Positions 1-64,000 of a stretch of 64,000 nt of DNA are shown one piece after another. The notes under the pieces are model-generated. The model was not told where the DNA came from. It worked only from the letters and a program-made list of their open reading frames with translations, and ran no database searches. The position numbers were made by a program, and so were the translations under genes. The stretch comes from Liolophura sinensis (Eukaryota; Mollusca; Polyplacophora; Chitonida; Chitonidae), in NCBI RefSeq assembly GCF_032854445.1, contig NC_088300.1, positions 71,148,984 through 71,212,983 on the forward strand. The letters are read 5' to 3'. Position 1 is the stretch's first letter. Each line of letters starts with the position of its first letter.

Positions 1-1709
1 CTGCCCTCGTCTTATACTTCAAGACTGTTTAGGCTATTCATTTATAGAAGAGTATTTGGAATTTCCAGCTTTGCAAAGGTTACTAGTAGTTTTCTGTATA
101 ATAGAATAATTGGACAACTAATTGTTACCTTGAACATAATTGTGTTTCTCAGTGTGCAGTACTAAAGAGTTTCCGTTCAAAGTGTCAACCAATTAGATGT
201 ACATGTACGTTGTACTAACCAATTAGTGGTGTCTCAACAGAGGAAGATGTTTCAGTAGTGCTACAGCTACCTGGCCACTCAATCAGCCTTTCTTCTCGCT
301 GATGGAGTATTGGAGATCAGAACACCTAAGTGGCTATTAAACATGCTAGATTTTGAAACTCCCTTCGCAAAATAATGACTTCCTACATTGTAATAGCCTG
401 GAATGGTTGTAGCTAATACTGCTTTCGTGTATAAGCAGACAGAAAAACTATTAACAGTGTTTGTAAATGTTGTCATCCGCATAAAGAAAACAATGTAGCT
501 TAATAATTCAGGTTCAAAAGCAGTGTGATGTGAAGAATTTCTCATGATTTAAAATTGCTAAGTTTTTAATTTAAGCAATGACTCCATGACAACTTGCATA
601 TTTCATGATGACACATTGTGTAAGGCACTTCCTGTCAAGATCACCAGATGTTTTCTGTACACAGTAGAAAACAGTCTGCTAGGGATCTATTCTACCAGAT
701 TATTAAAAGGCCATTTAAATCTTGTTTTATTTCATTGTATCTCTTTGATGCCAAATGTTTCAGACTTTGTTGTTAGATTGCTATTCAATCTCCACCCAAC
801 AGGGTATGCATAATTGTGCTCCTCTTCTGCTATTTATAGTCTGTTTTATAATGGATCACAGCTTTCTCTGTGTCACCTGTGGCTTTCTTGGCATGCTGAT
901 TAAATTTCTGTGTTATAATTCATGCTCTGGTCACATTGGGTTATCATATTTATCCTTGAGTGCACCATATCTTTAGTTGGAGGTTTTCCTTTTATTGTTG
1001 GCTTATATATAATTCAATAATTATTCCGGAATCCTAAATAAATTAAGCTATAACAATTCCTGGTACGCTTGCTGTCTTTTAAGTGTAGAATACCTGCCAA
1101 AAATGACACACAATTTGTGTGGTTGTGTCACCTGTGGGAATACATACACAGTCTGGCTGTATACAGGGGCAAGGATCATTTTCAAATTCATCTCCATGAA
1201 GAAGAGCTCATATTTAAATGCATAACACTCCACACCTTTCGTATATTCTGTAGAAGAAATAAATGTGGTCATGTATGGCCAGGTAAAATTTCAGATTTCT
1301 ATGTTCATTTTGGTCATGACGGGTTATATTATTGTATGACATTGTCAGTCTGTTTATGGAAATTGCCATACGTTGCCATAGTATCTTCTCAACCGCATCA
1401 TTTAGATGGATAAAATATCTTCATTTTTTGTCTCAATCTCCAGGGCAGGAGCTTATTGAAAATGAGGCACACTGTTTAACATTTATAGATTTTTTGAGGG
1501 GATTTATTGGTCCTTCATTTCATCACTGTGTTTGAAGAACTACACTTCAAAGTTTAAAGTAGGATAATCCTTCGTGTTTTCATTCATCATCACCAATCAT
1601 GAAGTTATTGCCGGTTATTTACTCTGAAAATTTGCAGAAGTAGATGTATGATCTATTTTGAAATTCTGAAGCTCATGTTAACATATACACTTCTTCCTTT
1701 GTATTGCAG
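1..1709 (+). other. Intronic DNA upstream of the first visible MADD exon
   Basis: The first exon seen begins in mid-codon at 1710 behind a good acceptor (pyrimidine-rich tract ending TTGTATTGCAG), so this stretch is most simply the 3' part of a MADD intron. I found no conserved coding segment, RNA gene or clear mobile element in it. Short open frames here have no recognisable product and no splice context. Confidence 0.6.
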
Positions 1710-4700
1710 GCTCCCCTGTCATTGTAAATGGTGATGAGTTTGAAAACATTGAAATCCAAACAGTGGAGAATCTACAGGCTCTGCAGAATGCCTCAGGCAC
1801 TGGGGGAAACCAAACGACATACATTCCTCTTCCCCCTGGTAAAGGAACGTCAGCACGTGACTTGGCCAAAGCAGCAATTGTAAACAACAACACGAAGGCA
1901 CACCCACGCTGTAACATTGTGGTGACGCAGGCAGACCAGGAAAATGGTAACCTGCACCAGGGGGATATACTGCGAGAAATGGTGAAAAACAAAGAGCTGA
2001 TGAACATTAATAAACAGGATAAAATGAAGAAGTTCAGCAGTCTGGATTCGGAGGTGTCGGAAGCGAGCACTCTGGTCAGCACGAGCTCGGACAACCCCGC
2101 AGACGATGGGAAGAGGCGGTCAAGGATCACGCATCACCCCATACGAGGAGCCATGTCCGACAGTGAAATGGAAATGGCTGGGGTGAGATGGATCACATGT
2201 ACAGATCAGAGTTGTCCAACTTTTTTGTATATTAAATAATAACTTATATGTTCATTTGGTCACATTTACAAGAAAAACTACAAAAAATAATTACAGCGAA
2301 ACAACATGTACAGATGCTGTGTCGTATGTATTTATGTTGTCTTGTTGACTAACAACCTGTATTGCATTTCTCAGGTGGAGAACTTGACGAGTCAGCGTAA
2401 CCGCTCATCAAGTATCTGGAGTAGCAAGAGTAACCTGAGTACTGGGTTCCGTTACCACGAAGGCAAGATGTTGAACACCTCCCCTCTGCCCAGCCCGGAC
2501 ACCGGCAAAACATACCTGTTTGAGGGACTCATCATGTGTAAGATAGCCATTTTTGAAAGGACCACTTGCATGGAAATATATATATATACCTCCAAGTGTC
2601 TTTTTAATATGCCAGAAGAGGTATTCTACTGGACTTCTACTGCTGTTTGTTGTAGCAGTTAAGAAAAGTTTTGACAGACATTATTTCATATTGAACCAGT
2701 ATGATGAAATGTTTTCTACTGAGGAAACACAAAAAAAAGTGTTAAGTACTTGTAGGAAAATGTCAACTGTCATTTGTATTTTCTAAGAATGCATTTGGCT
2801 AGGATTTTGTCACATACATGTACCCTTTGGAGCACTGTACTTGTACAAATGTTTAAATGACCAAGTTGCAGACAAGACCTATGGCACCAAGTTAATAGAC
2901 CTTTTACAGATTTGTATGCTGTAATTACCTATCTGTATATATGTACCTGTTTGTATGTGTGTGATGTTGTAGGTAAGGACCGCAGTCGTATCTGGGACCA
3001 GATGCAGTTCTGGGAGGACATGTTCCTGGATGCTGTGGCTCAGGAGAGGGACATCATTGGCATGGACCAGGGCCCGGCGGAGATGATGGAGAGGTAAGCT
3101 TATCAGACACACAACTCTACATTCACATTACATTCAGAGTTTCTGAGGCACTGCTTTCCAACATGTAGCATGATACATGTAGCCATGTCAAAATTACATG
3201 TCTAAATTATTGATTAGATGACTGTAACATGAAAATATCATTTCACAGTGAAACATTTCCAAGCCAGTATGGAAGAGACGCATCTGTAATTTTGATATCT
3301 TTCTTTGTTACCATGATAAGTCACGAGTCATGTCATTAGCTGAAGCCAACTGCTACTCCAAAGGCTTTGAAAGTAGTCATAATGTGTGTGAATAGTTACC
3401 TTGAGGAGCTCATTATTCTTGTTCATATCTGCACCACCAGGTACAATTCTCTGGGAGGGACAGAGAAGAAACGTTTAGAGCATGACGAGGACAAACTTCT
3501 GTCAGTGATGCTGTACAACCTTGTGGGATTTATGATTATGACAAATGTCAGCAAACAGGAAATCAAGAAGAAGGTGCGGCGGTTACTGGGCAAGTGTCAC
3601 ATTGGGCTGGCTCAAAGTCAACATGTCAATGATCTGCTGGATCAGATCCATAACTTGGTGAGTAGCAGATTTAGACGTGTTTTATTTATTTAGCATTTTC
3701 AAGTAAAACATGTAGCTTGATTCTGAGGCCGCTTAAGAGCTATATGTTTTGTATGAAATTTGTTTTAATTTCTTGTCAGAAAAAGCTTAGGTCAAATACA
3801 GTACTTATTTCTTGACAGCATGAAAGTGCAGATAACAAAAAAACAAAAATGTAGACTTGTTGAAGTCTTTATGTGGAATGGATGTTTTCTGTTTGTGTCT
3901 TCAGTACGGTAATGATGTGGACCTGAAGCCAATGGGAAGTCGCATGATGCAGAAGCAGTCTTTCACAGTACACTGGGGCAGTGATAACACTGGCGACATG
4001 CTCTTCATGGAGGTCTGTCACTGTTTTTAGCTTATCTTTTGTTCTTGAACTTATTGTATTCTGTATAAGCACCATTTTAATTGGAGACAGTTTATTACAA
4101 CTTACGAGTTTCTCTCTAATACATAAATAAGTTTGTAACATTTATTCAAAATCATGCATACATCAGATAAATTGCATAATATATATTCCTTGAAAAAAAG
4201 ATGTATCACATGTAAAATGTTGAGGCACAGGTGTGAGGCACATATAATTTATCAGGACTGTGTATGAGTTTTGCTCTCCGAAGGTGAATTGTGCCCATTT
4301 GATCCAAAAGTTTGTCCACAGCTACATGTAAATTACTCATTTTGCTTGATTCTAAGGGATATATTGGCCTGACAAAGGTGTTTTATTGGATTTTTTGGGA
4401 GGAAGGTAGATTGATATCCCACTGGAAAAAAAATGTAACTTTCTACACCAAAAGTAATATTCAGTGATGACTATTTGCCTTATTTTTATGAATAAATAAA
4501 TGCAAAAACTGTGCATTAGTATTAGGGGATGTTCACCTGTACGGTTGTACCTGTTGTGTTGTCAGGTGTGTGATGACTGCCTGATATTACGGAGTGTGAC
4601 AGGAGCAATTTGTGACCGATGGTGGTACGAGAAGCTGGTCAACATGACCTACTGTCCCAAAACCAAAGTCCTATGTTTGTGGAGAAAGTCGGGTGACAAA

Positions 4701-7700
4701 GTTCAGCTGAACCAGTTCTACACAAAAAAGGTTATTTTTTTGATACTTATTTTACCAAAAGGCAGAAAAGATACTCTGGCAGGAACATATTTATATTGTC
4801 CCACATTTAAAGAGATTTAGGTGTAAACATATGATTGGACAGAGACAGAAGTATATAAATTATCTGTTATATTAAAGGGCCTTGGTTTTATGCAGTTTGC
4901 ATTTATTATTATGATGTCTTGAAAATAAGTATATTTGCCTGATTAATCAAGTGGGGGATATTAAAATCATGTGAAAGTCCCAGTAATTTACTAAAAGAGA
5001 TAGTAGTAAATTTTGAAGACCTTTATGTTCTGTGTATTTAAATGCCATGTTCATACACAAAGTAAACTTTTGATTCATGAGGTAAACGAAGATATTTTTT
5101 GGACTTACATATGTATGTGTTTATTTTGACAGTGCCGTGAGCTGTATTTCTGTGTGAAGGAATCCATGGAGAAGGCTGCCTCTAGAAATAATGGTAAACT
5201 TCCTGGTGAGTGGTTTAAAACGAAAAGCAGTGTACAGTAGTAAGCATATACATGTGTGTACATGTAGCATTATGGCCACCACCATGATACTTGTGTCATA
5301 AATCTAACAAACTCTAGTTGAATGTTCGGGTGCTTCATGCAAAAGATTTCAGAAACATTTTCTGGTAACTTTGATTGATGCTCAGCATTCCTGGAAAAGT
5401 GTATTAGTTTTCACTTGGTTTTTGTATATTGTAGATGTAACGATGTTATAGGTTAAAATGTCATGCTTTTGTGAATCAGTGTGTGTCATATTATGGAACA
5501 CTGGCTGTGATTATTTCACACCTTTGTGACATTAAAGGGTTGATGATGGTTTTGTGGGCGTTTGCTCAGTTAAACCTTTATTAAAGACCGTTTCCATGTG
5601 TACATCACATGGCAAAGTTTGTCAGTAACTTTCCAAAGGCTGGTGGTTTATCGTGAACACTTTGGTTTCCTCCTCCCATAAAATGGACTGCCATTATATG
5701 AGTGAAAAATTCTTAAGTATAGCATTAAACAACACTCAAATAAATAAACAGGTAAATGAAAAGGTTAACTTGTCAATCATTTAATCACTGTTTTATTATG
5801 TTACTTTGATTGTTGTCATTTTTCACGTGCAGGTCAAGAGTTAGGTGGGGAATTCCCCGTTCAGGATCTGAAGACGGGTCAGGGCGGGCTGTTACAGGTC
5901 TGCATGGAGGGTATTGGGCTGCTGTTTGCCAACAGCAAGGTACGTCAACTACATGGTATCAGCATGAGCTTAGCGTAGGCAGGGCAGGTCTGTGTTCAGA
6001 GTAAAGCAGTCAAGTGTTGGGCAGAGTGGAACAAATTCAGATTTTGATACATGTCTACATGCTGTTATTTTTTATGGCTTAATGTAGATGTTTTTTGTTA
6101 CTCAAAAAGTAATTTATTAGTATCTTAATTTCTCATCAGTGATTAAGTGTAAGGATTTCAAGCAGCATTTACAAATTTGCCCATTACTTGCTGCTTTTTG
6201 TGCTGATAGAGGCAGACAACTCTCACAGGAAACTAATTTTCACTATCACATTTTGCAAAATGCTAAATTACAAGCTTCACTGTTTACATGTAAAACTGAA
6301 AATGCTACTCACCTCACCTGTGTAAGCCTTTAATGAATTCTTCTTTTTTCTTAAATTCACTTTTGAAATGTTTTATTTTCTTGCTTATAATAAAAAACTT
6401 CCTATTCAATAATAAATCAAATCTTTTTAACAACCAAACTGATAACTATGTAGAGCTAATTTGTGTTTGACCACTGTTTTCATGTGATGATAAATCAGTT
6501 GAACTGGCTGCCAGTGTAACTGTGTTATTTGTGCTACCATGATATTTGGTATTGTTTGTGGTCATTTGCCGAGAACATGCCTGACTGTATTATCTGTTCT
6601 GTGTGGGTGAGGTGGGTTGGTCTGGTCACTTTATCTGTCGCTGTTTGTCTCCCCTTATCTCTCTGTGTCTGACCTATTGGGCAGCTGTCCCCTTGCGCAT
6701 GTCTGTTGTGCCACAGTGGCACGCTGCTACGGCTTCGGAGCTAATACTTGACTTTGTGCCTTTGTAGTGAAGCTGAGCCAAAATGATGTCACCACAGCTA
6801 GTACACTTCACTCAGCTCAACTGTTTGTGCATTGTGCAAAGATCTTGCGTGCCTTGATGCACAATCAAACTTGCTACAGCTTTGACATTAATACCTCTCT
6901 TTATTGCATAGGTTGAAGTACGTGTGCTGCACGTGTCCTTTTGCTCGGGTTTTGGCATTGAAGTTTACATCATGAAATCATGAAATATGCCTGTTTATGC
7001 CAAAGTCAGTTGTTTACAGTGCTTTTGATTGCACTACACAGAGTTGCTTTTTGTTTATCGCTTTAGCTGAAGTTCTTTACTCGGAGCCTTATGTCTGCTA
7101 CACTTCTCTGGTTGTCACCTGTTTGCATAGAATGGTTATCTCCCCTTTTACTTTTTCTGTCAGAAGCTTCTTGTTGGTGTTTGCTATCCTTTCACTGTCA
7201 CTATTCTGCTGTGTTTGATGTCAGTTCTGGATCCCGGCCCTCGCCAGACAAAGACTTGGATAGGTCTGTCTTGTTTGACATTTACTCACATAGCTGTGCA
7301 TTGTGAGATATAACCTGTACATGAAGAAAAAATCCATCGCTGTTTGTTCCACTCCTGAAATTTGTTTTACAAAAGCAGGAGAAACTTCAGGACCTCGGCA
7401 TACATTTATATGCATGTCTGGTTCATCACCTTCTTTAGGACCTGCATTTATAGGCTTGGAAACTTGACCGCTAGTTGACATTATGACCAAAGTAACGAGG
7501 GTTTTATCTGCCAACTGCATTTAGTTGGGTTATCCAGGGAGGTAACCTTGTTGAACCTTCCTGGCAAAGCCATTAGATGTAGTTTTGTGGGGAAATTTGG
7601 TAGATTCATCATGAAAAAATAACTAATATGCTGTTTTGGGTACTGTTTATTTGTTCTAGCAAAGCTGTCAAGGGTGTGTGAAATACATGGGATTGTCAAA

Positions 7701-10700
7701 TCTGTCTAGTTCAGGTGATGGCACATATGAATTTGTGGCAGATCTGTCTTTTCAGTGGGTGTTACAAGCTGAGATTAGTAGGTGAAGGGTTTGTTTATCC
7801 TAGGCAGGAAGTTATCTGCCTGATTTTACTACTATTGTAGGGATTAATGGCCAAGGCTCTGTTGATAGACAGAAGCGTGCTCCTGGGTTGTTTGATGAGT
7901 GAGGAATGTCTTCACTAAGAAAAAGGGTCTATTGGCTTTTTAGAAAAGGTGCTAGCCATTGAGGGAAACCAATGGATGTAATCAAAAGTGCTTCTGGTAT
8001 TTTTTGTCCGTTTGCTGGCTGAGAAGGAAAGGGAATAATGTGTTATTATTATGGCTTAGAAAAGCTGCTGCTTTGAAACTGCTGATGTTGATTGTATTTG
8101 CTTTGAAAAAATTGGTTCATGTACTGGAATTGATTTGAAGTTTGCTTTGTTGTTTAGAATGAAAGGAACTTCTTGCTTCTCACTCTCAGTAGCTGTGAGT
8201 GTCTTCCTTACATTTTACACCTCAAACATGGGATTTTAGGTTTGATTATCGTCAGATTGGTTTTGATGAGCCATGTAAAACAAATTGAATTTGAACATGA
8301 TGTGCCGGTACAACATTCTTGTGTTTTGTGGAAACAGAGAAGCTCAAATTTTGTGAGGCCTTGCACCATGTGAGGTGTAATTTGTATGGCTCTAGAGGTA
8401 TCAGTTTGAGTAAAAGTTTGAAAAACACACCCTAACCATCCTGCATTGTGCAAAACTCTTGAGAAGCCACAGCTTGGCGCACCACTCTGCTGTAGAAAAA
8501 GCACTCACTACATGGATGGAAATGTCCAAATGCGGTTTATGCATTGCCAGATTTATTGATGTCCTTATGAGGCCCTGGTTTGTAGACATTAACTAAACTG
8601 CTGTTTGCCGTACTTACATGTATGGAATGCCAGTGTTGACATGTGCACAGTATATGTTATGCTGTAGTGTAGATATATGCTATAGTGCATCTTGGTTTAC
8701 TGTTAGAAGTACATACCTGTTGTAGAGTAACTGGTGTGATCACACAAATGGCTGCTGTATCTGCACTTAGTGTTGCTTGTACTCTAGAGCTATGTTGTGT
8801 ACGTTGTATTGTAATGTTCATATGATATGATCAAGAGATAACAACGTGTAGTGTACTGTTGTTCTGTATGTAAGCAGAAAAGCAGTATCAAAATTGTGAA
8901 ATATTTCAAAAACTAACAAATTTCATTAAGTCAGTAAAGTGTATTTTTAGATAAAATGAGGAAAAACTGAATTGGAAGAAAAGTACTGACTAAAGTGAGA
9001 AAAGACAACAGAATTAAGTAGTGTTTTTGTCTTGTGGCTGGGTTGTCACAGCAGTTGGCTTGAGTGATAAGTAGGATGGACTGTGTAAGCCGAGGAATGT
9101 GCATGGACATACTGTGTCTCTGCTCAGTGTAACCACTATTGTGTTTTATATGTAGTCCAGATAGAGCAGTAAACTACGAGTAGGCTGTAGTGGGTATGAG
9201 TGCATAGTTTTCAAGCATGACAGTTGTCTGGTGAAGCCTTCGGCTCTACTGGAAGTACGCATGGAACTTTTGAGATGGTCCCCTATCGACTTTGCTTTCA
9301 CTGCAGGCTGGCAGTACGGTGGTTTTGAGTTTTCTGCTCGTGTTTGGTGGAGCGTGAGTAGTGTCTGCTCGTGCGTGCGTTGCGTGCAGGGCCAGCGAAG
9401 GAACTGATTTTGCTAATGCCATCCTTTTTTTCTTCTCTTTTCCCCATGCTCGCTTCTTCTGCTGGGTTCCTACGCAGGACTTTGAGGTAAACTGAGTTAA
9501 TGTCCATTCTGACTGAGCTCCCCTTAGTACCGCTGCCCCCACACACACACACCCCTCTTAGATCCACCTGGTCAGTAGTAGAGGCCATCTCATTAGTTCT
9601 TTGAGTTTTCCATCCAAGCTTCTGTTTTTCATCCTGCATGTGACTAGTATATATCTGGCTGAGTGTCTAGATATCTTTTGAGCCTCTGTCTCTGCAAATT
9701 CGCTCCTCCCTCTGTTCTGTATTGTCTCTGTGTCATTCTCCCGTCCTCCAGGTGTGTCTGCTTCTCCTACCCGATGCCAATGTTATTTCTGCATACCTCT
9801 CAGGGTATGAAGAATGTTACATTAATCCTGGGAGGTAGCAATCCAGAAAACATTGTGTGCTTGACTAGCTTTTTTTGGCAAGAGGTCAAATCTGATTTCC
9901 AGGATACAATGGAAAGGTTTTGGTTGAAAAATTAACAGAACTTTTAGTATACATTTGTGTGAAATATCAATTTGTACAAGCACCTACAGTGTTCTCTGCA
10001 TGTTCTAGACAAGGTTGTCTCCCGTGATGAAGAGTCTGTATGGTAGGAATATCTCGATTTCTTTGCTACTGAAAACAGAGGCTGCAACATATACACATGT
10101 ATGCCTTGCCTCATCAGGTAAAATTCATCGCAATATTCCCCTACGTCCTGAAGAGTATTTCATCAAAGGGAGATAATCCAGTCAGCCTGTCACCTGCTTC
10201 CACCTGGCCCCTAGATGTAGATCTGTTGTGTGATAGTTTTTAAGTTGCTTTCCTCATTTTTCAATTTCAGTTCTTTATTGAGCTAAGTCATATCAGGAAA
10301 TGTTTCACGCAGAAAGGAGGCATATTTATTCTAGAGGAGTGTGGTAAGCTCACATGGCTCACAATATTTTTGGTATCTTCCCTCGTTTTCTTCCTATATT
10401 CCCTTTGGTTTTGTCTTTATGTTACAATTTTGCTTACATTTGTACTCAGAACAGGTGTATTATACCCGTTACATCACCTTTTCACTAATCTTATCACCTT
10501 TCTCAACTGCTAGTGCTCTGTTCAATATTTATCTTTATGATGGGTAACCTTTCATAAAACTTAATAAATCTGTTTTTTCCTTAACAATTTGAGACTGGGC
10601 CTTTTCAGGTGTATTTTGTCCAATAAGTTGGGGAAAAACAGATTTTCAAAAGTTTATGAAAAATTACTTTTTATGCCCTGGAATTTACTGGTTCATCATG

Positions 10701-13700
10701 CAGTGCATTGGAGGTAAGGCTGCAAGTTGTACTTCTTAAATAAGAGCATGTGTCATATGCCTGAGTATTCTGATAAAGATAAGTACTGGCATGGTCTCAT
10801 CCACAACACATGATGCATGGCCTCTGATGTCATGTTTAAACAAAGCAATCTTCATCTCAGGAAAAGCCACCATAAATGAAAATACAATCCTCATAGAAGA
10901 GTCGTCAAATCTACTTCAGTCTGACATGTTCATTTTGACAAACTAAAGCTCCAGTGCATAACTGAGTTTAGTGTGTGGTGATGTGAATGAAGCAAAAAGA
11001 GATGCCACTTTCTATTCATGTATCTCTACTGGTCAGGATTTCACATGCAAATCAGCTGATGCTACAGGTTTTCTAGTTTTCTTGACAGAAACACTGTGTC
11101 ACAAAATAAAGCAACTGCTGTCCATTTTTCCACTATTCTAATCTTTAATATTCTGATTCTCCACCACAATTTATCACATTAGGTCTGACAAGGGTTGACA
11201 AGCTGGCTTCAACAGCTTCCAAGAAGCCATGCTCTGTGGGTTAATGTAACGTATATTATTCTTAATGGACTTCATCTTGCAGAGATTTGTTCTGAATCTA
11301 AGACATTCTCCATGTCAGCTGACTTGCACATGCACAAGACATTACGTACATCTTTAGGAAACATGTACTCAGGAGATTACTCGTACTTATAAGATTGAAG
11401 GAAACTCTCATTATAATACATAACAAAACTGCTTACTGGTTTGAGTTGCACGTGGAACTAATCTCATATTATTTTAATATATGTAAGTATGACCTCTTTC
11501 TAGTGGATAGTTCATAGTATGATATATGTTTGTAACATTTTGTTATATATTTCAACTCAAGACCTGGTTTGGTACACGTTTCAAAGTTTAAGTTTAGGTC
11601 ATTGTACAGGAAATATTGCAGTGTGTAAAACGTTTTGTAAATGATGGAGCGATGGACAAGTTTTTTTAGTGTAATAAATGTTTCTTCCATGCTGCATCAT
11701 AAAATAAAGCACAAGTTCTTTATCAGCATGTTATAGTGAAACTAAGGGGTTTTTTTTTGGTGCCTGTACATATCTGTGTATATACACTTAAGTGTATGAT
11801 AATGATGCAAGAATCAAAATTATTCTATAATGTGTGAAGTTCTCCATTCCTTACACGTATTTCTTACATTTCTTAACTTAGCCAAAATATGTTCATATCC
11901 ATTTGACTACAAATTAATGGTTCTGAAATAGGAAATGATGACATTTTTTAAGCTTCTGTCTTAATCTTAGTGGTGGTCATCAATGAAATGCATGTAGATA
12001 ATCACAGTGAAATCACATGCATATATCATTGCTTCGGACATTTATAAATCAGAAAGTCAGAAATTGCTGCATGAAATAGCTTCTCATCTTCGGAATGCCT
12101 CAATTTCAAGCATTACAACATTTTTTATGGCCAGTTGTGAAATATGGAATTTTAGTGTGTTGTACGAGTAACCATTACCGTTTGATAAGAACTGAATATA
12201 ACTGATGGTATGTATACTGTTCGGAATGGTTGCACTTTTGTAATAACACAATTTAGGGAAGTGGAATGGGGCATGTATATGTACATATATGTGTGCATTG
12301 ATTGTTATAGGAAAAAACTGACATCTTCTCAGAAAAATTGGAAATTTCATAAATACATATATAAACCATTACAAACCTGTATTTTTTATTTATGATGTGT
12401 ACATCTTTTGCAGACCAAGTGGTCATATTGTTGAACTGTTATAACTTTAATACATGTTTCTTCTCAAGGAGCTTTGCATGAATTACATTCTATAGCATTT
12501 AAAATAAAAGAACATTGTCAACATGTTCAATTTTATTATATTCGGTGAATTCTACCCTTCTTCTTACCTTCCACTAAGATTCTAATGATACCTACATTAT
12601 TTCTACAAGTCTGTTTTCTTTGTTGTAACATCATGTACTTTGATTTGTTTTTTTGTTTGTTTTTTTTTATCTCCTGATGCTTGTTGTTTTCTAACATTGT
12701 CTTTTCCCTCTCCAGTAACTCATCTTCTGCATGCATGCATAACCCCACTCACCCACCCCAGAATAGGGACAATGCTCCAACATCCTTCATTACGGGGGAA
12801 AAGATGAGCAGGGTTTATAATTTGTTTTTTTCTTGCTCTTCAGATCCCAAAACTAAAACAGTAGTTCAACGAAGGTACAGGTCCACTATGGTAAGTTAAA
12901 GGGGTTTTGTATCCTAAAACGCCTATTGTACATGTATATTTGTGAATAGCTCTCCTGATGTATGCCATTTATCTCTGTTGTGGAAAATATTGTGGCTTAG
13001 TTCGAGTATGGGCTAGCTTGTGGAGTTGAAATATCCAGGGATGTCTATATGTACCCAGTGTAAAGATGTGTGTGCATGCTAAGTGCATGGTAACAGCAAC
13101 ATGCCATGCTTTAGACTTACCGATAGTGAAATTTAATTTTATGACGTCGAGAATGGTAAGGTTAAGCAGTTACGTGTAATATGGTTGGATAAGCTGCATG
13201 ACGTTAATACTTCAAGATACACAAGCTACTTAATCACATATTTACTTCAAACTATCTAAACGTGCACATGTTTAAGATGATATTCAAATTAAACTTAAAT
13301 ACCAGACATTGTTTAAATACCATATACTGTTGGCTCCAGTCTGCAATATTTTCTTTTGCCAGTGTGTGTCTTGGTTTGGCAGTGGTTGGGCATAATGGGC
13401 ATGTTACCATTTATCGTGTGTTGTTGTACGCTGTCCCTTTATTTGTCATCACAGGCCCAGCAGTTAACACGGGAAATGCACAGAGCGTTCTCCGTTCAGC
13501 CAGACATTTACAAATTAGCCAAGACAAATTATCCAGAAGAAGTATTGAGTACGACCGGGATTTTTTAATTGCTTCTTACATTAACAATATTTTTATTAAC
13601 ATATTTACTAAAGATTGGCTGAACAAAATACCTGTTCTCCTTTGCATCAAGCTTATGATAGTGATGCTTGCTTTTCCTGCTAATATCATTTAACAAAAAC

Positions 13701-15052
13701 TACCTCCAACTTTACGAATGATAATCATAACAATTTCTGACCATATCCTTTCGATTATCTACAAGTACTTACATTTCTTTTGTTTTCATTTACTAACATA
13801 GACAAGCTTACAATATTGTCATAAACTATAGAATAAATAATCAGATTTCTGTACATGTACATGCAGTTTTAAATGTGTTTATTTATTTATTTGATTGGTG
13901 TTTTACGCCATACTCAAGAATATTTCACTTATATGATGGCGGCCAGCATTGTGGTGGGAGGAAACCGGGGAGAGCCCGGGGGAAACCCACAACCATCTGC
14001 AGGTTGCTGGCAAATCTTCCCACTTACAGCCAGAGAGGAAGCTAGCATGAGCTGGACTTGAACTAACTGCGACCGCATTGGTGAGAGGCTTCTGGGTCAT
14101 TACGCTACGCTAGCACGCTAACCAACTGAGCCACAGAGGTCCCTTAAATATACCTTGATCATTCTTTCAGCTTATTGGTATCCAGGAATAGAACTTGAAG
14201 CATATGGCTACACCAGTATTGTAATATTCAAATAATTTCAAAGTTTTTTAAAAGTATGGTCAACAAGAATATATGTAAAATATGGTCAGTAAACTGTTGT
14301 TTGTATATTTTATTTATGCTGTGTTAATTCACTAGTTGAAGTATTCTTTCCTGCATGAGGTGTTGAAATTCAGTTGTAATATGCATTCATATATTAAGTG
14401 GATATAGTAAACCCAGCTTTAGCATATAATAATCATGGTTAATCCAAACCTGTATTTATTTATAGAACACATGTAACTATGAGAAAAAGATGATCATCTG
14501 AAAAGAAATGATATACATTCTGCATGTAATTGTATTTAAATGTTATCATTTTGCTTTATCATTGAATTGTGGTATCTCTTCTAAGAACTCCTGAACATTC
14601 ATGGCTGAATTAGTTGGTATCAAAGTCAGTTTGGGTATTACAGTTGTTTCTAAAGTCGTGATCAGCTAAAAACTTGTCATCAGAGATGCGAGAAAGTAAT
14701 ATGAGCAAGTAATATTAACAGAGACTTAATTGTACACCACATGACAAGGGAACCATACAGCTTACTTCCAAATCCATATGCAGTTTCTCTAGTGCATGTA
14801 CACAATGTTCATGAGCTGTACTGCAGTGTAAAGCAACGTAGTAGCTATGCTTCATGTGAAAGAAAAGTACATGTAGTATTAAATGTAGTCAACCACAGGA
14901 TTCATAAATTTTCTGTCACTATCAGTGCTTGTTAAAATGGTTTTACAACTGGTGATCAGTGTTTGCTCTTGTCTTTTCAGGCTGACCAGATATGCTATGC
15001 AGTGTTATGTGTCTTCTCATACATAGCTGCCGGGATGGAACAGAGGAAATGA
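1710..15052 (+). CDS. MADD: MADD / Rab3 GDP-GTP exchange protein, C-terminal part (11 exons, 5' end outside window)
   Basis: Coding exons: 1710-2182, 2375-2537, 2973-3093, 3441-3657, 3905-4012, 4566-4730, 5133-5205, 5833-5939, 10271-10343, 12844-12890, 14981-15052 (TGA at 15050-15052). All introns are GT-AG and the phases agree, giving about 538 residues. The family is recognised from [61 protein letters not shown] and the C-terminal [16 protein letters not shown] proteins carry N-terminal DENN domains that activate Rab3/Rab27 in vesicle traffic; those exons lie left of the window. What is visible is the serine-rich linker (first exon), the death-domain-like helical region (3441-3657) and the C-terminal PH-like region (3905-5939). 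The protein ends shortly after SYIAA, without the longer tail I expect in vertebrates. The second exon's donor is the downstream of two overlapping GTs; it is chosen because it keeps frame into KDRSRIWDQ. Introns 8 (4.3 kb) and 9 (2.5 kb) are long and hold no exon I can support. Confidence 0.93.
5636..5755 (+). repeat. SINE 3'-half fragment (family C)
   Basis: The stretch reads GTTTCCTCCTCCCATAAAAT, then an AGTGAAAAATTCTTAAGTA segment, then CATTAAACAACACTCAAATAAATAAA. This resembles the tail half of the SINEs at 19330-19620 and 36395-36480. No tRNA-like head is present, so it is a 5'-truncated copy within MADD intron 7. Confidence 0.5.
5940..10270 (+). other. MADD intron 8 (4.3 kb)
   Basis: Donor AAG|GTACG at 5940 and acceptor TTTCAATTTCAG before 10271. 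The interval is TG-rich on the + strand. I see no second gene, no tandem array and no full SINE inside it. Confidence 0.7.
13455..13541 (+). CDS. Candidate 87-nt cassette (or alternative terminal) exon of MADD
   Basis: Between the last two MADD exons a pyrimidine-rich tract ending CATCACAG is followed by an open stretch reading [12 protein letters not shown] then [13 protein letters not shown], up to a GTATTG donor. The neighbouring exons meet in phase 0 and this segment is exactly 29 codons, so inclusion would keep the frame. If it is not spliced out, the frame stays open to a stop at 13566-13568, giving an alternative C-terminus instead. The amino-acid composition looks protein-like, unlike the surrounding intron. 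I do not recognise it in MADD homologues, and the donor is weak. Confidence 0.35.
13877..14143 (-). repeat. Full-length tRNA-derived SINE (family A)
   Basis: Read on the minus strand it starts with a tRNA-like head: GGCTCAGTTGGTTAGCGTGC is a box A match and GTTCAAGTCC a box B match. A conserved body with GTGGGTTTCCCCCGGGCTCT follows, then a tail with AAATATTCTTGAGTATGGCG, AAACACCAATCAAATAAATA and AAATAAA. The same architecture recurs at 46077, 49236 and 60181. It sits in the last MADD intron. Confidence 0.9.
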
Positions 15053-16870
15053 CATCGGTTTCCTACCATGAAATTGCCCAAAATTCTTCCCAAAAACTTG
15101 CTGTAATCATTTACATGAAACTTACTCCAACAGATTGATTTATGAAATTAATGTGTACCAGAAATCATTATTTTTTATTATCCATTCATGTAGTGGTATT
15201 ACAGAATGTTTGCCTTTAGTGTGTATGTAAATGTATTTGCAGTTGAGTGCTGAAATTAACTGTTGATAATGCTTCCTAATATAAACTTTATTAGATGCCT
15301 ATTTGCATTTTGACTTTAAATAGTGTATATACATAAATATATATATATATATATATATATAAGAGCATAAATTTACATTTTTTTGAACATAGTGTAATTG
15401 ACTTTTTTCTTAATATATAAACGTTACTTGCTGATAAAAAAAATACCTGTTTAATGTAATGAAAACTTTTGCTTGATTGTCTTTCCAATCTTACAGTTCA
15501 GCTGTAATCTCTTCATTCCAAGCTATGTGTAATTTATTTGCTCAATTTAATGGCTACTTGTTTATGTGCACTTGTTTCATTTAATACATTTTCAATATTA
15601 AATATATTTACAAATGACATCTAAAAGCTCTAGCCAATGTACTATACTATCTATAATAGATCCCCAAAGAGGTAAAAAATACACTCAATATTTTCCATAA
15701 AAGTTTTACCTTATTTACAAATGTGCAAGATATTAAAGTAAGAATATTTATTATATTGACAATGAACTATTTTTTCAAGTTCAAATTTGAACCTTTTAAA
15801 CTTGCAATCTAAATGCTTTATTTTTTTAACTCCACCAATGACAGAAAAATAGGCATAAAATATTAGACTGTTTAGGTAGTGCACAACTAAATACATGTAT
15901 ACATGTACCTGTCAACCATGTTAATCCACAACTACTGTGTAGGGTTAGGTGTTTTGTCATTTCCAATCAACTAAAATCAAAAGTAAAACTCTTTTTCAAA
16001 ATTTTGTCTCTGACCTTTTGTGGTGCCAATTCATTGGTGGAAACTGTTGTCATCCTGGTTTGCAAGTGGTCAGCCTACATTGGACCTACAAGTACCTCAC
16101 TGGACAAGGAGATGTGAAGTCATCTGGATATGTAAGAAGTTTCTTGATTGGTGCAGACAGAACCAGATTACACAAAACCTTATCTGACTGGTTGTGGGAC
16201 GAGTGCCCCGCTGCATCTTTATGGGATGCCAAATGGTTGACTGATGCCACTTTGTTGACCTGGATAATTTCAAAGACCCACTCATAGAGACTATCATTAC
16301 ATTAGATGATCTGTGTATATAAAGCCAGCAAAATGGTGTGGGTGAGTTTGTAAAGCTTGGGAATATGAAGACTGGAAGGAGCTGGGACTACTACATTACA
16401 TGACTGGAAAACTGTATAATACCTGCGCTGCCTGGGAAAATTCTATTGAATTGTTTAATGATTCAGAAGTCCAAGTGTTGAGAAGGATGGTGGACATTGT
16501 ACAGTATGTAACTACAAGTCTAAATGTAAAGGTGTTGCTGATGCTGACATTGCATGTCCTCCCAAGTTATAGTACAATCCTTAACCTGTGGGATGGATCA
16601 TTTATAGAGAAAAATTATTTGGTTTGAAAACTTGAAGCAAGTTTTGTTAACATATCACATTATAGGAGTCTCCTTTGTGTGAATTATGAATGAAGTAATG
16701 TTTTGTGACAAGTTACAGGAATGATTTGTTGCTTCTCTTTTCTAGAAGGCCTTAACATTAATGTATGTTAATGGTCAGAAAGCATATATGGATGTGTTTA
16801 TACCTAAGTGTGTACATTGAAATGTAGGAATTGTATGTAAACCAATAAATAGTTTTGGCTCTAGTCTGAA
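15053..16870 (+). other. Probable MADD 3' UTR
   Basis: Follows the MADD stop codon. An AATAAA at 16844-16849 is a candidate polyadenylation signal; nearer AT-rich hexamer variants are possible. A short AT microsatellite lies at about 15337-15360. Open frames at 15949-16287 and 16400-16627 show no recognisable protein and are taken as untranslated. Confidence 0.45.
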
Positions 16871-19329
16871 TGCTAGCTGTTTTCACTGGTTTGGAAAGCT
16901 GACTTGTCTACACCAGGGAGTATATGGTCTGAGTCTCCTTAATTGAAAGTTAAAATGGCTTCATTTCAAATTTGGGTTTCTAGCTGTGGAAAGGTTTCAA
17001 GGTTTAAAGGAAACTTGTGGAAACAGCTTGCAAGTGTACAGTAAAGTGTATAAAGGGAAATAGCCCTGTCACAGGGAATGTTAGGTCAGACACCAGTTTT
17101 CATGCATTTGAAGTACTTGAACATATACATGTGCCGTACACGTACGTGCTCCTAGTGAATTCTTACCAAGAAAGGCAATACCAACATAATTACTTGTGAT
17201 ATTTGATGTGTTTGTTACTTCTAGTTAGACACATGTTTGACATTTTTGTCCAGTGGTAAGGTTTCATTGGACAATGTAAATTGAGGCGTTTGATTGGTCC
17301 AAACCAGAAACATTTGTATAACTATATATACCCCTTTAATGGTTTGTTGTGAACATATATACACATGACAGAACTCAGTATCTCCTGGGTTGTATAGTGT
17401 GAATGTACAAGTAGGTAAATACACTGTACTCCCCATACTAGATATTGAAGAAAACAACACATCAATCAGTATCGGGGGAACCAGTGGTGGTAATTTAAGG
17501 TAAAATTTCATAATGAGGTATAAAAGCATACTTGTTCAGTTTTTCCAGGGTCAGGATGTCAGTATTAGTGCAATGTGCTCAACATTTTGGTGGAAATGGA
17601 TGAAACTGGTTGTGGTATGGTATTACTGATGTTAGGTAAGCACATTTCAGAAGTTACAGGTGCAGGGTGGACGTGGTGTTGATCTTATTAACTGGGAGAC
17701 TCAAGAAGACCGTGTTGTAGGATGCATGTAGATTAGGTTAGGATTCATTGTATCAGCGTAGTGAAAGTAAAGCAAACCCATGAGAATATTCCTGCTTCCA
17801 TGCAGCCGAGAAACAAAAACAAGCAGATTTACCAGTGAAATATTAGATTCTTGGTCCCCTTAACTAAATTTGTAATCAGTGTAGGCTAAATATATATGCT
17901 CTGTTTACACAGTCATACATACCACACATGTCTGTCAGTCTGTTTCTTGATGGGGATTAAAATGCAAAGATGTAGAGGTTGTGAATTTGTTATGGGTACA
18001 TGTACTGATGAGTCTGTGTTATTACTATTTCTTGTGAAGCATCCCTGATTGTTTTCTTCTTTATCTTTACTTCTCAGTTGATTTGGTGAAGACTAAATAA
18101 TTTTATTCATTCCGTGTTATACTGGCAGTTGTGCAGAATTTTTTTTTTTTTTTTTTGCTTTTTGTTACATAATTATGTTTTACAATGTACATGTTTTAAT
18201 TTCACATTATATTATTATGACTGATTTACAGAATATGTGAAAATTTTCTGTAATACTTGATTAAGGATATGTACATGTATACATCTGAATATTTGAGAAA
18301 TCCACTTCTTAAGGACAGCCATAGGCATCATTGTGTAAATATTTTGCCCGGTTTTATTTATACAGTGTACATAGGTCAATCAAATTTGTTTCTTTAATTT
18401 GTTTTTAGCAAGTCCCATAATGTGTTTTTGAATGTGTATCTTGAGTTAAAATAGTGTTTGCTTGTTGGATCCTTGGCTAGGGTCAACAAACTTGGATTAT
18501 GAAGACATCTTGAGCTTAGATAATCAAGTAATAGACATCTTAATTCATTTCTAAAAAGGCTGAGATGAATAGAATTACTACTCTCCTTTGCATTATCAGA
18601 AATTTAACTGTTTCAAAATTTCTGAGAATCTTAGCTGTAGGTCAATGCAGCAGGTATTAGTGCAATGTAATTTGATGTGAAAGTATCGAGCCTGGCCCTA
18701 CTCACAAATTTAGCAGATTACCTTGTCAACCCTCTACATAAAGCTTGTAGTGAGGCTAAGTTCTGGCAAGAATTACAGATTGTTCATGAATTGTTATTCC
18801 AAAAGCTAAACAATTCCTGCTATTATAGACTCTATAAATTGTAGCATGCCTGTAAAATATACTTTTTAGTTGTAAAAAGTATGTGGAACAAAAAGAGAAT
18901 GCATTTTCAATAGCATTTCAAAGTGTTGATAAAATGGTAATCAATTTGTTACAGAAGTTATGCGGTGACCTATGACATCAGCACATCTTTCTCTCTAGCA
19001 AGTCTCTCCGAGTGTTGTATTATTCTATGCTAAATATATATATACATGCATGCCATTTTCTACAATATTCCTCCAAACAGCATGTGGTGAATTCGTCACT
19101 ACTGACCATGTGTTAGCCAATAAAAGTCCTCTTTAGAACTGAACAAACTTCTAATATTTTTATTTTTTATTTGTCGACAAAAGATTTAAAGCTTTATGGT
19201 CCTGCGCCAAACGATGGCACAGCCAAATCCTGTCAACCACAGCTTCAGTGCTTTACCCAACAGACTTTCACATAAACCTTGGCAGATGTAATGGGAGCAG
19301 CTTTCCAGTGCTTATACTAGCAGTAACTA
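16871..19329. other. Intergenic DNA between convergent MADD and NAT10
   Basis: AT-rich, with a poly-T run near 18140-18157. I see no coding exon, tRNA, tandem array or clear transposon. It may include the far end of either gene's 3' UTR. Confidence 0.6.
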
Positions 19330-19620
19330 GTGGGGATTTCCCATTAGCTGTATTGGTAGAGAACTGGCCTTTAGCTGTCGGATAAGAGTTCAAATCCTGA
19401 TGCAACCAACGTAGTGAAATCCTTCAACAGTAACAGCAGGTTAAACCAGGTATAAGAAAAGAGTAATCAGTGTCCGGAGAAATCAACGCCCTTAGCTTAC
19501 AACTTAAGGGGAAGAGTTTTGTTAGGTTGCTGGTGAAGGGCTCTGGTGTATTCCAGGCACTTTGGTTTTCTCCAAACATAGACTGGCTGCTGTCATACAA
19601 GTGAGAAAATCTTGAGTACC
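19330..19620 (+). repeat. tRNA-derived SINE (family C), diverged
   Basis: The head TAGCTGTATTGGTAGAGAAC with AGTTCAAATCC downstream matches the spacing of RNA polymerase III boxes A and B. A body with GGTTTTCTCCAAACATAG and a tail with AGTGAGAAAATCTTGAGTAC follow. It is a separate lineage from the GGGGCCTCCGTGG-headed SINEs but shares their tail style. It is not a functional tRNA because no acceptor stem or anticodon arm can be drawn. Confidence 0.65.
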
Positions 19621-19639
19621 ACAAATATAGAAATGTTAT

Positions 19640-21041
19640 CAGTTTGGACAGCATTATTTGATAGCCATGACCAAGGAAAAGCAGCCAGAGGTTCTTGGCA
19701 AACTTCCACAAGAAAGACTAATATCTGCATCTCTTGTATATATGTACATCAGGCTGGTTAAAACAAAGAAGAAACTTTCACAGAACAGAACATTTATTTA
19801 ATAATGGTTTCTTAACCTTCTGTTCAGCAATACCACAATGTTATCATGGTTCTGTTTGCCATACATGTATGAAATCGTTGAATACCACTTTAAATTAATG
19901 TCTGTCTTACTTTTCTTTAACTGATCGACTTGGACGATTTCACATGAACATTCGCTCTGTGATGTACTTATGCTGCCTCCCAGAACCAACAGGAGAACAC
20001 CTGAATGGACCGAGTGGATGGTCGAAGGGAAACCAGGGACAACACTGAACACTTGATTGTCCATTCAAAATTAACATGTGTCATCTGCAATATGTCTCTT
20101 TTCAAAGGTACCATATTGTACAAACCAGGGCATCCTACTCCTAGACCTTTTGCTGTGGCTTGAACTGCGTACAGTGTATCTGTGGCAATACATACTTCAA
20201 CACGATAATTCAGCTTCAGTGATTTGCAGTTTACTGTAAGCACAAATCATTTCATCCATGACGTACGGGTACATTGTTACTTATATATGCATGTACAAAA
20301 TATGCATATAAATGTACACAAACAATAATCTGAATCTAGAATCTTAAGCTGCTCAAGAAGAGTGAGAAAATTATCAACTCATTAGAAAATACATTCTATA
20401 ACTTCTTCCACTGTTAATGTTTACATTGCAACATTCCACATGACTTCCGACTACAGCTCTGCAAGCAAGAGATGTTCATCTCACAATGTCTTTACACTCC
20501 TCCCACTGTCTACTAAAAACTGCTTGTTCATATGCAACCACTGGCACCCAATTTTTTCCTCAAAAAGCAAACATGACCTGTAGACTAAAACATTAAAGCA
20601 GACGTTTATGTCGTCACAACATTTGTACCAGATTCACGCAACACAATCTTCCCATGATGCACCTGTCTGTCAGAGTACAGGAATTGCACATTTACGGATT
20701 ACACCACTGTCAAATCACTAAACATTCACACAATACATACAGGCAGTTACACAGCTCATCAACAAAGACTTGACCTCACAATTCATCACTCAGTTCTGTC
20801 ATACTTTCCAATATAACACCTATAGTGGTTTCCGCTTTCTTCACTGTGGGCAGATCATCCAGGCTAGATGATGGAGTGAAGAGTATACTGTGACCAGAAA
20901 GCAGGATAAGGCCAGGATTGGTCCAGGCATTTTGCCTCATTCGCTGATCTATGAAATACATGTACATACACATGTTCACTGACTGTTCTGTCAGCATCTT
21001 CAACCAGCTTTCTAATGGCCTTTCACAACCATACATGTACT
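19640..21041 (-). other. Region downstream of the NAT10 stop, probably including its 3' UTR
   Basis: Lies 3' of the NAT10 stop codon. A minus-strand AATAAA near 19790-19797 is one possible polyadenylation signal. Open frames here (for example 19798-20064 and 19968-20243) have no recognisable domain. No tandem repeat was seen. Confidence 0.4.
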
Positions 21042-24000
21042 TCACTTCCTTCCTGCCTTGTGCTTAAACTTCTTTCTCTGTTTCTTAGTAGGTCCTGAAT
21101 CTTCCAACACATCTGTTTGTGACTTTCTCTTTGTCTCCAAATTGTGACTGTAAAAGAAATAACCAAAACTTGTACTGAAGTATATGACTGTCAAATCAAT
21201 CATACAAAATATGTGAATTTCTCATGGAAAACACAACCAACAACACCTCAGTAACTACAACTCTTAATGACTAGTTACTGCAGAGCAGAACACCAGATTT
21301 ATACATAATGAAAAGGTAATGAAAACTGGAAAGCAGTGATCCTGGCTTTTTTTTTTTTTTGGCATTGCAAAATTTCTATGTGGTTCCAAATGATTCTGCA
21401 GTAGAGACTGTATGTGGTTCCAAATGATTCTGCAGTAGAAACTGTATGTGGTTCCAAATGATTCTACAGTAGAAACTGTATGTGGTTCCAAATGATTCTA
21501 CAGTAGAGACTGTATGTGGTTCCAAATGATTCTACAGTAGAAACTGTATGTGGTTCCAAATGATTCTACAGTAGAAACTGTATGTGGTTCCAAATGATTC
21601 TACAGTAAAAATTGTAGGTCTTTATCAGACAGAAAAGATGTACTTCTTCTATACAGAGTCCTAACCTCTGAAAGCTGATTGCTTTGTCTATCCTGAACTT
21701 CCCACTAACATTTTGACACTAAATCAGTCCATTTTGCAGTCTTACCTTTTGACACTAATCAGTCCCTGTTTAGAAGTCACCTTTTTGACACTAAATCAGT
21801 CCATTTTGGAGTCTCACCTTTTCACGGTTAGGAGTCTCATCTTTTGACACTAATCAGTCCCTGTTTTGGAGTCTTACCTTTTGATACTAACCAGCCCGTT
21901 TTAGAGTCTCACCTTTTGACACTAATCAGCCCCTGTTTTGGAGACTCACCTTTTGACACTAATCAGCCCCTGTTTTAGAGTCTCACCTTTTGACACTAAT
22001 CAGTCCCTGTTTTAGAGTCTCACCTTTTGACACTAATCAGTCCCTGTTTTAGAGTCTCACCTTTTGACACTAATCAGTCCCTGTTTTGGAGACTCACCTT
22101 TTGACACTAATCAGTCCCTGTTTAGGAGTGCCCTTCAGTGCCTTGGACCATGCCTCCTCTGAACCCTTGATGGTATACTGAGTCAAGTCCATGTCTTTTA
22201 GCACAGCCAGATCTTTCTTTTTCATTTTGTCTGTCACTTCTTTAGCAGCTTCAGTCTGAAAAACATTCAAAACAAATGCATATAGAGACATCAATGTCAG
22301 AACCTCCTGACTGGATATTGCTGGATCAGCTGACGATTGATACGCCTTTCACTTTTCTCCTTTATCAGCCAACACTATTATGGACCTACTATTTATGTAA
22401 AATGTACAAAAAGTTATACCTTCAATATTTGTTCAACCACAAGACAGAGACACAGAATTTGACCTCAAATTTAGAACACCACTACAGTTAATCATTGTGC
22501 CTGAATCTGGGTGTTCTATTCATCTGAGAAATGTGTTTTCGGTTATCCTACTCTTGTCATATAGTAGTGTAAAAGTGTACTATTTTATGACTTTCACTTG
22601 CCTCTCAAAGTGCATTTTGTCATGCAGATTTTCAGGACACACACAGCAACACATATCTAATCCCATGACATTTTCTCACAAGCACTCACCAGTTCCTGAT
22701 CCATGGCCTGTCCCACAGGTTCCATAATGATCTCTCTCCTCTCCACCAGTTCCGTCTCCACAGATCGCTCCAGGACCCTGTTGAAAGTCTATCAACAAAC
22801 ACATACCAGTTGAATGTACATGGAATCAATGTACACATCAGACAAAGCTGAGGACTTTACTCACCACACCAACCAGTAGACTTGATAACATTTTGACATA
22901 GATGATACTGAGTGAGTGAGTGCTTGGGGTTTAACGTCGTACTTAACAAGTTTTCATATGATGACAGAGGAATTCTAAGACTGCTTGTAATGTGCCTCCT
23001 TGTGGCAGGACGGATTCCCACCACTCTTTTATCTAGTGCTGCTTCACTGCGACACCTTACCGAAGGCAAGTAAGACGTCCCGCCCGAGCCATTATACTGA
23101 TACGGGTCAACCTGTTGTTGCACTATCCCCTTTATACTGGACGCCAAGCGAGGAAGTTACAACCTCCTCTTTTAAGGTCTTAGGTGTGACTCGAGCTAGG
23201 ACTGACCCTGGATCTACCATTCCTGAAGGGGACGTTCTACCAACTGTGCTATCGGGGCCGGTGGATGATTTTAGGATGTGCCTTCACAGGCTCAGTTGGC
23301 CAAGTGTTGGTCTTACAGCAGCCTATCGACCACTGACGGATGAGCCTACAAGCTCAAATCTAGCTTATGCTGATTCACTGGTGGCATTAAGTCAGAATCT
23401 GACCTGCATGTAGGCCACTGGGCTTTGAATACCAGAATTTCATGTTCCTCCATTTATTAATCTGCCTACTGTTGCATAAGTAATGTGATCTATAGGTACT
23501 CCTTATGAGGAAGCCATGCACCACGTTTCAACTGAATACAAGGAAATGTTTTCAAAACAGTCTAAACAGGATAAAAAGAACAATATGTTGAAACATCTCT
23601 GAGATGACCTATTTCACATCTCAAGGTTAACCTGTTAGATAGGACTCTTGACCTAATCACTCACCTGTACTAGTTTACGGATAATCCGTGTGAAGAGACC
23701 CAGAAGCTGACTGACAGGGAGGTCAAGGTCTTTGCTCAAGTCCTCAATCATTTTATGCTGAAGACCGATCCCTAACAACAATGCCTAAGGACAAAGTATG
23801 AAGAAATCTGTGGAGTGAATAGCTAATAAACCAAACAAAATAGAACACCAACACAGTTCACCTCTGTAAAGATTTGCGTTTGAGTTCAGTTGTGTTAATG
23901 ATTCCAAAGGATCTCACAAAGAAGATTTTACACCTGAAATTGGCTTTACTAAATATGACCGATATTATAAACTTAAAACATTTAATTATGTTTTAATATT

Positions 24001-25386
24001 TTCTTCTATTTACAACTGTAGTGGTTCAGAGAAATTAGAAATGCAAACACAGGGAGTAGTTACACTGTTTCTCACAATACGCTAAAATGTACAAGTTTTA
24101 ATGGAAAACTCCAGGTGACTATGCAGGGCACACACCTCTTGAATAGCACTGAGCTGCACATCTATCTTATACAGGAAGTAGAGCTGGCTGAGTGGGGGTA
24201 GGAGGTCCATGATCAGGTGATAGTCCACCATATTCTGAGAGTACAGCTCTAATCGCTTCAGGTCATATCGCGTGAAGAAGCTTTCTAGTTCTGATCGGTT
24301 AACCGCTGCGAAAAGAGACAACATAAAACATCTTTCTATTTACTTTTAACGAAAATCAGCTATGGAAAATTATTCAGACACATTCTTCACGATTTTTTAC
24401 TTTAAAGGAATCCAAAAGATGTTATGTTAAAATGTCAAGTTGGTATTTTAAAAACTGATATTTTTGTTTGAGATCTGGTTTGTATAATTTATTTATTTGA
24501 TTAGTGTTTTGCGCTGTATTCAAGAATATTTCACTTATACGACAGTGGCCAGCATAATGGTGGGGGGAAACCGGACAGGGCCCGGGGGAAACCCACAACC
24601 ATTTGCAGGTTGCTGACTGACCTTCTCACGTACAGCCAGAGAGGAAGCCAGCATAAGCTGGACTTGAAATCACAGTGAACGCACTGGTGGTTTGTATGAT
24701 GTGCTGCTTAAAGGTGGAGAAAAGACAAAAAATGACATAAAGTTCAGATGAAAGAGTGTGAAAAGTTATAAATGTGGTCTTCAATATTTTTTCCGATTTT
24801 TCCTTAAGAAGAAAAAGACACTTGAAAATAATTTTTGCATGGTTGGTATTTGGGACCAACTTTATTATTTATAGTATTATAGTCTTTGTTTAATAATGTA
24901 TAAATGAGAGTGTGACACAGGTTTTCTTCTCCTTTAAATTCAGCTGTTAACATAGCACATGCTAAGTAATATTAGTCTAGTGGTAAAACTAGTCTCTGCA
25001 AAGGTCAGGAAGACGTAACTGTAACCTGTCTTTCCAGCAGACACTCGGACATCTGCACATGGTTGGATACAATAGCAACAAGGCATGAACCTGCCTTCTT
25101 CCAACAATGTCATCCACGACATTGTCAATGACATTGTTAGGTTTTAGGGCTATTTTTTTTTTTAAGAATCAACAGTAGCAAAGCGATTCTCCTACTCAAA
25201 TGTTTTTTAATAGGGTAATTTAAACAGAACATCATCTATCATGTATCAGATTTTACACTTTTTCAGATAATGACTTACTTTTCCGTTTTGTCTTGAAGCG
25301 CTTTTGTTGAAGTATACTGAGAGACATAGATGGTGTGAAATTCCTGAACTGATAAGACAACAACGACAAAAATCGTCTGCGGAAAT
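21042..25386 (-). CDS. NAT10: NAT10 exons 21-26: C-terminal region and basic tail
   Basis: Exon 21 reads DFRRRFLSLLSYQF. Exon 22 has FTRYDLKRLELYSQNMVDYH. Exon 23 reads LLLGIGLQHK and ends FTRIIRKLVQ. Exon 24 has EREIIMEP-like sequence. Exon 25 has MDLTQYTIKGSEEAW. Exon 26 is lysine-rich (KKQRKKFKHK, then the stop), as expected of a nucleolar localisation tail. Exon 25 normally ends with VKR split across the junction; reading on into the intron meets TGA in the next codon. Its 3' end and donor are repeated about ten times in the following intron. Confidence 0.94.
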
Positions 25387-26458
25387 CTGAAATAGATATT
25401 TATACTCTGCATTAATTATTGAACATTAATTCACTTTGCAACAAATGGCTATATATTTACAATCAAGTGTATATTTGTTCTTCTGGACAAAGCCTGGTAT
25501 GAGAGATGCTGCTTCTCACCATTTTCTTCATTTAGTCCAGAGATATTTTATGTATTATCCAAGATTATACAACACTAAATACTGGGCCTTTCTGGACCAC
25601 ATCACAGTACCATATTTTAATTGGACAGATGTAAATGCAGAGGGGTGCCACATGATTCTGAGATCTCAGCTGAATCCTGAATGCAATCTGCTGACACTAG
25701 TTTAATCTATGTCATCATTTTGTAAACTGTACATGGTGTTATTGAGACAGTTTCAAATCCCTTAATACATGTACATGTATGGGCTGTTGGTGGAGGATAG
25801 TAGTCACTTTGATTTGGGCAGGTAGGTTTTCTGACAGGTGAGTAATGACAGCTCATACCTGTTTAGTATGAAAATACAGAAAACGTTAAAGTATATATCA
25901 AACAAATTATGGTAAATGACCTAAAAAATCACCCATGACGAAGAGGCACATTTTACCTGATTTCGAAAGTTCTATTGATGGTAGATACATCTTTAGGGTT
26001 TATTGTTTGGAAGGTAAGATGATATCCTTCTGGATAGATGTCAATTTCAGAACCGGAAGTAATTTTTTACGATATTTATTTTCTTCTAAATACATCACTT
26101 TTTGGACGAAATTTTAAGTCATTTACCACAGCTTTTATACTGTATATATACCTTTCCAGAATGCATTCAGCCAGGATTCTTCCATGTTCACTTCCTCTGA
26201 TGAGTCCTCATTGAGAAGTTTTAACATGATACAGGTGTGCTCTCCTGTCAGTTCATTCTGATGAATAACAACAACAACAGAAAAATATGTGTAACAAATC
26301 CTCAACAACTGGATGCCTAATCTGCCTATTTAAATTTCCTATCACATGTTAAGACATCTTGAGATCCACATTTATCTTAAGTCTTCTCGTACTTTGTTTT
26401 GGAGGCAAGACTATACGCATATTGTAAATATGTACATGTGTGAATGTAAAAAAACAAG

Positions 26459-26521
<63 letters not shown>

Positions 26522-29500
26522 ATATACCGAGTGTATGCTATGTAGTGCTTTGAAGCTATGCCTGACTAAATACTTAGAATGGTGAATAACTTCATAAAGT
26601 TAGTAATCAACTAACCTGTGTTTGGCGAAGATACACTGGAGTGAAACCAGACTTCTTCCAAAATCTGAAATCAAACAAAATTTCAGATTAGCGAGCCCTC
26701 CTACAATGAAATCACTTGATATTGTCATCACTATTGACTGTTTTATTAAACATAACTTATCAGCATTTTGATTTTGTGGTAGAGCAATTTAAAGAACATA
26801 AAGAATATCAAACTCTTAATGGATAAACAATCACGAACAATCTTCATATATACAGATATGACTACAAGTGAAGAGCTACATATACATACCTGAGTAAGCC
26901 AGCTGTCAATCCATACGACACCCCCAGATAGTCGAGGTTTTCTGCCCGCCTCTCACTTAGTTTGAGTAACAATGGTGGAAGGTTTTTCCTTGGAGCGAGT
27001 TTCTCCTGTAGCAAGCCCACCTCCTGCAGAGCAATAATCATACTGTCTACAGGCTGCAACTTTCTCATATACACCAAGAGTGGTAAAATCCATCAGCCAT
27101 GGGCTCTTGGTGGACGTCAGACAGATTAAAGCACTCCATCTTACCTGACATTCCTCCAGGTGTAATGTTGCAGCCACACCAAACAATTACTGATATTCAT
27201 ACATACAATGCCAGGGCTTGTCTATACATATAAGTTAACAAGTATATATGTATGCTTGGATTTTTACGTCATACTTAACAATTTTTCAGTCATATAACAA
27301 AGAAGAGTCAAGAGGTGTGTGTATATGTGTGCATATTGTGTCTTCTTGTAGCAGGGCAAGTCCATCTGACCAAAGTGCAGCAGCCACTTATGCTCAAGAC
27401 ACCAGACATGACACCCCCCCAGTCACATTATAATGACACCCAGCCAACCAGTCCTGTTTCCTTGTTCTAATCTCTCTGTGCTGGGGCTTTTACAACACTT
27501 CTGTAGCTGACTAAGGTTGGTTAGTGGGATAAGGGTAATGCAGTCAACTAACATAAGTAGGCTATGAAAACAGCTGACTGCAAAAAAAGTTTGCAAACGA
27601 AGTGTGATAACTCGGATGCACTTTTGTGGTTTATGAGCTTTAAAACGACTTTCACTTGCTGATAGAAGCTGATTTGTTCATGATTTCTTCCAATCAATGA
27701 ATAAGCATTCAAAAATAGGACTGATAGCACATTTAAAGCCAAATTTGTTTGCTCCCAACCACCTTTCGATTTTTGGCTATCTTTCCAAATCTAAGACAAA
27801 AAGCTTTAGTCGACAGCCAAATATTTTCTTTGTGAAGCATGGTCGAGTTTGAAGACTAAACTTATCCTTGTAGACTTTTGTGCAACAGACCTGTGAGCAC
27901 CAAGCCAGGCAGCAACAAGAACCATTTTTAAAGTATGACTGATCCCAGGTTTGATCCCAGTTCTCCTGACTTCGAGTCAGATGCTCTAACCAATAGGCTA
28001 CCGCAGCGGTCGCAACTATGTATATGAGTATATAACAGAATAAAACATACATGTACACATTTCCATTCTGATATTCATGAAAGAGTTCAGCACTGGCTCT
28101 CCTGTGAACATGTTTAAATATTACAATCATCAAATTTTAATGTTCAAAATGAGTCTCATTGATTATCTTTATCATCTTTATCCTTTAATCATACCTGATC
28201 TGAAACTGTGGCGATGTGCTCCTGTGGCTCCTCCCCTTCCTCCGACAAGTTAGGTATTTTCCCCTCATAATACTGCTGTAAAACCTGTAAGGCTCGAGTC
28301 CCATAGCCCATCTACAACAACAACAGCACTGAAATATAACATTCGAGAACTAGATTTTACCCTTGCCATGTCCACTTGAAGCAAACCTTTGACATTACAA
28401 CTCACTATTGTACTGTGTGAAATTTCCTTTGACATTAATGACATTATAAAATAGACAAGACATCCAGACAGTTTGATAAAGACTTCAACCTCAGATATGT
28501 CAGATGTTCAGATCTAACACAATGTCAATTATTTATTTGTTTGTTTTCTATGTGGGTGTGGTTTTATTCCAAGGTGAAGAATATTTAACTATCAGATATC
28601 ATGTTTATAGAGGAACCTGAGCAGAATCTGGCTGAACCAACGGCATCCATACCCAGAACATGTATGTGACAAACCTAATGTCCTTCACAAAGACTCAGTC
28701 TAAACAGTGAAAGCTGGATTTGATTGATCGATTTATTTATTTGATTCATGTTTTATGCTGTCCTCAAAAACATTTCACTTATACGAAGGTAGTCAGCATT
28801 ATGGTTGGTGGAAACCGGGCAGAGCCGGTGGGAAACCCACAACCATCTTTAGGTTGCTTGCAGAGCTTCCCACATACGACCAGTGAGAAAACCAACATAA
28901 GCCTGACTTGGAGTCAAAACGATCACACTGGTGACAGGATCCTGGGTCAATGTGCTGTGCTACCACGACAACCACTATGCCACAGAGCAACCATGCTGAA
29001 TTTGAACCCGCAGCCTTATTGGTCAGAGGGCAATTGGCTGTGGAAGACAATCAAATGAACAAGTAAGGATCTGTTCACTTACACAGAGATAAGATATAAG
29101 ATTTTAATACAACAAACATGATCATTAGTGATTACTATATTTTTTTTTCAAGACACTTGTACAAGACTTTCCTGTTTTTTCCCCTTTCTTTTTTTCTTTT
29201 TCTACATACTTTCCCTGTGTTACACTGGCTTAACTATCAACCTGCTATAACAAGGTGACACTGAATGAAGTGTGCACATTTTGTGATCATTGTTCCACAA
29301 AACATCTTACCCCTTGATAGTCTGGATGGGTGGCAATTCTGACTACTCTGGCCCCCGAGAGTCCCGGGAAATCATTGTCCTGAAACTGTACAAGAGACCC
29401 AGGTGTTTTATACAATCATGTAAATCATGCAAATTATGAAGGCATTATTCTCTGTAGACTGATAAAATTGCACTTTTTTTGAAACCCTGAAACTGGCCAA

Positions 29501-32500
29501 TACAGCCAATGCAGTTTTGTCTCCAAAATCAAATTCAAAAACAGGCATAAATCTCACTGAAGTTGTTCTTTAATATGTAAAAAGGCTGACGAATCAGGAT
29601 AACACTGTTTCTTATTAATGGTGAGCATGTGTTGATAAAACTTCGCAGAAACTGATAGACAATCTAAACATATTTTTCTTCTAGAAATGAGTCTCCAAAC
29701 CAACTAAGAAACTTCCCAGCCACAAAATGTGCAAATATGTAAAAGTTTCACCTGTGAAAATTAAAATTCATACTCTTTTATACACAGTTTTCAATGGTCT
29801 TTCTACTACAGCTCAGTTCATTTTTAGAGTTTCTTTTCCTTGAACACTGTAACACTACCAGGTTAATTACAAATGCCTACCTGTTGAGAAACAGTCCATG
29901 GTATGAGATCCCCTGCTGCACGCTGCCCTCGTGATAAACTGTTCATTATAGTCTGCTTAGAAATCTCACCTTCAAAACACACCTGAAGCAGAACAACTTT
30001 CACCCTTACTGTATCTCCCTGTTACAATATCTACATGCATGGTATCAAAACTCTGCCTTTCAAAGAAAGAAGGAAATAATAATAATTACCCTGATGAGTT
30101 TGTTTCTGGGAAGGCATCCAAGTGCCATTTTTCACTCCCCATTGCAAATATTTAAGCTTAAAAAATGCTGGGAGAAAACCTGTTTAAAATTTTTAAAATA
30201 ATTTTCCATTTGTGTAAACTGCATTTTGATATGCATTTCATCAGAGAAAAGTTTGAGGTATGAAGACAAAGGTAAATGACACACCTGAAGCACACAGAGG
30301 ACCTCGGGAAGCCCCTGCCCTGAGGGATCTACAGGACCTAATAGCACAAAGATGTGGTGGGCGGGAGCATCAGATAACATCTGCAGGTCATTCGGGCTGT
30401 TCTGTAAACAAACGCACAATCTCTCACGCTTATTTTTCCACACTGACATACATATGTAAACAAATACATCAGCAGCACTGGTTTCATGAAAAAACTAGGA
30501 ACACTGACTACATTAAAACAATGCAACTGCAATGCATTTTCAGACGAGATAAACTGTTATTGTACCAGGGCAAAAGCAGACCACAGAATGGGTGATACAT
30601 TTTAAAGACACATGTCTGCAAGCTTCAGAACATCATTTGACTCACAAAAAGGACTGTTCTATGTTTGCAAGTCAAGACAAAAAATCTGTTGGTCAATTAT
30701 TTACTGTGCTACATGTATAGGTATATACTGTTTGGCCCCCTGTGAAACATTGCCCTTTGTCAGGTACACCAAAACTCACTGGAGCTGGATTTGAACCTGC
30801 ATCCTCAGTGGTCACAAGCAATTTGGCCTTGATCAGAGCCATGCAGCAATGAGCTGGCAAGAGACCCATTGCTTATCCTGTATTACCTTGGTACACATGT
30901 ACATTCCAATTTACCTCATTTTTGTCCAGGCAAGGAGTGAAGATAAGATTGACTTACTTTATAATGTGAGGCAACATAGAGTGACATGATTCTCTGTAGG
31001 AAGGCCTCCGACGCCTTGTGATAAGAGAACAGAGTGTCTCGGTTCACGTAATATAGGTCACAGTGTTCAGGGAGGGGACAGCCAGACGTTATCCTGGGGA
31101 CAGAGGTGGCATCCAAACACAGCAGCGAGTTTAACCAGCTTTCCACTGGGTCACCGTTTGCATAACGGATAGAGTCTGTCAGAATCACTTCATGGAGGAC
31201 TCGTCCTGAGAAACAACGGTAAGAAACGACAGTAAGAGCAAAAATCACCACAGTATTTATTCATTTATTTAACTGGGCTATTTAACGTCATTCTCAAGAA
31301 TAAGTCACTTATTCCATGGTGGTCATGTTTATGGTCAGAAGAAGTTGGGCAGAGACTGGAGTGAGTGCTTGGGGTTTAACGTCACACTGGCAGAGCCTGT
31401 AGTGAGTGCTTGGGGTTTAACGTCGCACTGGCAGAGCCTGGAGTGAGTGCTTGGGGTTTAACGTCGCACTGGCAGAGCCTGGAGTGAGTGCTTGGGGTTT
31501 AACGTCGCACTGGCAGAGCCTGGAGTGAGTTCTTGAGGTTTAACGTAGTACTGGCAGAGCCTGGAGTGAGTGCTTGGGGTTAAACATCATACTGGCAGAG
31601 CCTGAATAAACTTCCCCATCATGTTTCAACCTCTTGACAAAACACACAAAACAATTCATCACAATATATATTACAAACACATAGATGTTATTCTTTAAAT
31701 TTTTAAAAAATTTTATAGATAAAAATGTTCATGCATCTATTTTTGATTTTTATTTATTTTTGAGATTTATTTTATTATTTATATTTTGAACTCATAGAGT
31801 CCGCATTAGTGACAGGAGCTCCTGGGTCTTTGCACCATGCCGGTAAGCTGACCACCTTGGCCACTGAGGCTCCCAGAGTTTTATAGCCAGATGTGTTTTC
31901 TTTCTGTTTAAATGTGACTAACTTTCATAACAGCCTCCATAATTACCTACTCCAATCAATCAACATGCACGCTAATTAGCTACTCCAATCAATCTACATG
32001 CATACTAATTAGCAACTCCGATAAATCTCCATGTATTCTAATTAGCTACTCCAATCAATCTACTTGCATGCGTATTAGTTACTCCAATCAATCTGCATCC
32101 ATGTGCTTTTGGTGTGAAGCAAAATTTGATATTTTAGTCATGCTAAACACAATATTGGAAAAGTAATTAAAAACAATAAATCCTTTAAATTATGACCCTC
32201 TGTGACTTTAGTAACTTTAGACTACAGCTACCTTCCCATTTGAGGATATCACAAGCAGTCAACAGTTTCATTCAGATAATATGACCTCACTGGTTAAGGT
32301 AAAAGCAGAAAAACCAATATAAATAACTGACCAGTAGCAGATATGGTGGAGTCAGTGTTCCCCCCCATCTTGGCAGCTTTTGCCACCTCAGAGCTGGCAG
32401 TACCAAATGTAGAGGACTGAGCTCGTAGCTGCTGTACCAGCTTGAGGGACAGAGACCGGCCTGTACCTTCGTACCTGTCAGTCAGAAGACAAGAAGCTGC

Positions 32501-35500
32501 TGATTTCAGTGGTATTTTACCCATAATCAAGACAGTTTTAATTAAGTGACATGATTGTTGGTTGTTGTCCTTATTTAAATTAGCAGATAAATTTTGTATC
32601 TGCTTCAAACCATCAAATTTTGTGATAATAAATCATCAACTTTAATATGTCAGCTTACTTCTGTACGTTGTATATCTCCAAATATGACTTACTATAAATC
32701 TTCAACTTTTCTGACCTCTAAAGTACTTTGTCAGTGGAATTCATGCATACAATTATTATGAAAATCACACTTACGATGTAAGCGTTACAAAACTGTGGAA
32801 ATTATATTTCTACAACCCAGTTCAGTTCTCATAATGTTTCAAATTATTGGGAAAAAAAAGGTACATGTACATGGATAACACATTTTTTTATTCTTTATGA
32901 AAACTCCGCTGCTTGTATTTCAAACAGCTCAGATTTTTTAAGGAAGGCTAAAATGAATTGATAAAAGCTTTAAACTTGAAGTATGAAACTTTTAGTATTT
33001 GCAACTGACCCACTGATTGTTGAAGACATAAACACAAGGTAAGGCCCGAGCAAACTCTTGACCAGGGGTAGGGGAATTGCAGCCGCCTCATCTATACACA
33101 CCAACTCTGCCTGACCCAGCTTGTGGGCATCACTGGGGTGGATGTACTGAAAAATCACACACAACTATAGTTGGCATCAAGAGACAAAAACAAAATGTGA
33201 AGAACTGCAATGTAAAGAGATTTATGATTCTTTTCTCAAAATTGGACAATCACAGTTTAATGATGTTTTGAATTTCATGTATAGGTCAAAAAAAAAAAAG
33301 AGAGAGATCTTTAGCTTTCCTGGAACAGATGTGCACTACACAAAATGGAGGAGAGAAAACATTCTCCAGACTGTCCATATTCCTAACTGCAAAGAGTGGA
33401 GATTCCTGACACTGCAAGGTACAATATCCTGGTACCAATGTGTTTGACTGGCATACGTTAGAATTGTGTCACAGATGCAGCTGTTGCTTTTGTGATCTGA
33501 AGTGTTTTGTCATACACAAAAAATGTTAACTCAATGTGCACATGAGGACATTCACCTGGATTGTCTGTCGATGTTCCCTGAAGATATTTACTCTGACAAT
33601 CGCTTTGTTAAACTCTGGGTTTGTAGACTGGACTAAATCGTAATCCAGGTGTTCCTGAGTGTACAAAATAGAATATCAATATGAGTACAAGAAAAGTGAA
33701 TGTTGACTGTGTCAACAACTGTACCAGGCAACAATCACATTCCTAAAGGAATAAAACTTTATTCATTTAGGCAAACAGAAAACTGTTTGCTCAGATATTA
33801 ATGTCCACTGTTTTAATATAATTTGAACATTTAAACTGTCTTAGTTTGAGTGAATATCTTTTAGTATCAGAAAGCAACAAATTCAATTTATCTTCCTACA
33901 GTGAAACAACTTTATATTATTAATGTCCAGTATAAATACTGGCTTGGGCCGATCACAGTGGTCCAATCAAATTTACTGTGAGTAACTGGGATACTTTTTT
34001 CAGTGCAAGGTATGTTCGTGTTTTGCTGAATCAATAATTCACTTGTCTGACAGCAGATGTTTCCATGTTACTAACAGCATACTAACATAATACTAACTCA
34101 TGTATTACATGATCATGACTGCAGCTGCTTTCCTTAGTATTTGAAAATTAAACAGGCTGATATTAAACTAACCTGGTATTCCAGGGCATCAAAACCTTTA
34201 AATATAAACTAACCTGGTATTCCAGGGCATCAAAACCTTTAAATATAAACTAACCTGGTATTCCAGGGCATCAAAACCTTTAAATATAAACTAACCTGGT
34301 ATTCCAGGGCATCAAAACCTTTAAATATAAACTCAAACAGCGTCTTCAGATTCTCAGGACTTGGGGCAGTGACGAAGATGTTGGAATACCTAAAAACAAG
34401 ATTGATTTGTACAGGCGCTACCTATATATTTACTGAGCCTGGCATGCAGTTTTTTTGCACCAGCAGCTCATAGCATCTGTTTTTATATATGTAATAATGA
34501 CAATCAAATTCAGTAAGGAAGCAATGTTTAAATTGTTTCAAGTATCAACTTGCAGGGTTGAAACCAGAAAATTTTCTAGAGTCCTTTTCTAGAGGCTGCG
34601 GACGAGGAGCCGCCCAGGCCCCGAAGCTCCCGGGGTCTAGATTGCTGGAGATGCATTCTCAGCCATTTCTGGCAACCTGAGAGACAATATCAGGGGTGCA
34701 AGTTTTGACAATTTTGTACATAATAATTGCTGAAATTTTTTTCATCAGTGCAACATTTGTGAGACTGCAGGGTTCTCTGAACAACCCTTTCAGCAAAAAC
34801 AAAAAATAAGTACCTATGTATCAACTAGGGGTGGGTATTGCCCCTAAAATCGTATTGCGATATATTGCGATATAGGAAAACTGTATTGCGTTATATGACT
34901 AGCTACAACACTTAAACAGAAGAAAAATAAAGCAATGCATAAGACGAACATTTTTTGAAAGTCCTACAAAAGTGATATGGCTTGTATCAAGATAACTATT
35001 AAATGTTAGTACGTTTTCTTGGAATGTGAGAATATGTAACTGTTGTTCAGCGAGTCATTTTAATTGGGTCAACTTTAAGTAAACATTTAACTAGTAAATG
35101 TCACACTCAAATATTTATTTCCACTGTAGAAATATACTTCATAATTAATAAAATTGCACTGCAAAAATAAATTCAAAAACTTTATGATGTATATATATTT
35201 TACAAATGTTTAGAGTGAGCTAAACATCAGTGATTCATAGAAGTCCAAATTTTACGAGCAGAAACTCAAAAAAAAAGTTTTTTGAGAGGGTATATAGAGT
35301 TTAAAAAAATTTGACCGGCCAATTCGGAATCCAAAGTGAGTTATGAGTATGAAATTTTATGACACCACCAAGTATTGGATTTCCAAGATTAAGGATTCTT
35401 TGCATTTCATACACAGAAAGAAAAAAAAACAAAACAAAACAAAACAACTGCAAGATAACCACTGTGGGTAATAACATCCTTACTAACTACTGGCAGGGGT

Positions 35501-38500
35501 TGGATTTGATCTGGTACAAAAGCCTATGCAGCCCCGACTGAATTTGCCACGAAATAGTGGGCCAAATATTGACTTATTACTGAAAATAAATACCTCTATT
35601 GTCGTAGCATATAGATTTAAGGCTTTTCCCTTTTAAAGTCGCCAATGAACACCAACAATCAACATTATTTTAGAAGGACACATAAAAAAAATCGGGGTAA
35701 ATCTTGAAGTGACGAAAAATGGACACTGAATAATGTCTTCTGACACCACGGATATCTCCGAATGAACCAAAGGTAATGATTGTAAACCTCACGATACGTT
35801 CCCGTTAGTTTGGGCTTACTTATGGTCATAAATTAAAACATTTACCTGAGGCGACAAAAGTAACACAAAAATCTGTTTTGATTTCCCACAACATTTGTTT
35901 GACCTCCTACAATTTTTATCCATTTGATTTCCTAGAAGAGTTCGTTTGACGGACACAACTAGATCCTGTCCTCATCTCTGACTTCTATTATGACATTATA
36001 CTTTTATAATATACTATTTTGTTTACAGTAATTTTTACTGCAAGGGCTATTACATCTCGCAAAAAAAAAAAAAAGTACACTACATTTTAGATAAATCTGA
36101 ACAACATACATGTTGATCCTGCACTGGTGCAAAGACAAATGTCTACCAGAATATTTATACGGTACCCAATCACTGTCGTTTTGCATCTCTCTTATTGTAT
36201 ATGACAACTGACAGAAGACACTAACACCCACAGGTCTTCTCCTGTGAATCCTCCCTCATTATCCCTGTTCATGATGACAATAGGTAGATGATGCTTGTGC
36301 GGCCATTTGCGAAGCATATCATTCATTGAAGATCTTTGCCTTATTGTGAGAAAGTAATTTGCCAAAGATCGATGATTTACACCAGGCATTCCAGCTTCCT
36401 CCATCCATAAAACTGGTCACTGTTGCCCAATTGAAAAATTCTTAAGTAAGGCATTAAACAACAATGAAATACATAAATCAAAGACAATCTCTCACATTTT
36501 AACCTTTACACGCTGTACATATTTTTAAACAATAGCATAATAAGTTTCCTTAATATTAGAAACAGTTCATACCAACTCAACTCTGTTGAAAAATCTTACC
36601 CAAACCCAACAGCCGTTGCCATGGCCAGACCCAATGCTGCTGATTTACCCCGCCCTCTTGCTGCTGTCATGACGACAGTACTCCTTAATGTTTTCTCTGA
36701 TATAGCTTCCACAAACTTCAGCAACGCTTTTGCCTGGAAAATTCAGAAAAAAAAATTTGCTATAAAATGACAAGATATCTGAGACAACAAACTGTATCTG
36801 CCAATGTTAACATAATACAGAACCATTAAAACATTATAAAAATTGCTTTCTTGATGGGTTATCTACAGCCAATGTTAAATGGTTACAAACATAGCTGAGT
36901 CAGTTTGCATACAGTACAAGTATTTGTTTGAGCTGCACATGTCGTATGACCTCAGAGAACTGTTAATATAGTATGCCTGTGAAAGGAATATTTCACTCTG
37001 GAGACCTAGGCTATTTTTACGCTACATTTTCCACACCTATACCCACACCTAAACACAGTACTGTACCTTTCCTATCCAGAAATGCTGATGGATGAGGAGT
37101 TCAGGAGTGGACACTGGCAAAACTAGGCTGGGGTTAACTTAACTGCTCAACCATTGATCACTGAAGAAAGACCTACTGTCCGAGAACATGGCAAAAAAGC
37201 TTCTTGCTGTTTTCCAATGTGTATTTATCCACCACTCCCCTCTCAAATAAAGTCTACCTTAATGTCTTTTTTTGGATTTTGACTGCTACTGGTTTCGCCC
37301 AATTTCATCTTCTATTAAATATGTGTGCTTTGAAATACAAGGTTATAAGGTGTTTAGTTTCATTTCTCTGAGATGACCAACATTTTTAACACAATTTTCT
37401 CCCTCAGCTGACCATTCAAACCATAAGACTGGTCACAATTGCATTGACTGGGACAATGGGGCTTGCATATGGTTTTCAACAACAGTCAAATAAAATAATA
37501 AACAATGCATCAGTCCACTCAGCTAACCTGGTCAAGTGTCTTACAGCAGTTGATCAGTCCCCCCACAGGCTGTGTGTCCTGTAAAGACTCTTTCAACTCC
37601 TTTAATTCCTGCTCCATTGGAGTCAGTCCATCCTCCTGAAAACGATTTGATTAATCATAAGATTGATTAAATGACTGAATATAAGAAACAATAAGGCTTT
37701 ATTCACGTCTACATGTCACATGCTTTGTCACATATTGAGTTCTGAAGTCTACATTCAACTATCAACAATCCTATCTTTCAGGTGAAGAAATTTCATTCAA
37801 AAGTACATGTACAGAATATAAAGGGTCGAGGCCAATATACAAATATTACCATTACTAATAATGTTAAATTAATAATAATATTCAACCCGAAAATCACAAT
37901 TTGTAATCAGATTTCCAAACAAGCAAGGCAAATTTATCCCAAACAAGTAAAAGAAAGTTTCCCAACATGGACATTGTCCCTCACATCAGACGTTTCCCAA
38001 AACATGGACACTGTTCCTCACATCAGGGGTTTCCCAAAACATGGACACTGTCCCACACATCACAGATTTCCCAAAACAAGGACATTGTCCCTCACATAGG
38101 GGTTTCCCAAAACATGGACAACACCCTCACAGGTGTTTGGTCAATGCTTCTGGTTACACTCCACACAACACACAATTTGAATTGCTTCACAATAAAAGCC
38201 CATTTCAGTGTACAAATCTACATTGTAGTCCTTACCGCTGATCTAGGGGCGACAGGGGTGAGGCTGTGCACATGAGAAGATAGGGGCAGGATGTTGAACT
38301 GGTCATCTATCACCATACAGTTCTTACAGGTGGACAAAGAGAGGATAAACCTAAAACAGGACAAAAATACAAGACTAACTGCCAAGTTTCTCAGTTTATT
38401 GATTTATGGGCTTTTAGGCTGTACTCAAGAATAATTTGTTTTTATCATGGCAGTCAGGTTTAAACATGTAAGTGAAGGTAACCTCCGGACACACATGACA

Positions 38501-41500
38501 ACTTCTGAACAAGCCTCCAGACACACCTGACAACCTCTGAACAAACCTCCGGACACACCTGCCAACCTCTGAACAAACCTCCGACACACCTGCCAACCTC
38601 TGAACAAACCTTCGGACACACTGAACAAACCTCTGGACACACTACACTTACCTTAACAAATCTTCGCACAAACATCCTGACACATCTGGCCAGTATGAGG
38701 TGGGCTCAAGTTCTGAGTGTTTTGTGTACATGTAGCCTTGAGATAATAGTCTCTTTGCTGGTTTGAAACCATTTGCTGGTTTGGCCATTGACTCTCACAG
38801 GTGTTTCCCAAAACACAAACATTGTCCCTCACATCAGAGGTTTCCCAAAACGTGGACATTGTCCCTCACAGATGTTTCCCAAAACATGGACATTGTCCCT
38901 CACAAGTGTTTCCCAAAACACAAACATTGTCCTTCACATCAGAGGTTTCCCAAAACATGGACATTGTCCCACGCATCACAGGTTTCCCAAAACATGGACA
39001 ATGTCCCTCAGATAAGGGTTTCCCAAAACATGGAAACTGTCCCTCACAGGTGTTTCCCAAAACATGGCCACTGTCCCACACATCAGAGGTTTCCCAAAAC
39101 ATGGACAATGTCCTTCGCATAAGGGTTTCTCAAAACATGGACATTGTCCCTCACATCAGAGGTTTCTCAAACCATGGACATTGTCCCTCACATAAGGGTT
39201 TCCTAAAACATGGACATTGTCCCACACATCAGGGGGTTCCCAAAACATGGACATTGTCCCTCACATCAGGGGTTTCCCAACACATGGACATTGTCCCTCA
39301 CATAAGGGTTTTCCCAAGACATGGACTTTGTCCCACACATAAGGGTTTTCCCATAACATGGACACTGTCCCACACATCAGGGGTTTCCCAAAACGTGGAC
39401 ATTGTCCCTCACATCAGGCATTTCCCAAAACATGGACATTGTCCCACACATAAGGGTTTTCCTAAGACATGGACATTGTCCCACACATCAGGGGTTTTCC
39501 AAAACATGGACACTGTCCCTCACATAAGGGTTTCCCAAAACATGGACACTGTCCCACACATCAGAGGTTTCTCAAACCATGGACATTGTCCCTCACATCA
39601 CAAGTTTCCAAAAACATGGACATTGTCCCTCACATCACAGGTTTCCCAACACATGGACATTGTCCCTCACATAAGGGTTTCCCAAAACATAGACCATTGT
39701 CCCACACATAAGGGTTTTCCTAAAATATGGATATTGTCCCACACATCAGGGGTTTCCCAAAACATGGACACTGTCCCTCACATCAGGCATTTCCCAAAAC
39801 ATGGACAGTGTCCCTCATATCAGGGGTTTCCCAAAACATGGACATTGTCCCACACATCAGGGGTATCCCAAAATTTTCATTTGTGCAAATAACAAAAATA
39901 TCACAAATATTTTCCCTTATTTCTGAATCCTTTTGGTAACAAATTTGAAGCAAATGAAGTGTTATCTTTGTGACTGGTACAACAATTATCTCCCGTAATA
40001 TATTCATAAATCATAAACTGCATCAAAGAAAGTTCAGCACGATGTGAAGCTGTACATTCTAATGTTAAGCTGTACATTCTAATGTTAAGCTGTCCATTCT
40101 AATGTGAAGCTGTACATTCTAATGTGAAGCTGTACATTTTAATGTGGAACCCTTCATTCTGACATTCAGGTCACGCTGGCTTCCTCTCCGGCTAACAACC
40201 TTCGGAAGGTTGTGGGTTTCCGCTGGGCTCTGCCTGGTTTCCTCCCACAATAATGCTGGCCGCCGTCGTATAAGTGAAATATTCTTGAGCACAGCGTAGA
40301 ACATCCATCAAATCAATAAATAGATAAAACATGGGGGCCTCCTTGGCTCAGTTGGTTAGCGCGCTAGCGCATCGTAATGACCCAGGAGCCTCTCACTAAT
40401 GCGGTTGCTGTGAGTTCAAGTCCAGCTTGTGCTGGCTTCCCCAATCAAATAAACACCAATCAAATCAATAAATAAATAAATGCATTCTGATCTGGAGCCG
40501 TACACTTTGATGTTGAGCTATACATTCTTATGGGGATCCCTACATTTTGATGTGAATCTGTACATTTTGAGGTGAAGCTGTACATTCTAATGTGAGGCCC
40601 TATATTCTGGTGTTAAGGTTTACATTCTTACATGGAGCCCTACATTCTGATGTGAAGCTGTACATTCTGATGTGAAGCCCTACATTCTGATGTGAAGCCA
40701 CACATTCTGATGTGAAGCCCTAAATTCTAATGCTAAGCTGTACATTCTGATGTGAAGCTGTACATGTGGAGCCCTTTATTCTGATGTGAAGCTGTATATT
40801 CTGATGTCAAGCCATGCATTCTGACATTAAGCTGTGCAATCTGATGTGAAGCCTTACATCCTGATGTGAAGCTGTACACTGTGATGTGGAGTTCTATGTT
40901 GTGATGTGAAGCTGTACATTCTGATGTGAAGCTGTACATTCTGATGTGGAGCCCAACATTCTGATGTGAAGCTGTACATTCTGATGTTAAGCTGTACATT
41001 CTGATGTGAAGCTGTACATTCTGATGTGAAGCTGTACTTTCTGATGTGAAGCCATACTTTCTGACATAAGCTGTACATTCTGATGTGAAGCTATACTTTC
41101 TGATGTAAAGCCAAACATTCTGATGCGAAGCCATACATTCTGACAGGAAGCTGTACATTCTGATGTGAAGCTGTACATTCTGATGTGAAGCTGTACATTC
41201 TGATGTGGAGCCCAACATTCTGATGTGAAGCTGTACATTCTGATGTTAAGCTGTACATTCTGATGTGAAGCTGTACATTCTGATGTTAAGCTGTACATTC
41301 TGATGTGAAGCTGTACATTCTGATGTGAAGCTGTACTTTCTGATGTGAAGCCATACTTTCTGACATAAGCTGTACATTCTGATGTGAAGCTATACTTTCT
41401 GATGTAAAGCCAAACATTCTGATGCGAAGCCATACATTCTGACAGGAAGCTGTACATTCTGATGTGAAGCTGTACTTTTTGATGTGAAGCCGTACATTCT

Positions 41501-43826
41501 GATGTGAGGCCATACTTTCTGATATGAAGCTGTACATTCTGGTGTGAAGCTATACATTCTGATGTGAAGGCATAGATTGTGATGTGAAGCTGTACATTCT
41601 AATGTGGAGCCCTACATGTACAATCAACCAAAAGTTACCACCTTTCATTGAATCTGGCAACTACATCCTGATGAGACTCAGTTCTGAACCGTGTGTGAAC
41701 TTCCTAAAACAAATAAAATCGAAATCAGTATTCAAATATATAAGAATTTATACTTACAAGAAAACTGCCATGATAAAGTCTGGAAGAAGTGGGCAAAATG
41801 AAGGAGAAATCATGTAGTTATTGCAAAAGATAAAGTCATGGTCAATAATAAAAGCATCGTTTCAGGGCTTTTTGCTCATCTACTGCCAATTTCTGAAATA
41901 TTTTATTTCCAAACAACTTCCATATAAAATAATGTTTCAACTTACCATAGTCATGGTGTAGAGCTGTTTTAAGGACTTCATCGACCTTAACAGAATGAGT
42001 ATAACCCCTCCCCCCTCCACTGTCTCAATGGAACGTGCGAGGAGATTTGGAGTTAATGCTTCAAAATCCTTAAATGGAAAAAATGGACAAAACATTGTCT
42101 ATAAAGAAACTGCAAAACTGAAACTGCAACAGATTTTGTCCAGAATTTGAAGAGCTTAAAATGAAACTGTGAACCACATTGTAAGACACACACTTGTACA
42201 TGTATATAATGAAATTCAACTTTTGGAATTCTGGGACAAATTCTCCTAAGCTGATGACAATTTATGAAATCAAATGAAACCATTCAGTAGAAATCAATTA
42301 ATCTAACTGATATTTGACATTTCTTCCATTGTGAGAAGCTTGGGAAAATGTTCACCTTAGCCATAGCCAGCGAAATCCTTTTTAACAACCTCATGATAAT
42401 TCCATCAAGTGACCTTGGTGGTTTGAGCGCTGAACATCTTGATGAACAATGCCTTCATCAACGCTAATTTCTTTACCTGTAAAATACACATGCCATAGGT
42501 GTTGCCCAGAATCTTGTGGGTGTCGGCGTAATAACAGTAGCGAATGTCTGTAGCAGAGATAAACAACTCAAAGGGATCATCCTCCTTCACATCGATTTTT
42601 CCCATTTTTATTTTCTTCTGCAGCTGTTTCATTCGCTTCTTCCTGTGACTGAACCAACATAAAATAGCAGGAATAAGATTAGCTTCATAAATAATACGTT
42701 ATATGCATCTGGAAGGATTTGATTTCCACTGTTTTGTCATCAGCATAAGGGGAATGTTTATTGTTTACTGATTATGATGCCATTCTCCGTCCACGCTATA
42801 GCCATCACTGTAAATCTATAACACTATTCTCATTTACTATGTTTTACTTGTAGAATATTTATTTTTTTTTTTTGCTTTACCTGCTGAATCCCAGCTCTTT
42901 CTTGTAGCACCACAGCACTGATGGTCTCGTCTTTACCACAGCCTTTGACAACATGTGATGCAAAATGACGACCTAAAGCAGGGAACATATCTATTTAATT
43001 TGAGTACTGATGTCACTGGTCATCAGCCAATCATACATGTAGCAATGTTGTTGATAACAACTCCGCAGAATTTCATATTTTCATAATTTTGATCTGTTAT
43101 AATTCACTGATCGATTGAATTCATTCATGATGCAAGTCTAAAGAATAAGATGCATCAGTATTTCAGAAGTCTCACAAGTTCATGCAAGTTTGTTGAGACA
43201 AGGTGGAGACTTCAGCAAACTCTCATGACCAAATGATGTGATCTTGAGCCTCCAGGCCTGGCATTGCAAGATGCTTTTTCGGTCTAGCTAATAATTAAAA
43301 TCATGCCTTTTAGCTGGGTTAATTTATGAGAGCCCCCCACTATATCTAGTCCAATCCCACAATAACTCAAAAGACTCCTGAAATGCCAATTCTCCTTATA
43401 TTTCATTTACTGGAAGTTTTATTTATGGAATAGGGGAACAGGAATAAAGCTGGAAGAAGTCACCATATTTCATCAGGCAACTAATGCCATATTACATAAG
43501 TGCCTGAAAACACACCTCACAAAAAAGGTCACAGCTGAACGAGTGAGAACTGGACTTGAACACACCACCTGATTGGTCAAAAACCTGTAATCTTCAGAAT
43601 TTTCACTGCACAGACAACTAAACCAATGAGAAAGGGCCCAATATTATGAGTATTTGTTAAAAAAAAAACAAAAAAAAAAAAAAACAAAACACACACACAC
43701 ACACACACCCTTCCTCACCTGATCTCTTCCATGATCTCCAATCACCACAAACATTGTCCTGTGTTTCTGTGCCACACCATTCTCTATCAGGACACGCAGG
43801 CGATTGTCAATTTTCTTCCGAACCAT
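21042..43826 (-). CDS. NAT10: NAT10, RNA cytidine acetyltransferase (complete, 26 coding exons)
   Basis: Exons in transcript order: 43826-43719, 42972-42881, 42648-42477, 42068-41946, 41703-41642, 38350-38236, 37635-37528, 36733-36600, 34389-34296, 33654-33556, 33146-33010, 32474-32332, 31205-30958, 30401-30285, 29982-29881, 29385-29311, 28311-28195, 27023-26890, 26664-26616, 26257-26152, 25386-25279, 24305-24136, 23784-23665, 22788-22690, 22255-22098, 21147-21042. They total 3096 nt, that is 1031 codons plus TGA, with every phase consistent and all introns GT-AG. The family makes N4-acetylcytidine in 18S rRNA and tRNA, using ATP and acetyl-CoA, in the nucleolus. In order: N-terminal DUF1726-type region, P-loop ATPase module (Walker A lysine at residue 290), GNAT acetyltransferase core, a tRNA-binding C-terminal region, and a lysine-rich tail. 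The start is the ATG before VRKKIDNRLRVLIENG, which matches the family N-terminus. Exons 9 and 25 have duplicated donor sites. Confidence 0.97.
21377..21614. repeat. 34-bp minisatellite, 7 copies
   Basis: Units starting TATGTGGTTCCAAATGATTC begin at 21377, 21411, 21445, 21479, 21513, 21547 and 21581, an exact 34-bp step. Variation is limited to a few A/G positions, plus changes in the last unit. It lies in the last NAT10 intron, just beside the separate 37-bp array. Confidence 0.95.
21711..22133. repeat. 37-bp array containing duplicated exon end plus 5' splice site (NAT10 exon 25)
   Basis: The unit contains TTTTGACACTAATCAGTCCC on the + strand. On the minus strand each unit reads from the last part of exon 25 (GGGACTGATTAGTGTCAAAAG) into GTGAGAC or GTAAGAC. 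Intact GT donors follow exon-like ends at 22098 (the proximal one), 22061, 22024, 21987, 21950, 21913, 21878, 21818, 21781 and 21746. One copy near 21840 has GT changed to AT. Units near the exon are almost identical; distal ones are diverged and of irregular length. Confidence 0.93.
22905..23272 (-). repeat. tRNA-derived SINE-like element (family B)
   Basis: The left edge reads GAGTGAGTGAGTGCTTGGGG. On the minus strand the right edge is tRNA-like (CGATAGCACAGTTGGTAGAA, then TAGATCCAGGGTCAG), so the element is oriented on the minus strand with its head at the right. It lies in a NAT10 intron. An open frame at 23000-23413 crosses it and is incidental. Confidence 0.7.
24488..24690 (-). repeat. 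SINE family A, head-truncated
   Basis: It contains the tail (TTTATTTATTTGATTAGTG) and the body (GGGCCCGGGGGAAACCCACA) through to the box B region (GGACTTGAAATC). It stops before box A. It lies in NAT10 intron 21. Confidence 0.85.
26152..31205 (-). CDS. NAT10: NAT10 exons 13-20: GNAT acetyltransferase core
   Basis: Exon 13 encodes the conserved SGCPLPEHCDLYYVNRDTLF and SLYVASHYK. Exon 14 has LQMLSDAPAHH. Exon 15 has the QTIMNSLSRGQRAAGDLIPW block. Exons 16-17 meet at RIATHPDYQG|MGYGTRAL, the acetyl-CoA pyrophosphate-binding motif of GNAT enzymes. Exons 18-20 carry LPPLLLKLSER, LDYLGVSYGLT, FWKKSGFTPVYLRQTQ and LTGEHTCIML. No catalytic-region deletion or frameshift is seen, so the enzyme is predicted to be active. 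The exon 16 acceptor is the upstream of two AGs, chosen because it restores the conserved FQDNDF. Confidence 0.95.
26461..26519. repeat. (AT)n microsatellite
   Basis: About 58 bases of uninterrupted AT dinucleotide repeat in a NAT10 intron. It is likely length-variable between individuals. Confidence 0.98.
27244..28013 (-). repeat. Family-B element in two pieces
   Basis: The left piece (27244-27480) matches the copy at 61150: ATGCTTGG, TACTTAACAA, GTCTTCTT, GGCAAGTCCATC and AACCAGTCCTGTTTCC. The right piece (27880-28013) has GCCAAGCCAGGCAGCAAC-type sequence, ACCATTTTTAAAG and a minus-strand tRNA-like end. About 400 bp of unrelated sequence separates them, in contrast to the continuous copy at 61150-61496. 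Confidence 0.6.
28732..28987 (-). repeat. SINE family A, diverged, nearly full length
   Basis: Tail TTTATTTATTTGATTCATG, body AAACCGGGCAGAGCCGGTGG, and a decayed tRNA-like head ending CACTATGCCACAGAG. It lies between NAT10 exons 16 and 17. Confidence 0.85.
31257..31876 (-). repeat. SINE family A split by a tandem array
   Basis: 31257-31356 resembles the SINE tail and body (ATTCTCAAGAATAAGTCACT, then a GGGCAGAG motif). 31797-31876 resembles the tRNA-like head in reverse (CTCCTGGGTCTTTGCACC, GGCCACTGAGGCTCCC). The middle is replaced by the 41-bp array at 31360-31612 and AT-rich filler. Confidence 0.5.
31360..31612. repeat. 41-bp minisatellite, about 6 copies
   Basis: The unit contains GAGTGAGTGCTTGGGGTTTA, ACGTCGCACTGG and CAGAGCCTG. 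The first part equals the left edge of the family-B element at 22912; CAGAGCC also occurs in the family-A body. The array looks like an expansion at a junction of two elements. Confidence 0.9.
31940..32101. repeat. 33-bp minisatellite, about 5 copies
   Basis: Units are built on AATTAGCTACTCCAATCAAT followed by CTACATGCATACT, with substitutions in each copy. It lies in NAT10 intron 12, between exons 12 and 13. Confidence 0.85.
32332..36733 (-). CDS. NAT10: NAT10 exons 8-12: RecA/helicase-like ATPase module
   Basis: Exon 8 carries the Walker A loop TAARGRGKSAALG; its lysine is residue 290, the same number as the ATP-binding lysine described for human NAT10. Exon 9 reads YSNIFVTAPSPENLKTLFEF and ends FDALEYQ. 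Exon 10 has FREHRQTIQ. Exon 11 has the Walker B-like IDEAAAIPLPLVKSLLGPY. Exon 12 starts with YEGTGRSLSLKL, after which the sequence runs through a variable serine/alanine-rich linker. Exon 9 is followed by three extra copies of its own 3' end and donor at 34168-34290. Confidence 0.95.
34168..34331. repeat. 41-bp array containing duplicated exon end plus 5' splice site (NAT10 exon 9)
   Basis: Four 41-bp units start with CTAACCTGGTATTCCAGGGC at 34168, 34209, 34250 and 34291. On the minus strand each is the last 36 bases of exon 9 (coding FIFKGFDALEYQ) followed by donor GTTAG. Exon-like ends therefore fall at 34296 (proximal, used in the gene model), 34255, 34214 and 34173. The copies appear identical, which suggests recent expansion. 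Confidence 0.96.
36395..36480 (+). repeat. SINE tail fragment (family C)
   Basis: AAAATTCTTAAGTAAGGCAT followed by TAAACAACAATGAAATACAT matches the tail of the copy at 5636-5755. It lies in a NAT10 intron. Confidence 0.45.
37965..38135. repeat. About 37-bp minisatellite, left block
   Basis: About four units of TTTCCCAAAACATGGACATT plus GTCCCTCACATCAGAGG. The same repeat family forms the much longer block at 38800-39872. NAT10 exon 6 (38236-38350) lies between the two blocks. Confidence 0.92.
38478..38665. repeat. About 31-32-bp minisatellite
   Basis: Units of CTCTGAACAAACCTCCGGAC plus ACACCTGCCAA, about six copies including shortened ones. Short minus-strand open frames across it (38414-38675) are low-complexity and not genes. 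Confidence 0.88.
38800..39872. repeat. 34-38-bp minisatellite, right block (about 29 units)
   Basis: Repeats of TTTCCCAAAACATGGACATT and GTCCCTCACATCAGAGG-type sequence with frequent 1-3-bp length changes. A 363-codon open frame crosses it (38801-39892) because stops are absent from the unit in that frame. The frame has no start context, splice context or recognisable domain, so I do not call a gene. Confidence 0.95.
40165..40323 (+). repeat. SINE family A, 5'-truncated
   Basis: It begins within the body (GCTGGCTTCCTCTCCGGC), then GTTGTGGGTTTCCGCTGGGC, the AAGTGAAATATTCTTGAGCA tail and ATCAATAAATAGATAAA. It is embedded in the 20-bp array. Confidence 0.88.
40333..40483 (+). repeat. SINE family A, internally deleted
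   Basis: A well-kept head (GGCTCAGTTGGTTAGCGCGC and GAGTTCAAGTCC) is joined, just after GTGCTGGCTTCC, straight to the tail CCAATCAAATAAACACCAAT and AATAAATAAATAAA. The whole central body is missing. It directly follows another SINE piece. Confidence 0.88.
41642..43826 (-). CDS. NAT10: NAT10 exons 1-5: N-terminal domain
   Basis: Encodes residues 1-185. Recognised from VRKKIDNRLRVLIENGVAQ, FVVIGDHGRDQ, the PSVLWCYKKELGFSSHRKKR junction across exons 2 and 3, DDPFELFISATDIRYCYY and HKILGNTYGMC. These match the start of NAT10/Kre33 proteins closely. Exon 5 ends in AG and exon 6 supplies the last base of an arginine codon (NER|FILSL). Minus-strand sequence TTATTCTCAG just before the ATG could be the acceptor of a 5'-UTR intron, so the transcription start is probably further right, perhaps near 44600-44720. 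Confidence 0.95.
43690..43710. repeat. (CA)n microsatellite
   Basis: A short run of about nine CA units beside A-rich sequence, a few bases from the NAT10 exon 1 donor (on the minus strand it lies just inside intron 1). Confidence 0.9.
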
Positions 43827-45240
43827 TTTATTCTCTGAGAATAATAAAAAATTATAAAATATAAAATACAAGAAAAGGAAAGCATTTTTTATTTACTATA
43901 TTAAAACACTGAACATTCAGAGACAACGTATTATGTACGACTATACTGAAGTTTTGGTTCTAAATTGACCAGAAAACTCATGGGAATGTGTGAAGACTAA
44001 ATTTGATTTATGTTGATTTCTACGTGCCTTTCTGACGTCGTCTTTTTTCCCCACAGTGGCGTGTTTTTACTTATTTTTCAATGGTTTCAGATTGGATTGG
44101 GGAGATGTTTGATTTGGATTGGGGAGATGTTTGATTTACATTTTTAAAAAAGCATCAGAGCGACATTCTTCACAATATTTGGTGTCAAATGATACTATCT
44201 TCCAAGAGTGTTCTGTCGCAGTTCATACATTCTTGAGTATGTTAATTCTCATTCGGTGTGAAAACGTCTGGATTCAAACTTCCATCAGACTGCAGGCTGG
44301 ATGTCGAATGCCTCCAAAAGACATAATAAATGAATTCATTTTCTCCCCTCTAACCCTTAGAAAGTAAAACAGCACATGGGTACTTCAGCCAAGTTGACAG
44401 CACCACGTGTAAGGTTATAATTTACAACAACAACCCAGCTTGTAAACATGCTTCATAGGACAGAAGATACAAAACATTTAGTTAAGCAAGTTGCCGCACA
44501 TCAGCCTTTAATACAAAAAAACAATGATTCTATGCTGCCTTGTGCGATATACAGGCCATGACCTACCTTTAAAGTTTAAAAATTAGCAAACGCAATGTTG
44601 TGAAGTGTTCGTTCCTACCACATGGCAGAAGGACTTCCCCAAACAATGTGTAGGTCACTTCCGGTTATGAAAACGAGGCTGTACGGATTCCCCCATTCGC
44701 GCGTCTGCACGATTTTTTTTTTCTTTCTCTCTTTCACTTGCAGGTTCAGTCTGAGTGCGGATATCAGTCACATCCGCGATTCAGTGATAACATTCACGTT
44801 TAAATATCCACCATGAAATTTAAATGATTGGTCATACTGGACATTATGTGCCGTTTATCTGTCACTTCAGTGGACACCACGCCACGCTGCCTGATGGATT
44901 GTGGGTTCCGATCCATCAATAGTATTCAAAGCACTCTTGGGCTATTGTAAGGTGTTTGATGAGTCGCATTTATTCTTTTGAAATATCCTGAAGTGTCCCG
45001 TTAAACCTCAATCCAAGCTATCAACATATAATAGGAATGTATAATGATATAAGATCTGATAATTAATCTTCTGAAGAATTAGCCAAATGTATGTTCCTCT
45101 AATATTTCTAAGAAGTGTGATTCTTCATCAGTCAGCATTGTGGCGAGTATAGCTAACTCTACTGCCAATGTGTATGACGTTAAAGAATAATCAGTCAGTT
45201 TGTTCACTTAGCATACAATGTAGGGTTCAGTTTCAGTACA
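43827..45240 (-). promoter_or_regulatory. NAT10 upstream region (5' UTR / promoter, inferred)
   Basis: Lies 5' of the NAT10 start codon. At about 44650-44720 the composition becomes GC/CpG-richer (ATTCGCGCGTCTGCACGA), with TCACTTCCGGTTAT, which contains an ETS-type core common in housekeeping promoters. The exact start site and any 5'-UTR exon cannot be fixed from sequence. A 24-bp direct repeat occurs at about 44088-44133. Confidence 0.35.
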
Positions 45241-45244
45241 GCTT

Positions 45245-46020
45245 GTAGCTCTGCAAGGCTGTGATTACGTATACTATCACAGCCCTGTCTTGTTCTGTAG
45301 GGCTGTGATTTTGTATACTATCATAGCCCTGTCTTGTTCTGCAGGGTTGTGATTACGTGTACTATCATCTTGTTTTGTTCTGTAGGGCTGTGATTACCTA
45401 TACTATCACAACCCTGTCTTGTTCTGTAGGGCTGTGATTACGTATACTATCACAGCCCTGTCTTGTTCTGCAGGGCTGTGATTACGTATACTATCATCTT
45501 GTTTTGTTCTGTAGGGCTGTGATTACCTATACTATCACACCCCTGTCTTGTTCTGTAGGGCTGTGATTACGTATACTATCATAGCCCTGTCTTGTTCTGC
45601 AGGGCTGTAATTACGTATACTATCATCTTGTTTTGTTCTGTAGGGCTGTGATTACATATACTATCACAACCCTGTCTTGTTCTGTAGGGCCGTGATTACG
45701 TATACTATCATAACCCTGTCTTGTTCTGCAGGGCTGTAATTACGTATACTATCATCTTGTTTTGTTCTGTAGGGCTGTGATTACGTATACTATCACAGCC
45801 CTGTCTTGTTCTGTAGGGCTGTGATTACGTATACTATCACAGCCCTGTCTTGTTCTGCAGGGCTGTGATTACGTATACTATCATCTTGTTTTGTTCTGTA
45901 GGGCTGTGATTACCTATACTATCACAACCCTGTCTTGTTCTGTAGGGCTGTTATTGCGTATACTATCACAGCCCTGTCTTGTTCTGTATGGCTGTTATTA
46001 CGTATACTATCACAGCCCTG
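45245..46020. repeat. 44/41-bp satellite with A-A-B higher-order pattern and hairpin
   Basis: About 18 monomers of GGCTGTGATTACGTATACTA-type sequence. A-type monomers (44 bp) hold a perfect inverted repeat GGGCTGTGAT...ATCACAGCCC around a 10-nt loop. B-type monomers (41 bp) replace the right arm with ATCATCTTGTTTTG. Most of the array runs A-A-B-A-A-B, a period of about 129 bp. Confidence 0.93.
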
Positions 46021-46076
46021 CCCATTAGTTTACCTTGAACACCCCAGTATTTCCCTTGCTGGCTTCATTACATTAC

Positions 46077-46343
46077 GGGGCCTCCGTGGCCGAGAGGCTT
46101 AGCACGCCAGCACGGCATAATGGCCGATGAGCTTCCCACCAATGCAGTCGCTGTGAGTTCAAGTCCAGGTAATGCTGACTCCACTCCGGCTATACGTGAG
46201 AACGTCTTCAGCAACCTGCGGATGGTCGTGAGTTTCCCCCGGGCTCTTCCCGACTTCCTCCCACCATAATGTTGGCCGCCTTCTTTAAGGAGAATATTCT
46301 TGAGTACGACGTAAAACACCAATCAAATAAATAAATAAATAAA
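46077..46343 (+). repeat. Full-length SINE family A
   Basis: Head GGGGCCTCCGTGGCCGAGAG, box B GAGTTCAAGTCC, body GAGTTTCCCCCGGGCTCTTC, tail AATATTCTTGAGTACGACGT and (AAAT)n. It separates the hairpin satellite from an inverted stray monomer at about 46538-46580. Confidence 0.9.
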
Positions 46344-46537
46344 TCATTAAACTATTGCAGTCCGCCAAACAATGTGTCTGTCCGTACTCATAGTCATCTC
46401 AACTTTTGGTTCCAGGTAAGTGCTATCATAGTAAATCCACACAAGCATAAAACTGGCCCGGTGGAAACTGAATAAATTCCGACTCCAACCGCTGTGTTTG
46501 AATACAGAGGTGTTGAAGGTATCCTAAGCTTATGGAA

Positions 46538-46580
46538 GAAGACAGGGCTGTGATAGTATACGTAATCACATCCCTACAGA
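46538..46580 (-). repeat. Isolated inverted monomer of the hairpin satellite
   Basis: GACAGGGCTGTGATAGTATA followed by CGTAATCACATCCCTACAG is one A-type monomer in the opposite orientation to the main array. Confidence 0.85.
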
Positions 46581-47106
46581 GCTGCTCAGCTTGATGATAT
46601 AGTTACATGATCCATTGCTTTATAGCATCGCGTCATCGCTTCCCAGTATCGTGCCATTCCTTCCTGCCAAATCGCACAAGGCATTAATTATGACCGGCGT
46701 GATCGAAGTGGTGCATTGTGACCTTTATTTTCTTTTTCCATTAAATATTCTTTGTCGAAACACTCGACGATGGCATGAAGAGATGGTCGTTGTGTCATCG
46801 TTTCTTATCTTCATGCCATCCTGTCATCGCACATGTAACATCTCTTCGTGTTGGCATCATTGAGCGATACTACCATAAACCTGTCTATTGGGTCATAAAA
46901 CTGTAATGGCAAAACTTGTTTGAAAGATAAAACAAGAACAAGAAAATGCACGTCATATCAATTTTACGTTTCGGTTCTAGTGGCATTTCAACAGTAATTT
47001 ATGCACTGTGATAATGCAGAAGTGAGATTTTGATCAGTTCATGTTGAATGTCCTACAAGTGAATTTCTTGTTTGTCTCCACGTTTCACGTTGAACCAAAT
47101 ATTTTC

Positions 47107-47306
47107 NNNNNNNNNNNNNNNNNNNNNNNNNNNNNNNNNNNNNNNNNNNNNNNNNNNNNNNNNNNNNNNNNNNNNNNNNNNNNNNNNNNNNNNNNNNNNN
47201 NNNNNNNNNNNNNNNNNNNNNNNNNNNNNNNNNNNNNNNNNNNNNNNNNNNNNNNNNNNNNNNNNNNNNNNNNNNNNNNNNNNNNNNNNNNNNNNNNNNN
47301 NNNNNN
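47107..47306. other. Assembly gap (200 N)
   Basis: Exactly 200 unknown bases. The right side enters directly into the 32-33-bp array, so the missing sequence is probably more of that array. The round number suggests a placeholder rather than a measured size. Confidence 0.97.
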
Positions 47307-48985
47307 AATTTTGTGAATGTTGCTATCACTGGAGGGTATAATTTTGTGAATGCTGCTATCACTAGAGGATATAATTTGTGAATGTTGCTATTACTGGAGG
47401 GTATAATTTGTGAATGTTGCTATCACTGGAGGGTATAATTTTGTGAATGATGCTATCACTAGAGGATATAATTTGTGAATGTTACTATCACTGGAGGGTA
47501 TAATTTGTTAATGTTACTATCACTGGCGGGTATATTTTGTGAATGTTGCTATTACTGGAAGGTATAATTTGTTCATGTTACTATCACTGGAGGGTATAAT
47601 TTGTGAATGTTACTATTACTGGAGGGTATAATTTTGTGAATGTTGCTATCACTGGAGGGTATAATTTTGTGAATGCTGCTATCACTAGAGGATATAATTT
47701 GTGAATGTTGCTATTACTGGAGGGTATAATGTGTTAATGTTGCTATCACTGGAGGGTATAATTTTGTGAATGCTGCTATCACTAGAGGATATAATTTGTG
47801 AATGTTGCTATTACTGGAGAATATAATTTGTTAATGCTCTTATCACTGGAGAATATAATTTGTTAATGTTACTATCACTGGCGGGTATATTTTGTGAATG
47901 TTGCTATTACTGGAGGGTATAATTTGTTCATGTTACTATCACTGGAGGGTATAATTTGTTAATGTTACTATCACTGGAGGGTATAATTTTGTGAATGTTG
48001 CTATCACTGGAAGGTATAATTTTGTGAATGCTGCTATCACTAGAGGATATAATTTGTGAATGTTGCTATTACTGGAGGGTATAATTTGTTAATGTTGCTA
48101 TCACTGGAGGGTATAATTTTGTGAATGCTGCTATCACTGGAGGATATAATTTGTGAATGTTGCTATTACCTGAGAATATAATTTGTTAATGCTCTTATCA
48201 CTGGAGAATATAATTTGTTAATGTTACTATCACTGGCGGGTATATTTTGTGAATGTTGCTATTACTGGAGGGTATAATTTGTTCATGTTACTATCACTGG
48301 AGGGTATAATTTGTTAATGTTACTATCACTGGAGGGTGTAATCTTGTGGGTGTTGCTATGACTGGAGGGTATAATTTGTTCATGTTACTATCACTGGAGG
48401 GTATAATCTTGTAAATGTTGCGATCACTGGAGGGTATAATTTGTTAATGTTACTATCACTGGAGGGTATATTTTGTGAATGTTGCTATTACTGGAGGGTA
48501 TAATTTGTTCATGTTACTATCACTGGAGGGTATAATTTGTTAACGTTACTATCACTGGAGGGAATAATTTTGTGAATGTTGCTATTACTGGAGGGTATAA
48601 TTTTGTGAATGTTGCTATCACTAGAGGATATAATTTGTGAATGTTGCTATTACTGGAGGGTATAATTTGTTAATGTTGCTATCACTGGAGGGTATAATTT
48701 TGTGAATGTTGCTATTACTGGAGGGTATAATTTTGTGAATGTTGCTATCACTAGAGGATATAATTTGTGAATGTTGCTATTACTGGAGGGTATAATTTGT
48801 TAATGTTACTATCACTGGAGGGTATAATTTTGTGAATGTTGCTATCACTAGAGGATATAATTTGTGAATGTTGCTATTACTGGAGGATATAATTTGTTAA
48901 TGCTCTTATCACTGGAGAATATTTGTTAATGTTACTATCAATGGAGGATATAATTTGCGAATTTTGCGATCACTGGAGGATATAA
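47307..48985. repeat. 32-33-bp satellite-like array (about 50 units)
   Basis: Units of GGAGGGTATAATTTGTGAAT plus GTTGCTATCACT. Variants (CTAGAGGATATAAT, GTTCATGTTACTAT, TTAATGCTCTTATC) recur in the same order several times, so blocks have been duplicated. It decays at about 48950-49060 into sequence with recognisable half-units. Confidence 0.95.
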
Positions 48986-49235
48986 TTGGTGGAGAGGTTG
49001 TAATCAGCTGAGGATCTAGTTTGTGGATGATGTGACATGTGGAGGATATTGTTTACAGGGTATTGTTTACATTGTTGTGATCAGTGGATAATGTGTCATA
49101 GTTAAGGTGCTATGACCCGTTAGATGTTGCATGCTAGTATGTATAACAAAATCGTACAGAACAGTGGGCCCTATACCACCCTGCCCCATAATTTGCGAAA
49201 TTATACACTACCGAAGAAGTGGTCGCAAAACAGGT

Positions 49236-49467
49236 GCTATCTTTGAATATTTCACTTATACGACGGCGGCCAGCATTTATGTGGGAGGAAACCGAGCAGA
49301 GCCGGGGGAAACCCACGACCATCCGCAGGTTTCTGCGAGACCATCCCACGTGCGACCGCAGAGGAAGCCTGCGTGTCCTGGGCTCACAGCGACCCCATTG
49401 GTGGAAGACTCCTGGATCATTGCGCCACGCTGGCGAGCTATAACCACCTCGGCCACGGAGCCCCACC
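49236..49467 (-). repeat. SINE family A, nearly full length
   Basis: On the minus strand: GGGGCTCCGTGGCCGAGGTG at the head, a damaged box B region, body CGTGGGTTTCCCCCGGCTCT, and tail CGTATAAGTGAAATATTC. The 3' A-rich end is missing. Confidence 0.88.
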
Positions 49468-50380
49468 CTCCCAGTTATTCTTGTAAATGTAAATTCTTAA
49501 ATCGTAGCAAATCACAAACACCCTAACATCATGGCTTAGGGAGAATTTGGTAAAACAAATGCAGTGATATTGGTTGCAATTTATTAGACGTCACTCGTTT
49601 AGAACTACTCAAACGCTGCTGTTATCACATTAGGCCTACAGCATAATTTATAAATCCCTACGCCACGTGTAGCTGTCGCTAATCAGCTAGCTAGATAACG
49701 TAAATGTACTAGTTCCATACTCAAGCCCCCTATCTGTCACTCAGCAACGATGCACATGTTTGCTTACAAGCACCTGATCAGTGGGTAAGTCATGTCGTGA
49801 CGGTGTTTCGGTTACAAGTAACCGGAATACCAGACGAGTACTGACGCTCTAGAAATCTCGCTCCTTCTTAGCGCAAGGACGAGTCCACACAGCGCCATAC
49901 AAACCTATAACCTATACATATATACCGCGGCTGAGGCGGTGTCACCATGTCTATGCACTGTGGCTGTATAAGAGTCTGCATATATATACACTGTGTTTGT
50001 GTCAGTGTTAGCATATGATATCAGACCACTCAACCCCTAAAAAATATACAATGTTGTTCTTGGGTACATAAATCCATGTATCAAGCTCATGGAAAGTCGA
50101 TAACTGTATAATATGTTGGCACCTACACAGTCACAGGGCATACATATATTTCTTGTCATGAAGAGAGGAAACCGTACTGGTCTTTGTACAAATATAGGTC
50201 CAGATAAGATGTTCTGTCTGGAGAGTGTGGTTTCCTTTTAATCCAGCAAAGGCGGATATATATCGTTCACAGCTTTGGCTATATACAGACTGTTTAAAGT
50301 CAACGGATCACCAATATACCGTTTAGTGAATGAGAACGATCGGGCCTGGTGAGCATTACTCCTTAATAGTTTCTGCATGT
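49468..50380. other. Intergenic stretch without recognised genes
   Basis: Mixed-composition DNA between a SINE and the reverse-transcriptase remnant. I see no coding exon, RNA gene or repeat that I can name. Confidence 0.6.
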
Positions 50381-50388
50381 AGTCAGAT

Positions 50389-50830
50389 TCATGCGCGATC
50401 AATTATAGGACAGCCGAAAGAGGGGCACAATTTGTACCCATCGGAATATCTATATACACTGTTGATGGTTATGGTTTTCCCGAATCTCACATAGATGTTA
50501 TTAATGAGAAATTCAAGCAAGTCGATGGACATCGAAACATCCCATGAATGATAACACTTGTATGAAGAACTATGTATGACCAGTATTATTAAACACCGAT
50601 CCAATCAGTGATGACATTTTACCTATTAAATCTATGCGAGGAATAGTAGTATAGAGAGTGGAGAAATCCCAAGTAGAGATGTCCTTATACGGTACTTGTG
50701 TTTGACCGTTTAATTCTTCGATGAGCCGTTTGGAGCTTTTAAGAAACCAAATGCAGTGGACGCCTGATTTTTTTTGCAACTGCACAAAAGCACTTTTTCA
50801 AAAATGACTTTTTGTAGAGCTTTCGTTAAG
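50389..50830 (-). pseudogene. Reverse-transcriptase fragment, Penelope-like (dead)
   Basis: The minus strand encodes WDFSTLYTTIPR (about 50639-50675), then after an in-frame stop LLEFLINNIYVRFG, then in a shifted frame IPMGTNCAP (about 50420-50447). These three blocks, in this order, are typical of reverse transcriptases of Penelope-like elements. The stop and the frameshift show it is not functional. No YxDD-type block or endonuclease was found; the element is truncated on both sides. Confidence 0.75.
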
Positions 50831-51046
50831 AGAGTAGATTAAAGCCATAATACCATGACATTGGGCATTCCAAGTCGATATTAGCAAGATCCATTTCTAA
50901 AACACCAGTTCTCGAAGAAATATGTACGAAACATTATTAATATGTAAATGGTAAATAAAGCTGGTAGCCGGTTAGAGATATAAGTAGTCAACAGTTTTCA
51001 ATGATACAAGGAAAACAATCTATATTTTAGAGATGAGAGTAGACTC

Positions 51047-51208
51047 CGTGGCCTAGTGTTAGTGTGCTAGCTAGCGCTGTGAGTTCAAGTCCAGCTCACG
51101 CTGGCCTCTTCTCCAGTCGTACTCGATCCGGTTTCTTTCCACCATAATACCGGTCGCCGACCTATACTAGTGGGGCGTTAAGCACAAATTAAATAAATTA
51201 ATAAATTT
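51047..51208 (+). repeat. SINE family A, shortened and diverged
   Basis: Head GACTCCGTGGCCTAGTG, box B GTGAGTTCAAGTCCAGCTC, a shortened body with GGTTTCTTTCCACCATAAT, and tail AATTAAATAAATTAATAAA. Confidence 0.75.
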
Positions 51209-51850
51209 TAGGCATGATACCTACACAGCAACAATGCATCAATGCTGACACCGACTCAGTTAAAAAAAAACATATTTTCAAACCTACTCATTTATGATGC
51301 TATGATGCTGAAATGTGATAGATTGCAGTTAGATCATTTGGAATAACAGACTGATTGCTTGATAACTGAATGACAGTGGACGACGACAGAAATCATCTGG
51401 TAATCCCTTCGTTTTTCTGAGAGAATTGATGCAAAATAGAATAGTTCTTTACGTAAGGGAGCGGCAATAAGCTAGAGTCTGTTACCGTGCCATGACTGAT
51501 GTATGAATAAAGCACTTAACAAAGGAGAGGGGCGTTAAGGAAGATGCACTTTGTGCAGATTGTGTATCAGTGCTGATATCAAGCCACTGACTAAATAAAG
51601 CTACATAGTGATGATGTCACCATCAACATGTCTGAATATAAATCTGACATCAGACTTAGAGTTTAGGAGACTGGTTTATCCTGTCAGCCTTTCCTCACAA
51701 TACCTGTTGCATTTCGCTAGTTTATGTATTAATCATTATTGCCGAACATTCCGCAGTGTAATTTTGCATTCATATAAATGCACATTTGAACGCACTTCTG
51801 GATTCAACAGATCACCGCTCTCATATTTTAAAATGTAAAAGTTTCTCACA
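51209..51850. other. Region upstream of the zinc-finger gene
   Basis: No conserved coding segment was recognised. It ends in a possible acceptor (TTTCTCACAG at 51841-51850), so part of it may be an intron of the zinc-finger gene rather than its promoter. An open frame at 51608-51838 has no recognisable features. Confidence 0.4.
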
Positions 51851-51889
51851 GTCGACGTGGAGTTAGTGCATGAAGAATTTTGTGAGAAC

Positions 51890-53937
<2,048 letters not shown>

Positions 53938-54074
53938 TCACAATTCATATTGTTTCCGGTATCAGATCGAGGTTGTGTTAGACCTGTGCTGTTTGGTGGC
54001 CATATTGATACGATTATCGGAACTTCCAGGTCTTTGGGACATATATTCCTTCGATTCATAGGCAACAAATGTTG

Positions 54075-54080
54075 AATAAA
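54075..54080 (+). terminator. Polyadenylation signal of the zinc-finger gene
   Basis: AATAAA lies about 140 bases after the TAA stop, followed by T-rich sequence. It is the first such hexamer downstream of the stop. Confidence 0.65.
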
Positions 54081-55814
54081 AACTTTTTTTAACCTTTTGA
54101 AGAAAGAAGAGAATCTACTATAAAAGTGAAGAAAATAGGATGTTTACTAGGTTGTCTTTATCGTGGAAATGAGAAGGAGGTTCGATATAGACGAAAGCGA
54201 CAGGGTGACCATGTATTGTACTGAAAGCGCTATCTTTGTGCAAGACAACAGCAATCTGCACAAGCGGCAATCTCTTTTTTAGTCTGATGTGAAGGCGCAA
54301 AACAGTTTCCTACTTACCAGTTTTGATGTTATTCTTTTACTTTTATATATGTGATGATCAAATTATTTACCGCGCATACACATGTGCATTACTTCACACA
54401 TTCCTTTCATTCAATGCCTGAGTCAGTGTTTTAACACAAAAAAACATTCAATAAAAATGAATTATCTTTGAGTCTTCTAAAACATCCTTGCATCACATAA
54501 ACAGAGACTATTAATTTATCTCTTTATTTATATGTAGGTGAGATACAAAAAACGTAAGTGAGATGAGAAAGAAACACATTATTCACATGCTACATTTTGT
54601 TCACCAAACAACACAAATCACATCTTTATGAGGTATCTGTGTTGACAAGCTATTGCCAATATAAGGGTATTTGACGGTCATCCATGCAGATCAGTTAACT
54701 GGTGAAGGGCGAAAGATATAAATATGTAACATGATACATATACGTCCGAGTAATGAAGATAATGATACGATTTCCGCCCCTGTCTAATATTGTCAGCAAT
54801 CAGCATGTTAGAAACAATCTGTTTTAAAAGCACGGAGCTGATGGTGAAAGTCCAAATGTATAGGGGATACCTGAAAAGAAAAAAGACAAAAAAGAAGCTA
54901 ATTAGGACACTACTGGAAATGGAAGCGGGATTAAGACATGTCTTTGGCCGTTTTATGATTGGCCTCTTTGAAAGGATATTTTCGTGGGAAACGTATTGTC
55001 ATAGGCCGCCGGGAGCGTATTGTGTGGGGCTTAGTAACGGATTACTAGTATAGTAATTAATGATGAAATGACATGACGATGCACTTTACAGACCGCGACG
55101 TGCAAGAAACCATTCCATAACCTTTATGAAGAACCATTCCTGTTGTTCATTGTTCAGACTCCCAGGTTCATTAGTATAGTCGTCTTTTGCCTCTTAACTG
55201 AAGCAAAACACAAACAATGCTAATTCTAACGCAGCTTCATTAGCTTTCGGCCTGATATTTTTTCACGTTGATCAATATTTTCAAAAGACGGAGGGCACGT
55301 GGCAATATTTATCAGGCTGCATACCCACGCAACACGCTGGTATAGTGAATTTATTACAATGAAATGCATAAGGGTCCGACGCACGCTGCCTTTTCAAGGA
55401 CGCTTTGTCACTATATCGCCAACAGCGACGTCACGGCTCATACGATGAGAAAAAGGGCGCAGTGCCCGACTCTGTACCTTGGTTGAGCTGAGAGAAAATA
55501 CTTGACTTAGAAGGACAGCCAGTTATTCAGTTTTGACTCGAATAGCAAGGCTTTGCAATTTATTCGCCTCACAAAATGGCACGAAAAGTTTTTTCACATC
55601 TTGTTGTTATTTTATTTAGAACACTTGAAAATGAAGGCTGGTTGCTATCGGCTGGTGCGTATGTCTGTAGCTTAGTAAGTATATAGAAAAAATATCCAAC
55701 GCATGGGCTGTATTCCGTGCCTATTTGGCGAATACCATAACTTATTCAATGCGACCAGGTCAGGTCCAAAGACTTTAAAAATGGTACTTGTTGCTGTTTC
55801 GTTTGGCGCTCAGC
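54081..55814. other. Intergenic DNA between zinc-finger and GPCR genes
   Basis: No coding exon, RNA gene or mobile element recognised. Open frames at 54118-54300 and 54790-55053 show no known domain. Confidence 0.6.
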
Positions 55815-56045
55815 ACTGAGAGGTTACAACTAAGAAACAGGACTGGTTAGCCCGGTGTTAGTATGATGTGGCTGAGTGTGGTGCCATGTCTGGTGTATCT
55901 GGCATGATACTTCAGTGACGGCAGCACTTTGGCGGTATGCATGGACTCTTTTTATATGTACACATATCTAATGACTCCCCGTCGTCATGCATATGACTAA
56001 AAATTGTTAAGTTCGACGTATAATTCCAAGCATATATACACATAC
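55815..56045 (+). repeat. Family-B element, head-truncated
   Basis: AGAAACAGGACTGGTTAG, GTGTATCTGGCATGA, GGCAGCACTTTGGCGG and TTGTTAAGTTCGACGTATAA match, in reverse complement, the copies at 27244 and 61150. Confidence 0.7.
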
Positions 56046-56307
56046 ATCCATACCTAATCAGTGCGGATTGATCATTCAGATTCCATGAATTTTCTTTGAA
56101 TTGTAAATCACCAATACACCAAGCCACTTCACCACCACGGTGCGCTTCATATATATGTAACATAAAAATGTGATGTAAGTTTTTGCCTTATATACGTTTT
56201 TTTTCTTCATAAAGAACAACCGGTAAAATAAAGAGGGGTCTGACGACTGGAAAGGTTGGTCAAGATCAAGGTTTAGCTTGCGAAATTAGTGAAATACCTA
56301 ATTAGGG

Positions 56308-56466
56308 TACGTGGGAAGGTCTGACAACAACCTGCGGATGGTCGTGGTTTTCCACTGGGCACTGCTCGATTTCCTCCCCCCCACAATGCTGGCCGCGGTC
56401 GTATAAGTGAAATATTTTTGATTACGGCGTAAAAAAACACCAATCAATTACATAAATAAATAAATA
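56308..56466 (+). repeat. SINE family A, 5'-truncated
   Basis: Starts at GTACGTGGGAAGGTCTGACA, then CCTGCGGATGGTCGTGG, then tail GTATAAGTGAAATATTTTTG and AATAAATAAATAC. The tRNA-like head is missing. Confidence 0.85.
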
Positions 56467-56700
56467 CATAATTTGGCCCTTCGGTGATACCACAATTTAC
56501 ATCAACCATGCCTGTGAATAGCGTAATTCAGTATCAAAAGCGATCTTTTTCACTTAATTTTTGACGTTAAGAAAAATGAAAAATTGTATTTCGCAAGAAA
56601 GCATTTGAAGTATTCCTTCAGTACGAATTACCCTGATCAGATCACACACTTGTTGTAACTAAATGTACTTAAATGAATAGAGTAATTTTCGCATGTTCTA

Positions 56701-56733
56701 TATTTATTTATTTGATTGGTGTTTTACGCCGTT
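56701..56733 (-). repeat. SINE family A tail stub
   Basis: TTTATTTATTTGATTGGTGT followed by TTTACGCCGT matches only the extreme 3' end of the SINE in reverse. It is a strongly truncated insertion. Confidence 0.7.
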
Positions 56734-56876
56734 GCATATTCTGTAGTCATCATTTATATTTACCTGCAAGGCAGTTGAGTCTGCTCCTGAAACAGTACAG
56801 AGGGATGCCAGTAGCATACACACCAAAGTTTTCCTACCTTGACACCACAGAGTGTTGATGTCCGTTGTTACCCTTT

Positions 56877-57887
56877 TCAATGTGTACTTGTATCCACACC
56901 TCCAGTCCTCGTTCGCCTTAGTGTTAAGCTGTGGATTTTAGTAACCACGCCTTTGTAGGCATTCCTGTACTTCTTGTTGACGAGACCGTAGACGACAGGG
57001 TTAGCGGCAGACGACATCCACACGACAGTAAAGCATGTCATGTGAACCGAAATTGCCACAAAGACACCGACCTGGGAAAGGGTATTGTCCAGTAGTGATG
57101 GTATAGCCGTGACAAAATACACAACGTAGACGATGGCCAACATCAGAGAGAGCCTGGCCTCAGTTCTCCTAGTAGCGCCTAAAGCGGTCGCATCCCCTAT
57201 GGCCTCCACTCTCTTCCTACTTGCAAGAACGTGCAAGAAGATCCGGATGTAACACAAAGTCATAAAAACTAAAGGAAATATGGCCGTAATACCTATGACA
57301 ATGGGTTTTAGAATACCGTTTCCTATCCATCCGCAGTTCTTATCCTGAGATTCGAACCCGAAACTTCCTAAGGATTCGTCAAAAATTGTGGGCAGTAGTA
57401 TCAGGAAAGGTACAAGGAAATCGCAGAAACATGTTATGATCACAACTCCATTTCTACTTATGTAGTGGTATTTGCTCTTCAGAACAATAGCTATGTACCT
57501 GTTGATGGCAATAGCACCTGTACTCATCACCGACGACCCCAGAAGCCAGTTCGTGATGAAGCCAATGGCCCAGCAGGCCTTTGGGGCTGGCGGATGTCCG
57601 CTAAAGTATGTATAGGTGTGAACAGGAACAGATATACAGAGAAACAACAGGTCGCAAACGCTCAGACTTAAAACGAGGAAATTTGGGGCGCTTCTCAGTT
57701 CTTTGTTGATGATTACTGAAGCAATTACTAAAAGGTTACCTGGAATCCCGATCAGCATTATAATGCCACTTAACCCAGCCAAAAATATGAATACCGAGTC
57801 ACCGTCCGGTGGAATGTCTCCTGTTGAATTGAAATTAGTATCGTTGCCTCCAGAATTGTTGAGAGCTTCAGAAATCAAGTCTTCCAT
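56877..57887 (-). CDS. Class A (rhodopsin-like) G-protein-coupled receptor, intronless
   Basis: 336 residues with seven hydrophobic segments: TM1 about 30-54 (PGNLLVIAS), TM2 about 66-90 (SLSVCDLLF), TM3 ending AINRYIAIV, TM4 about 148-170, TM5 PIVIGITAIFPLVFMTLCYI, TM6 LMLAIVYVVYFVTAIP and TM7 ending NPVVYG. The N-terminus has glycosylation sites (NNS, NDT, NST). A cysteine before TM3 (KACW) and one in the second outer loop (KNCGW) can form the usual disulphide. NRY replaces DRY, as in melatonin- and moody-type receptors. TM6 lacks the CWxP tryptophan, and TM4 lacks the usual tryptophan. The single-exon structure matches many invertebrate orphan receptor expansions. The ligand is unknown; a melatonin/GPR84/moody-like relative is my best guess. 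Confidence 0.9.
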   Translation of the reverse strand: MEDLISEALNNSGGNDTNFNSTGDIPPDGDSVFIFLAGLSGIIMLIGIPGNLLVIASVIINKELRSAPNFLVLSLSVCDLLFLCISVPVHTYTYFSGHPPAPKACWAIGFITNWLLGSSVMSTGAIAINRYIAIVLKSKYHYISRNGVVIITCFCDFLVPFLILLPTIFDESLGSFGFESQDKNCGWIGNGILKPIVIGITAIFPLVFMTLCYIRIFLHVLASRKRVEAIGDATALGATRRTEARLSLMLAIVYVVYFVTAIPSLLDNTLSQVGVFVAISVHMTCFTVVWMSSAANPVVYGLVNKKYRNAYKGVVTKIHSLTLRRTRTGGVDTSTH

Positions 57888-58845
57888 GTCTCTTGTAATC
57901 TAGTCAGATACTGTCAATGAGCGATTTACATACTCTTTTTATCAGCTCTACACGCCGCTAATGAGTCGCTAACTCCGCTCTTTGAGCATCCTGCCAGCTT
58001 CCTGTTCTCTGGCCGTCTAGACTTGGGTATCCTTATTCTCCCCCATTATATATAGGTGTCTGGACTTACCCGATTGGTTGAGTTACGTGTCATTCAATTG
58101 CAAAGAACAAATGAAGCCGTTGTTTATTCGCAGCTTTGCACAGGGAATCCTTGATATTTTCCCGGATCTGCAATTCTGCTTTATTACATGAAGTTTGTTA
58201 GAGACCTCTTAGTAATAAGGTATATTTCTTTGCGCGGGCGAAAGTCTTTGCATCACACATGGGAAAGTTCTCGATGTTCGTCTCAGAAACTCCTTTGGTT
58301 CTTTGTTGAAGAAAGTCTTCAAGTCTGCTAATCATTCTCGGCACTTGAGTAGAAATATCAATCACACCAATAAATGAGCAATCTCAACTCAGGCCGCCCC
58401 AGTAATTTCAGCCGTTATACAGCGGGAATATATTCCCTACTTATGGCCATTCGGATACTAATACAAAATAAATAAATTCTATTGCGTAAATCATGTGTCT
58501 CAGCATATAACGAATCATGACTAACCTTCATGGTGTGTCATGGTTTACATTGCGACTCTTTAACTTCTATGTACTACAACAATGGGGCTTAATATTTATT
58601 TATAAAATCTATTTTTCCATATATATATATTTATATTTATGATATTGTTGTAATTATTACCCCTGCAGCCAAATATGCATATCAGTGCTGCGAGTGCGCC
58701 ATTGGCCTATGGGAATCTGGAATAAAACACCGTTATTCTATGTGGAATTATCCTGTATATCTCAAACGCCATTTTTGATCTCGTTTTTAGCAACTACTAA
58801 CGCGATCTGTAATTCGCTTTTTCTGTCTATCTATCGCTCTTCCAG
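57888..58845. other. Region upstream of the GPCR gene
   Basis: Probable 5' flank of the receptor gene. Contains AT-rich low-complexity sequence at about 58600-58650. No exon or mobile element recognised. Confidence 0.5.
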
Positions 58846-58849
58846 TAGG

Positions 58850-59312
58850 GCTGTTGGTCTGCCGTTGGGTTGGTCTTTCGTACGGTTGGTTTGTCGTTGG
58901 GTTGGTCTGTAGTACGGTTGGTCTGTCGTTGGGGTGATCTGTTGTACGGTTGGTCTGTCGTTGGGTTGATCTGTTATGCGGTTGGTCTGTCGTTGGGTTG
59001 GTCTGTCGTACGGTTGGTCTGTTGCTGGGTTGGTCTGTCGTATGGTGGTCTGTCGTACGGTTGATCTGTCGTTCGCTTGGTCTGTCGTACGGTTGGTCTG
59101 TTGCTCGTTGGTTTGTCGTTGGGTTGGTCTTTCGTACGGTTAGTCCGTCGTACGGTTGGCCTGTCCTTGGGTTGGGCTGTCGTTGAGTTGGTGTGTGGTT
59201 CGGTTGGTCTGTCGTTGACTTGGTCTTTCGTACGGTTGGTCTGTCGTTGGGCTGGTCTGTAGTTGGGTTGGGCTGTCGTTGAGCTGGTCTGTCGTTCGGT
59301 TGGTCTGTCGTT
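58850..59312. repeat. 16-bp minisatellite (about 28 units)
   Basis: The unit is GGTTGGTCTGTCGTTG with alternating GTAC and GTTG ends. Because 16 is not a multiple of 3, each frame cycles through a 16-residue repeat, giving long stop-free frames on both strands (for example minus 58787-59323, rich in T, D, Q, P, N and R). These are repeat artefacts, not genes. Confidence 0.95.
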
Positions 59313-60169
59313 CGATTCGTCAAACTTCTGACATCCTATTCTTAAACATGGATAATTCAGATAACGAATGGCTGGAGTTCAGGACAACATCGATTCTTTA
59401 ATCGGTTTTTATGACGAACACACCAACGCCCATTTTTGAGGGTCTTCAGGTGTGCCCTTTATTTTGTGACCAGAGGGAATACTCGTTATCCTGTGAAATA
59501 CACAATTTCACGATACAATATTCTAATACATACAACAAAGTGAAAGTATCACGTGTTTGTTATAGTTATCATAAAAAGGTGTCTGGACGGCAAGATACTA
59601 GGCTAACACACTATACAGCTATATATGCTGTTTATAGTTTTAAAGTTACACATGCAGAAGCTCTCAGACGTTCATCTCAATGAAAGATATTCCTTAGTTT
59701 GTTATGTAACCAAACGATAAATGAAAGATTATAAGGTTTGAAGTACATCGTCAACTTTGAACTATGAACTATAGATGAAACAAGAGAAAGTTGAGAGTTT
59801 GTTAGTACTTGGGCGGTATTTGTAGATTATAGCAAACATATCAAAGTTTATCATGGTAACCCCAGTAATGGAACAAACTGCCCAACGTAGACTCGGAATG
59901 GAACTACCACCACTCAAAGATTTGAAACGGCTTGTGTGGCGTCTAAAAGAAGTAAAGTGAATCTTTTGCACTACGAGAAATCAATTATTGTACAGGTCCA
60001 ATGCTTAATGCAAACACAATTTGCAAAAGTAACAAAACGTTCTTTTACTCTTTTCAAATACATGTACTAATGATATACATGCTGCTCGAACCTAATATAT
60101 CATTAGTTAATTATCCATATTTAATCAGCAAAACAACAACAATATTGTACCGACTACAACTATCGTCAT
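59313..60169. other. Intergenic DNA
   Basis: No gene recognised. A segment near 59366-59400 (GCTGGAGTTCAGGACAACAT) has a close second copy near 60933-60965. Confidence 0.55.
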
Positions 60170-60180
60170 TCAATTATCTG

Positions 60181-60451
60181 GGGGCCTCCGTGGCTCAGTC
60201 GGTTAAAGCGCTAGCGCAGCGTAATGACCCAGGAGTCTCTCACCAATGCGGTCGCTGTGAGTTCAAGTCCAGCTCATGCTGGCTTCCTCTCCGGCCGTAC
60301 GTGAGAAGGTCTGTCAGCAGCCTGCGGATGGTCGTGGGTTTCCCCCGGGCTGTGCCCAGTTTCCACCCACCATAATGCTGGCCGCCGTCGTATAAGTGAA
60401 ATATTCTTGAGTACGGCGTAAAACACCAATCAAAAAAAAAAAAAAAAAAAA
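60181..60451 (+). mobile_element. Full-length SINE family A with target-site duplication
   Basis: Head GGGGCCTCCGTGGCTCAGTC, box B GAGTTCAAGTCC, body GTGGGTTTCCCCCGGGCTGT, tail AATATTCTTGAGTACGGCGT, AAACACCAATC and a pure A-tail of about 20. TCAATTATCTG occurs at 60170-60180 and again at 60452-60462, a perfect 11-bp target-site duplication. This is the best preserved copy in the window and was inserted by L1-type target-primed retrotransposition. Confidence 0.95.
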
Positions 60452-60462
60452 TCAATTATCTG

Positions 60463-61149
60463 TTTTGAGATGGTGCGTTAGGCCCACCATACATGAACAT
60501 ATTACAACACAAATAAAATTGAGAAATTGTCACATATATCATGCGTAACAATACATACACTCAACCTACCAAAAAGTAAAAGGGGCGATGCGGGTAACGG
60601 GTTTCAATACATTGGAACGCACACGGTAGGATGGTTATCTGCGTCTGTCAGATTACAAAATACAAGTAAGGGAACAAAACAGTTCCCTATACTCACAGAG
60701 CGACAATAACTAAGTGCAGCTGAAACTTGATTATTTACAGTGCTATTGCTAATAAAAAGAGAATAATAGCTACACACTACACTCAGAAAAATCTACAGAT
60801 TTCGAAAAAGTAGAAACTCGAGGTAGGAGTTCTAACCATGGAGACCACCCAGAGCATCTGTAACTTGCTTCATCCTAGGGAAGCCTGTATCTGACATAAT
60901 CATACCATACGCCTATTACAGAATAACGAGTGGCTGGAGTTCAGGACGACATCGACTCTTTGCGAGATGTTTAACTTGCACTTAAATTGTGTTTAAATTC
61001 TTCACTGGGATATCGTAGGTACACTCTCATTACACTGGGTTGGTCTGTCGTTTGGTTAGTTGTTTGGGTTTGAATTACTGGTTTAGCTAAATTGTGCAAA
61101 ACCCTGCTGTTCGGGAGCTTATTAAGCCTATAAATGTCTCCCTATATTT
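60463..61149. other. Intergenic DNA with stray repeat pieces
   Basis: A single stray unit of the 16-bp repeat (GGGTTGGTCTGTCGTTTGG) lies near 61036-61054, close to the duplicate of the 59366 segment. No gene recognised. Confidence 0.5.
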
Positions 61150-61496
61150 GCGTATGTATGTATGCTTGGCGTTTTGCACCGTACTTAACAATTCATATGA
61201 CGAGGAGGAGTCAATAGGTGTGTGTATTTGTGTCTTCTTATGGCAGAGCGAATCCATGCCGCCAAAGTGCTGCGGCCACTAGATTATCATGTCGAATTCA
61301 CCAGACACTCCACCCAGTCACAGTATCCATACTGACAACCAGTCCTGTTTCCATGCTGTAACGTCTCAGTGGTGATTGCCAAGCAAGGCAGTAAGTACCA
61401 TTTTAAAAGCCTTTGGTATATCCTGACCGGGGTTTCATCCGTGGTATTCCGACTGCGAGGCGGAGCCTCTCACCATTAAGCCACCGAAGCGGTCTT
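61150..61496 (-). repeat. Family-B tRNA-derived element, most complete copy
   Basis: Left edge ATGCTTGGCGTTTTGCACCG, body GGCAGAGCGAATCCATGCCG and AACCAGTCCTGTTTCCATG. On the minus strand the right end reads ACCGCTTCGGTGGCTTAATG, then GAGAGGCTCCGCCTCGCAGT, a tRNA-like head. Related copies lie at 27244-28013 and 55815-56045. Confidence 0.75.
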
Positions 61497-61887
61497 ATAT
61501 TTGAGTAGTCCACAAGTATATAACACAGTTTCTTCCACAACACGTTGTAAGCTAGATTTGGTCCTGTAGCCTGTACGATTAAGTAGGGATGGAGGTGGCA
61601 AAGAGTTCATAAATACTGAAATAAACGGGATTTTCCAGCACATTCCAGAAGAAATCAATAATTGTCTTCCTGGACATTCTTGTAGACAACATAACGAACG
61701 GAGTAGCTAGCGCGCAAGTCCACAGATATATCACCTGATATGAGAGGTCTAGCTGGTTTCATATTTGATACCGTAGAATGTGTAACGTACAAAACAGTAG
61801 TCAGGACTATCGGAGAATAATGAGGAGAGCATCAGAGCCTGTGCGGAAAGGACTCGCCACCTCCTCTCACCTCTCTCCTCCCGTCAG

Positions 61888-62247
61888 GTAGTTGACAAGG
61901 CTGCTTGCTGGAATGCCAGTCCATACCACTGGGTAGTTGACAAAGCTGCTTGCTGGAATGCCAGTCCATACCACTGGGTAGTTGACAAAGCTGCTTGCTG
62001 GAATGCCAGTCCATACCACTAGGTAGGTGACAAAGCTGCTTGCTGGAATGCCAGTCCATGCCACTGGGTAGTTGACAAAGCAGCTTGCTGGAATGCCAGT
62101 CCATGCCACTGGGTAGTTGACAAAGCTGCTTGCTGGAATGCCAGTCCATGCCACTGGGTAGTTGACAAAGCTGCTTGCTGGAATGCCAGTCCATACCACT
62201 CGGTAGTTGACAAAGCTGCTTGCTGGAATGCACGCCCATACCACTGG
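61888..62247. repeat. 45-bp minisatellite, 8 copies
   Basis: Units of GTAGTTGACAAAGCTGCTTG plus CTGGAATGCCAGTCCATACC and ACTGG repeat eight times with few changes. As 45 is divisible by 3, several minus-strand frames stay open (one encodes a repeat of MDWHSSKQLCQLPSG). There is no splice or start context that makes a gene convincing. Confidence 0.95.
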
Positions 62248-64000
62248 AGTTATTCCACAGAGCGATTCGGACTGAAATCAAAGTTCAAAAACATTAATAT
62301 AATACCTCGTTTGTGACCGCAGAACTTTGAAAAATTTGACAGATTTATCTTAAAATAGCATTTGCTTGTGAAGAGTTCTCCATTTTAACACTCATTGAGC
62401 GTTTTTATCACATTTCCCACGTTGCCTTCAGTCAAACCTGACTTATAAGAGCCGTCCTTGAATTCGAACAAACCAGACTACAAGTTTACATGATTGTGGT
62501 TAACAATTCAAGGGTGTAATTAATCAAATCCCTTCTCCTGACAACATGCAATATGGAATATTCCATTTATGGACTCATGTGGACAACTCTGAATAACATA
62601 AAGTCCCTGCCATACGGCTCTGTGGTCAGTGAATATCCAGGGGTGTGGGGACAAGAATGAACAATCGAACGTAGCACAATACGGTTAAAAAAGCGCATTT
62701 CCGATTTTACATCTTTTCATTAAATGTATTCAAAGTTTTGATTTAATGATGCCCTGCATTATTTGGAACAAACGATTCGGAAGAACTGATATTTCCAGAA
62801 TAGCACCGAGTCTGTGAGAAATTGCCATGCCCGCAAGCTGTTATACATGCGCTTCATTCAGTCTGGAAATATACATTGTTCAATATAAGCTGAAACCATT
62901 GAACACCCCGCCGGCGTTTTATATACTTATAGTTGCCTACCCGTTGTCACCAGTACAAAACGTGCATTCAAGCAAAGGATTAATGTCCTTTTAAAGGGTT
63001 TAGTTTCATGATGGAATGATAATGTCATCAGACAAATATCAAGTATGTATGACGTCAAAATCCTACACACAAGCTCAGTCCTGTATATGCTTCTAATCAT
63101 GCACTCAAAGCCTTTAAAACCAAAGCGGACTATATATATATATATTACAAAGACCTTTTGTGCATATATCATCCTCAGTATTGTGTTCACTGTCCTCCTG
63201 TCACTGTATAAGAAAATTAATGAGAGCTTGTGGGGCATATCCGAAAAAGGTGTGAAAATCTACTTATTTACTATATGGCTGTGAAAATAGCTGATACCCG
63301 AGTTAGGCTGGAGGCTGGTGGAGACACTAGGACTCAGCTTTTAAAGAGGAAAACAACAAATAGTTAAACTTTAAAGGAAATAAGACAACACTAGCCTAAC
63401 TGTTTATATACATCGAGAAAGTATACCACCACAAAGCTTTAAAATATCTCTCAATCTCTGTTTAGGAAGCAGTTCTTCGATTAGCAGAAAGTCCTTTTAA
63501 CTATACAAGACACAGAATGTCAGTTTTACTTGATTTCAATACAATAGACACCTTATCCCGACTGCAGTGCGCCATGAGAAATGTATCGACCACATCTACA
63601 GGAATTTCACCACCAGAAAGCAGACCTATGGTTAGAAAAAGAGTACAGTTTACAGGTGGTGCATGGTGAAATATGGACATAAGCTTCAGACAGAACGGAA
63701 TTTCACGTGAGAATTTGTGTGACACACCATCGTTTACCAACGCACATATAGTATCTGTTTACTTCAACGATGACACCAGAGCAAGATAAAAACAAACAAG
63801 CAAACAATCTTTTTATGCATAAAATTAAAATAAGCCCAATGCCTTGATCATGCACAAGCAGTCACACGGCTAGATAGCTACAATCACGCATACACTGTAT
63901 AGCTGTAGATACCTTGACTGCGGGATTAAAATATGTACGAATAATTTGAATTCTTAATTCACAGTGAGATCTGAACGGAATGGATCACGGAAGTGAAATT
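62248..64000. other. Intergenic DNA to window end
   Basis: AT-rich, with a short TA run at 63132-63145. A minus-strand open frame at 63501-63740 has balanced composition but no domain I recognise and no firm splice sites; it could be an exon of a gene beyond the window. Confidence 0.45.

Follow-up and report, generated by a model that had tools for sequence, protein, structure and literature searches.

The window, a 64,000-nucleotide stretch of Liolophura sinensis DNA (NC_088300.1, positions 71,148,984 to 71,212,983), contains a gene for NAT10 on its minus strand. The conceptual protein, made by joining the exon peptides by hand, matches the Pfam domains TmcA_N, NAT10_TcmA_helicase, GNAT_acetyltr_2, and tRNA_bind_2 in that order, at a strength far above the cut-offs (E values 8.3e-61, 1e-54, 2e-103, and 9.1e-73, respectively). 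The gene comprises at least 24 exon pieces and two short ones by the present count; the exon numbers 25 and 26 used here are those of an earlier, sequence-only reading of this DNA. The peptide encoded by exon 25 aligns to residues 939–989 of 7mq8 chain NJ (E 6.8e-6), a chain of 1,025 aa designated "RNA cytidine acetyltransferase" which we take to be human, and the last lysine of the exon falls at residue 989. Exon 26 encodes a tail of 35 aa, 12 of them lysine or arginine. Two reviews assign nuclear or nucleolar targeting of human NAT10 to a signal at residues 989–1018; they disagree on the role of residues 68–75.

The end of exon 25 is repeated into intron 25 as a 37-bp minisatellite (ladder 1; Table 1), the unit of which consists of approximately the last 31 nt of the exon together with its 5' splice site. 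Tandem Repeats Finder (TRF) reports it as two rows, one at 21831–22129 (37 bp, 8.1 copies, 92% matches, score 493) and one at 21711–21822 (36 bp, 3.1 copies, 78% matches, score 152), and with these scores the array is far beyond chance. By TRF and alignment the copies lie head to tail, with a unit in the range of roughly 10–100 bp expected of a minisatellite. Exon-like ends followed by GT are found at 22098, 22061, 22024, 21987, 21950, 21913, 21878, 21818, 21781, and 21746, and the GT has become AT at 21841, so that the ten donors and one loss claimed in the sequence-only reading agree with the present inspection to the base. Past the array, near 21710, there is a further degenerate copy end, AAAAT followed by GTTAGT. 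When the 423-bp stretch was searched at the DNA level against the entire genome, with simple repeats skipped, it matched only its own locus. Scored with a matrix built from the 211 donors called in sample 1 of the survey described below, the first donor (AAG/GTGAGT) reaches 12.2, compared with 10.5 for the distal form that occurs most often; eight of the ten distal sites lie above the native lower quartile, as does 21781 when scored directly. Intron 25 also contains a second minisatellite, whose minus-strand unit holds TTTCTACTGTAG, acceptor-like in appearance.

Table 1. Positions of NAT10 features and arrays in the window, and loci of the junction-spanning arrays in sample 1.
Feature	Position or locus	Strand	Length or basis
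NAT10 exon 25 (penultimate coding exon)	22255-22098	minus	158 nt
NAT10 intron 25	22097-21148	minus	950 nt
NAT10 exon 26, coding part (basic tail and stop codon)	21147-21042	minus	106 nt
Donor ladder 1 (37-bp minisatellite, ~11 copies)	21711-22129	minus	TRF and sequence inspection
Exon-edge donor GTGAGT	22097-22092	minus	95th percentile among 211 donors called in the genome
Nine intact distal donors (ends 22061 to 21746) and lost GT (21841)	22061-21740	minus	donor matrix
Second intron 25 minisatellite (34 bp x 7.1, 97%), without exon sequence	21377-21616	minus	TRF
Donor ladder 2 (41-bp unit x 4.1, 100% identical)	34164-34333	minus	TRF and sequence
NAT10 internal exon ending FKGFDALEYQ, source of ladder 2	34389-34296	minus	sequence
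Donor arrays, sample 1	L010, L017, L025, L039, L044, L046, L051, L072, L075, L081		by eye
Acceptor arrays, sample 1	L019, L029, L044 (another exon), L062, L091		by eye

The same gene has another such array (ladder 2), which the sequence-only reading does not mention. Here the end of an internal exon and its donor, GTTAGT, are followed by three exact repeats of both, with donors after 34296, 34255, 34214, and 34173. Read conceptually, use of any of the distal ones would shift the frame and lead to a stop.

Minisatellites are plentiful in general, with 32 TRF rows in the window and 90 blocks in the 295,501 bases sampled elsewhere. Long ones in the window lie at 38798–39873, 45250–46020, 47310–48991, 58853–59314, and 61887–62247, and a 20-bp array of 57 copies (40483–41610) starts just past where a NAT10 exon ends (RFNER, near 41640), seemingly without including its donor. 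The published repeat table assigns 0.08% to "Other (simple repeat, microsatellite, RNA)" and 14.04% to unclassified repeats.

What distal donor use in ladder 1 would produce can be read from the frame. Any distal choice is predicted to give VKR and then TGA, with loss of the lysine-rich tail, both as had been proposed. The stop would lie 33 nt before the last junction with the first distal donor (about 35 had been claimed), 70 nt with the second, and at least 70 nt with later ones. Nonsense-mediated decay (NMD) generally acts when a premature stop precedes the last junction by more than about 50 nt, and by this rule the first distal donor alone would escape it. Since exon 25 ends at aligned residue 989, distal use would remove just the 989–1018 signal; any such use is predicted to yield a protein ending at the equivalent of residue 989, without the nuclear or nucleolar signal that the two reviews report. 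This coincidence, the strength of the distal donors, and the stop-to-junction distances are the points in favor of a length-tunable switch, in which the first distal donor would give a stable mRNA for a NAT10 form without its basic targeting tail and further donors would send the transcript to NMD.

Two samples of exons in other genes were surveyed for junction-spanning arrays. For sample 1, 248 exons were retrieved together with flanking sequence, out of 327 matches listed for the myosin-head, kinesin, adaptin, and dynein AAA_6 models; sample 2 comprised 64 exons matched by tRNA synthetase and ABC transporter models. The genome searches scored part of the candidates. Exon ends were approximated by the edges of the HMM matches. 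TRF blocks with a period of at least 10 and a score of at least 50 were considered candidates if they fell no more than 60 nt from the edge of a match, and one reader, who knew the hypothesis, decided by eye whether an array contained the junction. Sample 1 gave 72 TRF blocks and 30 candidate block-edge pairs, all of which were viewed, and 15 contain the junction (Table 1). The 15 left out were at L009, L023 (two), L033, L034, L041, L048 (two), L049, L053, L060 (three), L066, and L089. In sample 2 four of nine candidates were counted, all of them donor arrays (L104, L106, L116, and L156) and none acceptor, where about four were predicted at the sample 1 rate; L108, L122, L142, L145, and L154 were left out, L122 being borderline, with an exon start that resembles the unit and copies lacking AG. 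L025 and L116 were counted despite diverged copies nearest the exon, and without both the counts become 14/248 and 3/64.

Over both samples, 19 of 312 exons, chosen as strong matches to six domain families rather than drawn at random, have a junction-spanning array (Wilson interval 3.9–9.3%), 14 of them at donors and five at acceptors, an imbalance which is not significant (P 0.06). Ladders are thus a common class in this chiton genome, present at about one sampled exon in sixteen; if the sample rate held genome-wide, they would number in the thousands. In two acceptor ladders, L062 (oriented 42–511) and L019 (1–505), the units TTGTCAG/GTAT and TTTGTAG/GTTT have AG followed directly by GT. AG with GT directly after it is also the form of recursive-splicing sites.

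With ladder 2 in the same gene and junction-spanning arrays at 19 of 312 exons of other genes, the idea of a tunable switch particular to NAT10 is not supported. Similarly built ladders occur at unrelated exons, an internal NAT10 exon included, where distal use would give no sensible isoform, and the distal GT is conserved no better than background (below). As the main reading, a regulatory switch was set back by ladder 2 and by the ladders in other families, and it is considered very improbable. NAT10 would be special in one way, namely that distal use would cost it the tail, that is, the reported nuclear or nucleolar signal.

Distal use is predicted, by conceptual reading, to cause truncation or a frame shift in 15 of 16 donor arrays, the exception being L075, with its 30-bp unit, so the layout gives no sign of a designed output. 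It does fit a different possibility, that splicing at distal sites is infrequent and its products are lost to NMD, dampening expression in proportion to copy number. Many distal sites match native donors in strength: 80 of 108 exceed the native lower quartile and 56 of 108 the native median, and the first donor is equalled or surpassed by a distal site in 15 of 16 donor arrays. The first donor is stronger than the median distal one in five of the 16 (NAT10 ladder 1, L010, L046, L081, and L104), and in these selection could be acting. Harmful leakage should however purge distal GT, and no depletion is seen. Copies were aligned to their units (27–124 bp) in 21 arrays, the 19 of the survey and the two in NAT10. 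Of 151 full distal copies, 128 retain GT or AG. Mean conservation of the splice dinucleotide in full distal copies is 0.945, and random dinucleotides give 0.923 (P 0.18 for higher conservation); weighted by copy, the values are 0.914 for distal GT/AG and 0.915 for other dinucleotides. Conservation of the distal dinucleotide in single arrays ranges from 0.75 (L104) to 1.0. Overall, there is no sign of distal GT/AG being either kept or purged in these 21 arrays, several of which have few copies and in which weak selection is possible. Leakage of this kind appears improbable. The sequence-only reading had also offered a tolerated accident as the alternative to its switch, and this part gains from the survey, with ladders at 19 of 312 exons in other genes and distal GT/AG decaying at the background rate.

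That the arrays are an error of assembly is very unlikely. Tandem arrays are difficult to assemble, and HiFi depth here is 14x; against this, the copies differ among themselves in most arrays, the arrays are on several scaffolds and adjoin intact exons, and the mean HiFi read, at 8,347 bp, is longer than either ladder 1 or ladder 2.

How often arrays should span junctions by accident can be estimated from minisatellite density. Random seeding from the sample-wide density predicts 4.85 spanning arrays in sample 1 and 1.47 in sample 2, and the 19 observed among the 90 TRF blocks compare with 6.3 expected on this basis (P 4e-5). Taking the density no further than 120 nt from exons raises the expectation to 9.4 (P 0.004). 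None of 5000 random placements in sample 1 reached 15, the number observed over all blocks; blocks scoring 100 or more account for 14. Given this excess over random seeding, simple accident may fall short as an explanation, and splice junctions in this lineage might be mutational hot spots at which minisatellites arise, rather than just places that tolerate them. On the other side, the counts use HMM match edges as stand-ins for exon ends and a visual assessment of the candidates, and a 24-mer coverage test found no junction excess, with downstream recurrence at 7 of 211 donors versus 11 of 211 controls placed at +60; six of the 11 recurring control 24-mers fall in junction-spanning arrays. 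Any junction excess is two- to three-fold at most, and not firm. A hot-spot origin, which is compatible with the explanation preferred here, is a possibility on the doubtful side of even.

That preferred explanation, which is considered probable, is that in a minisatellite-rich genome minisatellites have been seeded across exon edges and are tolerated since it is the exon-edge copy that is used. At NAT10, a tandem duplication would have straddled the border between exon 25 and intron 25, and because of this position every copy would have received a usable-looking 5' splice site; the array would then have expanded into the intron. The duplication would be tolerated since the exon-edge copy could still serve the original exon. 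That this copy is the one used is inferred from coding continuity, which requires it. Distal copies would presumably be used too little to affect fitness, the choice being made by position (the shortest exon, perhaps through exon definition) and not by site strength, and copy number would be free to drift.

A more far-reaching combination can also be put together, in which minisatellites are born preferentially at exon-intron borders, many genes have ladders, and the spliceosome goes by position alone, taking the copy at the exon edge (the first of the donors or the last of the acceptors). As a whole this is rather unlikely; if preferential birth and choice by position were both true, the genome would amount to a natural experiment on choosing among equal splice sites. 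The usual way to study such choices is to engineer duplications. This single genome seems to offer many natural examples, at donors as well as acceptors, in which copies of often equal strength are set apart by their position, and these raise the question of how the cell selects the right one.

No prior report of splice-site ladders was found in a literature search of a partial collection with few terms, so comparison is with systems that share some of their features. Like minisatellites and VNTRs in general, ladders are made of head-to-tail copies, with some higher-order structure (L046 and L156); what sets them apart is a unit that includes an exon end with its splice site, and an array anchored where the exon ends or begins. 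Another known class is that of alternative tandem 5' splice sites, in which a single exon is followed by a series of candidate donors. Chiton ladders likewise line up candidate donors, here regularly spaced, near-identical, and as many as 17 or more (L010). A third likeness is to intron gain by tandem genomic duplication (the AGGT model), where duplication of exon sequence containing AG/GT multiplies splice sites (PMC3443670). In contrast to that model, the chiton copies adjoin an intron with an unrelated acceptor, the exon 26 acceptor TTTCTTTTACAG not being a copy of the 37-bp unit, and the result would be competing sites of the same kind and no new intron. Finally, in intron 5 of dog LHX3 a 7-bp repeat has a bearing on splicing, thought to act via intron length (PMC3223203). 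That too is an intronic tandem repeat connected with splicing; the chiton arrays are distinct in multiplying the splice site itself.
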